A stretch of DNA of 64,000 nucleotides from an uncultured Prochlorococcus sp. (GTDB lineage: Bacteria; Cyanobacteriota; Cyanobacteriia; PCC-6307; Cyanobiaceae): NCBI GenBank assembly GCA_902625845.1, contig CACOCT010000002.1:62001-126000 (forward strand), in the 5' to 3' direction. The notes beneath the pieces are model-generated. The model did no database searches, was not told the origin of the DNA, and saw only the letters and a program-made list of their open reading frames with translations. Below, piece by piece: positions 1 to 64,000 of this stretch; the first letter of the stretch is position 1, and the number at the start of each line of letters is the position of its first letter. Both the position numbers and the translations under genes were made by a program.

Positions 1-794
1 GGGAAAAATTCATCAATTTCATCCTGCAAAAAATTATCAAAATTGATAAACGATAATCTATTGGCATGGTTATGTTCATACGATTGAATCCAATCAAATA
101 TTTTTATTTCATTAAGAAATTCAACAGTTTTTAAAGCTTCTTTTCCTTGAACAATTTTTTTTAATTCATACTGTATTCTTTCTACAGAAACAGTTTTTAA
201 TTGAAATTTATTTAATTCAATGAATTCAAGTATGTGAGGTACAATATGAAAATTCAACTCTGATACAAAACGAAAACACCTCAATATTCTTATGGGATCA
301 TTGAGGAGGTTTTCACTACGTAGACTTCTTAATAAAGAATTATTTAAATCATATATTCCATCTGCTGGATCTATTAATTTTCCTTGATCAAATGAAAAGC
401 CTATAGAGTTAATTGTAAAATCTCTACTTTTTAAATCCTCAGTTAATAATTCATGCGTTTGATTTGCAATATCAATAGTAAAATTTCTAAATATAATTCT
501 TACTATATTTCTATCTTGATCAAGTACTAGAAATTTGCCAGAAAATTTTTCTGCAAGATTCTTTCCAATTTCTATAGAATTATTAGGGATAACAATATCT
601 ATATCAGGATAAGGACTTAATCTCTCCAATATAAGATCTCTAATATAACCGCCTACGAGAATTGATCCATAAGGTAATTCAGATAAAATTATTTCCAGAT
701 TTTGATAAGTTTTTATATTATCTTTTATTTTAGAAACTAATGTAGGATAGTGCATAGATAAATATTCATTATTAAAATTGCTTTTTATTTCCAT
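1..794 (-). CDS. CCA tRNA nucleotidyltransferase / poly(A) polymerase family (partial)
   Basis: The N-terminal 264 codons are present and the C-terminus runs off the left edge. The minus-strand translation shows the class II nucleotidyltransferase head: GGYIRDLIL near residue 48, then the metal-binding DIDIV motif, then RDFTINSIGF and DPIRILRCFRF. Enzymes of this family add CCA to tRNA 3' ends. The tRNA-Asn gene in this window does not encode CCA, so such an enzyme is needed. It is divergent from tsaB across a 209-bp gap. Head-domain sequence alone does not separate CCA-adding from poly(A) enzymes. Confidence 0.85.
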   Translation of the reverse strand, partial: MEIKSNFNNEYLSMHYPTLVSKIKDNIKTYQNLEIILSELPYGSILVGGYIRDLILERLSPYPDIDIVIPNNSIEIGKNLAEKFSGKFLVLDQDRNIVRIIFRNFTIDIANQTHELLTEDLKSRDFTINSIGFSFDQGKLIDPADGIYDLNNSLLRSLRSENLLNDPIRILRCFRFVSELNFHIVPHILEFIELNKFQLKTVSVERIQYELKKIVQGKEALKTVEFLNEIKIFDWIQSYEHNHANRLSFINFDNFLQDEIDEFF

Positions 795-1003
795 TTTTAA
801 TTTAATCTATTTATTAAAAACATTGGAAAGATATTTTCATCAAAAATTATTTTAAAACCCAGTTTAGAACAACATAAAGCATATTGATTAAAATAAAGAA
901 AAAAAATTTTTATTTATAATTTTTTTGTATTGCTAATATTAAAGTGAAAATTAAGTTAATTGCATTTTAAAAATAAGATATAGATAAAGATTCACTAAGT
1001 AAA

Positions 1004-1657
1004 ATGTTGCCAGCACACAATATTGATAATAATAAATTTATTCTTGCTATTCATAGCACAAATAATTTTTTTGGTTTTGGATATAAAGATTTAGAAAATA
1101 ATAATAAAGTTAATTTTTCTATAAAAAAATTAGATAAAGATCTATCGAAAAATTTAATTAGCACCTTGTCTGAATTTTTAAATAAAAAACGATTTAAATC
1201 GATCGCAAGACTTTCAATAAGTATAGGACCTGCTAATTTCAATGCTTCTCGCCAGATAGTTGTTTGTGCAAGAGCAATATCACAACAGCTAAATTGCTCT
1301 CTTGACCAATATAGTTCTTTTAAGATCATGGCAAAAAGAATTGCTATTAAGAATAAAATTTTAGAAAATAAACAACTTTTTTGGATTATGAGAAGATTAA
1401 AAACTAAAGGCTACATAGCCGGTCAATACAAAATAAATTATTTGAACGACCAGAATTCAAACCTGTATATTGAAGAGGTAATTAGTCCTAAGCTTTACAA
1501 GAATTTTATAAAAAGGGAACCATACTTTGAGGCCGAATATGATATTAAAGATGAGCTAAAACAGCTACTTGAATTATCTGCTAAAAACCATGAAAATCTT
1601 ATCCAAAATCATTGGCGAAATGTTTTACCTATTTACCCTTTAGAACCAGTTAATTAA
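1004..1657 (+). CDS. tsaB: TsaB-like tRNA threonylcarbamoyladenosine protein
   Basis: A 217-aa protein with an ASKHA-type start (ILAIHSTNNFFGFG) and the block SISIGPANFNASRQ followed by ARAISQQL. This matches the TsaB signature, usually written SIGPGSFTGLR with AKGLA. TsaB is the non-catalytic partner of TsaD in making t6A37 on ANN-decoding tRNAs. The canonical glycines after SIGP are replaced, so the protein is divergent, as is common in this reduced genome type. It converges on plsC with a 6-bp gap. Confidence 0.75.
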   Translation: MLPAHNIDNNKFILAIHSTNNFFGFGYKDLENNNKVNFSIKKLDKDLSKNLISTLSEFLNKKRFKSIARLSISIGPANFNASRQIVVCARAISQQLNCSLDQYSSFKIMAKRIAIKNKILENKQLFWIMRRLKTKGYIAGQYKINYLNDQNSNLYIEEVISPKLYKNFIKREPYFEAEYDIKDELKQLLELSAKNHENLIQNHWRNVLPIYPLEPVN

Positions 1658-1663
1658 TCTTAA

Positions 1664-2299
1664 TTAATCTAGTAAAAAATTAATTTCATTTTTTAGTTTT
1701 ATTGTTGTTTCAGTTATATCAATCTTTGAAGTGCTTAATGGATAATTAATTGGTTTACCTATCTTAATGATAACTTTATTAAAGAATGGGAGAAAAAATT
1801 TAAATCTCACTAATCTATGAGAGTTTATTATTGCAACTGGTAATAATAATTTTTTTGTTTTTGAAGCTATTAATGCTGCGCCATTTTTAGGTTTACTGAC
1901 AAATCCATCTTTTTGCCTAGTGCCATCAATAAAAATGCCAATAATTTCATTATTAAATAGTTTTTTTGATGCAATGATAATTGAATTTTTATCGACTAAA
2001 CCTCTTTTTACTGGATATGCCCCACATGCTTTTATAATTTGAGAAAGTATTGGTATTTTAAATAATTCTTGTTTTGCCATAAATGATACTTTTCTTCCTA
2101 AAGCATGGCCTAAAAATGGAGGATCGAGCAAAGAACCATGATTAGAAACAATTATAAATGAGTTTTGATCTGGAATATTATTAGCTCCACTTAATTCCCC
2201 ACGAAATATAAATCTAAAAATAGGAAAGACTATAACTTTACTTATAAATTGATACGTAATTTTATTAAGCGATAAGTAATTCATAAAGTTAATAAGCAA
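1664..2299 (-). CDS. plsC: 1-acyl-sn-glycerol-3-phosphate acyltransferase
   Basis: A 211-aa acyltransferase with the catalytic NHGSLLDPP motif (NHxxxxD) near residue 53 and the substrate-binding block FIDGTRQKDG near residue 124, where the family has FPEGTRS. It makes phosphatidic acid from lysophosphatidic acid at the inner membrane. It is last in a leftward run plsX-fabH-fabD-plsC and overlaps fabD by 11 nt, so it is translationally coupled to malonyl transfer. Confidence 0.9.
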   Translation of the reverse strand: MLINFMNYLSLNKITYQFISKVIVFPIFRFIFRGELSGANNIPDQNSFIIVSNHGSLLDPPFLGHALGRKVSFMAKQELFKIPILSQIIKACGAYPVKRGLVDKNSIIIASKKLFNNEIIGIFIDGTRQKDGFVSKPKNGAALIASKTKKLLLPVAIINSHRLVRFKFFLPFFNKVIIKIGKPINYPLSTSKIDITETTIKLKNEINFLLD

Positions 2300-3185
2300 T
2301 TTCTTTTGATGATGAAACTTGACTTATCATAATATTTTTTAAATGTCGCTTAGCAAGTCCTCCTAGGACATTAGAAGGGCCTATCTCAACCAGATGTATA
2401 TTCCCTTGTAATTTAAGTAAATCCATCGTTTCTCGCCATCTGACTCCGTTACACATCTGATCTTTTAAACGAATTTTTAATTCATTAGGATCACTACAGA
2501 GTGTCGGATTAGAATTACTAATAATAGGTAATATAGGTTCTTTAAAATTGAAATCATCTAAAAATTTAGAGAATTCTTGTGCAGGTTCTTTCATAAAATG
2601 CGAATGGAAAGCTCCTGAAACATTTAAAAAAATAAATCTTTTGCATGAAATTATTTTAGATAAATTTTCCAATTCTTCTCTTTTACCAGAAAGAACAACC
2701 TGAGAAGAACTATTATCATTTGCGATTACAACATCATCAAAAGCCTCTACTGATTTTCTAAGCTCATCTTTATCAAAGCCAATTAAAGCAGCCATACTAC
2801 CTTTAACTGCTGATGACATCAATGCAGATCTTATCTTTATTAGAGATACACAATCGTCAAAGGATAATACCTCTGCTGCATATAAAGCAGTAATTTCCCC
2901 TAAACTATGGCCTGCTAAATAGTCAGGCTTATATCCCTTTGACTTTAAAGAATCTAAAAGTATTGATTCAACCAAAAAGAGGCATATCTGTGTATTTTTG
3001 GTATTGTCGAGACTTTCTTCAGAATTTTTATTATCAGTTTGCAAACCACAAATTTGATACAAGTCTTTATTAAAGATATTTGATGCCAAATCAAATCTTC
3101 TTTTTGCATCATTCAATTCAATAATATCTTTTCCCATTCCAAGTTTTTGTGAACCTTGACCTGGGAATAACCACGCAGTCTGCAT
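2289..3185 (-). CDS. fabD: Malonyl-CoA:ACP transacylase
   Basis: A 298-aa protein with WLFPGQGSQ at the N-terminus, the catalytic GHSLGE serine elbow near residue 93 and AFHSHFM (catalytic His) near residue 195. It loads malonyl groups on ACP for fatty-acid synthesis. It lies 19 bp downstream of fabH and overlaps plsC, within the lipid operon. Confidence 0.95.
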   Translation of the reverse strand: MQTAWLFPGQGSQKLGMGKDIIELNDAKRRFDLASNIFNKDLYQICGLQTDNKNSEESLDNTKNTQICLFLVESILLDSLKSKGYKPDYLAGHSLGEITALYAAEVLSFDDCVSLIKIRSALMSSAVKGSMAALIGFDKDELRKSVEAFDDVVIANDNSSSQVVLSGKREELENLSKIISCKRFIFLNVSGAFHSHFMKEPAQEFSKFLDDFNFKEPILPIISNSNPTLCSDPNELKIRLKDQMCNGVRWRETMDLLKLQGNIHLVEIGPSNVLGGLAKRHLKNIMISQVSSSKEIAY

Positions 3186-3204
3186 TTTTAAAGTTTTTAT
3201 TTTA

Positions 3205-4212
3205 TTAACCCCATTTTAATAGGGCAGCACCCCAACTTAACCCTGCACCAAAACCACTAGTTAAAATTATGTCATTTTTTTTAATCTTTTGATTTCTTGT
3301 GAATTCATCCAAAACTAGAGGTATCGTTGCGGCAGAAGTATTACCATATTTATTTAAATTACTTAATATTTTTTCTTTATTTATTTTTAGCCTTTCGCCA
3401 ACAGCATCCAATATTCTTTGGTTTGCTTGATGAAGAATTAACCAATCTACATCAGCAATATCAAGATCCATTTTTTTTAACAAATCGCTAATAATAATAG
3501 GAACCTCTCTAACAGCAAATTTATAAACTTCTTGCCCATTCATCGAGATAGTAGAAAATTCTCCTTTACGAAATTTTATTTGATCATTAATCTTACCATT
3601 TAAGTTTTTACTATAAAGATTTAAAACACTACCTCTTTCTCCATCAGTCCTCAAGTTAAAACCAAATAAATTACTTTTATCATTAGAAGCTTCAATAGCT
3701 AATGCTCCTGCACCATCTCCAAAAAGGATACAGCTTCCTCTATCTTTCCAATCAACATAGCTTGATAGTTGATCAGAACCAATGACTAATGCCCTTTTAT
3801 ATCTACCTGAACTTAAATATTGGGAGGCAGTAATTAGCGCGAATAAAAAGCCACTACAAGCAGCCGTAAGATCAAAAGCGAAAGCATTCGTTGCGCGTAA
3901 TTTAGCCTGAATTATAGGAGCAGAACCAAAAAGATCACTTGGAGTAGAAGTAGCCAATATTATTAAATCAATAGATTCAGAAGCCCAATTAGCCATATCC
4001 ATTGCTGATAATGCTGCTTTAAAACCCATCTCTGAAACATTTTCATTTATTTCAGCTATTCTTCTATTTGATATACCAGTTCTTGACTTAATCCACTCGT
4101 CGCTCGTGTCTACTATTTCACTAATATTTTCATTACTCAAAATTTGAGCAGGTAAATAACTGCCGCAACCTTTAAAAGTTATTCCAATATTAGCAAAGTT
4201 TGAACCTTTCAA
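3205..4212 (-). CDS. fabH: 3-oxoacyl-ACP synthase III
   Basis: A 335-aa KAS III. The Cys-His-Asn triad is visible: Cys in LTAACSGFLFAL (about residue 119), His in LILHQANQRI (about 260) and Asn in NKYGNTSAATIPL (about 290). It starts fatty-acid elongation by condensing acetyl-CoA with malonyl-ACP. It sits 51 bp downstream of plsX in the same operon and 19 bp before fabD. Confidence 0.95.
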   Translation of the reverse strand: MKGSNFANIGITFKGCGSYLPAQILSNENISEIVDTSDEWIKSRTGISNRRIAEINENVSEMGFKAALSAMDMANWASESIDLIILATSTPSDLFGSAPIIQAKLRATNAFAFDLTAACSGFLFALITASQYLSSGRYKRALVIGSDQLSSYVDWKDRGSCILFGDGAGALAIEASNDKSNLFGFNLRTDGERGSVLNLYSKNLNGKINDQIKFRKGEFSTISMNGQEVYKFAVREVPIIISDLLKKMDLDIADVDWLILHQANQRILDAVGERLKINKEKILSNLNKYGNTSAATIPLVLDEFTRNQKIKKNDIILTSGFGAGLSWGAALLKWG

Positions 4213-4263
4213 GAAAATTAATAATTACTTATATAAGTCAAACATAAATTAGACACAATATGT

Positions 4264-5616
4264 TTATGAATTTAAAACTGGTAGTTTTTGAAGTTGGATC
4301 AAGTGCTCCATTACATCATGATGTACTGCTGAATGCGCTAATCTCAATGCGCTGACAACAGATAATGATTTGCTACTTCCATGACCAATTACACAAATAC
4401 CATTTACACCAAGTAACAATGCTCCTCCATGCTCTGCATGATCTAATCTTTTTTTTATCCTCATCAAATTACTTTTTAAGAAAGCAGATCCAACTTTCCC
4501 TCTCCTTCCTCTAGGTAATTCAGATTTTAAGATATCTAATAAAACGCCACCAACTGACTCTAAAAATTTTAAAAGTACATTACCCGTAAAACCATCACAA
4601 ACGACAACATCAAATTCTCCACTTAAAACATCTCTTCCTTCGCAGTTTCCTAAAAAATTTAAGTCTTTTTCTTTTGAAAGCAATTTAAATGTTTGTAATG
4701 AGAGTTCATTCCCTTTACAATCCTCTTCGCCAATATTTAAAAGACCTATTTTGGGACTATCTATTTGCAAAACATCCTTAGCATAGATATTACCTAGTAG
4801 AGCAAATTGAAGCAAATAGTTTGGCTTACAATCAGTATTTGCTCCAACATCTAATACTAAAACTGGTCTACTTTGATCTCTAGTTGGAAATAATGCACCA
4901 ATTGCCGGCCTATCTATTCCTTTAAGCCTTCCAATTCTAAATATTGCTGATGCCATTAAGGCTCCAGAATTACCTGCAGAATAGACTGCTTGAGCTTCAT
5001 TATTTTTTACTAAATTCATCGCTACATTAATACTCGCTTCCTTCTTCTTTCTTACAGCTGTTGCTTCTTCGTTCATACTAATTGGTGCACCACTGGCGAT
5101 GAGTTCAAAGCGACTATTTTGTATTTCTTTCTCCATCAATTCATATAAGCCAATTTTCTTGGAAGCCTCATTAATTTTTTCAATTTGACCAACAAATTTT
5201 ATATTAATTGGAAATCTTTGTATTGCATCTAAGCAACCTTCAAGTATAGGCCCTGGGGCATGATCTCCTCCCATCCCATCAACAGCTATCCAAACTCTTT
5301 GACCAGTAGTAATAGGATCTTTAATATTAGAGTTCTCGCTAGTTTGAAGACGTTTTAAGGGATCAAAGACTAAGGGCTGTAGTGTATTTTTTGCTAGAGA
5401 ACCTGCACTTGATACTACATTGCCAGCTACACTGCTAGCGGTACTTACAACTGATCCTGCACTTGATACTACATTCTCAGCAACATTACTAGCTGTAGCG
5501 GCAGAATTAGCGGCAGAATCAACAATAGATGTGACAGCGGCATTTCTCTTATACCAAATAACTAATCTCCTAATTGCTCTAGATTTATTAATTTTCCTAT
5601 AATTTTCTTTCGCCAT
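4264..5616 (-). CDS. plsX: Phosphate acyltransferase PlsX with long N-terminal extension
   Basis: The catalytic part begins around residue 108 (VWIAVDGMGGDHAPGP) and matches PlsX to the C-terminus (GNSGALMASA, LDVGANTDCKP, FVVVCDGFTGNVLLKFLESVGG-like). PlsX converts acyl-ACP to acyl-phosphate for glycerolipid synthesis. The protein is 450 aa against about 330-350 for typical PlsX. The first 105 or so residues are a basic stretch followed by an Ala/Ser/Val region with two near-copies of NVVSSAG. The first downstream methionine is inside the catalytic domain, so the extension is probably translated. The stop of rpaB lies directly before the coding region, with no gap. Confidence 0.93.
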   Translation of the reverse strand: MAKENYRKINKSRAIRRLVIWYKRNAAVTSIVDSAANSAATASNVAENVVSSAGSVVSTASSVAGNVVSSAGSLAKNTLQPLVFDPLKRLQTSENSNIKDPITTGQRVWIAVDGMGGDHAPGPILEGCLDAIQRFPINIKFVGQIEKINEASKKIGLYELMEKEIQNSRFELIASGAPISMNEEATAVRKKKEASINVAMNLVKNNEAQAVYSAGNSGALMASAIFRIGRLKGIDRPAIGALFPTRDQSRPVLVLDVGANTDCKPNYLLQFALLGNIYAKDVLQIDSPKIGLLNIGEEDCKGNELSLQTFKLLSKEKDLNFLGNCEGRDVLSGEFDVVVCDGFTGNVLLKFLESVGGVLLDILKSELPRGRRGKVGSAFLKSNLMRIKKRLDHAEHGGALLLGVNGICVIGHGSSKSLSVVSALRLAHSAVHHDVMEHLIQLQKLPVLNS

Positions 5617-6363
5617 TTAATTACCTTCAAAAGGAGCAATATCAACTATCCTCTGAAACAAATAACCTGTGCCTCTAGCTGTAAGGATTAATTCGGGATT
5701 AGCGGGATCAGCCTCTAATTTTGATCTAAGTCTAGATATATGTACATCAACAACTCTTGTGTCAACATGCCTTTCAGGCGTGTACCCCCAAACCTCTTTT
5801 AATATTTCTCCCCTACTAAAAGGCTCACCTGACCTGCTGACCAGTAATTCCAATAAGCTAAATTCCATTCCAGTTAATCTTATTCTCTCATCACTTTTAA
5901 AAACTTGTCTGCGATTTGTATCGATTTTTATATCTGTTACTTGTATTAGCCCAGAATTAGGCATCCCAGCAATTTGTTCTTTATCTATTCTTCTCAATAC
6001 GCATCTAATTCTTGCCTCAAGTTCTTTCGGGCTAAAAGGTTTCACCACGTAATCATCGGCACCTAGCTCTAGTCCAGTAATCCTATCTGCAACGTCTCCT
6101 AATGCAGTTAACATCACTATAGGAACATCAGAATCTTTTCTCAATTCTTGACAGACACCGTAACCATCTAGTTTTGGCATCATTACGTCAAGGACTACTA
6201 AATCCGGCTCATAATCCCTAAATAATTTAAGAGCCTCTTTACCATCAGATGCGGTTACTACCTTATAACCGATCATCGAGAGTCTAGTTTCTAGTATTCT
6301 TCTGATACTTGCCTCATCATCTGCGACGAGAATTGTTTCTTTTGTTTGACTTGATGCAGCCAT
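5617..6363 (-). CDS. rpaB: OmpR-family response regulator RpaB
   Basis: A 248-aa receiver plus winged-helix protein. The receiver has the acidic pair DDE, the phospho-acceptor in DLVVLDVMMPKLDG (about Asp 59), and conserved Thr and Lys in MLTALG and VVKPFSPKEL. The C-terminal domain carries the recognition helix region RHVDTRVVDVHISRLRSKLE. RpaB (Ycf27) binds HLR1 sites to control photosystem and high-light genes. No partner kinase is nearby. It is upstream of plsX with zero gap and divergent from radA. Confidence 0.92.
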   Translation of the reverse strand: MAASSQTKETILVADDEASIRRILETRLSMIGYKVVTASDGKEALKLFRDYEPDLVVLDVMMPKLDGYGVCQELRKDSDVPIVMLTALGDVADRITGLELGADDYVVKPFSPKELEARIRCVLRRIDKEQIAGMPNSGLIQVTDIKIDTNRRQVFKSDERIRLTGMEFSLLELLVSRSGEPFSRGEILKEVWGYTPERHVDTRVVDVHISRLRSKLEADPANPELILTARGTGYLFQRIVDIAPFEGN

Positions 6364-6471
6364 TTGTTGCTATTAGCTAATCAGCATGAGTATTTAACCT
6401 TTACCTAATCTAACTTGTGAAGGGGCAATATCCAAAACAACTTTTGTAGTTATTTTATCTTCATAAGCAAA

Positions 6472-7824
6472 ATGTTAAATAAATTCTCAAGATATGTTTG
6501 TCAAAATTGCGGTAATGAAACTTCTCAATACTTTGGCAGGTGTACCAATTGTAAAGAATGGAATGCGATTATAGAAGAAGAGAAAAGTTCTGTTTTTAAA
6601 AAAAATATTATTAAAAAAAGTAAAAAATCAAAACTCTTTACAGAAATTACAATTCAAGAAATCTCAAGAATTAAAACTGGTTTTAATGAATTTGATAGAG
6701 TCTTAGGAGGAGGATTAGTTCATGGTTCGATCATTTTACTGGGAGGGGAGCCTGGTATTGGCAAAAGTACGCTTGTTTTACAAGCCGCCTGCAAAATGTC
6801 TCTAATTCATAATGTGCTTTATATAACTGCTGAAGAATCATTGGAACAGGTTAAGGTAAGATGGTCTAGACTTAATCAAGGAAATTCTAATTTAAAAGTT
6901 TTTGCAGAAAATAATTTATCAATAATTATTCAAGAAATAAAAGACTCTAAACCTACTATCGCTATCATAGATAGCATTCAGGCCATTAATAACAGTGACT
7001 TAGAAAGTACCTCTGGGTCAGTTTCGCAAGTGAGATCATGTTCTTCTGAATTACAAAATTTCGCAAAAGATAATAATATTGCTCTTCTCATTATTGGACA
7101 TGTAACTAAAGATGGAACATTAGCTGGACCTAAAACTTTAGAACACTTAGTAGATGTAGTTCTTAATTTTGAAGGGGATCACATTGCTAGTCATAGATTA
7201 TTAAGAGGAATAAAAAATAGATTTGGTGCGACTTTTGAATTAGGGATTTTTGAAATGCTTGAAAATGGATTAAATGAAATTAAAAATCCAAGTTCTAACT
7301 TTACCAATAAAGAGAATATAGCTGGAGTCGCTACAACAATTACCATAGAGGGAACTAGATCTTTCGCCGTTGATATTCAATCACTTGTAAATAAAACTTT
7401 CTTCAATAATCCGAAAAGAGCCTCTACTGGATTAAATATTAATAGATTGCACCAAATAATTGCTGTAATTGAGAAACATCTTGAATTAAAATTATATGAA
7501 TTTGATTGTTATGTCGCTACAGCTGGTGGTTTTGAAATCAATGATCCTTCCTCAGACCTATGTGTAGCAATATCAATCATTTCTAGCCTCTTGAATAAAA
7601 ATCCTATAAAAGACTGCGCATTTGTTGGTGAACTTGGTTTAAATGGTCATGTGAGAAAAACTAATAATATGAAATCAAAAATTGAAGAGTGTATAAGATT
7701 AGGTTATAAAAAAATGTTAATTCCTAAGGCCAATAGTGAAATAATATTGAAATTTAAAAATGCTATTACTCTAATTGAAGTTGAAAATATCAAAGTAGCA
7801 GTAAATATTGCTTTAAAAAATTAA
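6472..7824 (+). CDS. radA: DNA repair protein RadA (Sms)
   Basis: A 450-aa protein with the full RadA order: a four-cysteine zinc finger at residues 9-26 (CQNCG...CTNCKEW), Walker A GGEPGIGKST near residue 91, the RadA motif KNRFGA near 255, and a C-terminal Lon-protease-like domain (AGGFEINDPSSDLC, FVGELGLNG). RadA is a hexameric helicase acting in recombination branch migration. It is divergent from rpaB and converges on ycf3 with a 6-bp gap. Confidence 0.95.
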   Translation: MLNKFSRYVCQNCGNETSQYFGRCTNCKEWNAIIEEEKSSVFKKNIIKKSKKSKLFTEITIQEISRIKTGFNEFDRVLGGGLVHGSIILLGGEPGIGKSTLVLQAACKMSLIHNVLYITAEESLEQVKVRWSRLNQGNSNLKVFAENNLSIIIQEIKDSKPTIAIIDSIQAINNSDLESTSGSVSQVRSCSSELQNFAKDNNIALLIIGHVTKDGTLAGPKTLEHLVDVVLNFEGDHIASHRLLRGIKNRFGATFELGIFEMLENGLNEIKNPSSNFTNKENIAGVATTITIEGTRSFAVDIQSLVNKTFFNNPKRASTGLNINRLHQIIAVIEKHLELKLYEFDCYVATAGGFEINDPSSDLCVAISIISSLLNKNPIKDCAFVGELGLNGHVRKTNNMKSKIEECIRLGYKKMLIPKANSEIILKFKNAITLIEVENIKVAVNIALKN

Positions 7825-7830
7825 CAAAGC

Positions 7831-8352
7831 CTACAAATAAACATCTATATTACTTCTGCCAGAAGTTTTAAGCCAATTTTCAATATCTAAATAGCCACCA
7901 GGATATAACCTGACAGCTTTAATCCAAACCTCTGCTGCTTTATCGAACCAAATATCCCTTTGATCATAATCTCCACTTTGTTCAGCATATCTTCCTCTTT
8001 TTTCATAAATTAATCCAATATTCTTAAGGCAAGAAGGTTGTTTAGGATTTTCAATTAATGCTTTTTTATAGGTATCAATAGCAAGGTCTTCATCACCATT
8101 ACTCATATAAATTATTGCCATATTTTTTAAAGTCTCCCCTCTATCAATAGGACTTTCTTCTAACGTTAGACTTTCTTGATAATATTCAAGAGCTTCTGAA
8201 TAATCTCCATTATTTTGTGCAGCCAAACCATCGCGGTAATATATGTATGCTTTTTTTTCTTTTTCAGCAATTGGAAGAACTTTTACAATTGATTCTGCTA
8301 TTACTGTAAAAGCTTTATCAATAAAATTGTCTCTGTTTTGATTACTAGGCAC
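7831..8352 (-). CDS. ycf3: Photosystem I assembly protein Ycf3
   Basis: A 173-aa protein with three TPR units: [20 protein letters not shown] near 43, [20 protein letters not shown] near 76, and [19 protein letters not shown] near 113. This matches Ycf3 in length and order. Ycf3 is a thylakoid chaperone that helps build the PSI core. It is divergent from the P-type ATPase gene across 115 bp. Confidence 0.93.
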
Positions 8353-8467
8353 TTTAAAATTTCTGTAAATTAAATTGGAAATTAAGATTAAACTATTTAA
8401 AAAAAATTACTAACAATTACTATAGTAATTTATAAACTATAAGAATATTAGGCTATTTAAAAGGCAT

Positions 8468-10771
8468 ATGAAAAGCATACAACTTAATATTAGCGGAATG
8501 AAATGTGGAGGATGTGTTCAAACTGTTGAAAGAATATTAAATGATAGCGAAGGGACAAAGAATGTGACCGTTAATCTTTTAACAGAAAGTGCTTATTTTG
8601 ATATAAAAAATAGCAACTTAGATATAAAAGAAATATTAGATAATCTTTCCCAAAATGGCTTTCCCTCAAAAATTTATACAAATGATTTCTCAGAAAAGAT
8701 TAATAAAGCAGAATTAGATAAAAAAGAAAAATGGGTTAATAAATGGAAAAAACTTAATTTCGCATTTATTCTTTTATTTTTTTCAGTATTAGGTCACTTA
8801 GCTGAAGGAGGTTATATTAATTCATCATTACTTGGAAATATTTATTTTCATGCATCTATAGCTACTACTGCACTACTTTTCCCTGGAAGACCAATAATAC
8901 TTAAAGGTTATAAATCATTTTTACTAAAGAGACCAGATATGGATACTCTTGTAGCTTTAGGAGTAAGCAGTGCTTATCTAACTAGTCTCGTATCTTTAAT
9001 TTTTCCAAATAGTGGATTTCCTTGCTTCTTTAATGAACCAGTAATGTTACTAGGTTTTATACTACTTGGACGTTTTTTAGAAGACAGAGCTAAATATCAA
9101 ACTGGATCTTCAATTAATGAATTATTAGATTTACAGCCTGAAAAAACTCTTATTTATAATGAAAATGATGATGTTAGTGAAATTAGAGTTAATACATTAA
9201 ATCCTAATGACGAAATTCAAGTCCTCGCTGGAGATAGAGTTCCCGCAGATTGTGTTGTTGTAAAAGGCAATTCTCTAATAGATGTTTCACATATTACTGG
9301 AGAATCAAAACCTATTGAAGCCAATATGGGTGACAACTTACTAAATGGCTCTCTGAATTTAAACTCAAGTTTACGCTTAAAAGTGATCAAGGTTGGGTCA
9401 GATACTTCATTAGCCAAACTTGTAAATCTTATTGAATCTGTTCAATCACAAAAACCATCTATTCAAAGATTGGCAGATAAAATAGCTGGTAAATTTACAT
9501 ATTTTGTACTATTTACATCAATATCAAGCTTCATTTTTTGGTGGCAAATAGCCTTTAGAATATGGCCAAATCTTATCAGAACTGAAAATATTGGATTATC
9601 TATCCATAATAATCACTCCTTGCACAGTTCTTTAGGAAGTAACGCAGATAACCCTCTTACTCTTGCCATACAATTATCTATAGCGGTATTAGTAATTGCA
9701 TGTCCGTGTGCATTGGGATTAGCGACACCAACTGTAATTACCGTTGCTTCTGGCAAAGCTGCAAAAAAAGGAATTCTTTTTAAAGGCGGGGATAAAATAG
9801 AGATCGCCTCAAAAATAGATTCAATTATTTTTGATAAAACTGGTACACTGACAAAAGGATCACCTTACGTTGTTGGATACGTTGGTAGTAAAGACAACAC
9901 TTTTCTTCTACAAATATCTGCAAGTTTAGAAAATGAAAGTAGACATCCGATTGCAAAATCACTAATTGAAGAAGCAAAAAAACAAAATATAAATTTATTT
10001 CCAATAAAAAATATAAGTACTGAAACAGGCAGGGGCATCTCAGGAGAGTTAGATTCAATTAGTGGAGAAATAAAAGTCGGAAATTTACAGTGGTTAGAAT
10101 ATCACAATGTTGAAATAAGCGATGAAATTAAAGACAAAATAAATGCAACTGAGATGAAAAAATATACTATTATAGGAGTAAGCATCTCTAGAAATCTTTT
10201 AGGTTGTATTCTATTAGGAGATACTTTAAGAGACGATGCTCTATCATCAATAAAAAAATTAAGAGAAGATAATCTAGACATTTATATTTTTAGTGGAGAT
10301 AGAAAAGAATCTGTTATTGATTTAGGGAGACAACTTAATTGCAAAACAAACCAATTAAAATGGGAACTTTTACCTGCAGATAAACTTAAAAATATTGAAA
10401 AACTAAAAGATATTGATAAAAAGATAGTCGCAATGGTAGGCGATGGAATCAATGATGCCCCAGCTTTAGCCGCCTCCAACCTTGGAATCGCTGTTGGATC
10501 AGGGACTCAAATAGCAAAAGCCAACGCAGATCTTGTCCTAATGGGTGATAAATTAAATGGTCTTCACTATGCTTTAAGGCTTGCAAAGAAAACTATAAGA
10601 AAAATTAAACAAAACCTGTTTTGGGCATTTGGATATAATCTCATAGCAATTCCCTTAGCAGCAGGAGTGTTATACCCTAAATTTGGAATACTTTTATCCC
10701 CTTCCATTGCAGCATTATTAATGGCTATAAGTTCAATCACAGTAGTAATTAATGCATTATCTTTAGACTAA
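8468..10771 (+). CDS. Copper-type P1B ATPase
   Basis: A 767-aa heavy-metal ATPase. In order: an N-terminal GMKCGGC metal-binding domain, membrane helices, the phosphatase TGESKPIE loop, the membrane CPC ion motif in IACPCALGLATP (about residue 413), the phosphorylated DKTGTLTKG (about 455), the nucleotide-domain HP motif in SRHPIAKS, and MVGDGINDAPAL. CPC with one GMxCxxC domain points to Cu(I). Cyanobacterial relatives (CtaA, PacS) supply copper to plastocyanin and thylakoid oxidase, but which of the two this is cannot be told here. The tmk start codon follows the stop directly. Confidence 0.92.
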   Translation: MKSIQLNISGMKCGGCVQTVERILNDSEGTKNVTVNLLTESAYFDIKNSNLDIKEILDNLSQNGFPSKIYTNDFSEKINKAELDKKEKWVNKWKKLNFAFILLFFSVLGHLAEGGYINSSLLGNIYFHASIATTALLFPGRPIILKGYKSFLLKRPDMDTLVALGVSSAYLTSLVSLIFPNSGFPCFFNEPVMLLGFILLGRFLEDRAKYQTGSSINELLDLQPEKTLIYNENDDVSEIRVNTLNPNDEIQVLAGDRVPADCVVVKGNSLIDVSHITGESKPIEANMGDNLLNGSLNLNSSLRLKVIKVGSDTSLAKLVNLIESVQSQKPSIQRLADKIAGKFTYFVLFTSISSFIFWWQIAFRIWPNLIRTENIGLSIHNNHSLHSSLGSNADNPLTLAIQLSIAVLVIACPCALGLATPTVITVASGKAAKKGILFKGGDKIEIASKIDSIIFDKTGTLTKGSPYVVGYVGSKDNTFLLQISASLENESRHPIAKSLIEEAKKQNINLFPIKNISTETGRGISGELDSISGEIKVGNLQWLEYHNVEISDEIKDKINATEMKKYTIIGVSISRNLLGCILLGDTLRDDALSSIKKLREDNLDIYIFSGDRKESVIDLGRQLNCKTNQLKWELLPADKLKNIEKLKDIDKKIVAMVGDGINDAPALAASNLGIAVGSGTQIAKANADLVLMGDKLNGLHYALRLAKKTIRKIKQNLFWAFGYNLIAIPLAAGVLYPKFGILLSPSIAALLMAISSITVVINALSLD

Positions 10772-11401
10772 ATGGAAGGTAAATTTATTGTTCTTGAGGG
10801 AATCGATGGTTGTGGTAAAACAACCCAAATAAATGAACTTTACAAATGGTTACCAAAAAGTGGTTTAATCAACAAAAATGCAACTTTAATTAAAACAAGA
10901 GAACCTGGCGGTAGCATCTTAGGAAGAGAAATAAGAGATATGATTTTGAACAATAATAAATTAAATTCACCCTCAATCCTCACTGAGCTACTACTATATT
11001 CTGCTGATAGAGCAGAACATATTTCTAAAATAATATTACCTGCATTAAAAAGTGGAAATTGGATAATAAGCGACAGATTTTCAGGCTCAACACTAGCTTA
11101 TCAAGGCTATGGCAGAGAAATAAATATCGATATTATAAAAAAATTAGAAAATATTGTTTGTCAAAACATAAGACCAGACTTAACTTTCTTTTTAGAGATA
11201 TCACCGAATGAGAGTATATTACGTAGAAAAAATAAAGTCGCAGATAGAATTGAATCTGAAGGCTTAGAATTTTTAAGGAGAGTAAATAATGGATTTAAAA
11301 TAATTGCACAAGAAAATAACTGGGAAGTAATAAAAGCTTCTGACGATTTAAATTCTATATCGCAACAAATTCAAATGTCATTAATCAATAAATTTTCGTA
11401 A
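10772..11401 (+). CDS. tmk: Thymidylate kinase
   Basis: A 209-aa dTMP kinase with P-loop [11 protein letters not shown], the DR motif in [17 protein letters not shown] (about residue 101), and the lid region [11 protein letters not shown]. It makes dTDP for DNA synthesis. TAA of the ATPase gene and ATG of tmk are adjacent, and holB follows after 21 bp, so the three genes probably share a transcript. A tmk-holB pairing is common in bacteria. Confidence 0.95.
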
Positions 11402-11422
11402 AACTGAGTAAAAATTAATTTT

Positions 11423-12370
11423 ATGGATACTAAATGTACAAATGAAATCAAATTAAAATTAGAAAAAATTGTACAAGAAAATTCCATATCTAATGCTTAT
11501 ATTTTTTATGGTCCTGAACATATTGGAAAAAAAGAAACAGCCTTAAGATTTATATCAGAAATAATCAGAACCAATAATTCTGATTTAGATGCATACCCTA
11601 AAATTAAAGATAATAATTATCCTGATTATTTAAAAATTGAACCAACCTATTTATCAAAAGGAAATCTTATTAATAATTCAGAAATAGATAAAGATAAGAA
11701 TCAAAAAAACAAAGCTTTAATAAGAATTGAACAAATCCGTAATATTAAAGTTTTCTTGAGCAAAAAATCAATCCAATCAGCCAAAAAATTTATATTAATT
11801 GAAAATGCTCATCTATTAAATGAGTCTTCATCAAACTGTTTATTAAAAACTTTAGAAGAACCAACAAATGGAGTTTTTATTTTATTAACTTCAAAATTAA
11901 ATTTATTACTAGATACAATTATTTCAAGATGCCAAACAATAAGATTTAAGCCATATTCAGAACAAGAATTAAAACAATTACTTGAGCAATCAAAACATAA
12001 AACTTCAGAACTTTTATCAGATAGTGAAACTTTGGAAAATTTAATTCTTATATCGAATGGATCTCCAGGGACATTACTAAATAATTTAGAAATTTGGGAT
12101 CAAATACCTAAAAACATAAAAAATGATATTAAATTCCCACTCAAAAATTATGAAAAAATACTATTTTTAGCCAAAAATATTACTACTCATCTTGATTTAA
12201 ATCAACAAGAATTCCTCTTGAATTACATTCAAAGGACATGGTGGAAAAGAACAAAAAATAAAAAGATTGCTGAAATTTTAGAGAGCATCAAATATAATAT
12301 TAATTCAAATATACAACCAAGAATATCCTGGGAAGTCGGCTTATTAAAAGCAAAACTTAATGACTTATAA
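11423..12370 (+). CDS. holB: DNA polymerase III delta-prime subunit
   Basis: A 315-aa clamp-loader subunit. It shows YIFYGPEHIGKKETAL near residue 26 (a degenerate P-loop, as expected for delta-prime), then KFILIENAHLLNESSSNCLLKTLEEP near 125 with the SRC motif in TIISRCQTIRF. It lacks the zinc-finger cysteines and long C-terminus of DnaX. Its place after tmk supports the call. It converges on rpaA with a 1-bp gap. Confidence 0.9.
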   Translation: MDTKCTNEIKLKLEKIVQENSISNAYIFYGPEHIGKKETALRFISEIIRTNNSDLDAYPKIKDNNYPDYLKIEPTYLSKGNLINNSEIDKDKNQKNKALIRIEQIRNIKVFLSKKSIQSAKKFILIENAHLLNESSSNCLLKTLEEPTNGVFILLTSKLNLLLDTIISRCQTIRFKPYSEQELKQLLEQSKHKTSELLSDSETLENLILISNGSPGTLLNNLEIWDQIPKNIKNDIKFPLKNYEKILFLAKNITTHLDLNQQEFLLNYIQRTWWKRTKNKKIAEILESIKYNINSNIQPRISWEVGLLKAKLNDL

Positions 12371-12371
12371 A

Positions 12372-13145
12372 TTATGTATTTATTAGATTAGACTCTCTCG
12401 AATTGATAAATTCATCTCTCACGACATCTACCTGGTTACCTGTAGGAAGCTCTAGACAATATCCAGCTCCATAAACGGTTTTAATAAATTGAGGTTTCTT
12501 TGGATCTGGTTCTAGTTTTGTTCTTAAGTGCCTAACATGTACTCTTATAGTTTCAATATCATCATCTGGTTCATAACCCCACACTTCTTTAAGAATTAGT
12601 GATGGAGAGACAGTTTGACCATGTCTCTGAAGTAGGCAATGTAATAATTCAAATTCTAAATGTGTAAGTCTGACTGGAGAATTAAACCAAATAACTTCGA
12701 ATCTTTCTGGTACGAGTGTAAGTGGACCGTAATTAAGTATTTCTTGTTGATTTGTAGAGTTCAATGCAGCTCTGTTAGTTCTTCTCAAAAGGGCTTTGAT
12801 ACGGACATGTAGCTCTTCTAAATCAAAGGGTTTTGTTATATAGTCGTCAGCTCCTGAGTTAAAACCGGTAACTTTATCTTTCAATCCACCAAGAGCTGTG
12901 ATCATTAATATCGGTATACTGGATGTTCTATCGTCTCTTCTTAATCTTTGACATAAAGTAAGCCCATCTACATTTGGAAGCATTAAATCCAACAAAATGA
13001 TATCCGGTGCGTATTGTAAAGCTAAGGCTTGACCTTTAATTCCATCATCAGATTTTAAAACATCAAATCCAGAATGCTCAAGATGACCTGAAACTAACTC
13101 TCGCATATCGCGATCGTCTTCGATTAAAAGGATGGTAGTTTTCAT
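12372..13145 (-). CDS. rpaA: OmpR-family response regulator RpaA
   Basis: A 257-aa receiver and winged-helix regulator. The receiver has IEDDRD, the phospho-acceptor in [13 protein letters not shown] (about Asp 53), and [10 protein letters not shown]. The C-terminal region contains [19 protein letters not shown] and [20 protein letters not shown], closely resembling cyanobacterial RpaA. RpaA is the main output regulator of the KaiC-SasA clock; no clock kinase is in the window. It marks the left border between core and island. Confidence 0.88.
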
Positions 13146-13511
13146 ATTGATTACAAAAATTTAAATTTTTAATATTCTCTCAATAATTTTTATTTATTGC
13201 AGATAAAGCTTAAATACCACTTAAGAGAAAAAAACCCTGAGAAGTTAATTGTAGCAATAGGTTTACCATAATTACTTCGATCAGAACCTAAAGAAATTTT
13301 ATAAATTCTTCCGTTTTTTTTAACTTTTGCTTAATAATATACAATATTTTTTTTAATTTCTCCTCTCATTTAGTTACTAAATAATTTTAATTATTTGAAA
13401 ATAGCTCAATTTTTTAATAAACAAATCCTATACTTATTGTTTGAGAAAATTAAGATTAATCGTTTTTATACATAAAAGATTTATCTTATTAAAGATATAA
13501 ATCACGAAAAA
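13146..13511. other. Intergenic stretch, island left border
   Basis: Some 366 bp between rpaA and the first island gene. It contains the rpaA promoter and T-rich runs. No open frame, tRNA fragment or repeat shared with the right island border was found here. Confidence 0.6.
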
Positions 13512-13862
13512 ATGGCTAAGAAACAAATTAATTATTCAGATTTATCCAATAAAGAGCTTGAACTATTAAAAGATACATATGTAGATCAAAAAGTAAAAAG
13601 TATGAATAATAAGGATTTAAAAGATTTTGCTACTGAAAATATTTCACTACAGATTAAAAATACTATTGGAAATGAAGAGGAATTAGAAGCTTGGAATGAG
13701 ATGGAAGAATTTTTTCAAAATGAATTTGAAAGCATAATAGGAGATATACAAATTAAATTGAGATCAAACAACGGTGAAGGCACTAATTTAAATATTGAGT
13801 TAATAAAAACCAATGTAGAGGAAAATGGAGAAGATAAAAAACTTGATATGTGGGAAGACTAA
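13512..13862 (+). CDS. Small acidic hypothetical protein
   Basis: A 116-aa protein not recognised from family motifs. It is highly charged, with a predicted long helix in the middle (LEAWNEMEEFFQNEFESIIG) and an acidic C-terminus ending in DMWED. There is no signal peptide or membrane segment. It starts with MAKKQ after an A-rich leader and stops 28 bp before the bidirectional terminator it shares with the convergent Yfr2-like RNA. Confidence 0.6.
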   Translation: MAKKQINYSDLSNKELELLKDTYVDQKVKSMNNKDLKDFATENISLQIKNTIGNEEELEAWNEMEEFFQNEFESIIGDIQIKLRSNNGEGTNLNIELIKTNVEENGEDKKLDMWED

Positions 13863-13884
13863 AGATTTTTTAATTTGTTTTGAC

Positions 13885-13974
13885 TAAAAAAAAAGACCCT
13901 TAAAAGGGTCTTTTTGAAATGAATTTTCAAGTGTTACCTTGTTTCCACTGATAAATTCATTCCCTCCTACACAC
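13885..13974 (-). ncRNA. Yfr2-family-like small RNA (copy a)
   Basis: Read leftward it starts GTGTGTAGGAGGG, carries GTGGAAACAAGGTAACAC in the middle and ends in the 13891-13914 terminator, giving about 90 nt. The same plan recurs at 21016 and 28139. The GGAAACA loop motif is the hallmark I know from the marine cyanobacterial Yfr2-Yfr5 family. A TATAAT box lies seven nt before the start (plus coordinates about 13981-13986). Which Yfr member it is cannot be decided. Confidence 0.8.
13891..13914. terminator. Bidirectional Rho-independent terminator
   Basis: A perfect hairpin AAAGACCCTT-AAA-AGGGTCTTT with A-run on one side and T-run on the other. It can end both the preceding plus-strand gene and the minus-strand Yfr2-like RNA. 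Confidence 0.9.
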
Positions 13975-14029
13975 AAATCAATTATAGTAATAATTAATTA
14001 AAAAAGAAAACTATTAATGTTTATCTAGT

Positions 14030-14053
14030 TCAACTGTCACATGTGACAGTTGA
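14030..14053. promoter_or_regulatory. Palindromic operator upstream of Yfr2-like copy a
   Basis: A perfect 24-bp inverted repeat whose central 20 bp are AACTGTCACATGTGACAGTT (14032-14051). Its near edge is 58 bp from the first base of the RNA. The identical 20-mer occurs at 21608, and related versions sit at the same distance before the other two Yfr2-like genes. The regulator is unknown. Confidence 0.8.
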
Positions 14054-14243
14054 TACATTACAAGACTAACAAAGTAATTTATAAATAAAAATTCTAGTTA
14101 ATCTGAAATTACATAAAAATTAAATTTCTTTTAAGTTAGTAAATTTCAATCTAGAGATTTATATCTCTTGTAGTGTTGATAAAACTCAATAATTATTTCT
14201 TAACTACGTTAATAAAAGAATTATTAATTTTAAAGAATGAAAT

Positions 14244-14489
14244 TTATTTTAATTTAAATTCATTAACAAGTATTTCTTTAATTAAATTTAAATCCGATGT
14301 GAATGGGCCTTGAATATCAGACTCGCCAGAATCCAAACAATATTCAAATACTTTCAAAGTAGCTTGATATATTTGCTCTTTAGATGCTCCGATATCTTCA
14401 ATACCTCCCTCTCCATAAAAAGAAAAAACATATTCTTGAAAATTCTTCATGTTTTCTTCTAAAGAGGAAGAATTGAAATTCATAATCAT
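14244..14489 (-). CDS. Small hypothetical protein
   Basis: An 81-aa acidic protein with no recognised family. Translation suggests two helices (ENMKNFQEYVFSFYG, KEQIYQATLKVFEYCLDS). Alternative starts at internal methionines would shorten it to 79 or 68 residues. It stands alone between the operator of the Yfr2-like gene and a long empty stretch. Confidence 0.5.
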   Translation of the reverse strand: MIMNFNSSSLEENMKNFQEYVFSFYGEGGIEDIGASKEQIYQATLKVFEYCLDSGESDIQGPFTSDLNLIKEILVNEFKLK

Positions 14490-15123
14490 CTATCTAAAAA
14501 GATTCCATATAACCTAAAGTAGTTGATTGTTATTTAAGAATTTAAATACTTAAAGATACATAATGATGTATTTAAATTTGCTTTTAAAAATTATGAATTC
14601 AAATAACAGAAATATTTTTGTTAGCAGCAAATAAATCTCTTGAAAAATTGATACTGTCTAACGAAATGCTCTCTCTGCACTTAATTAATACTGTAAATAT
14701 CTATAAGATTAATCTTTAAATAAAAAAAAATGACAAGATCCTTTAGGGCGAATTAGATTTGACCTTAAAATATGAAAAGTAGCTAAATTTTTTTATTACA
14801 TAGAAATATTAAAAAATTTTTGAAATTAATTTCATTCTATAAATTATGATCCTAGGCAAAAATAAATACTATCAAATTTGTAATTATAACTGTTATTTTT
14901 ACTACAATTAAAAATGTTCTAAAAATATCATTAATTAGATTATAGTCTATTTATATGAGTTTAATTAAAGAAACTCAAACAAAAAAATCTGTACGTTCTA
15001 TAAACCATTATAATTACTATAAAAGATTTTCCTTGATTCATAAATAATAAAATGAAGATTATATGATTATTTTTTCGCGAGTCTTATTAGAATTTAATAA
15101 AAATCAAAATTAAAGCCAACTAC
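14490..15123. other. Long AT-rich gap with one possible 30-aa ORF
   Basis: A 634-bp stretch with no recognised gene. A plus-strand mini-ORF at 14955-15047 encodes a basic 30-aa peptide (MSLIKETQTKKSVRSIN...) with no clear ribosome site; it may be chance. No repeats from the other island families were found here. Confidence 0.5.
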
Positions 15124-15888
15124 ATGAATTTACCAATTAATAAACAAACTGTTCTTATTACAGGAGCAGGAAGAGGATTAGGTTCCGCAATATCTAAATC
15201 TTTTCATAGAGAAGGTGCAAAAGTAGTTATAAATTATAGAAAATCATATGAGAGTGCTAAAAGATTGAAGGATTGCCTTGGAGATAATGCGATTTTAATT
15301 AAAGGCGACATCAGAAATAAAGAAGAAGTGAAACACATGAGTAAAGAATTATCAGATCAAAAAATCATTATTAATACAATTGTTCATAATGCAATTAATG
15401 ATTATAAATTTAACGGAGATCAAAGAAAAAAAATTGATGAAATAGATTGGCAAGATTTCCAAAATCAAATTGAAACTAGCCAAAGAGGTTTTTTAAATTT
15501 ACTAAATATTTTTACACCAAGTATGAGAAAAGACTTCTTCGGTAGATTTATAACAGTAGGAACAAATTTATTTCAAAATCCTGTAGTTCCTTACCATGAT
15601 TATACTGCGGCGAAAGGCGGATTATTATCAATGACGAGAACTGCTGCAATAGATTTAGGAGAATTTAACATAACTGTAAATATGATTTCAGGGGGGCTAT
15701 TGAGGATAACAGATGCTAGTAAAGATACACCCGAAGAGGTTTTTGACTATATAAAAAGTATTACTCCTCTAAGAAAAGTCACTTCAACTAATGATTTTTC
15801 TGATGCTGTATTATTTTTTGCTTCTCCTTGGTCAAGAGCTGTAACAGGACAAAATCTTATAGTTGACGGAGGTTTAGTACTTAATTAA
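15124..15888 (+). CDS. Short-chain dehydrogenase/reductase (FabG-like)
   Basis: A 254-aa classical SDR. It has the Rossmann motif TGAGRGLG near residue 14, the Tyr-Lys pair in YTAAKGG near 160, and the C-terminal NLIVDGG typical of FabG-type reductases. The residue 13 before the active Tyr, normally Ser, is Thr (FITVGTN), and the NNAG motif is HNAI. It could be an oxidoreductase of unknown substrate rather than a fatty-acid enzyme; true lipid genes are elsewhere in the window. Isolated island gene. Confidence 0.8.
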   Translation: MNLPINKQTVLITGAGRGLGSAISKSFHREGAKVVINYRKSYESAKRLKDCLGDNAILIKGDIRNKEEVKHMSKELSDQKIIINTIVHNAINDYKFNGDQRKKIDEIDWQDFQNQIETSQRGFLNLLNIFTPSMRKDFFGRFITVGTNLFQNPVVPYHDYTAAKGGLLSMTRTAAIDLGEFNITVNMISGGLLRITDASKDTPEEVFDYIKSITPLRKVTSTNDFSDAVLFFASPWSRAVTGQNLIVDGGLVLN

Positions 15889-16127
15889 TATTTTACTCAA
15901 TAAGAAATATAAGAAAGATTAATTAATTGATTATCTTATTAATAGAAATTTTTATTAATTAATATACATGAAATAAATTTATACCAACAATTTATCGGTA
16001 AAAAATTTTAACTTCATCGCTAATTAAATATAATAGTTATAGATCCACTACATAAACGTAGACTATTAATTTAAATTATTTAATAATTTTAGATTTTAAT
16101 CTACTAATTTACCCCTAATTAAATTTC

Positions 16128-16331
16128 ATGGAATATAAAATTCCACCAAACATAATTTTACACAAAAGCAAAGAAGTCATTTTTTATATTTCAAATAATA
16201 ATAAAAACCCTTTAAATATTGATTTATGGACAAGAAAGTTAAATCTTTTAGGTTATAAAGGATTGGTAATTCATAGTAAATGTATTTTTAAAAGACTTAA
16301 GACAGATGCTTCTCTGGGTAAGCATTCGTAG
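16128..16331 (+). CDS. Small hypothetical protein
   Basis: A 67-aa basic protein, unrecognised, beginning MEYKIPPNIILHKSKEV and containing LWTRKLNLLGYKGLVIH. There is no membrane segment. The start is preceded by AATTTC with no strong ribosome site. It converges on the tiny membrane ORF at 16339-16467 with a 7-bp gap. Confidence 0.45.
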   Translation: MEYKIPPNIILHKSKEVIFYISNNNKNPLNIDLWTRKLNLLGYKGLVIHSKCIFKRLKTDASLGKHS

Positions 16332-16338
16332 AGTAAAT

Positions 16339-16467
16339 TTAAAGATTATTATTTTGATCTGATAAATCAATCTTTATTTGAAATTTCGCAATAAATCCAA
16401 TAGAAATTAGTAATAAGCCAAGTGCCACTTGTGGAGGAGGTAATGTCATGAGTATTTGATTTTTCAT
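16339..16467 (-). CDS. Tiny single-helix membrane protein
   Basis: A 42-aa minus-strand ORF: MKNQILMTLPPP then QVALGLLLISIGFIAKFQ and a polar tail. One hydrophobic helix spans about residues 14-28. The core resembles QIAIGLLLIGIGIML of the minus-strand ORF at 23194-23349, which supports both being real coding sequence. No function is suggested. Confidence 0.55.
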   Translation of the reverse strand: MKNQILMTLPPPQVALGLLLISIGFIAKFQIKIDLSDQNNNL

Positions 16468-16690
16468 TAATTTAATAAATTTTCTGACATATTGCTAAAA
16501 AAAATTTGCTATTGATATAAAGAAATTTTATTTAAATTATTTTTAAGAGATCTCTAATATAGAAAGCCATTATATTAATGAAAAACTAGAAAAAATAAAA
16601 ATATGAAACTTAGTTACTTAAGAAAAAACAACTATATCAATTATTGATTAATTAGTAGATAATTGACCTTTAGCAATATATGAAAGTCTT

Positions 16691-16774
16691 ATGAAACTAT
16701 CTACTCCAATGATAAGCCTTTCTAGATTCCTAAATACATTAAACAAAAAGAAATACAGGTTAAAATACAAATAA
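16691..16774 (+). pseudogene. Truncated member of the island 'MKL..PF' small-protein family
   Basis: A 27-codon ORF MKLSTPMISLSRFLNTLNKK preceded by GTCTT, the same leader base run as before the copies at 26631 and 28349. It aligns with the N-terminal third of the family and then stops, lacking the DYW..EC.DHP..HC part. It is probably a decayed copy. Confidence 0.5.
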
Positions 16775-16985
16775 TAATTACGAGAAGTATAACTACCGGG
16801 ATCAAGAATTTTTAGAGCATAAAACGAATAATTGCTGTCTAATTAACTGCAATTAGGCAAGAAATTTACCAACACAATTATTTATAATGAAATTAAAGTT
16901 ATATTTGTATATTGAGATCTTTAAATTTTAACTAGCAGAAAAAATTTCAGAAATCATTTACTAAAAAACGTTTTAAGGTTTTCTG

Positions 16986-17372
16986 CTATAAATCTTTTAA
17001 ATCATCATATTCAAAATCTTTTACTTCACCGAAAGATATATTAGTTTTAATCTGTTTGGGATATCCTGAATCTTCTGCAATCTGCATCCAAAAATTTATA
17101 TCCGTTTTATTAAATTTTGCACATTCTTTAAACCAGATTTTTAAACCTTTACATTTTGAACTCTCTTCCTCCTTGTCTATTCCAAAAAAGTAAAAAATCT
17201 CCATATAATTACCAAAAAATTTATCCCCAGACCAATAATCCATAGTTCGTTTGGTACCAAATTCATCAATAAAGAATGCATCATATTCATGAGATTTAAA
17301 ATCAACAAATAATTCCGGATTTACGTTATGAACATCATTACCTATGATGAGAGTTATTTTTTTATCAATCAT
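16986..17372 (-). CDS. Hypothetical protein
   Basis: A 128-aa protein not recognised. It starts MIDKKITLIIGNDVHNVNPE, has a Phe/Tyr/Trp-rich centre (DYWSGDKFFGNYMEIFYFFG) and an acidic C-terminus. There is no signal peptide or membrane helix. It is divergent from the lipase-like gene across a 287-bp gap in which nothing else was seen. Confidence 0.55.
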   Translation of the reverse strand: MIDKKITLIIGNDVHNVNPELFVDFKSHEYDAFFIDEFGTKRTMDYWSGDKFFGNYMEIFYFFGIDKEEESSKCKGLKIWFKECAKFNKTDINFWMQIAEDSGYPKQIKTNISFGEVKDFEYDDLKDL

Positions 17373-17659
17373 TAAATTCCACTAATTCATAAGTAAATTG
17401 TTTTTAAATTATTTTAAACGAAAAATAAGTATGAGTATATACCCATTGAGTCTTAAAGTACTTTTTCCTAAATATTTAAGGTTTTTAAAAATCATATATT
17501 CTTTATTATCATAATTAAAGAGGAACAGCTTATTTAAATCTGCAAGCATAATATGCAACTATAAAAAGAGTAATTCCCAATGTAATTGTTTTAAAAAAAT
17601 TAAAAATTACATAGAAGAATCATTCTTATATTTATAGTTTTAATTTATCTGGCTAATTT

Positions 17660-18382
17660 ATGTATAAAGTAAATTATTCCGTGAATAAAAAAATTAAAAA
17701 TCCAATAATTATTCTTGGAGGTTTTCTTATCACTTCAGAAGCTTATAAGCCTGCTAAAAATACTATCGAAAAGATTTCTGGAAGGAAAGTATATATTGTA
17801 GATGTTACAAGAAAAGATTGGTTTAAAAGCAATTCAGCGGAAGGATGGATAAATATTTTGAACAAAGTGAAAAATAAGGTTGCTTTAGCATTAAAAGAAA
17901 CCAAAGCAAAAAAAGCTGATCTCATCGGCCATAGTTCAGGAGGAATTATGTTGAGACTTTATCTTTCAAGTGAGCCATTCAATAATGTAATATATGACGG
18001 AAGATCTAACACTGGAAATTTAATTACCTTGGGGAGTCCCCATCAAGCAGTTAAAGCCACTAAGTTGAGAAGATTTGTTGATGATAAATATCCAGGCAAT
18101 TTTTTTAAAAATATTAATTATGTTTCTATTGGAGGTAAAGTAGAAATTAATTCAAAACAGACTTCAATTTTAACTAAAATTATCGCTAGAGATTCATATA
18201 AATCAATATCAGGAGATAGGAATGAAAGTGGAGATGGATTAGTTCCATTATCCTCATCACTTTTAAAAAATTCTCAAAAAGTTATTTTACATGAAACAGT
18301 CCATGGAGGAATTTTTGGAAAGAATTGGTATTTTAGTACTTCAAAAGTTATGGAATGGTGGGATCAAATAAATTGGAAATAA
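17660..18382 (+). CDS. Alpha/beta-hydrolase, lipase-like
   Basis: A 240-aa serine hydrolase. The nucleophile elbow GHSSGG lies near residue 93, the probable acid in GDGLVPLSSSLL near 194, and the histidine in ETVHGG near 214. The oxyanion region is IIILGGFLIT near the start. The pattern matches the triacylglycerol-lipase/esterase fold. No signal peptide, so it is probably cytoplasmic. It converges on the PD-(D/E)XK gene with a 22-bp gap. The natural substrate is unknown. Confidence 0.8.
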   Translation: MYKVNYSVNKKIKNPIIILGGFLITSEAYKPAKNTIEKISGRKVYIVDVTRKDWFKSNSAEGWINILNKVKNKVALALKETKAKKADLIGHSSGGIMLRLYLSSEPFNNVIYDGRSNTGNLITLGSPHQAVKATKLRRFVDDKYPGNFFKNINYVSIGGKVEINSKQTSILTKIIARDSYKSISGDRNESGDGLVPLSSSLLKNSQKVILHETVHGGIFGKNWYFSTSKVMEWWDQINWK

Positions 18383-18404
18383 AGTTATTAAATAATTAAT
18401 TCAT

Positions 18405-19259
18405 CTAGAAAAGACTGCCTTGAATTTCGACTTTATCTTCTTTAAATTCTTTACTAATGACCTTGGCATATTGTTCTGAATAAGCACAGTTTTTGCATGA
18501 TGGATTAGGTTCGGGAATTTGACTATTATTCATTAAGTTAACCATTTCATCAATTTTTTTTTCAACCCAATTAATATTCCAATCGTAGGGTATTAAATAT
18601 TCGTCAAAATTCATTCTTTTATTAAATTCCTGATCATCTCTTTTTGCATTACATACTAGGAAATAAGAAGTTTCATGAACATCAAAACCCATCCCAACAA
18701 GAAGGTAATTATAAAAATCCATTTGGATTTTATATGCCTCATGATAGGGATCTTCAAGATAATCTTGTTTATCTAATCTTCCAAGTTTTGCCTGGGATTT
18801 ATAATCGACAACAATTAATTTCTTTGAAATAATATGTTGCCAAATATCATCTACTCCCCCAGTTAAAATAATATTTGTATCCTTATGACGAAGCATCAAT
18901 CCTTTATGGAGGGAATCCCTCCAATTGTCAATTTCTGGATGATCAAAAGGTATTATATTTCTTAATTGATTTTCGATAAATAATCTATGAGGAATTTGTC
19001 TTTCTCTGCAATAATCGAATTCTTTTTTTAATAATAAATCTGTTGTTTCATTCAAAGTCCATCCGGGGGTTCCCGGCGGATCCAAACCTTTTACTCGATC
19101 CAAGTAAAAACATCTCTTACAAGTTAAAAAATTTGAAAATCTTCCTCTACTAATTTTAAAATCTTCTTTTTGATTAGGAGAATAAAAGGAGGACACTCTT
19201 GATCTTAAGCCAGTCGCTCTAATAGGTTCCTTTTTACTATTTCTTTTTAGTTCAATCAT
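18405..19259 (-). CDS. PD-(D/E)XK nuclease, Cas4/RecB-like
   Basis: A 284-aa protein with the nuclease core GGVDDIWQ (about residue 134) and VVDYKSQAK (about 150), followed by a QxxxY helix (KIQMDFYNYLL). Cysteine pairs at the N-terminus (TCKRCFYLDR) and C-terminus (SCKNCAYSEQYA) fit an iron-sulfur cluster as in Cas4 and AddB. No cas genes or CRISPR repeats are nearby, so it is a stand-alone nuclease; defence or repair are both possible. Confidence 0.78.
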   Translation of the reverse strand: MIELKRNSKKEPIRATGLRSRVSSFYSPNQKEDFKISRGRFSNFLTCKRCFYLDRVKGLDPPGTPGWTLNETTDLLLKKEFDYCRERQIPHRLFIENQLRNIIPFDHPEIDNWRDSLHKGLMLRHKDTNIILTGGVDDIWQHIISKKLIVVDYKSQAKLGRLDKQDYLEDPYHEAYKIQMDFYNYLLVGMGFDVHETSYFLVCNAKRDDQEFNKRMNFDEYLIPYDWNINWVEKKIDEMVNLMNNSQIPEPNPSCKNCAYSEQYAKVISKEFKEDKVEIQGSLF

Positions 19260-19787
19260 GTAATCTTTAGGACATTAAATGATATTCATTACTTATAGAT
19301 TATCTAGACCAAAAATAATTTACAAAGTATTTTTTATTATTAATATAAAGACAATTTAGTGCCACTATATCAAAATAAAAATATCAAACATAACTAAGCA
19401 TAAATTAATTTCTGATTACTCAAGAACCTCTTCTAGATAAATTAATAATATAAAGAAAATATTCCCATTTGATAATTTTATTTCTTTATAAATTGACTAC
19501 CCCTATAAATTTATTAGTAATGTTTAATTTGTGTGTCGAATTATTTTCACTCAAAAAATAGACACAAGGCAACATTTGGTTTGTTATGACCAACAAACAT
19601 AATAATTTCATTTAGTCCATGCAATTATAAATAAATAAACTCTATTTTTACAAATTAAATAAATATTATTTCTTTAATCACAAAATATTTAAAGAAATAA
19701 ACAAAAAATTGATAAACCTATAAACTTTAAATTATTAAAAAATATATCTTTTACGAGAAGGTTATCTAAAGCTACACATAAAAAAAA
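19260..19787. other. Gap with a possible decayed Yfr2-like promoter and RNA
   Basis: A 528-bp stretch without a recognised gene. AATATTCCCATTTGATAATT at 19458-19477 matches the Yfr2-type operator at 14 of 20 positions (compared with 28061), and GTGTGTCG begins 54 bp later at 19531. The downstream sequence keeps GACACAAGG but lacks GGAAACA and a poly-T terminator, so it may be a relic. Confidence 0.4.
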
Positions 19788-20309
19788 TTAAAATTGTGGA
19801 TCAATTTCCTCGTACTCATCTTCTTCATCTTCTTCATCTTTTTCATTAACTTCATACCATCCCCATTCTTTTGAAGTAACATCCTTATTATTATATTGAT
19901 CAAAAAATGATTGCTCTTCTTCTCTATATACATAGGTAAAACATTCATTTGCACTAATTCTCTCTGTCTCTTCGACTAACTCCATAGTATCTAAATCTAT
20001 CTTATAAATCAGAGCACTGAATTCGCAAACTTTTACATCGACTGTATTAAGTTGAATCTCATTTTCTTTTAACCAAAATTCTACATAATTAAAAAGATCT
20101 GTAAATCCTTCAAATCTTCCAAATTGGGGTGTAAAAGTAAAATATTCAGTTATTTTATTATTAAATATTTCTACTGCTGCACTTTCATACTTATTAAAAG
20201 ATAAAACTTTTTCTTTAATCCATAAATTGCAACAGGCATACTCCCTCATATTTTTCCGTTCACAAAAAATATATTCTCTACCTTTAATATCTTTCTCTAA
20301 CTTTGACAT
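19788..20309 (-). CDS. Hypothetical protein with acidic tail
   Basis: A 173-aa unrecognised protein. It has several cysteines near the N-terminus (FCERK, YACCNLWIKEK) and ends in a Glu/Asp-rich tail (EVNEKDEEDEEDEYEE). There is no signal peptide or membrane segment. It stands alone; gaps of 528 bp and about 630 bp flank it. Confidence 0.6.
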   Translation of the reverse strand: MSKLEKDIKGREYIFCERKNMREYACCNLWIKEKVLSFNKYESAAVEIFNNKITEYFTFTPQFGRFEGFTDLFNYVEFWLKENEIQLNTVDVKVCEFSALIYKIDLDTMELVEETERISANECFTYVYREEEQSFFDQYNNKDVTSKEWGWYEVNEKDEEDEEDEYEEIDPQF

Positions 20310-20936
20310 CGATAATTATTCTCTAACTTTTGAAAATATAACCCTAATTTTAAGCTAAATTAAGAAGTATGTCTTTTCTCCTTTCTAGTCTTGAAAGACA
20401 TATCCCAAATAATTCGAAGTATTTTTGCATCTCATATTATGATACAAAATGAACAAGAGAACTATAGTGTTGAGAGCCACAAAACACCATTTATCTTACA
20501 ATAACACTCTACAAATTCAATAAAGAATAGGGAGGGCTGATAAGTAGAAAGTTAGGAGTTATTATTAAACTTAAAACTCCATTAACTATCATAAGCAAAA
20601 ACTTTAACAAGATTGATTTAATTAGACACTCAATGAAGTTAAAAGAAAAAATATGCAATTAAAAATTACATAATAATACAAAAAACTTACCAACTCTGAT
20701 ATCTTAATTATCTATTTTGACAAAAACCTTTCACTATAATTTTGGATATTTTGATACACTGATGCAACTTAATTACTATAACAAGTCCAAATAAAGATTC
20801 TGCTATATTTGCTAGTAATTGACAATACATTAAACTTTAAACTTTCCATTTAGATCAATAACTTCAATATACTTGGTGATTAATTTCTGGTCGCTAAACT
20901 CTTCTTTTAAAAGATTTTTTTAATAAATTTTTTTAG
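20310..20936. other. Gap with relics of two island repeat families
   Basis: No intact gene. On the minus strand at about 20455-20515 lies a worn copy of the sequence coding for CGSQHY.SL (see 23857 and 28642). On the plus strand is the relic at 20564. The rest is AT-rich without recognisable structure. Confidence 0.6.
20564..20662 (+). pseudogene. Decayed 'MKL..PF' family copy without start codon
   Basis: A 32-codon frame reading IKLKTPLTIISKNFNKIDLI then RHSMKLKEK. It aligns with MKLTTPFTVLNRRFNEIDFI-RHALKSKEK of the gene at 24016, but the start is ATT and the C-terminal half is cut by a stop. The leader AGTTAGGAGTTATT still resembles the family ribosome site. Confidence 0.65.
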
Positions 20937-20956
20937 AATTGGCACATGTTATAGAT
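20937..20956. promoter_or_regulatory. Operator upstream of Yfr2-like copy b
   Basis: AATTGGCACATGTTATAGAT, an imperfect version of the palindrome at 14032 and almost the same as 28061-28080. Its near edge is 60 bp from the first base of the RNA at 21016. Confidence 0.7.
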
Positions 20957-21015
20957 AAATAACATTCCACTTCAACCTTTCGCAGAAAAAAAATAAATAC
21001 CTTAATATAAAAGTT

Positions 21016-21108
21016 GTGTGTAGGAGTGGTTTTACTAACAAGTGGAAACAAGGATACACAGAATAGGTAAAGCCAGAAAAAGATCCTTAGAGATAAGGAT
21101 CTTTTTTT
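21016..21108 (+). ncRNA. Yfr2-family-like small RNA (copy b)
   Basis: Starts GTGTGTAGGAGTGG, carries GTGGAAACAAGGATACAC and ends in a strong terminator at 21077-21108 (AAAGATCCTT...AAGGATCTTTTTTT). The 5' GTGT and the internal ACAC can pair to close a stem. Length about 93 nt. An AT-rich AATATAA box lies just upstream. Confidence 0.85.
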
Positions 21109-21218
21109 AATTAATAGTATTCTAAATTTATTTTAATATTAAATTGATATCTTCAGAAAAGTACTATAAATCACTTGCTAATCAGAAGATTACAGAGAAG
21201 TAAATAATACAAGACCCT

Positions 21219-21278
21219 ATAAAACTAGCTAATCCGTAGAGGATCTTTTCTGGGTTTCTGAATATCTCATCTATCTAG
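21219..21278 (+). pseudogene. Heavily decayed 'MKL..PF' family copy
   Basis: The frame reads IKLANP, stop, then RIFSGFLNIS. This aligns with MTLANTFTILPRFLNAF at 28349 at both protein and DNA level (GCTAAT.CGT, CTGAATATC/CTGAATGCT). Start codon lost and in-frame stop present. Confidence 0.5.
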
Positions 21279-21504
21279 TTACAAAAGTTGAATATAATCC
21301 AAATAATTTCTCAAAACATAACTATTGGAAATTAATTAAATGAACAATCAAAACTCATAATTTACTATATTGACTATTCTTGATACCTAATATCAATTTT
21401 TTTAGAAAATTACAATGAATATCTAATTCTCTCTTCAAACCAGTATTAGAAATCAAGAAAGAGCTTAAGGGATAGAACTCATTCTCTGGATTAGCTAAAT
21501 CAAG

Positions 21505-21550
21505 TGTTTTTTTTGTTTCCACTTTTTACTAAAATCGCTCATTCAAAAGC
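21505..21550 (-). pseudogene. Yfr2-like RNA relic on the minus strand
   Basis: Read leftward the stretch contains GATTTTAGTAAAAAGTGG followed by AAACAA...ACAC, similar to GGTTTTACTAACAAGTGG and AAACAAGGATACAC of the intact copies. Its expected start, 58 bp from the operator at 21608, has a TACAAT box. The 5' GTGTGT and the terminator are missing. Confidence 0.4.
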
Positions 21551-21607
21551 ATTGTAATTTTTTTAATTATTTATTTTCCAAAACATATACAGAATGGAAT
21601 GTCACGC

Positions 21608-21627
21608 AACTGTCACATGTGACAGTT
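21608..21627. promoter_or_regulatory. Perfect palindromic operator, possibly shared by divergent units
   Basis: AACTGTCACATGTGACAGTT, identical to 14032-14051. To the right, a TATAAT at 21669-21674 and a GTGTGTGTGAG start at 21683 follow 56 bp later. To the left, a Yfr2-like relic is placed at the matching distance on the other strand. Confidence 0.75.
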
Positions 21628-21719
21628 CGTAAAGAATAATATTCCAACTTTATATTTTAAATAAATAATATAATGTTTAATTGTGTGTGTGAGTTGCTAA
21701 AAATAGTTTAATTTTAATT

Positions 21720-22163
21720 ATGAAGAATCTTATTATAACTCTTATATTGGGTATTTCCTTACCTCTAAATGCTTATGAGAATATAGGAGAGCGCAGTAAT
21801 CGTGAAGCGTATGAGTCACAAAAAGGGTATGCATATGAAAACAAATGTTTTCGTTATGCATACAGGGAACAATATGTTCCAGGCAATTCAATATCGCCTG
21901 GCTATGTCAGATCTTACAAAGAAAAAGTTTCAATACCATGCAATAGTCCTCGCAATGTATTAAATCATAACCTTAATAAGACTGAACACCAAAATGCATA
22001 TGTAAAATATAGATCTGCACCAAAATGCGCTGGGAGTATGACTTTAGGAGGATTAATTGGAGGTGGACTGGCTGCATCACTATCAAACAGTGATGCATAT
22101 AGTTGGAGTATACCTTTAGGTGCAGTTTTAGGGTTAGGTATCGGTAATAGTGGATGCAAATAA
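21720..22163 (+). CDS. Secreted glycine-zipper protein
   Basis: A 147-aa protein with a short signal peptide (MKNLIITLILGISLPLNA). The middle is Tyr-rich with two cysteines. The C-terminal GLIGGGLAASLSNSD and IPLGAVLGLGIGNSGC form a glycine-zipper pair like the Rickettsia 17-kDa antigen type, suggesting the periplasm or outer membrane. Its predicted transcript begins GTGTGTGTGAG about 37 nt before the ATG, and the operator at 21608 precedes it, so it may share control with the Yfr2-like RNAs. Confidence 0.75.
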   Translation: MKNLIITLILGISLPLNAYENIGERSNREAYESQKGYAYENKCFRYAYREQYVPGNSISPGYVRSYKEKVSIPCNSPRNVLNHNLNKTEHQNAYVKYRSAPKCAGSMTLGGLIGGGLAASLSNSDAYSWSIPLGAVLGLGIGNSGCK

Positions 22164-22244
22164 TATTAGGTTTAATTTATTAATCCTCTTAATAATAAAA
22201 TTTCAATTAAAGGAGTATGTGATAATTAAATAGTAGGAGATTTT

Positions 22245-22463
22245 ATGAAAATGATTACTCCATTTCCTTCTCTAAAAAATGCAACTTCCTATATATGGAG
22301 AAGTCATAATTTCAATTACAAATTAGCTAAAGAAGCGAAAGAAGATTACTCTGAAAGAGAATACACAAATCAACAAACAAGTTCGTATTGCAAACTTTAT
22401 TTGATCAAATTAAATTCAGGTAATTCAAAGAAGAGGAGTTTCATTGTCTTTTCTTCTCAGTAA
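22245..22463 (+). CDS. 'MKL..PF' island family small protein with altered tail
   Basis: A 72-aa protein starting MKMITPFPSLKNATSYIWR, which aligns with MKLKTPFTALRNATSDMWR at 26631. The ribosome site AGGAG is 5 nt before ATG. The conserved W in DYW is Ser, and C in KEC is Tyr. After YCKLY the frame continues for 22 extra residues instead of stopping, so the 3' end has drifted. The function of this family is unknown. Confidence 0.6.
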   Translation: MKMITPFPSLKNATSYIWRSHNFNYKLAKEAKEDYSEREYTNQQTSSYCKLYLIKLNSGNSKKRSFIVFSSQ

Positions 22464-22497
22464 GAAGATATTTTTTGATAATCAATCAAAGATAATT

Positions 22498-23100
22498 ATG
22501 GCTTTTAATATTTCAATATCTAAAGATTGGCAATACATTTTCAGCGCATTCCTTTTAATTACATTTTTTATTTTTACTGATTTAATTGGAGTTTTTGACA
22601 AAGAATCTTTAATCTTTGTACCAAGATTAATTAGTGATCAACCATATAGAATTTTCACTTCAATTCTGGTCCATGCAGATTTAAATCATTTACTAAATAA
22701 TCTTTTTGGAATAATCATAACTAGATATTTTTTAATTAGACTCGGCATTCAAAACAGATTTTTTTATTTGAAATTTATTTTAATTTGTTCTTTTTTAAAT
22801 TTTTTTATTATCTGGATTTACGAAAAGATCTTATCAGAGATTTTTAATATTTATCCTAATTATGCCACTTTAGGATTTAGTGGCATAATTTATGCTTTAT
22901 ATGGATTTTTACTTCTAACTTCTTTTTATGGAAAGAGTTATTTTTTAGGAAAAAAAGTTGGGCTAAAATCTAATGATGATGTAAAAGAAATTTTGATTGT
23001 AATTTGCTTTATAGGATTTATTTTCTCTTTCTCCCCAGGAGTGAGTTTATTAGGTCATGTAAGTGGTTTTTTGACTGGATGTTGCTTATTTTTAATCTAA
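22498..23100 (+). CDS. Rhomboid-family intramembrane serine protease
   Basis: About 200 aa from ATG 22498. The frame extends upstream to TTG 22444, but MAFNIS after AATT is the likelier start. Six or more hydrophobic segments are present. The rhomboid signature is complete: HADLNHLLNNLFG near residues 59-71, the catalytic serine in GFSG (Ser 128) and the catalytic histidine in LLGHVSGF (His 187). Rhomboids cleave membrane proteins within the bilayer. It follows the small family gene by 34 bp. Confidence 0.88.
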   Translation: MAFNISISKDWQYIFSAFLLITFFIFTDLIGVFDKESLIFVPRLISDQPYRIFTSILVHADLNHLLNNLFGIIITRYFLIRLGIQNRFFYLKFILICSFLNFFIIWIYEKILSEIFNIYPNYATLGFSGIIYALYGFLLLTSFYGKSYFLGKKVGLKSNDDVKEILIVICFIGFIFSFSPGVSLLGHVSGFLTGCCLFLI

Positions 23101-23193
23101 ACTTGATTACTTTATCCTTCATCAAATTAATTTAGTGACATTGGTAGCACTCAAACTTTATTCACTTACTATTTGCTTTTAAATAAATCAAAC

Positions 23194-23349
23194 TTAATCT
23201 CGAGTTAACATTATTCCAATACCTATAAGCAATAATCCAATAGCTATTTGAGTAGAAGTTAAAATTATATAAAACTTATTTTCAATGACCCTATCAAATC
23301 TATCGAAACTTCCATTAAAGATTGAGTAATATAAAAGTTGAGTATTCAA
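23194..23349 (-). CDS. Tiny membrane protein lacking an ATG start
   Basis: The minus-strand frame ends VIENKFYIILTSTQIAIG-LLLIGIGIMLTRD with one clear transmembrane helix. The core matches QVALGLLLISIG of 16339-16467. No ATG is in frame; TTG at 23349 would give 51 aa. Either a rare start is used or the gene is decaying. It is divergent from and overlaps the leader of the gene at 23362. Confidence 0.4.
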   Translation of the reverse strand: MNTQLLYYSIFNGSFDRFDRVIENKFYIILTSTQIAIGLLLIGIGIMLTRD

Positions 23350-23361
23350 CTAAAATTCAAT

Positions 23362-23556
23362 ATGAAAGATATAAAAAATGATCTTGATATTTATTACGCA
23401 GCAGGAAATGCAAATACGCAAAGGCAAGAAGATGAAATAACAGGAATTATCAAAAAAAGGAATTCAGCTGGGTGGAGATTAATCGCAACAAGTACAGCAA
23501 TTGTTGACACTAAAAACAATTTTTCAAATCTTTACTTGTTTTGGGAGAAAGAATAG
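23362..23556 (+). CDS. DUF4177-like small protein
   Basis: 64 aa from ATG 23362; an upstream TTG would add eight residues. The pattern EITGIIKKRNSAGWRLIATS followed by LYLFWEKE fits the DUF4177 layout of a helix, a GW turn and two strands ending in a charged residue. The function of DUF4177 is not known. Confidence 0.6.
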   Translation: MKDIKNDLDIYYAAGNANTQRQEDEITGIIKKRNSAGWRLIATSTAIVDTKNNFSNLYLFWEKE

Positions 23557-23811
23557 TAATTAATATATCGGTCATTTGATATTCTTGTAGATTGAAATTA
23601 CCTGCAAATGAACACACTAAATTGTCCCCTTTTCAAGATCTAGGAATTTTCTAAGTTTCTTGGAGTTTCTACATCAACAATTAATCTATTGGTCAAGGAA
23701 GGAGACTTTCCTCCAAAAGTAAAAATAACGCCCAGAAGAATATTTATTATGAAAAAAGATAGTGAGGATTGGATAAAAAGTAAAAAAATAATAAATAAAT
23801 TTCCAAAAAAC
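23557..23811. other. Short gap without recognised gene
   Basis: About 255 bp. A plus-strand frame shows MKKDSEDWIKSKK... (from 23749) but it is short and lacks support. Nothing else stood out. Confidence 0.4.
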
Positions 23812-23845
23812 AAAGGGGTATGCGTTTGCCCCTTTCGATTCTTGA
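23812..23845 (-). terminator. Terminator of a minus-strand small gene
   Basis: The hairpin AAAGGGG...CCCCTTT is followed, reading leftward, by TTTGTTTTTT. It lies just after the stop of the small ORF at 23857-23967. Confidence 0.75.
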
Positions 23846-23856
23846 ACTTCGTTTCT

Positions 23857-23967
23857 CTAAATGTTTGAAGTCCTTTTGAATCCTATATTCTCTATACTCC
23901 TATCAAACAAAGAAATATAGTCCTGAGAACCATAAAGCATTATTACTTGAGCAAAAACACTCTTCAA
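23857..23967 (-). CDS. Island repeat small protein 'AQVIMLxGSQ'
   Basis: Frame VFAQVIMLYGSQDYISLFD-RSIENIGFKRTSNI. It starts at TTG 23967 (36 aa) or at the internal ATG (27 aa). The sequence is about 85 percent identical in DNA to part of 28786-28851, and the reading frame is conserved between the copies. A terminator follows directly. This could be a small protein or a structured RNA containing an ORF. Confidence 0.5.
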   Translation of the reverse strand: MKSVFAQVIMLYGSQDYISLFDRSIENIGFKRTSNI

Positions 23968-24015
23968 ATCTTATAGTAATTGAGCGAAAATATAAGTCAT
24001 AATCTAGTATAATTT

Positions 24016-24210
24016 ATGAAATTAACAACTCCTTTTACCGTTCTCAATAGAAGATTTAATGAGATAGATTTTATAAGACATGCTTTGAAATCAAAAGAAA
24101 AGTTTGCAACTGAAAGATTGCATGATGACTATAGAAAAATGTTAAAATCTGATCCTTGTATTATGTATTGTGACGAAGAATCTCCAGCTATCAGTAATGG
24201 ATATGTTTAA
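24016..24210 (+). CDS. 'MKL..PF' island family small protein, long form
   Basis: A 64-aa protein starting MKLTTPFTVLNRRFNEIDFI and ending with DPCIMYCDEES plus nine residues. The N-terminus and the PC..YCD end match the family; the centre is more basic and helical. TATAAT lies at 24006-24011, very close to the ATG, so the message may be nearly leaderless or use another promoter. Function unknown. Confidence 0.6.
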   Translation: MKLTTPFTVLNRRFNEIDFIRHALKSKEKFATERLHDDYRKMLKSDPCIMYCDEESPAISNGYV

Positions 24211-24243
24211 TTTATTCGAAAGATTTAAATTGATAGAAGTTAA

Positions 24244-24861
24244 TTATTTTAAATAAGAAGTTGATTTTATATCGTTAATAAAAACTGCATCTGGTGAATT
24301 TTTAGTGGCGATAATATACGCCATATATTTTGTTTTATTCCCATAAGAGTGACCCATCCTTTTTGTTATTTGACCATTTTCTCTAATATTTGCAATTCCT
24401 TCATTTAAATATTGTTCTTCAGTTAGATCAATAACATAATTTCTACATTTAGATTCTAACCACCAATGATAATCTCTCATATTTTTATCAAAAGGGCATA
24501 AGACTTTATATAAATCAAAATTTTTATGAAAAAATCTATGCATTACTCCTGCGACCAAATAACTCCATCCTCTAGTTAAATTATCTTTGTTTCTATTTGG
24601 AGGACATTCTCCATTAGTATATTTATTACCAATATCTATTTGACTTAGTTCTAAAATTTCTCTATGAGAAATATGTAGACCCATCGGTCTTATAAAAATA
24701 TCCAAAATTGATTGTGATATTGAGTGAATATTTTTAATTGATGCAGGAGTTGTTAAATCTCCCTCAATATATTTTTCTTTTGGGGTAAAGAGTTTTGTAT
24801 TTTTTAAAACTTTATTATTTTGAACTAGCTTACCCTTTATTGATGTAATAAATAAATCCAT
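24244..24861 (-). CDS. Hypothetical protein with HWW..S...IDLT motif
   Basis: A 205-aa protein not assigned to a family. The segment GWSYLVAGVMHRFFHKNFDL followed by YHWWLESKCRNYVIDLTEEQY resembles the histidine region of phage and bacterial proteins with an 'HxW....IDLT.EQ' pattern, sometimes papain-like. No catalytic cysteine can be assigned with certainty. There is no signal peptide. It converges on the small gene at 24016. Confidence 0.6.
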   Translation of the reverse strand: MDLFITSIKGKLVQNNKVLKNTKLFTPKEKYIEGDLTTPASIKNIHSISQSILDIFIRPMGLHISHREILELSQIDIGNKYTNGECPPNRNKDNLTRGWSYLVAGVMHRFFHKNFDLYKVLCPFDKNMRDYHWWLESKCRNYVIDLTEEQYLNEGIANIRENGQITKRMGHSYGNKTKYMAYIIATKNSPDAVFINDIKSTSYLK

Positions 24862-24973
24862 TGATAAATTATAAAATTAATTTTAAAAATTTAGATTTAT
24901 TAATTATATTAATCATGAAAGTTAAAATTTAAGATACATTGGATAATTAAAAAGTAGCGATTTAGTAGTTTTT

Positions 24974-25138
24974 ATGAAACTTACTAATCCGTTGAATGCT
25001 TTTAGAAATGCAACTTCAGATATGTGGAGAATGAATAATTTTAATTTGAAATTACCGAAAGAAGCAAATCAAGATTATTGAGAGAAAGAATTTATAGATC
25101 ATCCAACTAATATTCATTGTTTAATTTATTGTGAATAA
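24974..25138 (+). pseudogene. 'MKL..PF' family copy with one in-frame stop
   Basis: The frame reads MKLTNPLNAFRNATSDMWR...KEANQDY, stop, EKEFIDHPTNIHCLIYCE. In the intact copy at 26631 the stop position is TGG (Trp); here it is TGA. All other features are intact, so this is a recent nonsense mutation. Confidence 0.8.
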
Positions 25139-25308
25139 AAATTAAAAATTAAAAATTGGATTAATGAAAGCGGTAGAAAGATATTTGAACATTGATAAAT
25201 GTTTTAAGCAAGAGATAGACTATTGTCTATATCAATAGAAATTGGAGTATTAAATTTAGTCTATTAAACCCAGTTTTAGTTGAAAAGATTTTAAAGAATA
25301 TAATTTTA

Positions 25309-25330
25309 AAACCATAAACAAACCCTTAAC
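25309..25330. repeat. 11-bp tandem repeat, AAACC..TAAC type
   Basis: AAACCATAAAC followed directly by AAACCCTTAAC. The pair at 38434-38455 differs by one base. It lies 184 bp left of the tRNA remnant at 25515. Read as a recombinase arm site of an older insertion. Confidence 0.7.
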
Positions 25331-25371
25331 ATAATTATGAAAACCCTTTTCTAATCAATGAAAAATTAATT

Positions 25372-25391
25372 TCACGACCATATCACGACCA
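25372..25391. repeat. Direct repeat TCACGACCA, 11-bp spacing
   Basis: Two copies of TCACGACCA starting at 25372 and 25383. The pair lies 123 bp left of the tRNA remnant, the same arrangement as at 36.0, 38.4 and 41.6 kb. Confidence 0.7.
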
Positions 25392-25464
25392 GCAAAATGG
25401 TGGATTTGAGTTATCCTGAAAACATCTGATCTTCTGATTTCTTCAAAACAGTAGTCAGGGCATT

Positions 25465-25496
25465 AAAAAAGACCTCAAGTGAATTAACTTGAAGTT
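25465..25496 (-). terminator. Terminator next to displaced tRNA 3' end
   Basis: Leftward hairpin CTTCAAGT-TAATTC-ACTTGAGG followed by TCTTTTTTAA. It stands in the same place relative to the remnant at 25515 as the tRNA-Asn terminator does to the intact gene. Confidence 0.8.
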
Positions 25497-25514
25497 TTAA
25501 GAATCCGAGATTGA

Positions 25515-25527
25515 ACTCCCCGGGCCG
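25515..25527 (-). other. Displaced tRNA-Asn 3' end (attachment-site remnant 4)
   Basis: ACTCCCCGGGCCG, near-identical to the 3' acceptor part of tRNA-Asn at 41741-41753. It is in the same orientation and followed (leftward) by a terminator. This is the outermost remnant. Confidence 0.75.
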
Positions 25528-25621
25528 TTGTGCACTTAACAAAATATGTCGTGGTATGAAATGATTTTTCATGACATAAATGAAATAAATAAGAAAATGG
25601 TCTAATATTTTGACGAATAAA

Positions 25622-25930
25622 TTAGTTTTGTATTTTTTCTAAATTCCATTTATCAAATATTAATTTCATTTCTCTTTCGTAGTTTCTTACTTTCTTTGAG
25701 AAAGGTAATGCTTGAAAAATTATCCCAAAGGGAAACTTAAAAAAAGAAGAAACATAAACAATATAAAATTCGATAAAGGAAGGTTTTTCTGGAAGAGGTA
25801 AATTTTTTACATATGCCCAATCTATGCAAGGTTTTAGTTGCTTATCACTAGCGATAATATTTTTTTTGCATCTCCACCAAGAGAATAGATAAATGCAAAT
25901 AAAAATAGGTAAAGGAAGAAGTCGCAACAT
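25622..25930 (-). CDS. Small membrane-associated hypothetical protein
   Basis: A 102-aa protein with an N-terminal hydrophobic segment (LRLLPLPIFICIYLFSWW, residues 2-19) and a second one near 52-75 (FIEFYIVYVSSFFKFPFG). The C-terminus is charged. No family recognised. Lone gene between the tRNA remnant and a group of pseudogenes. Confidence 0.55.
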   Translation of the reverse strand: MLRLLPLPIFICIYLFSWWRCKKNIIASDKQLKPCIDWAYVKNLPLPEKPSFIEFYIVYVSSFFKFPFGIIFQALPFSKKVRNYEREMKLIFDKWNLEKIQN

Positions 25931-25950
25931 TAGAAATCTTTTACTTTATT

Positions 25951-26142
25951 TTATTCATCATCTTCAGGATGATGAGGATCCGAATGTGGAGGAATTGTAG
26001 CATTATATTCTTCCGATTTTGCTTCTCCTGTCATCATTTTTGTAATCCATCCTCTATGCCAAACTTCAAGTTCATCCCTTTGCCAAGGTTATAGATCTGG
26101 ATACATTTCTTCTAATTCTTCAGGAGTCTTTAGTGGTTGCAT
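25951..26142 (-). pseudogene. Small acidic protein gene with in-frame stop
   Basis: Frame MQPLKTPEELEEMYPDL, TAA, PWQRDELEVWHRGWITKMM... ending in IPPHSDPHHPEDDE. Protein-like on both sides of a single TAA, in one frame over 64 codons, so this looks like a recent nonsense mutation or an assembly error. Confidence 0.7.
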
Positions 26143-26216
26143 ATTTTTTAGATTTAATTTTGGCAGAGATTCCTCAAAAATTAAAGTTTCTATTTTATCC
26201 TCATTAGGTTTTTAAT

Positions 26217-26515
26217 TTATTTTCTCTTACCATTCCATTTCCACCCATTCAAATTTTTCAACAAATTTATTTCTTCTTTAGAAAGTAAATTTTTATTATA
26301 TTTTGTTCTCTGAATGCCAACCCATTGACCTAAAGCAGATGACTTAGTAGGAGGGCATGCATGTCCATTTTCTAAAAAGTAATTTTTTAATTCTTAAATC
26401 TTTTTTGCCATTTAGATTTACCATCCTATTTTCAACCTTCAAATTTTTCAAAATGCTTTCCTCTGACCCCGACATAAGGATCTAATGAAGCATAAAATTC
26501 ATCAAGGGTTGCCAA
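26217..26515 (-). pseudogene. Remnant of helicase-associated-domain repeats
   Basis: The minus-strand text contains LATLDEFYASLDPYVG, then W-to-stop changes in a G.KWDGKS-like block, then after a frameshift YFLENGHACPP...LGQWVGIQR...LNGWKW. The pattern (GHA.PP, LG.WV..QR, L.GW.W) is that of the helicase-associated domain (PF03457). Stops and frame changes make it a broken gene. Confidence 0.65.
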
Positions 26516-26630
26516 GATTATTCTTTGATCAAATTAATATAATCATAAAGCTCTTTTACTCAGGTATTAATACCCTATGAATTTCAAATTAAAAGGAGGA
26601 TAATATAAGAGTAGAGATCTAGGAGGTCTT

Positions 26631-26789
26631 ATGAAACTCAAAACTCCGTTCACTGCCCTTAGAAATGCAACTTCAGATATGTGGAGAATGCATGATTTTA
26701 ATTACAAATTACCTAAAGAAGCAAAGCAAGATTATTGGGATAAAGAATGTATAGATCATCCAAGTAGTTCTCACTGCAAAGTTTATTGA
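26631..26789 (+). CDS. 'MKL..PF' island family small protein, intact reference copy
   Basis: A 52-aa protein: MKLKTPFTALRNATSDMWRM, then FNYKLPKEAKQDYWDKEC and IDHPSSSHCKVY. A strong AGGAGG ribosome site lies five nt before ATG, in a leader (GAGGATAATATAAGAGTAGA) shared in part with the copy at 28349. Two conserved cysteines near the C-terminus could bind metal or form a disulfide. No membrane segment. At least seven more loci in the window are related. Confidence 0.75.
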   Translation: MKLKTPFTALRNATSDMWRMHDFNYKLPKEAKQDYWDKECIDHPSSSHCKVY

Positions 26790-26893
26790 TTTAACCTTTT
26801 ATTTTTACTCTCATAAAATGGGAAAAAAGAACCAATAAATAAAACAAAGATTCCAATTAGATATAGAAAGGGTTCTATAAATGATGGAATCAC
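26783..26893 (-). CDS. Possible tiny membrane protein
   Basis: A 36-aa frame from GTG: VIPSFIEPFLYLIGIFVLFI then GSFFPFYESKNKRLNQ. One hydrophobic helix. No ATG start and a 7-nt antisense overlap with the end of the gene at 26631. Compared with the two tiny membrane ORFs at 16339 and 23194 it shares only general layout. Confidence 0.3.
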   Translation of the reverse strand: MIPSFIEPFLYLIGIFVLFIGSFFPFYESKNKRLNQ

Positions 26894-26929
26894 ATCTCTA
26901 TATTTCAAAAGGATATCTACAAAGAGATC

Positions 26930-27283
26930 TTAGGAACTTGCACCCCATAATAGAAATCCTAGAAAATATCCAAATACAGTTGATATATCAGAATTGAGAT
27001 TGTAATTACTCAATAAAAAATGAAATTTAAATGCTCCTTTCCTCTGACAATATTGTTGAGATAAGAGTGCTATGAATAAGCCAACATTCCATAGTTGACC
27101 ATATCCACTTTGCCTACCTAAATCACCTATTAAATGAAATACTCCAAAGATAAAAGTTAACCAAGGTAGATAAGGTAAAAGACTTTTATAAAAGTTGATT
27201 TTCAAAATTATTAGCTTTCTACTAATTTTAAAGATCCTGTCAATATCAAAATTTGTAATAACAGATACCATCTTTATAAACAA
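26930..27283 (-). CDS. Hypothetical membrane protein
   Basis: A 117-aa protein with at least two membrane segments (LPWLTFIFGVFHLIGDLG; GQLWNVGLFIALLSQQ) and a hydrophobic C-terminus (STVFGYFLGFLLWGASS). No family recognised. The first in-frame methionine may not be the true start; MVSVITN (residue 5) is also possible. Confidence 0.5.
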   Translation of the reverse strand: MFIKMVSVITNFDIDRIFKISRKLIILKINFYKSLLPYLPWLTFIFGVFHLIGDLGRQSGYGQLWNVGLFIALLSQQYCQRKGAFKFHFLLSNYNLNSDISTVFGYFLGFLLWGASS

Positions 27284-27503
27284 TAGTAGTTATTACTTGA
27301 GTATGCAGAACCCGTTCCAATTCTGTTAGGTCTCGTGGTCTTCCCTACTCTTTCATCTATTAATCTCCTATTAAAAAAAGACACCATTTTTCGGAGCATA
27401 GATGAAGAACAAAAGACCTAATATTACTGCCTTGATATCTCATATTTAATTCAATGATTTGAATATAATTTTTGCTTTGTGTTCTACAAATATTAAAGAC
27501 ATT

Positions 27504-27531
27504 AAAAAAGACTCCTTTCGGAGTCTTTTTT
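27504..27531. terminator. Bidirectional terminator
   Basis: AAAAAAGACTCC-TTTC-GGAGTCTTTTTT hairpin with A- and T-runs. No annotated gene ends right at it; it may belong to an unseen transcript in the 27284-27503 stretch, which otherwise shows nothing. Confidence 0.85.
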
Positions 27532-27976
27532 ATTAGTGACGACAGAAGGAGATCTATTTGATAATCAGATTAAGAATGTTTTTAAAAATTTGTTTTTTTA
27601 GTAAAAGTGATAAATCACTTCTTCAGATTTTACTAAAGACTTTATTTTTAAAGTAATTCAAAATTAATCTCGGAAGTTTAATTTCTGATTACTTAACTTT
27701 CTTTCCTGAAAGGTTAGAGAAGTTAATTTACCTTGGTATTGCAGACCATGGATTAGTGAAGATCTAGTTGGTCAACCTTGGTCGAGTTGATCACCAGAAC
27801 TGTCGTGTTATTAAGTTAGTCGTTTTAAAAAGTTTTGCATTGTTCCTTTACATTACGTAAGAATTAAGAAATTTATTTACTTGTCTACCTATTTTCATTG
27901 CCCTTTCAATCATAAAAAGATTAATTAGTTATTAATAATGCAATTATTTGATACTTTAACGATTAGATTATTTACA
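27532..27976. other. Gap without recognised gene
   Basis: 445 bp. It contains TTGGTCAACC-TTGGTCGAG at 27768-27786 and a TTTAATTTCTGATTA motif at about 27680 that also occurs at 19408 and within the Yfr1-like RNA. No open frame of note. Confidence 0.4.
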
Positions 27977-28046
27977 TCAGAAAACTCCTCACACACTAAT
28001 TTCTGATTATTAAACGCCCCGATTCATAAGAATTAGGGTGTTTTTT
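27977..28046 (+). ncRNA. Yfr1-like small RNA
   Basis: Contains ACTCCTCACAC, 11 of 12 bases of the CACUCCUCACAC motif of cyanobacterial Yfr1. Here the motif sits in a loop closed by TCAGAAA/TTTCTGA (27977-27983 with 27999-28005). A terminator hairpin ACGCCC...GGGTGT with TTTTTT follows. Length about 70 nt. Yfr1 is usually described near guaB-trxA with the motif unpaired, so this may be a second or variant copy. Known Yfr1 targets include outer-membrane protein mRNAs. Confidence 0.65.
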
Positions 28047-28060
28047 AATAACTTTCGAGG

Positions 28061-28080
28061 AATTGGCACATATGATAGTT
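28061..28080. promoter_or_regulatory. Operator upstream of Yfr2-like copy c
   Basis: AATTGGCACATATGATAGTT, related to 20937-20956 and to the perfect palindromes. Its edge is 59 bp from the RNA start at 28139. It lies 14 bp after the Yfr1-like terminator. Confidence 0.7.
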
Positions 28081-28138
28081 AAGTTACATACCTCTAACAT
28101 ATGCCACGCATCGAGAATAAATGGCATAAGCTAATCAT

Positions 28139-28233
28139 GTGTGTAGGAGAGGTTTTACTGAAAGAGTGGAAACAAGGATACACTTGACTCAGTAATTCCA
28201 GAAAAAGACCTCTAGAAATAGGGGTCTTTTTTT
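28139..28233 (+). ncRNA. Yfr2-family-like small RNA (copy c)
   Basis: Starts GTGTGTAGGAGAGG, has GTGGAAACAAGGATACAC in the middle and a terminator AAAGACCTC...GGGGTCTTTTTTT at 28204-28233. About 95 nt. Highly similar to copy b over the first 45 nt. Confidence 0.85.
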
Positions 28234-28348
28234 ATGAAAGCATTATTATGAAATGTTCAAAGCGATACTTTATGATTCCTAAAATCCAACTATAAATTTG
28301 ATAGTAATAGGAGGATAATAAGGGAGTAGAACAACAATAAGAAGTCTT

Positions 28349-28513
28349 ATGACACTCGCTAATACGTTCACAATCCTTCCCAGATTCCTGAATGCTTTCA
28401 ACTATGTAGATACTTAAGTTTAAACGCCTAAGAAAGAAATCAAGCAAACCTATAGGGGAAAGGAATGCTTAGAACATCCAACCAATAATCACTGTTTAAT
28501 CTATTGCGATTGA
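28349..28513 (+). pseudogene. 'MKL..PF' family copy with two in-frame stops
   Basis: Frame MTLANTFTILPRFLNAFNY..., stops at codons 23 and 25, then YRGKECLEHPTNNHCLIYCD in the same frame. The C-terminal block is well conserved with the copy at 24974. Leader GAGGATAATAAGGGAGTAGA is shared with 26631. Confidence 0.8.
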
Positions 28514-28544
28514 GGGTAAAAACTTTAATTAATAGATATTAATT

Positions 28545-28574
28545 AAATGACCAAATAAATAACAAAATGACCAA
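28545..28574. repeat. Direct repeat AAATGACCAA
   Basis: Copies at 28545-28554 and 28565-28574, each followed by ATAAAT-like sequence, and TGACCAA on the other strand at 28594-28600. Related ATGACATAAAT (25571) and TGACGAATAAATT (25611) lie just inside the left end of the same interval. Confidence 0.55.
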
Positions 28575-28641
28575 TAAATTGATCAATGCCAGATTGGTCA
28601 AGATGTCTTATTATGCCTTTAATTATCCTTTCTCTGAACGG

Positions 28642-28851
28642 CTAAATAGACAAATTAAAACGTGACAACTGCCTGTAGGACAGAAAAAATGCCCATACGT
28701 ATAGGCATTTAATAAACATCTTCAGTTTAACTGTTACATAAAAAACTCCCCGGGAAGTTACTTTGACTCCTGTATCCTTCGTACTCCTATCATATAGAGA
28801 AATATAGTGCTGAGAACCACAAAGCATTATTACTTGAGCAAAAACCATCAA
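28642..28851 (-). CDS. Island repeat small protein, fused to sequence over a tRNA remnant
   Basis: A 69-codon ORF. Residues 1-33 (MMVFAQVIMLCGSQHYISLY-DRSTKDTGVKV) match the small protein at 23857. The remaining residues run through the tRNA remnant and the terminator hairpin, so that part is probably chance readthrough after an insertion cut the gene. It starts 41 bp from the stop of the gene at 28892 on the same strand. Confidence 0.4.
   Translation of the reverse strand: MMVFAQVIMLCGSQHYISLYDRSTKDTGVKVTSRGVFYVTVKLKMFIKCLYVWAFFLSYRQLSRFNLSI
28684..28710 (-). terminator. Terminator next to displaced tRNA 3' end
   Basis: Leftward hairpin AAATGCCTATACGTATGGGCATTTTTT. It lies about 35 bp beyond the remnant at 28745. 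Confidence 0.85.
28745..28754 (-). other. Displaced tRNA-Asn 3' end (attachment-site remnant 3)
   Basis: ACTCCCCGGG only, the shortest remnant. Same orientation and terminator order as the others. It lies inside the 3' part of the small minus-strand ORF 28642-28851, whose similarity to the copy at 23857 ends before it. Confidence 0.65.
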
Positions 28852-28891
28852 CCCTAGTAATAATATTCATTTTGCACCTCTTAGAAACGTT

Positions 28892-29317
28892 TCAAGGATT
28901 AAAGTCTCTACATTTTGATCTTTCGTTTACATAATCTTTTATAGCATTATCCCATTCTGATAAATCTGCTTCTTTTCCAGAAATATATAATTCCATTTGT
29001 TTCGAATAGTTTGCTGATTCAATCCGACTATTGAATGAAGCATTGCAAAAAATTATACTTCCAAATTTTGAATAGTCCGCATAATCCCTATTCGCAGCAA
29101 ATTCAGCATTTACCCTTTTCTTATCTAATGCTTTATACTCTAAATCCTCAATACTAGGTTTTGGACGGAGTAAGAATGCTTTATATTCCAAACCCTCAAT
29201 ACTAGGTTTTGAAGGTAGTAAGGATGGATTTTTTTGTGAATTTAGATAAGCAATCAGGCAAACACAAATAAGAACAGCAGCAAATACTCTAATTAACCAA
29301 GTGTTAGTTTTATCCAT
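28892..29317 (-). CDS. Membrane-anchored hypothetical protein with internal repeat
   Basis: A 141-aa protein. An N-terminal helix (LIRVFAAVLICVCLIAYL, about residues 8-25) could be a signal anchor. KPSIEGLEYKA near 37 and KPSIEDLEYKA near 53 form a direct protein repeat that is also seen in the DNA. The rest is polar with two cysteines (IIFCNAS, ERSKCRDF). Function unknown. Confidence 0.55.
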   Translation of the reverse strand: MDKTNTWLIRVFAAVLICVCLIAYLNSQKNPSLLPSKPSIEGLEYKAFLLRPKPSIEDLEYKALDKKRVNAEFAANRDYADYSKFGSIIFCNASFNSRIESANYSKQMELYISGKEADLSEWDNAIKDYVNERSKCRDFNP

Positions 29318-29529
29318 TATTCTCTTACTTATTCAATCCAACCATCAAAGGAAAATTTTTTTTAATATTACTCGAAATATTTAATTCTGGTTGTTTTATA
29401 TGTGTATTTTCAGGGTTTAGATTAAGGCAACATCCATAGCGAACATTTTTAAAAATTTTTAAAAAGAATGTTTTTAATTTTTAAACTTATTTGTTTGCTT
29501 TTTAGTTTGGAAATGAGTTTGATAATAAA

Positions 29530-29934
29530 ATGAATTTATTTGAAAGCATGAATAAATTTTTTCATTTCAATGAACTTGTTGAATTAGGAAATATATTCAA
29601 GGACTGTGAAGCATATTTACTTGCGGTAGAGCATTTTGATAAGGCATTAGAATTTAGTTACTTGCCCATTAACAAACATCGCCTTCTAGAGGCATATGAT
29701 TGCAGAGGTAACGCAAAAATATTCTTAAGTAACTATAGAGGAGCAATTATTGATTACACCAGTGCAATTAAAATAGACTCTACAGATAGTTATTTATTCT
29801 TTTGGAGAGGTTTTGCATATGAAGCACTTCAAAAATACCAAGAGGCAATTGAGGATTTTAAAATATCATTAAAAATTGATCCTGAGTTTTGGTTGGCAAA
29901 AATAATGCTTGATTATATTAAGAAAAAAATTTAA
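29530..29934 (+). CDS. TPR-repeat protein
   Basis: A 134-aa protein with three TPR-like units: FKDCEAYLLAVEHFDKALEF near 24, YDCRGNAKIFLSNYRGAIID near 56, and FFWRGFAYEALQKYQEAIED near 92. No signal peptide. TPR proteins serve as protein-binding scaffolds; no partner can be named. It is followed by two small genes on the same strand. Confidence 0.7.
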   Translation: MNLFESMNKFFHFNELVELGNIFKDCEAYLLAVEHFDKALEFSYLPINKHRLLEAYDCRGNAKIFLSNYRGAIIDYTSAIKIDSTDSYLFFWRGFAYEALQKYQEAIEDFKISLKIDPEFWLAKIMLDYIKKKI

Positions 29935-29974
29935 ATTAACTTCATGATTTTAAAAAATTAGGAAAGGTAATAAA

Positions 29975-30121
29975 ATGGGGTTTACAAAATTTATATTTTT
30001 AGCCTTTATCTTTCTTGTTTTTATCCTACCTATATTCAGTGGCCTACTCAACGAATTTCTTAAAGAAGATAAGGAGCAATCATCTCTACAAGAACGAACA
30101 AATTTAGTCCATAGATCCTAG
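29975..30121 (+). CDS. Small single-helix membrane protein
   Basis: A 48-aa protein: MGFTKFIFLAFIFLVFILPI forms a helix, then a charged tail (LKEDKEQSSLQERTNLVHRS). Good ribosome site (AGGAAAGG) upstream of ATG. No family recognised. Confidence 0.5.
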   Translation: MGFTKFIFLAFIFLVFILPIFSGLLNEFLKEDKEQSSLQERTNLVHRS

Positions 30122-30198
30122 ATCAAAGGATTTATAATTGAAATGATTCTCAAAAATTGCAACCTGATCTAAAATTAAAATAATTAATTATTATCGAT

Positions 30199-30567
30199 TT
30201 GATTGTTTTACCTTTTAAGAAATTATTAGTTTCTTTACCTTTAACTTTTTTTATAAATAACGCAGTTTTTGCTTCAGAATATAAATGTGATTTGACAACT
30301 TTTGATGGTAGAGATTCTGAATTAAAAATTATTCCAAAAAATTATAAATATAAAGTAATTAGTGGTGATGTCAATTTAGGAGAATTTAGAGTTATAGATA
30401 ACACTATTAATTTTTTACATATTTTTAATTCTTTGGAAGAAGAAAAGTTATCTATGCATATTGGCATAAATAAACAAACAAACAAATTAATGTTTAATTT
30501 AATGGATTTCAAATTCACAGACAGACCAGCAAATCAAGTTAAGGGTTTTTGTCAAAAATCATACTAA
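30199..30567 (+). CDS. Secreted hypothetical protein
   Basis: A 122-aa protein with a signal peptide (FKKLLVSLPLTFFINNAVFA) starting at TTG; there is no in-frame ATG upstream of the signal. Two cysteines (YKCDL near residue 31, GFCQKS at the end) could form a disulfide. No family recognised. It converges on cobA. Confidence 0.55.
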   Translation: MIVLPFKKLLVSLPLTFFINNAVFASEYKCDLTTFDGRDSELKIIPKNYKYKVISGDVNLGEFRVIDNTINFLHIFNSLEEEKLSMHIGINKQTNKLMFNLMDFKFTDRPANQVKGFCQKSY

Positions 30568-30625
30568 ATAAAAGTATTGTTTTATATTATGTATTGATAA
30601 TTTTTATCATCAACATAAATAAATT

Positions 30626-31432
30626 TTATTTAGTGACAAGTTCATGAATTTTTATATCTTCAAATTTAAAATTACTTGGTTTTGGAGCACATTTTAAAAC
30701 TTGATGATTAACAACCTTACCAATTACTACTATTGATGGAGACTTTATTCTATCTCTTGCAATTTCTTGAGGTAAACTTTCTAGGGTTGTTTTATAACAT
30801 TTTTGTTGAGATAAAGTGCCTTGATAAATAATCGCTACTGGTGTTTCTTTTTGAAGTCCTCCCAATATTAATTCCTCTGAAATAGATCTTAAGTTCTTTA
30901 TTCCCATATAAATCACAATTCCATCTGAAGTTTTTGCTAAGTTTCTCCACTTCGTTCTGTTTTTCTCATCAGCAGCATTTTCGTGACCTGTTATGAACGT
31001 TATTGATGAACCAACTTTTCTATGAGAAATAGGAATCCCAAAATATGCAGGAGCTGCTATTCCTGATGTAACTCCAGGGACAACCTCTATATTTATATTA
31101 TTTAAGTTTAAATATTCAGCCTCTTCTCCACCTCTGCCAAACATAAATGGATCGCCTCCTTTAAGCCTAACTATGCATTTATAGTCTCTTGAAAGTTCAA
31201 CCAAAAGTTTATTTATTTGTTTTTGAGAGAGGATTTTTTGAGATCTTCTTTTTCCCACAAAAAAATGTCTGCATTTAATTGTGGTCAAAGATAATAATTC
31301 TTTAGGAATTAGAGAATCATAAACAATTGCATCACAATTACAAATTAATTTATAAGCTTTCAATGTTAGTAATTCAGGATCACCAGGGCCTGCACCAACT
31401 AAATAGACTTTAGAATCATGTAATTTATTCAT
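30626..31432 (-). CDS. cobA: Uroporphyrinogen-III C-methyltransferase
   Basis: A 268-aa SUMT. It has YLVGAGPGDPELLTLKA at the N-terminus, the SAM loop VRLKGGDPFMFGRGGEE near residue 83, PGVTSGIAAPAYFGIPISHR near 119, and IYMGIKNL near 172. It makes precorrin-2, the siroheme precursor needed by nirA. Its start overlaps the last base of the chelatase gene stop region (31432), so the two are co-transcribed. Confidence 0.93.
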   Translation of the reverse strand: MNKLHDSKVYLVGAGPGDPELLTLKAYKLICNCDAIVYDSLIPKELLSLTTIKCRHFFVGKRRSQKILSQKQINKLLVELSRDYKCIVRLKGGDPFMFGRGGEEAEYLNLNNINIEVVPGVTSGIAAPAYFGIPISHRKVGSSITFITGHENAADEKNRTKWRNLAKTSDGIVIYMGIKNLRSISEELILGGLQKETPVAIIYQGTLSQQKCYKTTLESLPQEIARDRIKSPSIVVIGKVVNHQVLKCAPKPSNFKFEDIKIHELVTK

Positions 31433-32100
31433 TAGAGATTTGCTAATTCGTTTATTAGAGTTTTATTAAATTGATCAAATTCAATTAGAGAAGTTTTTGA
31501 ATCTGATCGTAAAATTTTTCTTGTATTAGGGTTAGGTAATAAACAATATGGAATTGGATTAAATTGATTTATTAAAGTAATATCCTCATATTTATCCCAT
31601 GATAATAAAGGTGTTTTTAATTTTTTTTGAAGATTATTTAAATAATCAAAACCTATAGAATCAGTTAGAGGATGATGCAAAATCAAAGAAGGTTTAATAT
31701 TAATTTCACTGTCAAGAATATTTTGAACAGCCCTAATTATGGGTTGCCATGATCCTATATATGGAAATAGTTTGACTTTTATACCTTGATCCCTAAGGCG
31801 CTTACAAATCCCAGGAATATCGTATCTTATATGTTTGCCAGGCAAAAGGAATAAAGGTACCAAATAAACAGACTTAGAATTCGTTTTTTGAGAATTATTA
31901 TTTGTTAAAATTTCTAACTCAATCTTTGAATTCCTTAGTTTCTTCAATTCTTTTAATAGTTTTATAATTTTAGGATTCACAGTGCCATTCTTGGACCCAT
32001 GAATAATTAATCTTAAATCTATACTTTTTGATACATAATTGCATTTTGGTATAAATTGAGACCTAAATAAATTACCTTTTATTTTATTAATCTTTAACAA
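31432..32100 (-). CDS. Sirohydrochlorin chelatase-like protein (CbiX/SirB)
   Basis: The recognisable protein begins DLRLIIHGSKNGTVNP and contains VYLVPLFLLPGKHIRYDIP (about residue 168 of the long frame), matching CbiX/SirB chelatases that insert Fe into sirohydrochlorin. The frame is open back to 32304, but the first 68 residues look like a shadow of the plus-strand gene 32122-32307. TTG at 32100 is the proposed start (222 aa); there is no internal ATG. Works with cobA to supply siroheme. Confidence 0.75.
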   Translation of the reverse strand: MLKINKIKGNLFRSQFIPKCNYVSKSIDLRLIIHGSKNGTVNPKIIKLLKELKKLRNSKIELEILTNNNSQKTNSKSVYLVPLFLLPGKHIRYDIPGICKRLRDQGIKVKLFPYIGSWQPIIRAVQNILDSEINIKPSLILHHPLTDSIGFDYLNNLQKKLKTPLLSWDKYEDITLINQFNPIPYCLLPNPNTRKILRSDSKTSLIEFDQFNKTLINELANL

Positions 32101-32121
32101 ATTAACTATTTTAAGGAAGGT

Positions 32122-32307
32122 ATGAACAGATCCAGAAAAAACTTTTCTAAAAGAAAAACTACAAGACCAAATTATTATTTTAGGAGTAAAATTAATACAT
32201 CTAATAATATACTTGAGAGAGATATTAGAGCAATGATTAAAGTAATAAAAATGCTTAAAGATGGTATAATAACTAGCTTGGGAGAGATAGGTCGTCAATA
32301 TCATTAA
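32122..32307 (+). CDS. Small basic hypothetical protein
   Basis: A 61-aa protein: MNRSRKNFSKRKTTRPNYYF then ILERDIRAMIKVIKMLKDGI and TSLGEIGRQYH. A good ribosome site (AAGGAAGG) precedes ATG by one nt. The lysine/arginine-rich start and amphipathic helix look protein-like, more so than the opposite-strand frame. It lies just upstream of the NtcA box and nirA. Function unknown. Confidence 0.55.
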   Translation: MNRSRKNFSKRKTTRPNYYFRSKINTSNNILERDIRAMIKVIKMLKDGIITSLGEIGRQYH

Positions 32308-32349
32308 AGTAATTACTAAAATTTTTAATTTAAATATACAAAATATTAT

Positions 32350-32363
32350 GTATCAAGTAATAC
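32350..32363. promoter_or_regulatory. NtcA-binding site
   Basis: GTATCAAGTAATAC, a perfect GTA-N8-TAC. It sits 126 bp upstream of nirA. NtcA activates nitrogen-assimilation genes under ammonium shortage. A TAGTAT box about 32-37 bp downstream could be the matching -10. Confidence 0.75.
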
Positions 32364-32488
32364 TAAATTAAATATCTAAAATATATTTGATATTTAGTAT
32401 TTATAGATACAAATTGTATTCATCATTTAAGTATTAATAGATATCGATAATCTTTAAAAATTAATCAAATTAATTCTTTATTTAGACC

Positions 32489-34063
32489 ATGAAAACTTAT
32501 CTTGAAGGTAAAAAACTAAATAAAATAGAACAAAATAAAGCAAAAAAAGATGGCCTAAAAATTTTTAATGAGATTGAAAAATTTGCCGAGATTGGATGGG
32601 AAAATATGGATAAAACTGACTTAGAACTAAGGTTAAAGTGGTTCGGACTATTTTGGAGGCCCAAAACACCTGGTAAATTTATGCTCCGTTTAAGAGTGCC
32701 CAATGGAATCTTAAACTCCAACCAGTTAAAAGTAATTGCTTCTATTGTTTCTAGATATGGCGAAAATGGTCGTTGTGACATCACGACAAGACAAAATCTT
32801 CAGTTAAGAGGAGTTTTAATTAATGATTTCCCAGAAATAATTAAGAGATTAAAGAGAGTCGGTATATTTTCAACTCAATCTGGTTTCGACAATCCTAGGA
32901 ACATAACTGGTAACCCTTTAGCAGGCATTGATCCGAATGAAATAATTGATACACGACCTTACATCCAAAAATTAAATTCCTATCTGATAGGAGATGGATA
33001 TGGAAATGAAGACTTCTCCAATCTTCCAAGAAAGTGGAATACAGCAATTGCGGGTTCAACTGATAATTTTCTTCTTCATAATGACTTAGTATTTCTTCCC
33101 TCATATTTTAGAGGAAGTTTAGGATTTTCTATTTGGGTAGGAGGAATATTATCTTCAGTTCTTAATGCATATGCTGAGCCTCTTGATGTGTGGATTGAAG
33201 AACACCGAATATGTGAAATAACCTCTTCAATACTAAAAATATGGCGAAATAATGGTGAAAGATCTACAAGGCAGAAAGGAAGATTTAGAATTTACTTAAA
33301 CTCAATAGGAATAAATAATTTTCGAGACTTACTTGTGAATGAGATTGGATTTTTGCATCCTGATCCAGGCTCTCAGTTCATAGAAAAGCCTAGATCCCTC
33401 TACGGAATTCATCCACAAAAGCAAGAAAAAGAGTATTTTGCAGGGATACATATACCTGTTGGGAGATTAAATGCTGATGATTTATATGAATTTGCAGATA
33501 TAAGCGAAAATTTAGGTGATGGTGATATTCGATTAACAGAGGATCAAAATTTAATAATCTCAGGTATCCATGAAAAAAATATTCAACAATTTAAATTGCT
33601 TGATATCTTTAAAAAATTTTCATTAGAACCAGGTAAATTTTCTGCTGGAACAGTATCATGTACAGGTAATACTTACTGTAATTTTGCATTAACCAATACT
33701 AAAGATCAAGCAATTAAGATTTCTGAAGAGCTTGATAGGGAATTATCAGTACCAGAAGAATTAAAGATTCATTGGACAGGATGTCCAAATAGCTGTGGTC
33801 AAGCTTATATGGGGGCTATTGGTTTAACTGGTAAGAAAGCAAAGAATTCTAATGGTGAAATTATTGATGCTTACGATATAAGTCTTGGAGGAAGTCAAGG
33901 TGCAGTAAATAAAATCGCTGATCTTTACCTCAAAGCTGTTCCAATAAATAAACTAAAAATTACCCTGAAGAAAATCTTAATAGAACATTTTGATGCAGTT
34001 CCAAGAAACTCTCAGAAAGTTGAAAATAAACAAACTATCTATCTTAGTAATTTTAAAACCTAG
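32489..34063 (+). CDS. nirA: Ferredoxin-nitrite reductase
   Basis: A 524-aa siroheme enzyme. The four cluster cysteines are in TVSCTGNTYCNFA (about residue 391) and HWTGCPNSCGQAY (about 430). The siroheme-binding arginine region R.RVPNGILNSNQL and TTRQNLQLRG near 98 are present. It reduces nitrite to ammonium with six electrons from ferredoxin. Next on the strand are a small gene, focA and a HEAT-repeat gene. Confidence 0.95.
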   Translation: MKTYLEGKKLNKIEQNKAKKDGLKIFNEIEKFAEIGWENMDKTDLELRLKWFGLFWRPKTPGKFMLRLRVPNGILNSNQLKVIASIVSRYGENGRCDITTRQNLQLRGVLINDFPEIIKRLKRVGIFSTQSGFDNPRNITGNPLAGIDPNEIIDTRPYIQKLNSYLIGDGYGNEDFSNLPRKWNTAIAGSTDNFLLHNDLVFLPSYFRGSLGFSIWVGGILSSVLNAYAEPLDVWIEEHRICEITSSILKIWRNNGERSTRQKGRFRIYLNSIGINNFRDLLVNEIGFLHPDPGSQFIEKPRSLYGIHPQKQEKEYFAGIHIPVGRLNADDLYEFADISENLGDGDIRLTEDQNLIISGIHEKNIQQFKLLDIFKKFSLEPGKFSAGTVSCTGNTYCNFALTNTKDQAIKISEELDRELSVPEELKIHWTGCPNSCGQAYMGAIGLTGKKAKNSNGEIIDAYDISLGGSQGAVNKIADLYLKAVPINKLKITLKKILIEHFDAVPRNSQKVENKQTIYLSNFKT

Positions 34064-34115
34064 TTAAATTTTTTAACTTGATAAAAATTACTTAAACTAA
34101 AAAATTTTTTTAATT

Positions 34116-34259
34116 ATGAATTCAAAAAATCAATCCAAAGATTTCTTTTCTAATTTTGTAAATTGGTTTGCATCTCTTGGGAATGACAAACCTGAAGAAA
34201 TCAAAGAAGAGGGCGGAAAAGATTTTATTTCTCGTCTTATTAATTCTTTTTCAAACTAA
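34116..34259 (+). CDS. Small hypothetical protein between nirA and focA
   Basis: A 47-aa protein, MNSKNQSKDFFSNFVNWFAS followed by LGNDKPEEIKEEGGKDFI. Likely one amphipathic helix. It fills the gap between nirA and focA; its stop is 12 bp before the focA ATG. No family recognised. Confidence 0.6.
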   Translation: MNSKNQSKDFFSNFVNWFASLGNDKPEEIKEEGGKDFISRLINSFSN

Positions 34260-34271
34260 TTGATTTTCACC

Positions 34272-35183
34272 ATGAACTCTTCTTTATCACAAATGGATTA
34301 CGTTTTACCAAATGAATTAGTTGACGGAATGATTAAGGCAGGTGGTAAAAAATCGACAGTAAGTATTAAAAATCTTATTTTAAGAGGATTTTACTCAGGA
34401 GCAATATTAGGGCTAGCTACATGTTTAGCAATAACTATTGGTATTCAATCAAAAATGCCTTGGCTAGGATCTTTTATTTTCCCATTTGGTTTTGCAAGCA
34501 TTGTTTTATTTGGGATGGAACTTGTTACTGGCAATTTTGCATTATTACCTATGGCAACTTGGGCTGGGAGATGCAGTTGGAGGGCAACATTCAGGAATTG
34601 GACATGGGTCTGGATTGGGAATTTCCTGGGGACAGTCTTTGTCGCGGTACTTCTCTCTATAAGCCTTACAAGTGCAGGAACCGTTGCGCCACTCTCTGCT
34701 GCAGAAGGCGGAACAGGTTGGTCAGTTATTGCGGCAAAATTAATAGCAATTAATAAAGCAAATGTTGTGGTGAAATATCAATCTTTAGGGAGTACTGGTT
34801 TCTTTTTAGGAATATTGAGAGGCATAATTGCAAACTGGCTAGTTTGTTTAGGAGTCACTCTGGCTCTAGTTAGTAAAAGTGTGCCAGGAAAAATACTTGC
34901 ATGTTGGCTACCTATTACTGCTTTTCAAACAATGGGAATGGAACATATTGTCGTAAACATGTTTTTACACACTATTGGACCACTTTTAGGATCAGGAGTT
35001 TCATATACAAATGTCATATTTTGGAATTTCATTCCAGTTACTCTAGGAAATATGATTGGTGGAATGATTTTTATTGGAATGCTTTTTTACAGTACTTATA
35101 GAACACCTATGGGTAACGTTTTACCAAAGCAACATGATGAAAAATTAGAAAGAGAGTTATCAGCTGAATTAGGAGCAAGATAA
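34272..35183 (+). CDS. focA: Formate/nitrite transporter family protein
   Basis: About 303 aa from ATG 34272; TTG 34260 would add four residues. Six hydrophobic helices. FNT motifs: FGMELVTGNFALLPMATWAG near residue 84, GIIANWLVCLGVTLA near 180, and AFQTMGMEHIVVNMF near 220. FNT channels move small monovalent anions; next to nirA this one imports nitrite. The following HEAT gene starts 2 bp later. Confidence 0.9.
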   Translation: MNSSLSQMDYVLPNELVDGMIKAGGKKSTVSIKNLILRGFYSGAILGLATCLAITIGIQSKMPWLGSFIFPFGFASIVLFGMELVTGNFALLPMATWAGRCSWRATFRNWTWVWIGNFLGTVFVAVLLSISLTSAGTVAPLSAAEGGTGWSVIAAKLIAINKANVVVKYQSLGSTGFFLGILRGIIANWLVCLGVTLALVSKSVPGKILACWLPITAFQTMGMEHIVVNMFLHTIGPLLGSGVSYTNVIFWNFIPVTLGNMIGGMIFIGMLFYSTYRTPMGNVLPKQHDEKLERELSAELGAR

Positions 35184-35184
35184 T

Positions 35185-35931
35185 TTGAATTCTTTGTTAA
35201 AAAATAGGGTAATTAAACCTATCTCTGAAACAGAAATTAAAGAGAGATTTAATAAAAAACTTATTCCTAAAGATCCTCAATGGCTTAAGTATGCCTACTC
35301 TAAAAATTTATCAAATGAATTCAAATTCTTAATATGCGAGAGACTTGGCTTCTTAGGGGCTGATGGTTGGATAATTCTTAGAGAACTAATAGAGGATTAT
35401 GGATATGAAGATGAAATTATTTATGGGATAGGACTTTGTCATCAAATTGAGGCCAAGGATTATTTGATTGATTTACTGAATTCAAGTAAAAACTTTAATT
35501 TGCCAATTCTTAAAGCATTAAATTGCTGGGGAGCCTTTATACCTAACTATCAATTAAAACTGATAATTAAAAATAAATCTGCTGATATAAGATTGGCAGG
35601 ATTAGATCTTGTAAACTTTAAATCATATTTATTAGATGATCACGAATTAATAGAAATATTGAATATTGTTTTAAGTGATTTTCGAGAAGAGATTATTATT
35701 AAATGTATAAGCATTCTTCAAAAAAGAAATTCAGATAAAATAATTGACCTAATCAGCAATCTAGTAATATCTCAATCAAAGAAATCTTCCTTCGCTGCTA
35801 TTAGAGCATTAGGCTCTATTGGGACAAAAAGGAGTTCTTATCAATTAAAAAAACTTTTAAATAAAATCAATGATAAAGAATTATTAGAATTTATAAAAAA
35901 GCAAATATCTTTTCAAGAAATATTCAATTAA
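35185..35931 (+). CDS. HEAT-repeat protein of the nitrite cluster (NirX-like)
   Basis: A 248-aa protein of helical pairs (DGWIILRELIEDYGYEDEII; SSFAAIRALGSIGTKRSSYQ), typical of PBS-lyase/HEAT repeats. It starts 2 bp after focA. From memory, marine cyanobacteria have a nitrite-cluster gene nirX; this may be it, but the match was not tested. TTG start at 35185; the first in-frame Met is far inside. Confidence 0.65.
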   Translation: MNSLLKNRVIKPISETEIKERFNKKLIPKDPQWLKYAYSKNLSNEFKFLICERLGFLGADGWIILRELIEDYGYEDEIIYGIGLCHQIEAKDYLIDLLNSSKNFNLPILKALNCWGAFIPNYQLKLIIKNKSADIRLAGLDLVNFKSYLLDDHELIEILNIVLSDFREEIIIKCISILQKRNSDKIIDLISNLVISQSKKSSFAAIRALGSIGTKRSSYQLKKLLNKINDKELLEFIKKQISFQEIFN

Positions 35932-35999
35932 ATAAATACATAAAAGGAGATAAATTTTCCTAAGTTTAGATCGGATGTCAACTCGCAATATTCAAAAAT

Positions 36000-36044
36000 A
36001 AAAACACATAATTACAAAGAGCTAAAAACACATAAAAAACACAT
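36000..36044. repeat. Three AAAAACACAT direct repeats
   Basis: Copies at 36000-36009, 36024-36033 and 36035-36044; the last two are spaced 11 bp. They lie 123 bp left of the remnant at 36167. No matching set was found at the left end of this interval (near 28.8 kb). Confidence 0.7.
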
Positions 36045-36117
36045 TTTCGCCTAAAACCCTGACCTATTATGCTTACGTGTAAACGATGGAATTTACAAAA
36101 AACTCAGTTATAAGCAC

Positions 36118-36148
36118 AAAAAAAACTCATATAATCGCATATGAGTTC
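36118..36148 (-). terminator. Terminator next to displaced tRNA 3' end
   Basis: Leftward hairpin AACTCATAT-GCGATT-ATATGAGTT followed by TTTTTTT, 19 bp beyond the remnant at 36167. Confidence 0.85.
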
Positions 36149-36166
36149 TTGTGAATTTGACTAAAG

Positions 36167-36179
36167 ACTCCCCGGGCGG
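36167..36179 (-). other. Displaced tRNA-Asn 3' end (attachment-site remnant 2)
   Basis: ACTCCCCGGGCGG, identical to 41741-41753. The match to the tRNA stops within the T-stem. Confidence 0.85.
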
Positions 36180-36250
36180 AATCATAAAAAGTCCCAAATG
36201 CACTCGTATGAAAGGGTTGGGAAGGTTATTGAATGAGATATAAGATGATA

Positions 36251-36272
36251 CCCCTAACAAACCCCTAACAAA
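36251..36272. repeat. Perfect 11-bp tandem CCCCTAACAAA
   Basis: Two exact copies in tandem. The same repeat type is at 38434-38455 at the other end of this interval. It starts 72 bp inside the left remnant. Confidence 0.85.
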
Positions 36273-36394
36273 ATTATTAAACCAATTAAATTGATCTTTA
36301 AATATTGAGCAAATATTTTTACTTTAAATATCCCCCTCAATCAATATTCTGAAAATAAAAATTAATATTAATCTTGGATTTATATATATATTTT

Positions 36395-36925
36395 CTAAAA
36401 ATCAAGATGTCTTTTATTAAATAAAACTCCAGGGAATTCACATCCATTACTTAAAGTCCAGAATCCTGAACCTGCTCTTACTAATCTAGGATTATTCCTA
36501 TATCCAAAATAATAAAGAGTTGAATCCATACCAACAAAAATTACTCTTCTTCTATAAGTAGTATTAATCTCATCTTTTTTTGGGAAAAAACCTCTAGCAG
36601 TTTCATTACCAAAGAAAGTTAATATTTGTTTTGATTGAGGATTAAAATTCTTATCTTCTCGTTTAAATTTCCACCATTTTGATCCATATCCCTGAGACTC
36701 TATCATTTCAATTTTACTTATAAAATTTCCATCAAAAAATAATTCTGCCTGTTTTGGCATACCTCTTGGAGTAATATATTTTATTTTAATTATCGCTTCA
36801 TCTATTAAATCGCTCTGCCAGATGCAACCATCATTGTTTGACTTTTTTTCAGATTTTACTTGACTCATAAAACAAATAAGTAAGCATATTATTAATTTTG
36901 GGATTAAATATTTATTCATAATCAT
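36395..36925 (-). CDS. Secreted hypothetical protein (module partner B2)
   Basis: A 176-aa protein with a signal peptide (LIPKLIICLLICFMSQVKS). Two cysteines (DGCIWQ, SNGCEF) bracket the mature part; the centre has beta-like strands (RRRVIFVGMDSTLYYFGYRN). No family recognised. Its start overlaps the end of the preceding A2 gene by 14 nt, so the two are co-translated. Confidence 0.65.
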   Translation of the reverse strand: MIMNKYLIPKLIICLLICFMSQVKSEKKSNNDGCIWQSDLIDEAIIKIKYITPRGMPKQAELFFDGNFISKIEMIESQGYGSKWWKFKREDKNFNPQSKQILTFFGNETARGFFPKKDEINTTYRRRVIFVGMDSTLYYFGYRNNPRLVRAGSGFWTLSNGCEFPGVLFNKRHLDF

Positions 36926-37316
36926 TAATTTTATCTATGAATTTACATTTATAATTCCCAATTTTTAAACCATAATAATTTTTTCTTACATAAAGCGGTA
37001 AGTAATCGAAATAAGGAGATCTAATATATGTAATTACATTTCTAGTAGTATTCCAACTTTGAGCAGTATTCCCTCTATCAATTAACGCATCAAATTCAAG
37101 TAATTCATTTCCTGTAGGAACTTTAATATATTCCAATTCGCTTCCCCAGTCTCTTGGGTCTTTCCTTAGTTTTGCTTCAGTAATAGAAATATTTCCTAAT
37201 TTAGGACAATGGTAATTATATGTGGGTAATTTAATTTCATGAGATTTAACTTTTTCTTGCAGAGATAAAATAATACCAAGAAAAATTATGCTTATTAACT
37301 TTATTTGATATGTCAC
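36912..37316 (-). CDS. Secreted hypothetical protein, paralogue A2
   Basis: A 134-aa protein, tandem duplicate of the gene at 37942: the first 60 residues are nearly identical (IKLISIIFLGIILSLQEKV signal; then NYHCPKLG and LRKDPRDWGSELEYI). It starts with GTG where the other copy has ATG, and the upstream bases are also conserved. A cysteine pair (YHCP, YKCKF) may form a disulfide. Confidence 0.7.
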   Translation of the reverse strand: MTYQIKLISIIFLGIILSLQEKVKSHEIKLPTYNYHCPKLGNISITEAKLRKDPRDWGSELEYIKVPTGNELLEFDALIDRGNTAQSWNTTRNVITYIRSPYFDYLPLYVRKNYYGLKIGNYKCKFIDKINDYE

Positions 37317-37355
37317 AAAGCAGAGAGAGTACTTAATTGAATAACAATAGATATT

Positions 37356-37949
37356 TTATTTTTCCATTCGTCTGTAAATACTTGTTTTTGGAAACATATC
37401 TTTAATTCTCTTATCATATTCGCATCTTGAATCACAATTTAATATTACTTCCTCTTTCTCTTTTAACCTAAAAAGTTCTTGAGAAATTATCCCATCTATT
37501 TGAATAAGTCTCCTTCTTTTCAAATAAAAAGAACATCTTCCTTTCATCGGAGATCCTATATATTTTATTTGATTCTTGCATTCTCTGGATACCCATTTAT
37601 TAAATAAGTCCTGACTTTCATTCAGATCATTTTCAAGACTAGACATTCTTGAATAGTAAATATTTGAACTAAATTTCTCAAGATTCTCCATTGAAACAGA
37701 ATTAATTTTTTCTTCAATAATTTGATCAATCATTTTTTCTGCAATCATACCGCATGCAATTAATAGAGAAGTATTGCGAGGCAGTCTTTTTTTTAGACTA
37801 AGTTCATTATTCCTAGAAATACAATCATTTTGAAATTGATAAAGTGATTTACTATTTTCAGGTTCAGAAAAATAACTTAAATGAGCAATTATTTTTGAAT
37901 TAGAGGAGAATACTAAAATTACTCCAATATAAAAAAATAATTTATTCAT
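37356..37949 (-). CDS. Secreted hypothetical protein (module partner B1)
   Basis: A 197-aa protein with a signal peptide (MNKLFFYIGVILVFSSNSK). Six cysteines in the mature part (NDCIS, IACGM, RECKN, GRCSF, LNCDSRCEY). Helical and charged; the region around CISRNNELS...LLIACGMIAE recalls lysozyme-inhibitor-type secreted proteins but no family is assigned. It overlaps the A1 gene by 8 nt. Not similar to B2. Confidence 0.65.
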   Translation of the reverse strand: MNKLFFYIGVILVFSSNSKIIAHLSYFSEPENSKSLYQFQNDCISRNNELSLKKRLPRNTSLLIACGMIAEKMIDQIIEEKINSVSMENLEKFSSNIYYSRMSSLENDLNESQDLFNKWVSRECKNQIKYIGSPMKGRCSFYLKRRRLIQIDGIISQELFRLKEKEEVILNCDSRCEYDKRIKDMFPKTSIYRRMEK

Positions 37950-38367
37950 GATAATTTATTGTTTCTATAAATTTGCAAGCATAAATCCCAGATTTCAAAC
38001 CATCATAATTTCTATGCACTTCAATCAAAAATTCATAATTTTTTTGATATGGATTAGATGGATTAGGAGATCGATAATATGTAATTATGCGCCAAGCAGT
38101 TATCCAAGACTGTGAAGCAATTCCTCTTTTTATCAAGGCATCAAATTCAAGATTGCGATTCCCTCTCGTAATCCTAATATATTCCAATTCGCTTCCCCAG
38201 TCTCTTGGGTCTTTCCTTAGTTTTGTTTCAGTAATGGAAACACTTCCCAATTTAGGACAATGGTAATTATGTGTAGGCAATTTAATTTCATGAGATCTAA
38301 CTTTTTCTTGTAAAGAAAAAATAATTCCAAGTAAAATTATGCTTATTAACTTTATTTGATATGTCAT
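37942..38367 (-). CDS. Secreted hypothetical protein, paralogue A1
   Basis: A 141-aa protein, first gene of the four-gene leftward run. Signal peptide (IKLISIILLGIIFSLQEKV), then NYHCPKLG and LRKDPRDWGSELEYI as in A2. It diverges after residue 75. Each A copy is followed by a different B gene, suggesting duplication of A with partner exchange. Confidence 0.7.
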   Translation of the reverse strand: MTYQIKLISIILLGIIFSLQEKVRSHEIKLPTHNYHCPKLGSVSITETKLRKDPRDWGSELEYIRITRGNRNLEFDALIKRGIASQSWITAWRIITYYRSPNPSNPYQKNYEFLIEVHRNYDGLKSGIYACKFIETINYHE

Positions 38368-38433
38368 AAGGCAGAAATCGTACTTAATAGAATAAATTTC
38401 TTAGATATATCAATAGTTTTAAGAAAATTTTCA

Positions 38434-38455
38434 AAACCATAAACAAACCCCTAAC
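38434..38455. repeat. 11-bp tandem AAACCATAAAC-AAACCCCTAAC
   Basis: Same repeat type as 36251-36272 (AAACCCCTAAC in the shifted phase) and one base different from 25309-25330. It ends 125 bp left of the remnant at 38581. An inverted CCCTAACATTT copy is at 38486-38496. Confidence 0.8.
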
Positions 38456-38530
38456 ATTTTTTTAAAAGTAGTGCATACTAGTGAAATGTTAGGGAAGTCT
38501 CTTATTCTCTTAAAACTCTGATATAACCAT

Positions 38531-38556
38531 AAAAAAAGAGACTTGAGAAAGTCTCT
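38531..38556 (-). terminator. Terminator next to displaced tRNA 3' end
   Basis: Leftward AGAGACTT-TCTC-AAGTCTCT followed by TTTTTTAT. Its stem is similar to the terminator of the intact tRNA gene (41690-41715). Confidence 0.9.
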
Positions 38557-38580
38557 GGAAGTGTTTGAAACTGTTATGAA

Positions 38581-38602
38581 ACTCCCCGGGCGATTTTCGA
38601 AC
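38581..38602 (-). other. Displaced tRNA-Asn 3' end (attachment-site remnant 1)
   Basis: ACTCCCCGGGCG...TTCGAAC: the longest remnant, covering acceptor and T-loop of tRNA-Asn with three mismatched bases between. It is closest to the intact gene and so probably the most recent. Confidence 0.9.
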
Positions 38603-38662
38603 AAGTCTCTAATGACTTGGTATGACTACTCTTGAACCCTTATTTATCAATATTTCCTGAAT

Positions 38663-38683
38663 TACACTAACTTTACACTAACT
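38663..38683. repeat. Two TACACTAACT direct repeats, 11-bp spacing
   Basis: Copies at 38663-38672 and 38674-38683, starting about 70 bp inside the remnant and just past the stop of the DnaJ gene. The same decamer recurs in the two other gaps of this interval. Confidence 0.9.
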
Positions 38684-38689
38684 ATTTTT

Positions 38690-39535
38690 TTATTTTTTAT
38701 TTGTTTTTTGTTTTTGTCTTGAATATTCAAGTTTTCTACATGCAAGACAATTACCTTTTAAATCTCTTAAACTATCGTGCCCATATTTACATTTTCTGCC
38801 TTTATAGAATTTTATATTTCTCCTCCTTGCTTCTGCAGGAGAAAGAGGCACTAATCTATTTTTTATTCGATATTCCTCCTCTTTAGACTTAAGAATATCT
38901 TTCTGTTTCCTTTCATATGCTCTCTTTTCCTTATCTCTTCTTTTTTTCTGTTGTTGATTTGTCTTTCTAGTTTCTCTTTTAACTCTTCTATACCAAGATG
39001 GTTCCCATATTACTTTTTTACCAGAATTATCATAATAATATCCAAGTTTTTTCCTAAGAAATCTTGAAGGACAACTTTTATATTTTTCGTAATCAATTGA
39101 ATATTCGGGAAGATGAGTCAACGGATAACCCATGCATCCACAAATACAAATTTCTCGAAAAGTACCCCTATTAATATTTGAATCCGTATAGTTTGCTTCT
39201 TGACTAGATCTATTATTACTCCTGCTTTGATTACTCCGATATGCTTCTTGATTAGATCTATTCTTATTCCACATTTCATGCCACCATGAACTAGACCAAT
39301 TCTGTTTTTGATTCGTCCCAGTTGCATCATTTGTTGTTGCATAACTGTTATCAAAGTTTGTTTTCTTTTTTTCATCACTTAAAATCGCCCATGCATTATT
39401 GATTAATTTCGTTTTCTCTTCATCTCCTCCAAGATCAGGATGATATCTTTTTATTTGTTGACGATATGCTTTTTTAATTTCTTCGAAGGAAGCATTCCTA
39501 TTTACACCAAGAATTTTGTAGGGATTATTTGTCAT
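38690..39535 (-). CDS. DnaJ-domain protein with C-terminal zinc-finger motif
   Basis: A 281-aa protein. The J-domain is residues 1-65 with HPD in RYHPDLGG. A Ser/Asn/Gln-rich linker follows, then cysteines in [10 protein letters not shown], a long basic helix, and at the end KCKYGH...LKGNCLACR, a CxxGH-x-CxxC zinc knuckle of the type seen in phage-encoded HNH-related proteins. J-proteins recruit DnaK. It is downstream of the T5orf172 gene on the same strand, with TACACTAACT repeats in the 79-bp gap between. Confidence 0.8.
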
Positions 39536-39576
39536 CTCTTTATCTAAAAAATCATGTCATTTAATACTTCTGAAAT

Positions 39577-39607
39577 TACACTAACTATTCTTAAACTTAC
39601 ACTAACT
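39577..39607. repeat. Two TACACTAACT direct repeats in the internal gap
   Basis: Copies at 39577-39586 and 39598-39607, 21 bp apart, in the gap between the DnaJ and T5orf172 genes. Confidence 0.85.
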
Positions 39608-39614
39608 ATTTCCA

Positions 39615-40553
39615 TTAGAATTCTGCTCCATTAATCATTTCAATATTCACTTCTTCAATTTGATTATTCTCTAACCTGAAATATTCAGTCTGTGGGATTC
39701 TATTCTCCTTAAATTTCTTATGTAAGTCTTTTTCTAAAGTTTCATAGTTAGAGCATCTAACAACATTTAGAATCTCATCTGGTTTAAGTTGATTAAATCT
39801 TCTTAAAAGATTATCTGTAATACCTATTTTGAAAATATCTTTGTTCCGAATAAAATAAACAAAACCTTTCGCTCCAAAATCTTTTACCTCGATAATTTTC
39901 TCCTTTGGTTCTTCGCCATTAAGAGTTTTTGTTCTTTCTGAATAAAACCTTAATAGTAATTTTGCTGCTTTATTAATATCCTCTCTGTTGTAGAAAAATG
40001 CTTTTAAATATGATTCCCATCTTTGTTTAATTTCTGGTGTCGAATAATCTCCACCTGTGTATTGAATATTTGTCTCATAGAATTTCATAATATCCAAAGG
40101 ATTTTCATCAATTCCAAAAGCATTCCATAAATAACCAACTATTGGTTTGTTCATTTCGTATTGAACTTTGATATATTTCTCATAATTTTCTTTGTTACCA
40201 ACTGTCCCTGAGTTTCTCCATGAATCAAAACTTTCAAAAATTGGAAAGCAATCATTAAATTCATATTCAAAAACTTCATCATCATCCTCATCATCTTCAT
40301 CTGCCTCAAACTCCAAAACTCCACTAACAATCCCTCTTAAATCACTTGGTTCCATGCCTTTAAAGATTTGCTTTACACTATCCAAACAAATTCTTAAATC
40401 TAATTTTTCCTCATCAGACATCCATATTTTTTTAGAAGCATTTAACTTTTCCTCTAATTCAATTTTCATTTCATTAAGAGGTTCAGTAATCTCATGAAAA
40501 AAATCAAGAATTTCATCTTCATTCTTTTCCCAAATATTTTTATAAGTATCCAT
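39615..40553 (-). CDS. T5orf172 (GIY-YIG-like) domain protein
   Basis: A 312-aa protein. The C-terminal domain, about residues 230-300, reads GFVYFIRNKDIFKIGITDNL then LHKKFKENRIPQTEYFRL, matching the T5orf172/MUG113 fold related to GIY-YIG nucleases. The N-terminal 220 residues are acidic (EADEDDEDDDE near 88-98) and not recognised. Divergent from the nuclease at 40604 across 50 bp, so the two probably share a promoter region. Such domains are frequent in phage and defence loci. Confidence 0.8.
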   Translation of the reverse strand: MDTYKNIWEKNEDEILDFFHEITEPLNEMKIELEEKLNASKKIWMSDEEKLDLRICLDSVKQIFKGMEPSDLRGIVSGVLEFEADEDDEDDDEVFEYEFNDCFPIFESFDSWRNSGTVGNKENYEKYIKVQYEMNKPIVGYLWNAFGIDENPLDIMKFYETNIQYTGGDYSTPEIKQRWESYLKAFFYNREDINKAAKLLLRFYSERTKTLNGEEPKEKIIEVKDFGAKGFVYFIRNKDIFKIGITDNLLRRFNQLKPDEILNVVRCSNYETLEKDLHKKFKENRIPQTEYFRLENNQIEEVNIEMINGAEF

Positions 40554-40603
40554 TTTTTATGAGCGATGATACTATCTTAATCATTACTTGAGTTTCAGAG
40601 TAA

Positions 40604-41530
40604 ATGAAAGAATATTACAGGGTAATGCTTGGAAGAAAAAGTATATTTGCGAAGGAATGTAGAGAGAAAGGGTTTATTTTTGGCAATTTTGATATTGATC
40701 AAGATCTAACAGAATCATTAACTGAGGACTTGAGAGATTTTAATAAAGAATTTATTCCGATATATCTTCAAAAAAATCCTGAAAAGAGTAAATTTTCTGC
40801 TGGTTCAAGTTGTGGATTTCTCTGGACTATTTCTAAAAAAATAAAGAAGGGAGATATTGTATTCTCACCAGATGGTGAAGGAAATTACTTTGTAGGTGAA
40901 GTAACTGGTGATTATCAATATATTCCTGATTCGGATAAACCTCATAGAAGAGAAGTTAAATGGGGATTAGAAAAAATTGATAGAGCAGATATGAGTCAAG
41001 AATTAAAGTATTCAACAGGTTCTATTGGAACAGTCTGTCAGATAAGCAAATATAAAAAAGAATTAGAAAAATTAATAAAGGGAGAAGTTTTCAGTCCAGT
41101 CATTACAACAACCGATGAGACTATCGAAGACCCAACCGTTTTTGCTCTTGAAAAACATTTAGAGGATTTTTTAATCCATAATTGGAATCAAACACCTCTA
41201 GGTAAGAAATATGATATCTACAAAGATGAAGAAAATTCTGGGCAACAATTTCCAACTGATACTGGACCAATTGATATTCTTGCTATTAGTAAAGATAAGA
41301 AAGAAGTATTAGTTGTTGAATTAAAAAAAGGTAGAGCAAGTGATGCTGTTGTTGGACAAATTCAGAGATATATGGGATATGTCACCGAATGTATTGCTGA
41401 AGATACTCAACAAGTAAAAGGGATCATAATTGCTCTTGATGACGATAAAAGGATTAAGTTTGCTCTTAAGGTTGCTCCAAATATTGATTTCTATCGGTAC
41501 GAAGTTAAGTTTAATTTGATCAAAGAATGA
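40604..41530 (+). CDS. NucS/DUF91-type endonuclease with N-terminal EVE-like domain
   Basis: A 308-aa protein. The N-terminal part (YYRVMLGRKS..., GDIVFSPDGEGNYFVGEVTGDY, STGSIGTVCQISKY) is the domain often fused to restriction-like nucleases. The C-terminal part has the PD-(D/E)XK core: PIDILAI about residue 224, then VVELKKGRASDAVVGQIQRY about 240. This matches endonuclease NucS-type (DUF91) enzymes. Likely a restriction or genome-defence nuclease; target unknown. Confidence 0.82.
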   Translation: MKEYYRVMLGRKSIFAKECREKGFIFGNFDIDQDLTESLTEDLRDFNKEFIPIYLQKNPEKSKFSAGSSCGFLWTISKKIKKGDIVFSPDGEGNYFVGEVTGDYQYIPDSDKPHRREVKWGLEKIDRADMSQELKYSTGSIGTVCQISKYKKELEKLIKGEVFSPVITTTDETIEDPTVFALEKHLEDFLIHNWNQTPLGKKYDIYKDEENSGQQFPTDTGPIDILAISKDKKEVLVVELKKGRASDAVVGQIQRYMGYVTECIAEDTQQVKGIIIALDDDKRIKFALKVAPNIDFYRYEVKFNLIKE

Positions 41531-41553
41531 GAGGAAATTAGGATTGATTGGAT

Positions 41554-41596
41554 TACACTAACTAATTTTTAAAATTACACTAACTTTACACTAACT
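41554..41596. repeat. Three TACACTAACT direct repeats
   Basis: Copies at 41554-41563, 41576-41585 and 41587-41596; the last two are 11 bp apart. They end 146 bp left of the tRNA 3' end. Together with 38663 and 39577 there are seven copies, all within this one interval. Confidence 0.9.
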
Positions 41597-41689
41597 TTTT
41601 AAAAAAATTATTTATTTTATAACAAATCTAGTGGATATTATTGGAATGTACTGAATATCTATTTCTTCCCTAACTCCTTTTATAGAAAC

Positions 41690-41715
41690 AAAAAAAGAGA
41701 CTTATGAGGTCTCTT
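41690..41715 (-). terminator. Terminator of tRNA-Asn
   Basis: Leftward AAGAGAC-CTCATAA-GTCTCTT followed by TTTTTG, 27 bp beyond the tRNA 3' end. Confidence 0.9.
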
Positions 41716-41741
41716 GATTGTTCTTGGATTTTGTTAATGAA

Positions 41742-41813
41742 CTCCCCGGGCGGGATTCGAACCTGCGACCAATCGGTTAACAGCCGATCGCTCTACCGCT
41801 GAGCTACCGAGGA
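41742..41813 (-). tRNA. tRNA-Asn(GTT)
   Basis: A 72-nt cloverleaf on the minus strand. The acceptor stem TCCTCGG pairs with CCGGGGA (one G-T), the anticodon loop is CTGTTAA (GTT, Asn) and the T-arm is GGTTCGAATCC. CCA is not encoded. Four partial copies of its 3' end lie leftward in the same orientation, so it is the target of repeated integration. It ends the island on the right. Confidence 0.97.
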
Positions 41814-41858
41814 ATATTAAGAATTTAGCCCTTACACCCACCAAATGACAAGGGGGGG

Positions 41859-42545
41859 TTAATTATATTTTAAATTATTTGGGTTTTGCCAAGTTGATAA
41901 TTTACCCATATTCATTACAGAAACTTTATCTGCATAAACTAATTCATCTAATCTATGAGTAATCCATAACACAGTTATAGGATTGTTTTTGTTTTGAATT
42001 AAAGATTTTATGATATCAAGTATTTTTTTTCTACTCAGCTGATCTAAAAGTGCCGTTGGCTCATCCATTAAAATAAAATTACTTTCACTGATAAGAGCCG
42101 ATGCTATAGCTAATCTTTGTTTTTGACCACCGCTTAGAGTATGTATAGGTTTTTTCCAAAAACCTTTTAAACCTACAGAATTTAGGGAATGTTTAACCTT
42201 TTTATCAATAATTTTTTTAGTAAAATTACCTTTTATATTTAAAATTAATTCACTCCCACAAGTAGGCATTAATATTTGATGATCTGGATTTTGAAATACT
42301 AGAGATAAATTAGAGGGTCGATTGATATATCCATAAGTTGGCTGCAAAATTCCTTTAATTAGTTTCAGCAGAGTACTTTTACCACATCCATTTTTTCCAA
42401 CCAACATCCATAAACCCGGCGCTGATAGAGAGAAGCTACAATTTTTTATAACAAAATCTTTTTTATCATGCCAAGTGAAATAGACATCTTCAAAAATTAA
42501 CTTGTCGCATTTATCTTCCTTTGATATTCCATAAATAGACATCAC
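41859..42545 (-). CDS. ABC transporter ATPase (energy-coupling / cobalt type)
   Basis: A 228-aa ATPase. Walker A GKNGCGKST near residue 53, Q-loop VFQNPDHQI, signature LSGGQKQRLAIA near 138 and Walker B FILMDEPTALLD near 157, with switch His in ITHR. FQNPDHQ is typical of EcfA/CbiO-like proteins. No permease is adjacent, so the substrate is unknown. It begins exactly after the stop of the UPF0367 gene. Confidence 0.85.
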   Translation of the reverse strand: MMSIYGISKEDKCDKLIFEDVYFTWHDKKDFVIKNCSFSLSAPGLWMLVGKNGCGKSTLLKLIKGILQPTYGYINRPSNLSLVFQNPDHQILMPTCGSELILNIKGNFTKKIIDKKVKHSLNSVGLKGFWKKPIHTLSGGQKQRLAIASALISESNFILMDEPTALLDQLSRKKILDIIKSLIQNKNNPITVLWITHRLDELVYADKVSVMNMGKLSTWQNPNNLKYN

Positions 42546-42812
42546 TTAGCTTTCTAAGGAAAACCCTGGCCTTTTTGAACCACCAGCTATTGCAGACTTT
42601 TCATAAATTTGAACAGCTATAATTTCTTTAGACAATACAGCTATAGATTTACCCTTCATTTTGTCACATGTCAAATCAATTAATACAGAATCTGCATTTT
42701 CTCTCATCGCGTTTTTAATCTGCTCATAAACCCTTAAGACATCATCATGTTCTTTCTTTTGTATTGAGATTGGGAATGGTGAATATCTCAGGGATAATTC
42801 TAAAGTGAACAT
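42546..42812 (-). CDS. UPF0367 (Ycf91-like) cyanobacterial protein
   Basis: An 88-aa protein starting MFTLELSLRYSPFPISIQKK and ending AVQIYEKSAIAGGSKRPGFS, the conserved ends of the UPF0367 family found in cyanobacteria and algae. Function not known. It runs directly into the ABC ATPase gene. Confidence 0.85.
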   Translation of the reverse strand: MFTLELSLRYSPFPISIQKKEHDDVLRVYEQIKNAMRENADSVLIDLTCDKMKGKSIAVLSKEIIAVQIYEKSAIAGGSKRPGFSLES

Positions 42813-42960
42813 AAAATCTTTTAATCTAATAATAGATTAACTATAGAAACTTCCAATAGAAAAAGATATATTTATAAATAAGGTATTTTCTTAAAAATAA
42901 GAAATAAGTTTATTATTAAGTAAATATTAATTTCTTTAATAATTTAGAAACTATCATAAT

Positions 42961-43929
42961 ATGGATATTGCCAACGATATTACCCACCTTGTCGGTAACA
43001 CACCATTAGTAAGACTAAATAGAATTAGAAAAGAATATAACTGTTACCCAGAAATAATTGCGAAATTAGAAAGTTTTAATCCTTCTGCATCTGTCAAGGA
43101 TAGAATTGCTTACTCGATGATCTTATCAGCAGAAAATAAAGGCCTCATATCTCCAGAAAAGACAACTTTAATAGAAGCTACTAGTGGAAATACTGGAATT
43201 GCTCTAGCCATGGTATCAGCTGCTAAAGGTTACAAATTAATACTTACTATGCCAGACACAATGAGTATCGAGCGGAGAGCAATGTTAAGAGCATACGGAG
43301 CTGAATTAAGATTAACGCCAGGATATGAAGGAATGAAAGGTGCACTAAATCTTGCAAAAGAATTAGCCAACAATATAAATAATAGTTTTCAATTTAATCA
43401 ATTTGAAAACCTTGCAAATCCTTCAATTCACGCAAAAACAACAGCCAAGGAAATATGGGAGCAATCCAATCATAATGTAGATGGTCTAGTTACTGGAGTA
43501 GGAACAGGTGGCACTGTTACTGGCTGCGCTAGTTATCTCAAAGAAGTAAATCCAAGATGTAAAATCTTTGCTGTTGAACCCGAAAAAAGCGCAGTTTTAT
43601 CTGGTAAAAGTCCTGGTGCTCATCAAATTCAAGGCATCGGAGCAGGTTTCATTCCAAAAGTTTTAAAAAAAGATTTAATTGATGAAGTATTAACAATTCA
43701 AGACGAGGAGGCATTTTATTTTGGAAGAGTTTTAGCTAAGAAAGAGGGACTCTTATCAGGGATCAGTAGTGGTGCCGCACTCGCAGCGACAATTCATATA
43801 GGGAAGAGAAAAGAATTTAAGGATAAAAGAATTATTGTAATCTTGCCAAGCTTTGGTGAAAGATATTTATCTACGGCAATGTTTGATTCTAATACATCTA
43901 TTCAAGCTAGAAATGATGGATATTTATAA
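42961..43929 (+). CDS. cysK: Cysteine synthase (O-acetylserine sulfhydrylase)
   Basis: A 322-aa PLP enzyme. The lysine is in SASVKDRIAY near residue 44, the substrate loop TSGNTG near 71, the phosphate-binding GTGGTVTG near 180, and SSGAALAA near 270. It makes cysteine from O-acetylserine and sulfide. The start follows a 148-bp gap. A DnaJ-domain gene follows after 8 bp. Confidence 0.95.
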   Translation: MDIANDITHLVGNTPLVRLNRIRKEYNCYPEIIAKLESFNPSASVKDRIAYSMILSAENKGLISPEKTTLIEATSGNTGIALAMVSAAKGYKLILTMPDTMSIERRAMLRAYGAELRLTPGYEGMKGALNLAKELANNINNSFQFNQFENLANPSIHAKTTAKEIWEQSNHNVDGLVTGVGTGGTVTGCASYLKEVNPRCKIFAVEPEKSAVLSGKSPGAHQIQGIGAGFIPKVLKKDLIDEVLTIQDEEAFYFGRVLAKKEGLLSGISSGAALAATIHIGKRKEFKDKRIIVILPSFGERYLSTAMFDSNTSIQARNDGYL

Positions 43930-43937
43930 CCAAATTA

Positions 43938-44615
43938 ATGATGAAAAATTTTTATAAAGAACTAGGTTTAAAGAAAAATGCTAACAGAAATGAAATAAAG
44001 TCTGCATATCGTTTATTAGCTAAAAAATACCATCCTGATACTGGAGGCGATAATGAAAGGTTCCTAGCTTTACAACTCGCTTGGGAGACTTTAAATGATC
44101 CTCAAAAAAAAGCCATCTATGACAAATCACTGCTTAATGATGAAAGTTATGCTGTTAGTAAAAATAAACATTGGTCATCAGAACTAAAAAATAAAAAAAA
44201 TAACTCCACAAATAAAGATCAAGATATTAAAGATTGGATAAAGAAAATATATACCCCAATCAATAGATTCATCTCACAAGTAATAAAACCTTTAAATGAT
44301 GAAATTAAAAAGCTCTCAGCTGATCCTTACGATGATGAACTAATGGATGCATTCACTTCTTATTTAATTGAAAGTAGAAAAAAAATTGAAAAAGCCTCAT
44401 TTCTTTTTAAATCTCAGGCAGTTCCAAGTTCTATTTCCTCTATTGGATTGGACTTGTACCATTGTTTTTCTCAAGTTCAAGATGCATTAGATGAATTAGA
44501 TAGATATACACAAGGATATGTTGATGACTATTTATTTGATGGAAAGCAAATGATGAAAGAGGCTAAAAGAATTCAACTAAAGATGAACATTAACAAGAGA
44601 AATATTTCCTTTTAA
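43938..44615 (+). CDS. DnaJ-domain protein
   Basis: A 225-aa J-protein with a J-domain at residues 2-65 (HPD in KKYHPDTGG) and a helical, charged C-terminus with no zinc centre. It resembles the short J-proteins found next to cysK in picocyanobacteria. It is unrelated to the island DnaJ gene beyond the J-domain. Confidence 0.85.
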   Translation: MMKNFYKELGLKKNANRNEIKSAYRLLAKKYHPDTGGDNERFLALQLAWETLNDPQKKAIYDKSLLNDESYAVSKNKHWSSELKNKKNNSTNKDQDIKDWIKKIYTPINRFISQVIKPLNDEIKKLSADPYDDELMDAFTSYLIESRKKIEKASFLFKSQAVPSSISSIGLDLYHCFSQVQDALDELDRYTQGYVDDYLFDGKQMMKEAKRIQLKMNINKRNISF

Positions 44616-44618
44616 GTA

Positions 44619-44864
44619 TCAACTCTCAGCAGGAGTATATTCCTTAAGTTGCTCTAATTTAAACCATACATCTGGGACTGGTCTTCTCCATCTTACTTGC
44701 GCATAATCTTCTTTAATACCAAGTATTTCACCAGGGCCCTCAAATACATAATTTGGTAATTCAATATCACTTGCCAAAGATTCCACACTGTTTGTATATT
44801 TTTCCCTATCAAGGACGACTAAACTTCCTTTTTTTAGTGGTTTTTTTTGTATTGATTCCGTCAT
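44619..44864 (-). CDS. ndhO: NDH-1 subunit O
   Basis: An 81-aa protein. KKGSLVVLDREKYTNSVESL, then EGPGEILGIKEDYAQVRWR and VPDVWFKLEQLKEY match NdhO of the cyanobacterial NADPH dehydrogenase complex, used in cyclic electron flow and respiration. Convergent with the DnaJ gene (3-bp gap). Confidence 0.92.
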   Translation of the reverse strand: MTESIQKKPLKKGSLVVLDREKYTNSVESLASDIELPNYVFEGPGEILGIKEDYAQVRWRRPVPDVWFKLEQLKEYTPAES

Positions 44865-45003
44865 AAACTCATAATCAAAACTTAATAATAATCTATTGAA
44901 TTAGACATAGAAACGCATCTTACAAAATAAAACAAGGAATGTTTTCTAAATGTCTGCAGAAAACAAAAAAATTATCTAAGGTTTAATAATATTCATTAAA
45001 AAA

Positions 45004-45933
45004 ATGCGAATTTTATTGTTAGGTTGCACTGGTTTTATTGGAAAGAGTTTAATCCCAAAATTAATATCTGATGGACATGAATTATGTATAGTTAGTAGAA
45101 AAAATATTAATCAGTTAAAAATTAATTATTCTTTTGAAAAGATTGCATTTTTGAAATTGAATTTGGCTCAAGAGAAAAGTTGGGATGATATTAACCTTTT
45201 AAATCAACTTAAAAGTTGCGATGGAATAATCAATCTTATTGGAGAACCTATTACTGACAAGAGATGGTCAGACGAACAAAAAGTAGAAATTGAGAAGAGC
45301 AGAATAAATACTACTTCTAATTTGATGGAAAATCTTAAAAAAAATAAAATCAATCCAAAAGTTATAATAAATGCTTCCGCTATAGGATTTTATGGGACTA
45401 GCTTAGATAAGATATTTGATGAGACAAGTCCTGGCGGCAAAGATTTTCTTGCAAATTTATGCAAAAAGTGGGAAGAAGCTGCTTCTCAAAAACCATTCTT
45501 TACAAGATTAGTTATTCTAAGGATTGGGATAGTACTAGGAGTTAATGGTGGAGCTTTAGGTAAAATGCTACCAATCTTTAAAGTTGGATTAGGAGGTCCT
45601 ATTGGGGATGGAAATCAATGGATGAGTTGGATTCACATAGATGACTTATGCAACATTATCGTTAATGGAATAAAAGATAAAAAATATTCTGGAATAATTA
45701 ATGCTGTATCTCCAGAACCTGTCAAGATGAGAGAATTTTCATCGAAATTAGCGCAGTGCCTTCAAAGACCAAATTTGTTACCCGTTCCAGGTGCAACTTT
45801 AAAATTAATTTTAGGAGATGGTTCTAAATTGTTATTAGAAGGTCAAAAGATAAAAAGCATTAAGTTAAATAATTTTTTTAAATTTAAATATCCTTTTCTT
45901 CAGGAAGCACTTTCTTCTTTAACCAAGAAATAA
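45004..45933 (+). CDS. SDR39U1-type nucleoside-diphosphate-sugar epimerase
   Basis: A 309-aa protein of the TIGR01777 family. GCTGFIGKSLIPKL at the N-terminus, GIINLIGEPITDKRW near residue 77, ASAIGFYG near 124 (active Tyr) and GDGNQWMSWIHIDDL near 201 are all characteristic. The substrate is not known for this family. Its last 50 nt overlap a gene on the other strand. Confidence 0.9.
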   Translation: MRILLLGCTGFIGKSLIPKLISDGHELCIVSRKNINQLKINYSFEKIAFLKLNLAQEKSWDDINLLNQLKSCDGIINLIGEPITDKRWSDEQKVEIEKSRINTTSNLMENLKKNKINPKVIINASAIGFYGTSLDKIFDETSPGGKDFLANLCKKWEEAASQKPFFTRLVILRIGIVLGVNGGALGKMLPIFKVGLGGPIGDGNQWMSWIHIDDLCNIIVNGIKDKKYSGIINAVSPEPVKMREFSSKLAQCLQRPNLLPVPGATLKLILGDGSKLLLEGQKIKSIKLNNFFKFKYPFLQEALSSLTKK

Positions 45934-46153
45934 ATGCTATTAATAATGTACTAAAGATTAGAATTGTTATTGCAGGTAATATAAAAGGCTCCCAAATCCT
46001 CCTAAAAAAGTCAAGAAAAATAGATTTCCCATTGATGTTCATAATCAATGAAAATATAAAAAATAACGCACTAAAAATTACTATAAATAAATTACACAAT
46101 AAAAAATTATCCAAATATTTTTTAAAATCAAATCTTGAAATAAAATCAATCAT
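45884..46153 (-). CDS. Small two-helix membrane protein
   Basis: An 89-aa protein with two membrane segments (LLCNLFIVIFSALFFIFSLI, about 18-38; FILPAITILIFSTLLIAFIS, about 57-76). It overlaps the upstream LpxB-like gene by 8 nt, as in a coupled operon, and the end of the convergent epimerase by 50 nt. Not recognised. Confidence 0.65.
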   Translation of the reverse strand: MIDFISRFDFKKYLDNFLLCNLFIVIFSALFFIFSLIMNINGKSIFLDFFRRIWEPFILPAITILIFSTLLIAFISWLKKKVLPEEKDI

Positions 46154-47348
46154 TGATTAAATACTTTTCTATATCAGATATTATTTTTACAGTAGCATTT
46201 TTATTTCCAAGTCTATTTCTAGCATTCTCTTTACAGGACTTCAAAAAAGAATTATCTAACTTCATTAGATACATAATTTTGATAATCAAATCTATAGTTC
46301 CACTAATCTGCTCATTTTTATTAGAAAAATTTGTAAAGCAATACACATGCTGACCTAATAATCTACGCTGAGCTTCTGCAAATCCCTTGGTAAACTGAGG
46401 ACCCTTCCCTTCTACCTGTATAACTGGTTTTGACATACCTATTACTTGTTCAGCAGCAGTGCCAGACATACTTATTGCTAAATCAGATTCAGTTAAAATA
46501 TCATCAAAAGAATTCCATTTAAAAAAAACTTTAATAGATTTATAACTATATAGAAGTTTAAAATTACTAGGTGATATCTCCTCAAATTGCCAATTTCTCA
46601 TTTTCAATATATTTTGCACATTTTCCATTTTCAGATCTGATGAAAGAGCAAAATTAAATTTTATTCTTTTAAAGAATTTATAATTAGCAAGTTGTTGAAT
46701 AATATCTAGCATTAAATTAAAATTATTTATCACTTCAATAATTCTACTTCCAGGTAATAAAGCGATATGAAATGAATTATTTGAATCCTTATTCTTATTT
46801 TTTAATAATTTATCAATAAATGGATTACCAAAAAATAGAACTTCTTTTTTAAATTGATTACTTAAATCAATAGAGGTAAGGAGATCTCTTGCGTAAATTC
46901 TTATTGAATTTGGCGATTTTAAAAAATATTTGCATGGCCAAGGAAGATTCAATTTACCCTCATAGTGACTTGAATATGCGACTAGATATGTAAAATATTT
47001 TTTTCTAGATAACCATGCAAAAAAAATTGGGACTATATCACCAACCACAAGGAAATAATCATATTTTTTTCTTATTTGGACAACAATCCAAATTTTTTTT
47101 AAAAAATAATATATTTGACCATTAAATAAATCATATAATCTTCCTTTTAGGGAGTTATAACCTAAGCCTCCAGTATTAAATTTTCTTGTTTTGCCAATTA
47201 TATTTATTTTTTCTTTTTTATATGCTTCACCTGAACCAACTATTGGCAAAGCTTCAACTTTATTTCCAATTGATATTAATCTTCTCGCTAAAATACATCC
47301 AGATAAATCTTCACCATGACCATTACTTAATACTAAAATACTTGACAA
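46146..47348 (-). CDS. Lipid-A-disaccharide synthase-like glycosyltransferase
   Basis: A 400-aa protein of the TIGR03492 type. It starts ILVLSNGHGEDLSGCILARR, has VVGDIVPIFFAWLSRKK near residue 100, ALLPGSRIIEVINN near 195, and SGTAAEQVIGMSKPVIQVEG near 300, a GT-B nucleotide-sugar site. It is related to LpxB but not orthologous; the substrate is unknown. It is the middle gene of a leftward group with the TPR-like gene upstream. Confidence 0.8.
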   Translation of the reverse strand: MSSILVLSNGHGEDLSGCILARRLISIGNKVEALPIVGSGEAYKKEKINIIGKTRKFNTGGLGYNSLKGRLYDLFNGQIYYFLKKIWIVVQIRKKYDYFLVVGDIVPIFFAWLSRKKYFTYLVAYSSHYEGKLNLPWPCKYFLKSPNSIRIYARDLLTSIDLSNQFKKEVLFFGNPFIDKLLKNKNKDSNNSFHIALLPGSRIIEVINNFNLMLDIIQQLANYKFFKRIKFNFALSSDLKMENVQNILKMRNWQFEEISPSNFKLLYSYKSIKVFFKWNSFDDILTESDLAISMSGTAAEQVIGMSKPVIQVEGKGPQFTKGFAEAQRRLLGQHVYCFTNFSNKNEQISGTIDLIIKIMYLMKLDNSFLKSCKENARNRLGNKNATVKIISDIEKYLIND

Positions 47349-47349
47349 A

Positions 47350-47766
47350 TTAAAAATCCAACCACTTTTTAACTTTTTTTAATTCTGGCCATTCTGGATA
47401 TTTTGAGAACCCGTCTTCAACTGATAATTTTAGATCTTTCTCCAAATCAGGAGCCATAATCATGATCCTTTTAATTAAATCAATATTTTCTCTAACTCCT
47501 TTTGTATCTGTTGCTAATAAAGCTAGAGATAGATTCATACGTGCTTGCAAATCTTGACCATTTAATTTAACAGCTTGTTTAGCAGCGAATAGTGCTTCAT
47601 TATTATTTTTTAGCAACAAATAAAGCCATGCTAGACAAGTCCATGCGGCAAAATGATTAGGAATTTGATTAATTATTTTTTTAAAATCATCCACTAAAGG
47701 TAGTAAATCTTCTCCTGCTTCATATTTAGATAAAGCTGCATTAAATTCCGCTTCAATATCATTCAT
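47350..47766 (-). CDS. TPR-like protein
   Basis: A 138-aa protein with TPR pattern: HFAAWTCLAWLYLLLKNNNE near residue 38, then ALFAAKQAVKLNGQDLQAR. It ends WPELKKVKKWLDF. Found between iscA/hesB and the LpxB-like gene, with gaps of 14 and 1 bp. Function unknown. Confidence 0.75.
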   Translation of the reverse strand: MNDIEAEFNAALSKYEAGEDLLPLVDDFKKIINQIPNHFAAWTCLAWLYLLLKNNNEALFAAKQAVKLNGQDLQARMNLSLALLATDTKGVRENIDLIKRIMIMAPDLEKDLKLSVEDGFSKYPEWPELKKVKKWLDF

Positions 47767-47780
47767 ATTTTTAAAATTGT

Positions 47781-48173
47781 TTAAACAGCAAAAGAACTAC
47801 CACAACCGCATGTTTGCGATGCATTGGGATTAGTAAAGTTAAATCCTCCCCCAATTAGTTCAGTACTGAAATCTAACTGCATCCCATAGATATAAAGTAA
47901 ACTTTTCGGATCACAAACAACTTGAAAAGCGACATCCTCACTCAGTGAATAATCATAAATTTTATCATCAGAATTTATCTCATCTTCTCCAATAAAATCC
48001 ATTGTATAACTCATACCACTGCATCCTCCAGATCTTACTCCAACTCTCAGTGCTTTTTTATCAACTTGATTTTTAATCAAATTAGATATTTGTTGTATTG
48101 CGGTACCAGTAATAAGTATTCCCTTCCCATCATCAGAATTTTTTAATTTTTCATTAATTTTGGTTTCTGTCAT
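47781..48173 (-). CDS. Iron-sulfur cluster assembly protein, IscA/HesB/SufA type
   Basis: A 130-aa A-type carrier. The three conserved cysteines are in VRSGGCSGMSYTM near residue 50 and QTCGCGSSF near 122. It takes part in Fe-S cluster delivery. First gene in a leftward group; divergent from zds. Confidence 0.93.
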   Translation of the reverse strand: MTETKINEKLKNSDDGKGILITGTAIQQISNLIKNQVDKKALRVGVRSGGCSGMSYTMDFIGEDEINSDDKIYDYSLSEDVAFQVVCDPKSLLYIYGMQLDFSTELIGGGFNFTNPNASQTCGCGSSFAV

Positions 48174-48291
48174 ATCTGAAGTAACTCATAACCTATATTA
48201 TAAAAATGATTAGCTTGGTGCATTCCTCATACCCTTAGCATATTCTTTTTGTTATAAATGCGTATTATTTTTGTTATAATTAAACGAAAAC

Positions 48292-49749
48292 GTGAAAATT
48301 GCGATAGTAGGTTCTGGTTTGGCTGGGTTAACAGCAGCAGTTGATCTAGTTGATTCTGGTCACTCTGTTGACATATATGAAAGCCGTTCATTTTGGGGAG
48401 GTAAAGTTGGAAGTTGGGAAGATAAAGAAGGTAATCATATAGAGATGGGTCTTCATGTGTTTTTTTATAATTACGCAAACCTCTTTAAATTAATGGAAAA
48501 GGTTGGAGCTTTAGAAAATATACTTCCTAAAGAGCACACTCATCTTTTCATAAATAATGGGGGAGATCTTAAATCATTGGATTTTAGATTTCCTATTGGA
48601 GCACCCTTTAATGGTTTAAAAGCTTTTTTTACAACTGAACAATTAAATATAGTTGATAAAATAAGAAATGCACTTGCATTAGGAACAAGCCCTATTGTGA
48701 GAGGATTAATTGATTATGAAGGGACCATGGTGATAATAAGAGAACTTGATAAAATAAGTTTCAAAAAATGGTTTATGAATCATGGAGGGAGTGAAAGAAG
48801 CTTAAAAAGAATGTGGGACCCAATAGCTTATGCCTTAGGCTTTATAAATTGCAATGATATTTCCGCACGTTGTATGTTGACGATCTTTATGATGTTTGCA
48901 GCCAAGACAGAAGCTTCTAAACTTAATTTATTAAAAGGATCACCCCATAAATGGCTAACAAAGCCAATCGTAGATTACATAACCAAAAAAGGTGCAAAAA
49001 TACACCTAAATCATAAAGTTAAAGAGATTAGTTATAAAAAGAATTCTTCATCATTTATTGTTGATGAATTATTAATGGATACATTAGAAGGAGAGAAATT
49101 AATATCCGCAGATAAATACTTAGCTGCTTGTGATGTACCAGGAATAAAAAAAATAATTCCTAAAGAATGGTATAAATTAAGTGAATTTCAAGGTATCAGT
49201 AAGTTGAGAGCTGTTGCTGTAGCGACAATTCAACTCAGATATGATGGCTGGGTTACAGAATTAAATAAAAATAATACAAATGTTAGTACGCCTTCAGGAT
49301 TAAATAATCTTTTATATTCTGCAGATGCATCATTTAGTTGTTTTGCTGATCTTGCACTAACAAGTCCTGAAGACTATAGGAAAGAGAATATGGGCTCATT
49401 ACTGCAGTGCGTACTTACGCCAGGAGATCGCTGGATTGGGAGATCAAAAGAAAAAATTACTGAAGAAATTGATATAGAAGTGAGAAGATTATTCCCATCA
49501 TCTAAAAATTTAAATCTTTTATGGAGCAATGTTGTCCAAATACCGCAATCTCTCTATAGAGAATCACCTGGGATGGATCCATTTAGACCAAATCAAAAAA
49601 CTTCGATAGAAAACTTTTATCTTGCAGGAAGTTATACTAAGCAAGACTATATAGATTCAATGGAAGGTGCTACAATGAGTGGCCATTTAGCAGCTTCAGT
49701 TATGCTTAATAAAGAAGTAAAATTAGCGAAAAATCTCGCGGTTAGCTAA
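48292..49749 (+). CDS. zds: Zeta-carotene desaturase
   Basis: A 485-aa FAD amine-oxidase-type enzyme starting at GTG 48292. IAIVGSGLAGLTAAVDLVDS is the dinucleotide fold; GKVGSWEDKEGNHIEMGLHV and the C-terminal FYLAGSYTKQDYIDSMEGA are typical of plant-type ZDS. It converts zeta-carotene to lycopene. Phytoene desaturase is the nearest alternative but ENxHxF(F/Y) context GLHVFFYNY fits ZDS. The SRPBCC gene follows 2 bp later. Confidence 0.92.
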   Translation: MKIAIVGSGLAGLTAAVDLVDSGHSVDIYESRSFWGGKVGSWEDKEGNHIEMGLHVFFYNYANLFKLMEKVGALENILPKEHTHLFINNGGDLKSLDFRFPIGAPFNGLKAFFTTEQLNIVDKIRNALALGTSPIVRGLIDYEGTMVIIRELDKISFKKWFMNHGGSERSLKRMWDPIAYALGFINCNDISARCMLTIFMMFAAKTEASKLNLLKGSPHKWLTKPIVDYITKKGAKIHLNHKVKEISYKKNSSSFIVDELLMDTLEGEKLISADKYLAACDVPGIKKIIPKEWYKLSEFQGISKLRAVAVATIQLRYDGWVTELNKNNTNVSTPSGLNNLLYSADASFSCFADLALTSPEDYRKENMGSLLQCVLTPGDRWIGRSKEKITEEIDIEVRRLFPSSKNLNLLWSNVVQIPQSLYRESPGMDPFRPNQKTSIENFYLAGSYTKQDYIDSMEGATMSGHLAASVMLNKEVKLAKNLAVS

Positions 49750-49751
49750 TT

Positions 49752-50222
49752 ATGGGAATTTGGCTTAAGCATGATGTTATAACTACTGTAAATGCTCCAT
49801 TAGAAAATGTTTGGTATACGTGGAGTGATTTAGATTCCATGCCTCTATGGATGAGTTGGATAGAGTCCGTTAAAACAATTGATCAAGAGACATCAACACT
49901 TCCTGATTTAACTGAGTGGACTCTTGCAGCAAATGGCTTTAGATTTAAATGGAAAGCTCAAATCACAGAGAGAATTGAACGACAAAAATTAAAGTGGGAA
50001 TCAATTGGAGGCTTACCAACGAAAGGTTCAGTAACATTTAGTACAGAAAATACAAACTCAACATCAGTCAATCTCTCAGTAACTTATGAATTGCCAAAAA
50101 TGATTGCAAGATTAATGGAAGAAAATATTTTGGGGAAAATGGTTACCAACGAATTACAGGCAAATATAGATAGATTCAAAAATCTTGTCGAAAAAAACTA
50201 TTCACTTAATATTCCTAACTGA
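49752..50222 (+). CDS. SRPBCC (cyclase/dehydrase-type) protein
   Basis: A 156-aa protein with the START-like pattern: VNAPLENVWYTWSDLDSMPL at the N-terminus, then WTLAANGFRFKWKAQITERI and a C-terminal helix. Members bind hydrophobic ligands. The direct coupling to zds (2-bp gap) suggests a role near carotenoids, but this is inference. It overlaps hemD by 8 nt on the other strand. Confidence 0.8.
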   Translation: MGIWLKHDVITTVNAPLENVWYTWSDLDSMPLWMSWIESVKTIDQETSTLPDLTEWTLAANGFRFKWKAQITERIERQKLKWESIGGLPTKGSVTFSTENTNSTSVNLSVTYELPKMIARLMEENILGKMVTNELQANIDRFKNLVEKNYSLNIPN

Positions 50223-51012
50223 AGTAATTTATGGTTGCTTTAAGTAAACCTTCAAAAGTATATTTATCAGCTTCTTTATCAACTCTGCCAAAATTTCTGT
50301 GACACGCCAAAGTCGTTTGAGGACCAATACTAAATAACCTTACTTCACGAATGATAGATTCCCAGTCTCTACCAAAATGCTTTTGCAACAAAAAAGCAGT
50401 ATTTTTAACTGTCTTACCACTCGAGAATAAAATTGCATCAATCGTTCTACTTTGAAAGGCATTTATTGTCTCCAAAGGAATTGATTCTGGACACCTTGAT
50501 TCATATGCAGCTACTTCTTTTACCAAAGCTCCGCGGCTAAGCAAATTATCGATAATAAGATTATTTCCGCCACTTTGAACCCTTGGAATTAAAATACTCA
50601 AATCTTTTAAAGGAGATGGGAAATGTTTTACTAAACTCTCAGCTATAAAGTCTGGAGGGATATAATCAGCAACAATACCAGAACTACTTAAATATTGGGC
50701 AGTTTTTTCACCTACAACGGCAATCTTAAACTCCTTAGAACATGTTTTTAAAGATAGACCTTTATCTAATAATCTTTTGTTTAAATACTTGATCCCATTA
50801 CTACTTAAAAAAATAATCCAATCAAATTTATTTATTTGATCTATTACCTTATCTAAAAGAGTCATATCATCAGGATAATCAATAACCAATGCTGGCAAAT
50901 CAAAGATAAAAGCACCTGCATTCTTAAAAATTGTTTTTGCCTCAGAAATTTGACCTTTAGCACGTGTAATTACAATATTTCTATCTTGCAAAGGTAATTT
51001 AATTTCTTTCAT
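50215..51012 (-). CDS. hemD: Uroporphyrinogen-III synthase
   Basis: A 265-aa protein. NIVITRAKGQISEAKTIFKN at the start and FDWIIFLSSNGIKYLNKR near residue 65, then VAAYESRCPES, DAILFSSGKTVKNT near 192 and SIGPQTTLACHRNFGR near 228 are typical of HemD. It makes uroporphyrinogen III for heme and chlorophyll, and, via cobA, siroheme. It begins 8 bp after rbfA on the same strand. Confidence 0.9.
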   Translation of the reverse strand: MKEIKLPLQDRNIVITRAKGQISEAKTIFKNAGAFIFDLPALVIDYPDDMTLLDKVIDQINKFDWIIFLSSNGIKYLNKRLLDKGLSLKTCSKEFKIAVVGEKTAQYLSSSGIVADYIPPDFIAESLVKHFPSPLKDLSILIPRVQSGGNNLIIDNLLSRGALVKEVAAYESRCPESIPLETINAFQSRTIDAILFSSGKTVKNTAFLLQKHFGRDWESIIREVRLFSIGPQTTLACHRNFGRVDKEADKYTFEGLLKATINYFS

Positions 51013-51020
51013 AATTAAAT

Positions 51021-51386
51021 TTATAAGTTATTTTTTTGATCTCTTAATTTATCAAGGACTTTCAATACAGCTAAACCTTTTTCTAAAGCTCTATCCATCT
51101 TAAATGTTAATTCAGGAATTCTTCTCATTTCAACCCTTTGAGTTAACTTATGTCTAATAAAACTTTTTAAATTATTCAAGCTATCCACCATTTTATCTTT
51201 TTTTTCATCCTCAACTGCACTAGTAATATAGATTTTGCAATAATACAAATCTGGGGAAATCTCAATTTTAGATATAGATATAAAATTATCTGAAATTATT
51301 GGTTCATCTAGGTCATTATTTAAGATTAAGCTTAATTCTTTTTTTAAAAGAGAAGAAACTTTTTGTATTCGGCGAGTTTGCGACAT
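51021..51386 (-). CDS. rbfA: Ribosome-binding factor A
   Basis: A 121-aa KH-fold protein: TRRIQKVSSLLKKELSLIL at the start, ISKIEISPDLYYCKIYI near residue 33 and MRRIPELTFKMDRALEKG near 86. It matures 16S rRNA in 30S subunits and is needed at low temperature. Confidence 0.93.
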   Translation of the reverse strand: MSQTRRIQKVSSLLKKELSLILNNDLDEPIISDNFISISKIEISPDLYYCKIYITSAVEDEKKDKMVDSLNNLKSFIRHKLTQRVEMRRIPELTFKMDRALEKGLAVLKVLDKLRDQKNNL

Positions 51387-51390
51387 AAAT

Positions 51391-51603
51391 TTATAATTGG
51401 TTAGAATTCGTCATTGCCTGCAAAACAAAAAAGATTGTAATGATTGCACTGATAACAGAAGAGATTAAAGCAAAAGCAGTTACAGGATTTGAAATATTCT
51501 TAAATAGAGGACCTAATAAAGCGACAATTCCACCAACAATAATTGAAATTAAATATTTAGGGTATCTTGCTACGTTAGAAAAGAATTCGCCCATAAACCC
51601 CAC
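51391..51603 (-). CDS. DUF751 small membrane protein
   Basis: A 70-aa protein with two helices: YPKYLISIIVGGIVALLGPL and AFALISSVISAIITIFFVLQ. Start MGEFFSNVARYPKY is typical of the DUF751 family in cyanobacteria (the first Met or the fourth may be used). It is 4 bp upstream of rbfA. Function unknown. Confidence 0.8.
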   Translation of the reverse strand: MGFMGEFFSNVARYPKYLISIIVGGIVALLGPLFKNISNPVTAFALISSVISAIITIFFVLQAMTNSNQL

Positions 51604-51647
51604 AAAAAGATTACTTTTTTAGCTAAGTTTTTAAAAACCATAGTTTT

Positions 51648-52379
51648 ATGATTACATTATATCAATTTAGGCACAGTGCTTTTTGTCTAAAAGTAAGAAT
51701 GGTTCTTCATGCAAAAAAAATTCCATATCGTATTGAAGAAGTTAAGCCTGGCATAGGCCAAATTGAGATTTTCCAAATATCTGGTCAAAAGCAATTACCA
51801 GTTATAAAAGATGAGAATGAACAGATCATTAGTGATTCTTCAAATATCTGCGAATATATAGACAATAAATATGAATCAAATAAATTATTTCCTGAGGAGC
51901 CAATGTTATTAGCTCAATCGAAATTAATTGAAGACTGGGCAGACACAACAATGGCTTCTACTTGTAAAAAAGTATTAATAAAATCGGCATTAGAAAATCC
52001 TCGATTGAGAAGTGCACTAGTTCCAGATGATTTTCCCTCTTCTATAAAAGGTATAATTGATAAATTACCTTTTAATAATGTTAGTAAACTATCCAATATT
52101 GTTTTATCAAATAAAAGCAATATTGACTTACAAAAGATTTTAGAAGCTTTATCTAAATCATTAATAAATAAAGAGTTTTTAATTGGGGATACTTTATCGA
52201 TAGCTGATATATCAATTGCTGCTCAACTATCCTTATTAAAATTCCCAACCTCCGCCGGCCCAATTTTAGCGGGGGAAGGATGTCAAGAATTCATAAATAA
52301 TCCTTACTTAGAAAATATATTCCAGTGGAGAGACAACTTAGAAGAATTAATATTTAGTGCTCAATCTCAGAAGATTTAA
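51648..52379 (+). CDS. Glutathione S-transferase family protein
   Basis: A 243-aa protein. The thioredoxin-like N-terminal part is ITLYQFRHSAFCLKVRMVLH, with ISGQKQLPVIKDENE and the DSSNICEYID glutathione loop near residue 64. The helical C-terminal part ends LKFPTSAGPILAGEGC. Substrate unknown. Its 3' end overlaps the convergent gene by 26 nt. Confidence 0.85.
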   Translation: MITLYQFRHSAFCLKVRMVLHAKKIPYRIEEVKPGIGQIEIFQISGQKQLPVIKDENEQIISDSSNICEYIDNKYESNKLFPEEPMLLAQSKLIEDWADTTMASTCKKVLIKSALENPRLRSALVPDDFPSSIKGIIDKLPFNNVSKLSNIVLSNKSNIDLQKILEALSKSLINKEFLIGDTLSIADISIAAQLSLLKFPTSAGPILAGEGCQEFINNPYLENIFQWRDNLEELIFSAQSQKI

Positions 52380-53067
52380 AAGTTAATCTATATTTATTTG
52401 TAGTTATTGCTTTTATATTTGGTTCCCCTACTCTTGATCCATAAGTTGCCACATATTGGAAGCCACAAATATCATCATTTATTTTTTTATCGATAGTATC
52501 TTCTGAATTACATTTATAAAACTTACTCATAATTTCTACCTGATTTATACGAGAAATGCCATTTTTATGGTTTGTTTGAATAAAGAACTCATCTGAAAAA
52601 AACATGTCTCTATCAAAGATTTGATTTCTTCCTGTTACTCTAGAATCTATATATTCATTATCTTTTAAATATATAACTTGGTTATTAAAAGACTTTGGAT
52701 CAATTTTTACTTTCTGAAGTTGATCCCCAAAGATTTCTTTTCCTATTGACTCTGAATTTTTAGATCTATTACCCACAATATTACCTATTTCATTTTTTAG
52801 AAAATTGACTTTATAAATAATTGGTTCTTGCAAATTATTATTTAAATCTTCAGATTTTATAATCCAATTGCCTTCAAACCATTCAGGATAAATTAAATCC
52901 TGATTTATATTTGATGATTTTAATTTAGTTAAATTCCAATTAGGCCATGTTTTTTCCCTATTAATTAAAAATTGCTCTATATTTTTACTAGGTAATGCAT
53001 GTACTTCGGTAAAATTAATTACTTGAGAAAAAAACAAGCAAATCAGGCCTAAAAAAAAATTTATCAT
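52354..53067 (-). CDS. Secreted cyanobacterial hypothetical protein (DUF6816-like)
   Basis: A 237-aa protein with a signal peptide (MINFFLGLICLFFSQVINF). YPEWFEGNWIIKSEDL near residue 59 and CGFQYVATYGSRVGEPNI near 199 look like a lipocalin-like barrel; the pattern is that of cyanobacterial DUF6816 proteins as I recall them. Its start codon overlaps that of the crr7 gene head to head. Confidence 0.65.
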   Translation of the reverse strand: MINFFLGLICLFFSQVINFTEVHALPSKNIEQFLINREKTWPNWNLTKLKSSNINQDLIYPEWFEGNWIIKSEDLNNNLQEPIIYKVNFLKNEIGNIVGNRSKNSESIGKEIFGDQLQKVKIDPKSFNNQVIYLKDNEYIDSRVTGRNQIFDRDMFFSDEFFIQTNHKNGISRINQVEIMSKFYKCNSEDTIDKKINDDICGFQYVATYGSRVGEPNIKAITTNKYRLTFKSSEIEH

Positions 53068-53323
53068 GTCAAATCCATTAATAAGATCTGAAGATCATTT
53101 TGTCTTATTAGAACCTGATAAGAAAGAGAGAATCGTTTCAAGAGAAGAAGCTTTAGAATGGTTAAGAGATTGGTTTAAAAAGATTGATATTAAAACAATA
53201 AATCAAAATGAAAATTTTGAAAAGGAAGAAACTTTATCAAAATTTCTAGAGGACACCTGTGAACTAGAGGTTAATAGTGGCTATGTTATAAAATGGTTTG
53301 CTGTAAGAATTGATCCAAATTAA
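53066..53323 (+). CDS. Chlororespiratory reduction 7 family protein
   Basis: An 85-aa protein with DHFVLLEPDKKERIVSREE at the start, EALEWLRDWF, then CELEVNSGYVIKWFAVRID. This fits the CRR7 domain (PF12095); CRR7 in plants helps assemble the NDH complex, and ndhO is also in this window. ATG 53066 overlaps the opposite gene start. Confidence 0.8.
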   Translation: MSNPLIRSEDHFVLLEPDKKERIVSREEALEWLRDWFKKIDIKTINQNENFEKEETLSKFLEDTCELEVNSGYVIKWFAVRIDPN

Positions 53324-53877
53324 GAAGATATAATTTTATGTAATTCACTAATAATTTTTTTAGTAACTTGCTCGATATTTTCATGTTGAACTTTAATTCT
53401 TAAATCTGCTTGTTCATATAAGCATTTCCTAGATTTAAAAATCTCAGAATAATTTTCCTCTATATCTCTTCCCTTAAGCAAAGGTCTATTATTGATATCA
53501 TTTTTTAGCCTTTTTATCGCATATTTTTTCTCAAGATCAATCCAGATCACAATACCTTGCCTTAGGATGCCCCAATTCTCGTTTTTTGTTATTACTCCAC
53601 CACCAGTTGAAACTACAAGTGAAGGAAATTTAATAATTTCTTGGAGGCATTGCCCCTCATATACTCTAAATTTATTTTCTCCATCTTCTTCAAAGATTTT
53701 TGAAATCGATTTTTTAGCTACTTTTTCAATTAATGAATCTAAATCAATAAATTTATATTTAAGAAGCTGAGCTAGTTTTGGCCCTGTTTTTGACTTTCCA
53801 CAAGCCATCATACCTATTAAAAATATACTTCTACCTTTTAAAAGATTAGTAATGTTATTGATAAAAGTTTCTTCCAT
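53320..53877 (-). CDS. aroK: Shikimate kinase
   Basis: A 185-aa kinase. P-loop GMMACGKSKTGPKLA near residue 22, DLDSLIEK near 45, FRVYEGQCL near 70, STGGGVITKNENW near 89 and NRPLLKG near 130. It phosphorylates shikimate in chorismate synthesis. It overlaps the end of the crr7 gene by 4 nt, convergent. Confidence 0.94.
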   Translation of the reverse strand: MEETFINNITNLLKGRSIFLIGMMACGKSKTGPKLAQLLKYKFIDLDSLIEKVAKKSISKIFEEDGENKFRVYEGQCLQEIIKFPSLVVSTGGGVITKNENWGILRQGIVIWIDLEKKYAIKRLKNDINNRPLLKGRDIEENYSEIFKSRKCLYEQADLRIKVQHENIEQVTKKIISELHKIISS

Positions 53878-53927
53878 GAAGACAAATTTGTATTTGAGCC
53901 CTTAAGATAGTAATAATACAGGCAAAG

Positions 53928-54854
53928 ATGGCACTAAATCATTCCAATTATAAACATGGGGAAGGACGTGAATGCGTCATAACTCGCCGTGCCTGCTTTA
54001 GTTCTAGTCATCGCTATTGGCTTCCAGAAAAAAGTCCTGAAGAAAACTTTGCTCTTTTTGGAAAATGTAGTTTTTCCCCAGGACATGGTCATAATTATGA
54101 GCTGGTTGTATCAATGGGAGGTGAATTAGATCCATATGGGATGGTTTTAAATCTTTCTGATGTCAAACATTCTATTAAAGATAAAGTAACTGGACCATTA
54201 GATTTCCGTTTTCTAAATGAAGTTTGGCCAGAATTTGACATGTCTAATGATGCAGGAATCCTTCCTACAACGGAAGCTCTTGTTAGTATTATTTGGAATC
54301 GTCTTAAAAATGATTTACCATTAACATCACTAAGACTATACGAGAGCCCTACTCTTTGGGCAGATTATCATGGAAAAAAAATGGAAGCTTTATTAACAGT
54401 TCAGACTCATTTTAATGCAGCTCATAGACTCGCTAAAGATGAGATTTCTCTTAGTGAAAATAAAAAAATTTACGGAAAGTGTGCAAGAATTAATGGCCAT
54501 GGACATAATTATTTTCTTGATGTAACTGTTCGAGGAGATATAGATCCAAGAACGGGAATGATTTGTGATTTACCTTCGCTTCAAAATATTATTGATGATC
54601 TAATTGTTGAGCAACTTGATCATACATTTTTAAATAAAGATATAGAGTACTTTAAGACTTGTGTACCTACTTGTGAAAACATCGCCTTATACATTTCTGA
54701 TTTATTATCCAATCCTATAAAAAACATAGGCGCAAATCTGCATAAAGTTAGACTTCAAGAAAGTCCAAATAACGCCGCAGAAATTTATGTTGAACAAAGT
54801 TTAAGTAATTCTCTACAAATTAATCTTAAAAACAGTCTTGTAACTCAAGTTTGA
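53928..54854 (+). CDS. Tandem-duplicated 6-pyruvoyl-tetrahydropterin synthase-fold protein
   Basis: A 308-aa protein with two PTPS/QueD units. The first has ACFSSSHRYWLP, GKCSFSPGHGHNY and ends near residue 150. The second has HFNAAHRL, YGKCARINGHGHNY and LDHTFLN. Each keeps the three zinc histidines (HR, HGHN) and the cysteine in GKC. The fold makes 6-carboxy- or 6-pyruvoyl-tetrahydropterin. The next gene overlaps by 4 nt and is a reductase, suggesting a shared pteridine pathway. Confidence 0.85.
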   Translation: MALNHSNYKHGEGRECVITRRACFSSSHRYWLPEKSPEENFALFGKCSFSPGHGHNYELVVSMGGELDPYGMVLNLSDVKHSIKDKVTGPLDFRFLNEVWPEFDMSNDAGILPTTEALVSIIWNRLKNDLPLTSLRLYESPTLWADYHGKKMEALLTVQTHFNAAHRLAKDEISLSENKKIYGKCARINGHGHNYFLDVTVRGDIDPRTGMICDLPSLQNIIDDLIVEQLDHTFLNKDIEYFKTCVPTCENIALYISDLLSNPIKNIGANLHKVRLQESPNNAAEIYVEQSLSNSLQINLKNSLVTQV

Positions 54855-55510
54855 AAAGACCTGAAATAATCCTCGTTATTGCTAGTAGTTTAGATGGGAG
54901 AATTGCTTTCCCTCAAGGTGGAGAAACACATCTTGGGAGCAAATTTGATAAACAATTACTAAATAAATCTCTTACAAAAGTTGATGCAACTTTGTTTGGT
55001 TCTGGAACATTAAAAGCGCATCAAAGTACCTTCTTAATCAGAAAAAAGCACTTCTTAAAGAAGAGAAAAGCAATATCAGTTAAACAACCAATATCCATTA
55101 TCGCTGGAAATAGTGAAAATTTCTCAAAAAGTTGGAGGTATTTCAATCAACCTATAAGAAGATGGTTAATAAGCTCAACTAGAAATATAAAAGATTCAAA
55201 AGTTAATTTTGATAAAATTCTGTTTTATGAAAATTCATGGCTTCACACATTAAATATTTTAAAAAAGGAGGGTATAAAAAGAATTGCCTTATTAGGTGGG
55301 GCTAAGTTAATAAAATCTTTCTTTACAGAAGATCTGATAGATGAAATTAAAATAACTATTTGTCCAAAAGTTATTGGAGGCCAATACACATGGATCCCTT
55401 TTAAAGCAAAAAATGAAATTTTCAATTTTGATAATAGATGGAAAATTAAAATTACTAAAGTATTAAAAACAAGCGAAGTCTTCATTCATTACACAAAAAA
55501 GATCAATTAA
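54851..55510 (+). CDS. RibD C-terminal-type reductase
   Basis: A 219-aa protein starting with TTG inside a TTGA overlap with the PTPS gene. VIASSLDGRIAFPQGGETHL near residue 8, VDATLFGSGTLKAHQ near 42 and RIALLGGAKLIKSFFTEDLI near 145 match the RibD C-terminal/DHFR-like reductase fold. It may reduce a pteridine or riboflavin precursor; the exact substrate is open. Confidence 0.8.
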   Translation: MKRPEIILVIASSLDGRIAFPQGGETHLGSKFDKQLLNKSLTKVDATLFGSGTLKAHQSTFLIRKKHFLKKRKAISVKQPISIIAGNSENFSKSWRYFNQPIRRWLISSTRNIKDSKVNFDKILFYENSWLHTLNILKKEGIKRIALLGGAKLIKSFFTEDLIDEIKITICPKVIGGQYTWIPFKAKNEIFNFDNRWKIKITKVLKTSEVFIHYTKKIN

Positions 55511-55523
55511 AAAATAATTACTC

Positions 55524-56681
55524 ATGATTAATGAAAAATATAATATAGAAATTAAATTAAGGATTCAAGATGTGGAGAAAGATGTTTGGAATAATCTTGC
55601 AAAAAAATTAGATAACCCTTTTTATGAATGGGAATGGCTTTTAAATCTTGAGACCTCAAAAAGTGTGTCTCAAAAAACAGGATGGCAACCACTATACTTT
55701 CTTCTTTATCTTGACAAAGAATTACATGGGATAGCACCTCTTTTTTTGAAGAATCATAGTTACGGCGAATTCATTTTTGATCAATCATTTGCAAGATTAG
55801 CTCAAGATTTAAATTTATCTTATTATCCAAAACTTATTGGTATGAGTCCTTACAGTCCCATAGAGGGATATCAATTTATATATAAAGAAAATTCAAACAA
55901 GCAAGAAATAACTGAAATACTTTTGAATTATATTGAAGTCTTCGCTACAAAAAATAATATACTTAGCTGTAATTTTTTATATATTGATAAAGAATGGGAG
56001 AAACTATTAAATGAATATAATTATCACAAATGGATCAATATAAGAAGCCAATGGGAATCAATTGGAGAAGAAAATTTTGAAGACTTCTTAAAAAGATTTA
56101 ATTCAAACCAAAGAAAAAATATCAGAAAAGAAAGAAAATCAATTAATAATCAAAAAATTAAAATAAAAATTTTTACTGAAAAAAATATTAATGAGGATTT
56201 AATGAATATTATGCATTTTTTTTATGAACAACATTGCTTGAGATGGGGGGTATGGGGTAGTAAATATCTTACCAATGATTTCTTTAAAAATAGCCTCAAA
56301 ACAAAAGAAAATTTAATTATCTTTAGCGCCTTTGAGGAAGAATCAAATAAGCCGATAGCCATGTCGATGTGTATCAAAAACAAGGAGCATTTATGGGGAA
56401 GATATTGGGGTTCCTTAAAAGAAATAAGTTACTTGCATTTTGAATTATGTTACTATCAGCCAATAGAATGGGCAATTAAAAATAAGATTAAATATTTTGA
56501 TCCAGGTGCTGGTGGACAGCACAAAAGGAGAAGAGGTTTTTATGCCAAAGGAACAAACAGTTTACATAAATGGTTTAATAATAATATGGAAAATATAATC
56601 GTTCAGTGGTTAAACAAAGTAAATAAAGAGACTTTAAATAGCATCCAAGATGAAAATAATTCTATTCCTTTTAAAAAATAA
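55524..56681 (+). CDS. GNAT/FemAB-like acyltransferase (COG3146)
   Basis: A 385-aa protein with two GNAT-like halves. DNPFYEWEWLLNLETSKSV near the N-terminus, FNSNQRKNIRKERKSI near 193, then WGRYWGSLKEISYLHFELCY and FDPGAGGQHKRRRGF near 330 are the COG3146 hallmarks. Predicted to transfer acyl or aminoacyl groups; no confirmed function. Confidence 0.82.
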   Translation: MINEKYNIEIKLRIQDVEKDVWNNLAKKLDNPFYEWEWLLNLETSKSVSQKTGWQPLYFLLYLDKELHGIAPLFLKNHSYGEFIFDQSFARLAQDLNLSYYPKLIGMSPYSPIEGYQFIYKENSNKQEITEILLNYIEVFATKNNILSCNFLYIDKEWEKLLNEYNYHKWINIRSQWESIGEENFEDFLKRFNSNQRKNIRKERKSINNQKIKIKIFTEKNINEDLMNIMHFFYEQHCLRWGVWGSKYLTNDFFKNSLKTKENLIIFSAFEEESNKPIAMSMCIKNKEHLWGRYWGSLKEISYLHFELCYYQPIEWAIKNKIKYFDPGAGGQHKRRRGFYAKGTNSLHKWFNNNMENIIVQWLNKVNKETLNSIQDENNSIPFKK

Positions 56682-56834
56682 TTTTTTAATTAATAAACTA
56701 AAATTCTAAAGTTTTAGATTTAGAAAAATAATAAAAGAAAATTATAAATATAGAATGATTTCTTTTTAAGCATCAAAAGAATATTCAAATAAAAATTTGT
56801 AAAGAAAGTATAATAAAAATAATTTTTTAATTAC

Positions 56835-57221
56835 ATGGATATTGAGGATTTAAAAAGAAAAAATAAACTTATTGATAAGAAATTATCTCAAAGAGATATA
56901 GTTCTTGACTCATCTGGATATTTTATTGTCAAGATCGATCAAATTAATAAAAAAATAGTTGTTGAACATTATCTCAATAATATTGATGACAAGGGAATAG
57001 CTTTAGATCCTATTACTAACAAACCGATACAATGTGATAAGCAGAATAAAAGACAATACAATAAAATCTTTGAAGGAAATACTGCTAAGGAAATTGGGAT
57101 TTTAATTACAGAAAAAAATAATAATTTAATTTCAAAATTTGATCACGCTTTGTATCTGGGCAGAGAATTGCAGAAGGCAGAAGAATGCTTATTGAAAGAT
57201 CATGAGTATATACAAGATTAA
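56835..57221 (+). CDS. DUF4346 protein
   Basis: A 128-aa protein with DIVLDSSGYFIVKID near residue 20, DPITNKPIQCDK near 60, GNTAKEIGILITEK near 82 and HALYLGRELQKAEECL near 104, matching cyanobacterial DUF4346, found near pterin synthesis genes. Function unknown. Confidence 0.8.
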   Translation: MDIEDLKRKNKLIDKKLSQRDIVLDSSGYFIVKIDQINKKIVVEHYLNNIDDKGIALDPITNKPIQCDKQNKRQYNKIFEGNTAKEIGILITEKNNNLISKFDHALYLGRELQKAEECLLKDHEYIQD

Positions 57222-57278
57222 GAAATTAAACTAAATTAATCCCTCCATAAAGTAAGTGCTACATTTAAAAAAAAAGCT

Positions 57279-57371
57279 ATGAACATTATTTTTTATTTAG
57301 GTTTTCTTGCCTTTGGCTTTGGAGCAGCATTTGCTTTAGATAAACTGCTTAGAGCCGTCAAATTAATTTAA
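57279..57371 (+). CDS. Small photosynthetic membrane subunit, PetL-like
   Basis: A 30-aa protein too short for standard ORF calls: MNIIFYLGFLAFGFGAAFAL followed by DKLLRAVKLI. One membrane helix and the ending R-A-V-K-L-I resembles the C-terminus of PetL (cytochrome b6f) proteins. This is from memory and the protein could be another small thylakoid subunit. Confidence 0.5.
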   Translation: MNIIFYLGFLAFGFGAAFALDKLLRAVKLI

Positions 57372-57456
57372 AAAATGAATTGGATAAACAAAAATTTCCA
57401 AGAATGTTAAGTGTTTAATATTAAAATAATTTTATAAATATAAATTCTGTCTTTGA

Positions 57457-58395
57457 ATGTCTTTGAACACTATAAAAATAAAAAATGAAAAAAATTTAAA
57501 ATGGCCAAAAATACTTATAGCCATTTTAAGTACTATTGGAATTGTTGATACTGGATCAATAACTCTGAAAAATTGGGGTTTGTTTAATTCATTAAGTTGC
57601 CCAGGTGTAAATAAAGGATGTGAGGCAGTTCTAAATAGCCCATGGGGAACATTAATAAAAAATGATCAATATGATATACCACTCTCATTTGCAGGCCTTT
57701 TAACTTATTCAATAATATTGTTAATAGTATTAATTTTGAGCCTAAAAATAATATCTCCAAAACAAGAAATTTATAAGTCGTTTTGGTGGCTTTTATATCT
57801 AATATCTTGCGGATCCTCAGTATTCAGCATCCTATTAGTAAGTATAATGATTATAAAAATTAAATCTTTTTGTTTTTTTTGTTTACTTTCTGCGATTTTA
57901 TCTTTCTCTATTTTTATTCTTACTATTATTGGAGCAAGGTTTGAGAACAGAGAAACTATGTTTTACAGAGGTTTAATTATTGCTTTTACAGTTTTAATTG
58001 GGGGCTTAATTTGGTCTAATCAAGTTGATCCAACTAGGGCAAACGAAATTAACTTGACTAGGGAGAACATATCTCCCCCAATAACGACTGTGAGTTCAAT
58101 AGAAAAAATAAATTTCGCAAAGTTTCTAAATGATAAGAATATCGTAATGTACAGTGCATATTGGTGTCCCCATTGCCATGATCAAAAGCAACTTTTTGGA
58201 AAAAAAGCAGTGGAAGAATTAATAATTGTTGAATGTGCTAAAGATGGTAAAAATAATCAATATAAGCTTTGTCAAGAAAAAGGTATTGAAGGATTTCCTT
58301 CCTGGGAAATTAATAATGAAATATATAGTGGAACTATGAGTTTAAAAGAACTTGCTGAAATGACTAATTATGATGGAGATATCAATTTTAAATAG
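57457..58395 (+). CDS. VKOR-thioredoxin fusion protein
   Basis: A 312-aa membrane protein. Four or five helices carry the VKOR cysteines: SCPGVNKGCEAVLNSPWG near residue 48 and the active FCFFCLLSA near 144. The C-terminal thioredoxin-like part has YWCPHCHDQK near 232. Cyanobacterial VKOR homologues form disulfides in the lumen or periplasm, using quinones as acceptors. It overlaps the end of nadB by 8 nt. Confidence 0.9.
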   Translation: MSLNTIKIKNEKNLKWPKILIAILSTIGIVDTGSITLKNWGLFNSLSCPGVNKGCEAVLNSPWGTLIKNDQYDIPLSFAGLLTYSIILLIVLILSLKIISPKQEIYKSFWWLLYLISCGSSVFSILLVSIMIIKIKSFCFFCLLSAILSFSIFILTIIGARFENRETMFYRGLIIAFTVLIGGLIWSNQVDPTRANEINLTRENISPPITTVSSIEKINFAKFLNDKNIVMYSAYWCPHCHDQKQLFGKKAVEELIIVECAKDGKNNQYKLCQEKGIEGFPSWEINNEIYSGTMSLKELAEMTNYDGDINFK

Positions 58396-60046
58396 GAGTT
58401 CTTTTTATTTCTTGATTTCTTTTTTGATTTGAGTGGCATTTCCAAATATCATTTTTATTTGGATAATCATTTCTATAATGTCCACCTCTACTCTCCTCTC
58501 TAAAAAGACATGCATTCATTAAAAGTCGAGTCGTAATTTGCCTATTTTGTAAATCGATCAACAAATTAAGTGCTCTTCTGTGTTCCTCATCAAAGGATAA
58601 TATCTGATCTAACTCAACTTGTTTAACAAGATTTAAAAGCGAGTTATCAATTAGATCAGATTTACCGTTATCCAAATGATAGGAAAATAATTCCATTTTA
58701 TTTTTAGAACGAGATACACCAATATTTTCCCAGCAAGATTTTCTCAATTCTTCAATGTGAATTGATATTTTACCAAACAAATCTTTATCAACATCACATA
58801 TCTGAAAACTCGTATTTATGCGTTCAATAGATTTAGTTAAACCCATATCTAATTCTATCGATGCCATTTTTTTAGCAAATACAAGGCATTCCATAAGTGA
58901 ATTACTTGCTAATCTATTAGCTCCATGGACTCCTGTTGAGGCAACTTCACCAACAGCATATAAGTTTTTAATAGTTGTCGCAGCGTTTAGATCTGTATAG
59001 ACTCCACCCATCCAATAATGTGCAGCTGGGGCGACTGGAATTACCTCATTTAATGGATTTACTCCATATTCTTGGCATCTATTTAATATTGTTGGAAATC
59101 TTTTAACGATTTTATCTGGATCAATAAATCGTAAATCTAAACCAACATGATCAGTATTATTCTTAATCATATTATTTATAATCGCTCTACTGACTTGATC
59201 TCTAGAGGATAATTCTTTATCTTTTAGATGATCGACTGGACTATTCCCATATTTATCAACTAGAACAGCGCCTTCTCCTCTCAAAGCTTCAGAAATCAAA
59301 AAACAAGGAGCTCCATAAAACTTTAAGGCCGTGGGATGAAACTGTATAAATTCCAAATCTTGAATCAAAGCACCTGCTTTCCAAGCGAGTGAAATTCCCT
59401 CCCCCGCTGACTGGGATGGATTTGTTGTATTTGTGAACAAATGTCCACCCCCTCCTGTCGCTAATACAACTGCCTTAGAAGAAATCCAATATAAATTTGA
59501 TCCATCTAACACTTGTACACCTCTACAGATTTTATTTTCGACTAATAATTCTGTTACCCTTACACCTCTGCAGTGCAAAATATTATCCTTAGATTCAACA
59601 TGATCTTCGAGAACTTCAACAAGAGCTCTTCCTGTTCGATCTTTTACGTGTAGTACTCTTCTACAAGAATGAGCCGCTTCTAAAGTTGTTGATAATTGAT
59701 CTAAATTCTTATCAAAAATCATTCCTAGCCTTTGTAAATTATCAACACAATTTGGCGCCTCTCTAACTAGCATTTCAACAGCTTTAATATCACATAATCC
59801 ATCCCCTGCTTTTAATGTATCCTCAATATGCAATTCAAAGGAATCATCAGGCCTAATAACAGATGCTATTCCACCTTGAGCCCATCTACTTGAAGATACT
59901 TTACTAGTATTTCTATTTAAAAGGAGAACATTTAAATTATCTGGCAGTTCTAGTGAGGCCATTAAACCTGCTGCTCCAGCACCAATAACAATGACGTCCC
60001 AATTATTAAATTCAATCGGATTTTTGGAGAATGGGGGCCTTAACAT
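58388..60046 (-). CDS. nadB: L-aspartate oxidase
   Basis: A 552-aa flavoprotein: VIGAGAAGLMASLEL at the N-terminus, SSRWAQGGIASVI near residue 53, GGGGHLFTNTTNPSQSAGEG near 195, QFHPTAL near 239, and GGVYTDLNAATTIKNLYAVG near 350. It oxidises aspartate to iminoaspartate, first step of NAD synthesis. One base is shared with the next upstream gene (60046). Confidence 0.94.
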   Translation of the reverse strand: MLRPPFSKNPIEFNNWDVIVIGAGAAGLMASLELPDNLNVLLLNRNTSKVSSSRWAQGGIASVIRPDDSFELHIEDTLKAGDGLCDIKAVEMLVREAPNCVDNLQRLGMIFDKNLDQLSTTLEAAHSCRRVLHVKDRTGRALVEVLEDHVESKDNILHCRGVRVTELLVENKICRGVQVLDGSNLYWISSKAVVLATGGGGHLFTNTTNPSQSAGEGISLAWKAGALIQDLEFIQFHPTALKFYGAPCFLISEALRGEGAVLVDKYGNSPVDHLKDKELSSRDQVSRAIINNMIKNNTDHVGLDLRFIDPDKIVKRFPTILNRCQEYGVNPLNEVIPVAPAAHYWMGGVYTDLNAATTIKNLYAVGEVASTGVHGANRLASNSLMECLVFAKKMASIELDMGLTKSIERINTSFQICDVDKDLFGKISIHIEELRKSCWENIGVSRSKNKMELFSYHLDNGKSDLIDNSLLNLVKQVELDQILSFDEEHRRALNLLIDLQNRQITTRLLMNACLFREESRGGHYRNDYPNKNDIWKCHSNQKRNQEIKRTPI

Positions 60047-60813
60047 TAAACCAATCCACTTAAATTTGGCTGAATTATTGCAAGCAAGATAAAAATGCCA
60101 TCAACTATTAATGTCGTTTGCAAAACATAACTAGATACTAAAATAGATCTACCATTCGAAGCATTGATAGAAGAATATTCAGCAATTTTTCTGGAAAGTA
60201 ACCATAGAGAAAAACCAGTAATAAAAATAATAGATAAAGGCTTAATACTAATAAGATTTTCAGAAGTTTTTTGGAGTATTAAAGGAGCAATTTCAGAGTC
60301 AGCATTTATCACATCCATCCATCTATCCATTAAACCAGTAAAAAATATAGTTAAGTCAGTAATTGCTGTGCCAACCAAAGATGCTATATAAAAGCTTGAT
60401 CCTATCTTCCACTTTGTCCCTAATCCAATTAAAGCGAGAGGAAGAGCTACAGCCTCAACAGGAATATGAAGGATAGGATGAGCACTTAACCAACCCCAAA
60501 AAAGTGACCCACCAAGCCAACTACCTGCAACACCTAACAATAATGATCCAATAATAAAGAATTTTTTTGAAGGCTCACTAGATAAAAATATTCCTGTTGC
60601 TAAAATAAAAAATGTAAATATTAAAGCACTATTTGGCTGAAATCTTACCCAAGGAGCTTGTAAAAATATAGGTAATATTACAAAAAAAGATGACCAGAAT
60701 CTTAAAGTTTTTGCTTGTGTCAGATAAGTACCTTCAACGATATGAACATCTTCAATAAACATCGATTTATAATGATTTTCTTTACTCAAATTTTTAGAGA
60801 CTACTTCTTTCAA
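60046..60813 (-). CDS. DUF3120 membrane protein
   Basis: A 255-aa protein with about six membrane helices. WSSFFVILPIFLQAPWVRF near residue 40 and SWLGGSLFWGWLSAHPILHI near 97 match cyanobacterial DUF3120. The function is unknown. It is upstream of nadB with a one-base overlap. Confidence 0.8.
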   Translation of the reverse strand: MKEVVSKNLSKENHYKSMFIEDVHIVEGTYLTQAKTLRFWSSFFVILPIFLQAPWVRFQPNSALIFTFFILATGIFLSSEPSKKFFIIGSLLLGVAGSWLGGSLFWGWLSAHPILHIPVEAVALPLALIGLGTKWKIGSSFYIASLVGTAITDLTIFFTGLMDRWMDVINADSEIAPLILQKTSENLISIKPLSIIFITGFSLWLLSRKIAEYSSINASNGRSILVSSYVLQTTLIVDGIFILLAIIQPNLSGLV

Positions 60814-60999
60814 TGAACTAATAATGAAAAATGAAACTTTTGTTTAATTTTGACTTAAGTTAGATAAATCTGATGTTCATATTCTTTAGAATTGAACTAC
60901 AAAAAACCAAATATATTAAATATATTAAAAGTATTTAATAGGCTTTGAGTCTTTTATAGGTTTAGAATATGAATATTACAGCAATCTAGCATTTGTACT

Positions 61000-62412
61000 G
61001 TGTGGCAAGAAACTAATTATCTAGAAAATTCAAATGATGTATTAATTTCAGAAAATAGTCACAAAATAAATCCTGCTTTAATAGAAAGTATTGAAAACAA
61101 TTCAATAGCAGATGAGGTAGGGTTCGAATCTGGAGATGCTATTTTAAGTATCAATGGCATCAAACCAAGAGATTTAATTGACTATCAAATATTAATATGC
61201 GATGAAATCTTAGAAATAACAGTTTTGGATAAAAATAATAAAGTTCACAACATTACAATTGAAAAAGATCAAGATTCCAGTTTAGGTATAAATTTTACAG
61301 AGGCTTTATTTGATTCTCTAAAAGAATGTAATAATCAATGTCCATTTTGTTTTATTGATCAACAACCTTCAGGCAAAAGAAAAAGCTTATATCTTAAGGA
61401 TGATGATTATAGACTAAGTTTTTTATATGGATCATATCTAACATTAACTAATTTAAAGGAAAAAGATTGGAACAGAATATCTACTCAAAATCTTTCGCCT
61501 CTCTTCATATCTATTCATGCAACTAATCCTGATATCAGAGAAAAACTACTTAAAAACAAAAATGCCAGAGAAATTTTAAATCAGATAAAGTGGTTCGAAA
61601 AACACGCTCTTCAAATACATGCACAAATAGTTGTATGTCCAGAAATAAATGATAATGAAATACTTGAAAAATCAATTCTAGATCTTTCACAGTTTTGGTC
61701 TAAAGAAAAACAAACAGTATTATCTGTAGCTATTGTTCCAGTAGGTTTAACAAGATTTAGACCAGAAGATGATGGCTTAATAGCTATTGATAAATGCTAT
61801 GCAAAAAAAACAATTATCCAAGTAGAAAATATACAAGAAATGATGCAGAAAAAACTTGGGACAAGATTCTGTTGGTTATCTGACGAATGGTACTTGATTG
61901 CAGGTGAAAAATTACCCCAGTATAAAACTTATGAAAATATGCCACAAGAATCAAACGGTGTGGGAACAATTCGTAGCTTTTTAACAATGTTAGAAACTGA
62001 GACAAAATCTCTACCAAAAAAATTGGCTCAGAAAAGAAATGTGAGTTGGATCGTTGGTAAACTAGTTTATGAAGCTCTTATCCCAACTCGAGAAAAATTA
62101 AATAAGATAGAAAACTTAAAAATTAATCTTTATGGATTACCAAGTAAATATTGGGGTCAAGAACAAGTAGTAACAGGACTTTTAACTGGAGAAGACTTAA
62201 TTTTAGGTTTAAAGGATAAAGCTCTTGGAGAAGCAATTTATATACCTTCGATGATGTTAAAGGTAGGCAGTGATCTGTTTTTAGATGATAAAAAAATAGA
62301 AGACGTAGAAAAAGAATTGAGTACTAAAATTCACGTTGTATATGAAGCAAATGATATTATTAAAGATCTAGTTGGACAAAGTTCTAGTAAAAATTTAGTT
62401 AATCATGTTTAA
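61000..62412 (+). CDS. PDZ/Fe-S protein of the DUF512 family
   Basis: A 470-aa protein starting at GTG 61000 (in-frame TGA lies shortly upstream). A PDZ-like part (VGFESGDAILSINGIKPRDL near residue 40) is followed by a CxxxCxxC motif in ECNNQCPFCFIDQQPSGKRK near 109, then the DUF512 part. It matches a TIGR03279-type cyanobacterial oxidoreductase, related to radical-SAM proteins. Substrate unknown. It overlaps the TolC-like gene by 8 nt. Confidence 0.85.
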   Translation: MWQETNYLENSNDVLISENSHKINPALIESIENNSIADEVGFESGDAILSINGIKPRDLIDYQILICDEILEITVLDKNNKVHNITIEKDQDSSLGINFTEALFDSLKECNNQCPFCFIDQQPSGKRKSLYLKDDDYRLSFLYGSYLTLTNLKEKDWNRISTQNLSPLFISIHATNPDIREKLLKNKNAREILNQIKWFEKHALQIHAQIVVCPEINDNEILEKSILDLSQFWSKEKQTVLSVAIVPVGLTRFRPEDDGLIAIDKCYAKKTIIQVENIQEMMQKKLGTRFCWLSDEWYLIAGEKLPQYKTYENMPQESNGVGTIRSFLTMLETETKSLPKKLAQKRNVSWIVGKLVYEALIPTREKLNKIENLKINLYGLPSKYWGQEQVVTGLLTGEDLILGLKDKALGEAIYIPSMMLKVGSDLFLDDKKIEDVEKELSTKIHVVYEANDIIKDLVGQSSSKNLVNHV

Positions 62413-63838
62413 AACGTTAATTAATTATTGTTTACTAATACCTATCTTGTTGATAATGACTCCAAAAAGTATCGCGCAAGCTGAAATATTAGACAAAGAA
62501 ACAACAGAAAAAAAATTACTAAAACAAAGACATATAAAGTTTGATGATATTCCCAATATTATATCAAACAGAAATTTGGAACTTAAATCTTTAGAGAAAT
62601 TAGTGCAAGCATCATCTTTCGATTTATCAAGCAAAATATCCCAAAGATATCCCAAGCTAAATTTAAATGCTAGCGGCTTTCCACAATATCTTTACTCAGA
62701 AAGTTTTAATAACAATTCTAATGATACTAAAACTTCTCAATATCAAATTAATCCATCCCTTAATTTAAGGTGGGATATCATTGATCCTACAAGAAAACTT
62801 GAGATTATATCTTTTAAAAATAGATATGAAATAGCAAGAAATAACTATAAAATAAAAAAACAAGATTTAATTCAAGAGGCAAAATCTCGATATCATAAAT
62901 ATCAAAAATCGATACAAGACGAAAAAAATGCTCAAATAGCTGTTGAATTATCAAAGACAAGCTTACAGGATGCTAACGCTAAATTAGAAGTTGGCATAGG
63001 AACTAAATTTGAAGTATTAGAAGCTAATTCTCAATTAGAGAGAGATATACAGCTTCTTAAAGAAAAGACTATCGCGAAAGAGATAAATTTAATATCTCTC
63101 AAAGAAATTTTTAATATTGATCCTGAAGAGGATTTTACTATCGATGAGAAACAAAAATTAATTGGATTTTGGTTTCACCCTTTAGAAAAAATTTTAAAAA
63201 GTGGATTAAATAATAGTTATTCTTTAAAAAATTTAACTCTTCAAGATTCAATCAAAAGGAATCAAGCTCAAAACTTTAAGAATGCAAATTTACCGATTAT
63301 TTATATAAGTAATAGTCTTTCAAGTTCATTCTCTAAAGGAAGCGCTCTTACTGGACAAATAGATCCTGACAGAACCTCTTCAACTTACTCCAATAAAATA
63401 AGCCTAAACTTAACGTGGAATTTTTTTAATGCAGGTCAAAATAATAATTCTTTTAAAGCCAAACAAGCTGAAGCTGAATCTGAGAAGTTAAAGTTTCTAA
63501 ATTTGCAGAATATTATTAAAACAAATATTAATCGGGCATATTTGAATTTATTAAAAAATAAAGATAAATTAATATCCACTAAACAAGAAATTATTGCAAG
63601 TAAAGAGGCATTAAGGTTAGCAAGATTAAGGTATGATGTCGGAGTATCTACTTTAAAAGATGTTTTAATAAGGCAAAAAGAATTAACTCTTTCTCAATCT
63701 AAAAATATTGATGCAATTTATAATTACAACATTAACTTAGATAAATTAGAAAGGTTAACTTTTCTTCTAAAAGATAAAGAGTGTAATAGTGACATTAATA
63801 CAAATGAAGATTTTAAAGATTCCATTTGTGATTATTAA
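62405..63838 (+). CDS. TolC-like outer-membrane efflux protein
   Basis: A 477-aa protein with a signal peptide (INYCLLIPILLIMTPKSIAQ). Two related long-helix halves: ASSFDLSSKISQRYPKLNLN near residue 70 with AQIAVELSKTSLQDANAKLE near 178, and KQAEAESEKLKFLN near 355 with ALRLARLRYDVGVSTLKDVL near 400. This is the outer-membrane factor layout for type I secretion and efflux. No ABC or RND partner is visible. Confidence 0.88.
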   Translation: MFKTLINYCLLIPILLIMTPKSIAQAEILDKETTEKKLLKQRHIKFDDIPNIISNRNLELKSLEKLVQASSFDLSSKISQRYPKLNLNASGFPQYLYSESFNNNSNDTKTSQYQINPSLNLRWDIIDPTRKLEIISFKNRYEIARNNYKIKKQDLIQEAKSRYHKYQKSIQDEKNAQIAVELSKTSLQDANAKLEVGIGTKFEVLEANSQLERDIQLLKEKTIAKEINLISLKEIFNIDPEEDFTIDEKQKLIGFWFHPLEKILKSGLNNSYSLKNLTLQDSIKRNQAQNFKNANLPIIYISNSLSSSFSKGSALTGQIDPDRTSSTYSNKISLNLTWNFFNAGQNNNSFKAKQAEAESEKLKFLNLQNIIKTNINRAYLNLLKNKDKLISTKQEIIASKEALRLARLRYDVGVSTLKDVLIRQKELTLSQSKNIDAIYNYNINLDKLERLTFLLKDKECNSDINTNEDFKDSICDY

Positions 63839-64000
63839 ATGCATAATAAGGAAATGAATAATTCATCAAATCAATTAAACGAAGAACAATTAAGTGAATT
63901 AAATAATCTTTTTAATTCTATAAGTGAAAGGCAGCTTAATGATTTTGGTAATATTACTGCCAGTAATAAAGCGGATGGATCACTTATTACAAGTTGCGAC
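63839..64000 (+). CDS. Inositol-monophosphatase family protein (partial)
   Basis: The first 54 codons are present, and the rest runs off the right edge. Read as MHNKEMNNSSNQLNEEQLSE... then ITASNKADGSLITSCD, matching the KADGS.vT..D start of the inositol-monophosphatase/HisN fold. The internal ATG at 63854 could also be the start. The gene begins right after the TolC-like stop. Confidence 0.65.
   Translation, partial: MHNKEMNNSSNQLNEEQLSELNNLFNSISERQLNDFGNITASNKADGSLITSCD

Follow-up and report, generated by a model that had tools for sequence, protein, structure and literature searches.

A protein gene with a Yfr2-type promoter and a putative Yfr2-like mRNA start in high-light Prochlorococcus

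In a high-light Prochlorococcus-like genome (1.18 Mb, 59 contigs, 66% complete), the gene for a 147-aa protein is preceded by a palindrome that also occurs in front of the genes for the small RNA Yfr2, and this arrangement is conserved in all close orthologues that we identified. The gene is probably a protein-coding member of the CGRE1/Yfr2 regulon, within the full feed-forward model laid out below. It appears to have two links to the small RNA network, namely, the operator and a 5' end complementary to Yfr1/Yfr10. A small secreted-protein gene of many high-light Prochlorococcus species thus seems to share both its DNA switch and its RNA start with Yfr2.

Architecture and conservation of the promoter

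In the window, that is, the whole stretch of 64,000 nucleotides that was analysed, the relevant features are:

13911..13978, minus strand: intact Yfr2 (Rfam Cyano-1 match, 63 bits)
14032..14051, strandless: second AACTGTCACATGTGACAGTT palindrome, an identical copy, before the intact Yfr2 at 13976
20940..20953, strandless: degenerate palindrome core, before the Yfr2 at 21014
21012..21079, plus strand: intact Yfr2 (Cyano-1 and genus-model matches)
21483..21552, minus strand: decayed Yfr2 (Cyano-1) copy, divergent from the 147-aa gene across the palindrome
21608..21627, strandless: perfect 20-bp palindrome AACTGTCACATGTGACAGTT, a CGRE1-like candidate operator common to the 147-aa gene and the divergent Yfr2 relic
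21631..21643, plus strand: AAAGAATAATATT block, kept in orthologous promoters (1.76 bits per column)
21669..21674, plus strand: TATAAT, putative -10 box of the 147-aa gene
21683..21696, plus strand: GTGTGTGTGAGTTG, putative mRNA 5' end, complementary to the Yfr1/Yfr10 motif
21720..22163, plus strand: gene for the 147-aa signal-peptide protein (phrog_767), with a glycine-rich C-terminal half and four conserved cysteines
27976..28056, plus strand: Yfr10, with ACTCCTCACACAC, the segment proposed to pair with the leader of the 147-aa gene
28064..28077, strandless: degenerate palindrome core, before the Yfr2 at 28137
28135..28204, plus strand: intact Yfr2 (Cyano-1 and genus-model matches)

The palindrome at 21608 lies midway between the decayed Yfr2 and the promoter of the 147-aa gene. 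A preliminary description of this DNA had reported it as an identical 20-bp palindrome, and indeed it is perfect and the same as the copy at 14032-14051; two such matches to AACTGTCACATGTGACAGTT, as present in the window, were obtained in none of 100 shuffles. That description also referred to three other palindromes of this kind, of which one (14032) is identical, whereas the two located before the Yfr2 genes at 21014 and 28137 (TGGCACATGTTATA and TGGCACATATGATA, respectively) are degenerate, with 3 mismatches in the 14-bp core. The placement of the palindrome 56 bp ahead of a TATAAT-led start was accurate, with TATAAT at 21669-21674 and GTGTGTGTGAG at 21683, where we infer that transcription starts. 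The Red Sea TSS paper contains no data on the 147-aa gene.

A first search, covering 149 relatives, identified close copies of the 147-aa gene in 9 genomes, counting that of the window, and in all 9, the palindrome is located ~110 bp ahead of the ATG. With the window protein, the eight others share 69-76% identity. Once GTDB genomes had been scanned and the search extended to the whole family, the set reached 28 distinct close orthologues, and the strains that carry them include MIT 9107, MIT 9302 and MIT 9401. The palindrome is found at -107 to -110 from the ATG in 28 of the 28, its 14-bp core being exact in 26 and differing by one mismatch in 2. Among distant homologues, the palindrome was not found at this position; one of these (L122) has a single near-copy at -256, adjoining a Yfr2-like hit.

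No stretch of the locus is better conserved than the palindrome, which has 1.94 bits per column of the alignment; the leader motif GTGTGnGTGAGTTG follows with 1.88 bits, whereas the initial 30 nt of the ORF have 1.51 and the flank upstream has 0.79. Thus, the conserved positions cluster in the operator and at what is presumed to be the transcript 5' end. The -10 region of the orthologues is AT-rich and less strict, with conservation below that of the palindrome. The AAAGAATAATATT block, three bases past the palindrome, is present at the protein gene and was not seen at the 14032 Yfr2 promoter; it is possibly a second regulatory element.

To place these promoters in the context of the genus, 51 palindrome loci were sampled from the sites found (at most one mismatch in the 16-mer). 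Yfr2 lies downstream of the palindrome in 32 of these and the 147-aa gene in the other 19, so that no other gene follows the palindrome among the 51 sampled loci. The distance from the palindrome centre to GTGTG is 65 nt in 24 of the 25 distinct gene promoters and 66 nt in one; for the 28 Yfr2 promoters, it falls within 65-68 nt. The notion that a protein gene had come under a Yfr2-type promoter, put forward in the preliminary description, is therefore supported by the 28 orthologues, the near-equal spacing to GUGUG and the exclusive association of the sites in the genus. As far as the conservation indicates, this arrangement is old and common to many species, most of them without Yfr2 on the other side, and no local accident.

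Complementarity of the leader to Yfr1 and Yfr10

Both Yfr1 and Yfr10 are present in the source genome and carry ACTCCTCACAC. The putative mRNA 5' end of the 147-aa gene, GUGUGnGUGAGUU, is near-complementary to the two RNAs, with predicted duplex energies of -17.0 (Yfr1) and -16.7 (Yfr10) kcal/mol for the window leader and medians of -17.6 and -18.9 kcal/mol, respectively, over the 28 orthologues, as a rule with a single bulged U; the 5' ends of intact Yfr2 give -16 to -20 kcal/mol with Yfr1/Yfr10. None of the 378 background ORF starts, which were taken from the window and the fetched loci and include L077, itself an orthologue that slipped past the exclusion filter, attains the duplex values of the window copy or the orthologue medians, and the Yfr10 median is attained by none of 1400 shuffles. 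The complementarity of the 5'UTR to ACUCCUCACAC is both beyond background and conserved. The variable base of the leader is mostly A or G, either of which can pair with U, and in two T variants, a 9-bp alternative register is opened. Structure prediction has the leader motif mostly paired inside the mRNA (unpaired probability 0.28), which speaks against a role as a target of these RNAs. A short upstream ORF in the leader (GTG TGT GAG TGA) was considered and rejected, given that it is not kept in the G and T variants.

These observations admit an explanation without control by Yfr1/Yfr10, namely, that the palindrome is the operator of the gene whereas the GUGUGnGUGAGUU leader is just an inherited Yfr2-like start sequence or else a promoter element. 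The motif is located at the transcription start, where the initial-transcribed sequence can matter, and its predicted partial pairing in the mRNA is also in line with this reading. However, the motif is conserved as strongly as the operator, most of its variants keep the pairing with Yfr1/Yfr10, and the duplex energies beat those of all background starts, and we regard such a leader without Yfr1/Yfr10 control as rather unlikely. Alternatively, titration of Yfr1/Yfr10 could be the main role of the leader, which would then serve as a decoy replacing the lost divergent Yfr2, with the protein secondary. It does pair with these RNAs about as strongly as Yfr2 and is kept where, at most loci, Yfr2 has been lost; but all 28 orthologues encode a conserved, intact protein, and further Yfr2 copies remain in the genome, which makes a primary decoy function improbable.

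The divergent Yfr2 and the history of the locus

The decayed Yfr2-like sequence that had been noticed on the other strand, at 21483-21552, was borne out: it aligns with Cyano-1 (RF01701) over the full length, at 16.9 bits, below the 41-bit gathering cut-off, and a model specific to the genus, derived from 22 of its copies, gives 33.4 bits (E = 7e-4). The GTGGAAACAA loop is kept and the 5' GUGUGUAGGAG motif is lost; the predicted duplex with Yfr10 amounts to -5.2 kcal/mol, compared to -16 to -19 kcal/mol for the intact Yfr2 copies. Judged by its sequence, this element is a Yfr2 relic and no functional member of the Yfr2 family. Elsewhere in the window, at 19527-19595 on the plus strand, there is a stretch with a weak resemblance to Yfr2 (genus-model score of 27 bits) that is probably another relic.

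An intact divergent Yfr2 lies opposite the palindrome in 4 of the 28 orthologous loci (L037, L038, L067 and L072) and a decayed one in 3 (the window, L083 and L085); in 21, no divergent Yfr2 was detected. The loci with a divergent Yfr2 are scattered over the gene tree, the inner forks of which are weakly supported. The 147-aa gene itself occupies at least three kinds of genomic place: the majority setting, between two flavodiiron-like genes beside alaS; a second one near purM (L064, L065 and L071); and variable regions (the window, L073, L077 and L086). On contig C44 of the source genome, the homologues of the flavodiiron-like genes are ~60 bp apart, which leaves no room for the 147-aa gene. 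The ancestral unit probably consisted of the divergent Yfr2, the palindrome and the gene, and would have moved, often with loss of the Yfr2 half; at the window locus, this half would have decayed while the gene half stays conserved. An earlier capture of the gene by a Yfr2 promoter is likely because CGRE1 at Yfr2 is known across marine picocyanobacteria.

If the palindrome served the decayed Yfr2 alone, its place before the protein gene would be a by-product of adjacency, and the window and some relatives do have Yfr2 or a relic thereof across the palindrome. Such a restriction to Yfr2 is nevertheless highly improbable: at the 21 loci without a detectable Yfr2, the palindrome is still intact at the fixed distance, and the spacer and leader on the gene side are likewise conserved. 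A functionless chance palindrome, for which nothing speaks beyond the general abundance of short palindromes, is already refuted by the fact that 28 of 28 orthologues conserve it, and is equally at odds with the shuffles and with the exclusive association with Yfr2 or the 147-aa gene in the genus.

Cyanophage sequences, the proposed circuit and known systems

The N terminus of the 147-aa protein is signal-peptide-like, and a search of Pfam and NCBIfam profiles yielded no confident function. Of 9 orthologues, 8 give a match to the glycine zipper 2TM profile (PF05433; best E 1.8e-4), and for the window copy, there is none at E <= 1. In the AlphaFold2 model (mean pLDDT 56), the confident part is a beta hairpin (about 43-72) alone, so that the model is of too low quality to suggest a fold. 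The phrog_767 profile is matched over residues 1-142 (E 2.4e-29), and this family is represented in 204 phage records, mostly of T4-like cyanophages, at identities that reach ~48% across 97% of the length. The family member adjoins gp32 in P-RSM4 (GU071099.1:2226-2660) and several other phages. For the name “cAMP phosphodiesterase” attached to the phage homologues, no support was found, including in the literature. Direct gene transfer between host and phage was not retained as an explanation: in a tree whose rooting is arbitrary, the phage proteins branch separately from the host clade.

The palindrome, too, occurs in viruses. The exact 20-mer is present in 47 viral contigs, and with a slightly degenerate pattern, 67 of the 69 distinct viral sites (contigs L178-L256 and L361-L402; for example, L233:3362-3381) are located just before one T4-like cyanophage gene family, here gene X, which encodes a small protein with the start ...AGPYVNVE..., annotated as DUF680 or hypothetical. 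These palindromes lie 31-131 bp ahead of gene X, mostly directly after TATAAATA-like late promoters, and their commonest asymmetric variant, TGGCACATGTGACA, is the same in the phage sites and the host. In 14 annotated phage records, there was no match to the palindrome within two mismatches. As a comparison set, 80 gene-X loci (L281-L360) were chosen by protein; many other phage copies of gene X carry an unrelated hairpin-forming sequence at the same place after TATAAATA, which suggests a variable-sequence 5' stem-loop role at this gene. Tentatively, the palindrome might be a host operator that was also taken over by cyanophages, such that the GntR/Yfr2 stress switch would govern a phage late gene as well. 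A serious alternative is that the phage palindromes are plain 5' stem-loops sharing the sequence by happenstance, for which the unrelated hairpins in other gene-X leaders argue, and against which the asymmetric variants do. The host secreted-protein family under the proposed switch is itself a common cyanophage gene, and the phage sites raise the question of regulatory DNA common to host and phage.

One viral contig (L131/L249, IMGVR_UViG_3300006350_000663; palindrome at L249:5522-5541) has cyanophage genes on one side and, on the other, a complete host module comprising the palindrome, promoter, leader and 147-aa gene. The junction falls exactly within the palindrome, with 96% phage identity before it and 97% host identity after it. 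Because this could reflect an assembly chimera, or else recombination, the contig was not taken as evidence.

In the account of Lambrecht et al. 2018 given in PMC6778093, CGRE1, the site of the MED4 GntR regulator (PMM1637), is reported at yfr2 only, with the motif placed in the Yfr2 promoters of marine picocyanobacteria. The palindrome is most likely CGRE1, the operator of a GntR of the PMM1637 type, the two being equated by position at Yfr2 promoters, not by letters; one GntR-family gene was found in the source genome, the assembly of which is incomplete. This regulator would raise transcription of both Yfr2 and the 147-aa gene from near-equal promoter geometry, and the transcript of the latter would start with the Yfr2-like 5' motif GUGUGnGUGAGUU, pairing with the exposed ACUCCUCACAC of Yfr1/Yfr10. 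In MED4, PMM1121 is repressed by Yfr1 via the 5'UTR, Yfr2 relieves this repression, and RNase E cleavage of Yfr2 is blocked by Yfr1/Yfr10 (PMC6778093). By analogy, Yfr1/Yfr10 would repress translation from the leader, and the co-induced Yfr2 would titrate them, lifting the restraint, which amounts to a coherent feed-forward loop that would act under nitrogen starvation or high light. The protein would, then, probably be switched on together with Yfr2 and fine-tuned by Yfr1 and Yfr10. The effect of the latter could also have the opposite sign: bound at the extreme 5' end, these RNAs could protect the mRNA rather than repress it. Prochlorococcus has very few regulators, and a protein gene on the Yfr2 switch, with a Yfr2-mimicking leader, would be a testable feed-forward circuit, the 147-aa protein providing a direct read-out of GntR/Yfr2 activity in cultured strains, for example MIT 9302 and MIT 9401.

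The cyanophage phrog_767 proteins, including the “cAMP phosphodiesterase” of T4-like GC 330, belong to the same family as the 147-aa protein (identity of about 46-48%, with up to 97% of the length covered), but the examined phage copies, L131 excepted, have neither the palindrome at that position nor a Yfr1-complementary leader. The CGRE1/PMM1637-yfr2 system of MED4 is alike in the palindrome and in the near-equal spacing from the GUGUG start; there, as far as the published account cited above extends, only yfr2 genes are involved, whereas here it is a protein gene, at 28 orthologous loci. In Nostoc, the targets of Yfr1 also include outer-membrane and cell-wall genes (PMC6974561). The Yfr1/Yfr10 targets PMM1119 and PMM1121 (porin-like; PMC6778093) share with the 147-aa gene a 5'UTR complementary to ACUCCUCACAC and a product of the secreted or envelope type; in contrast to these, the putative site of the 147-aa gene is Yfr2-like, lies right at the 5' terminus and is combined with a Yfr2-type operator.
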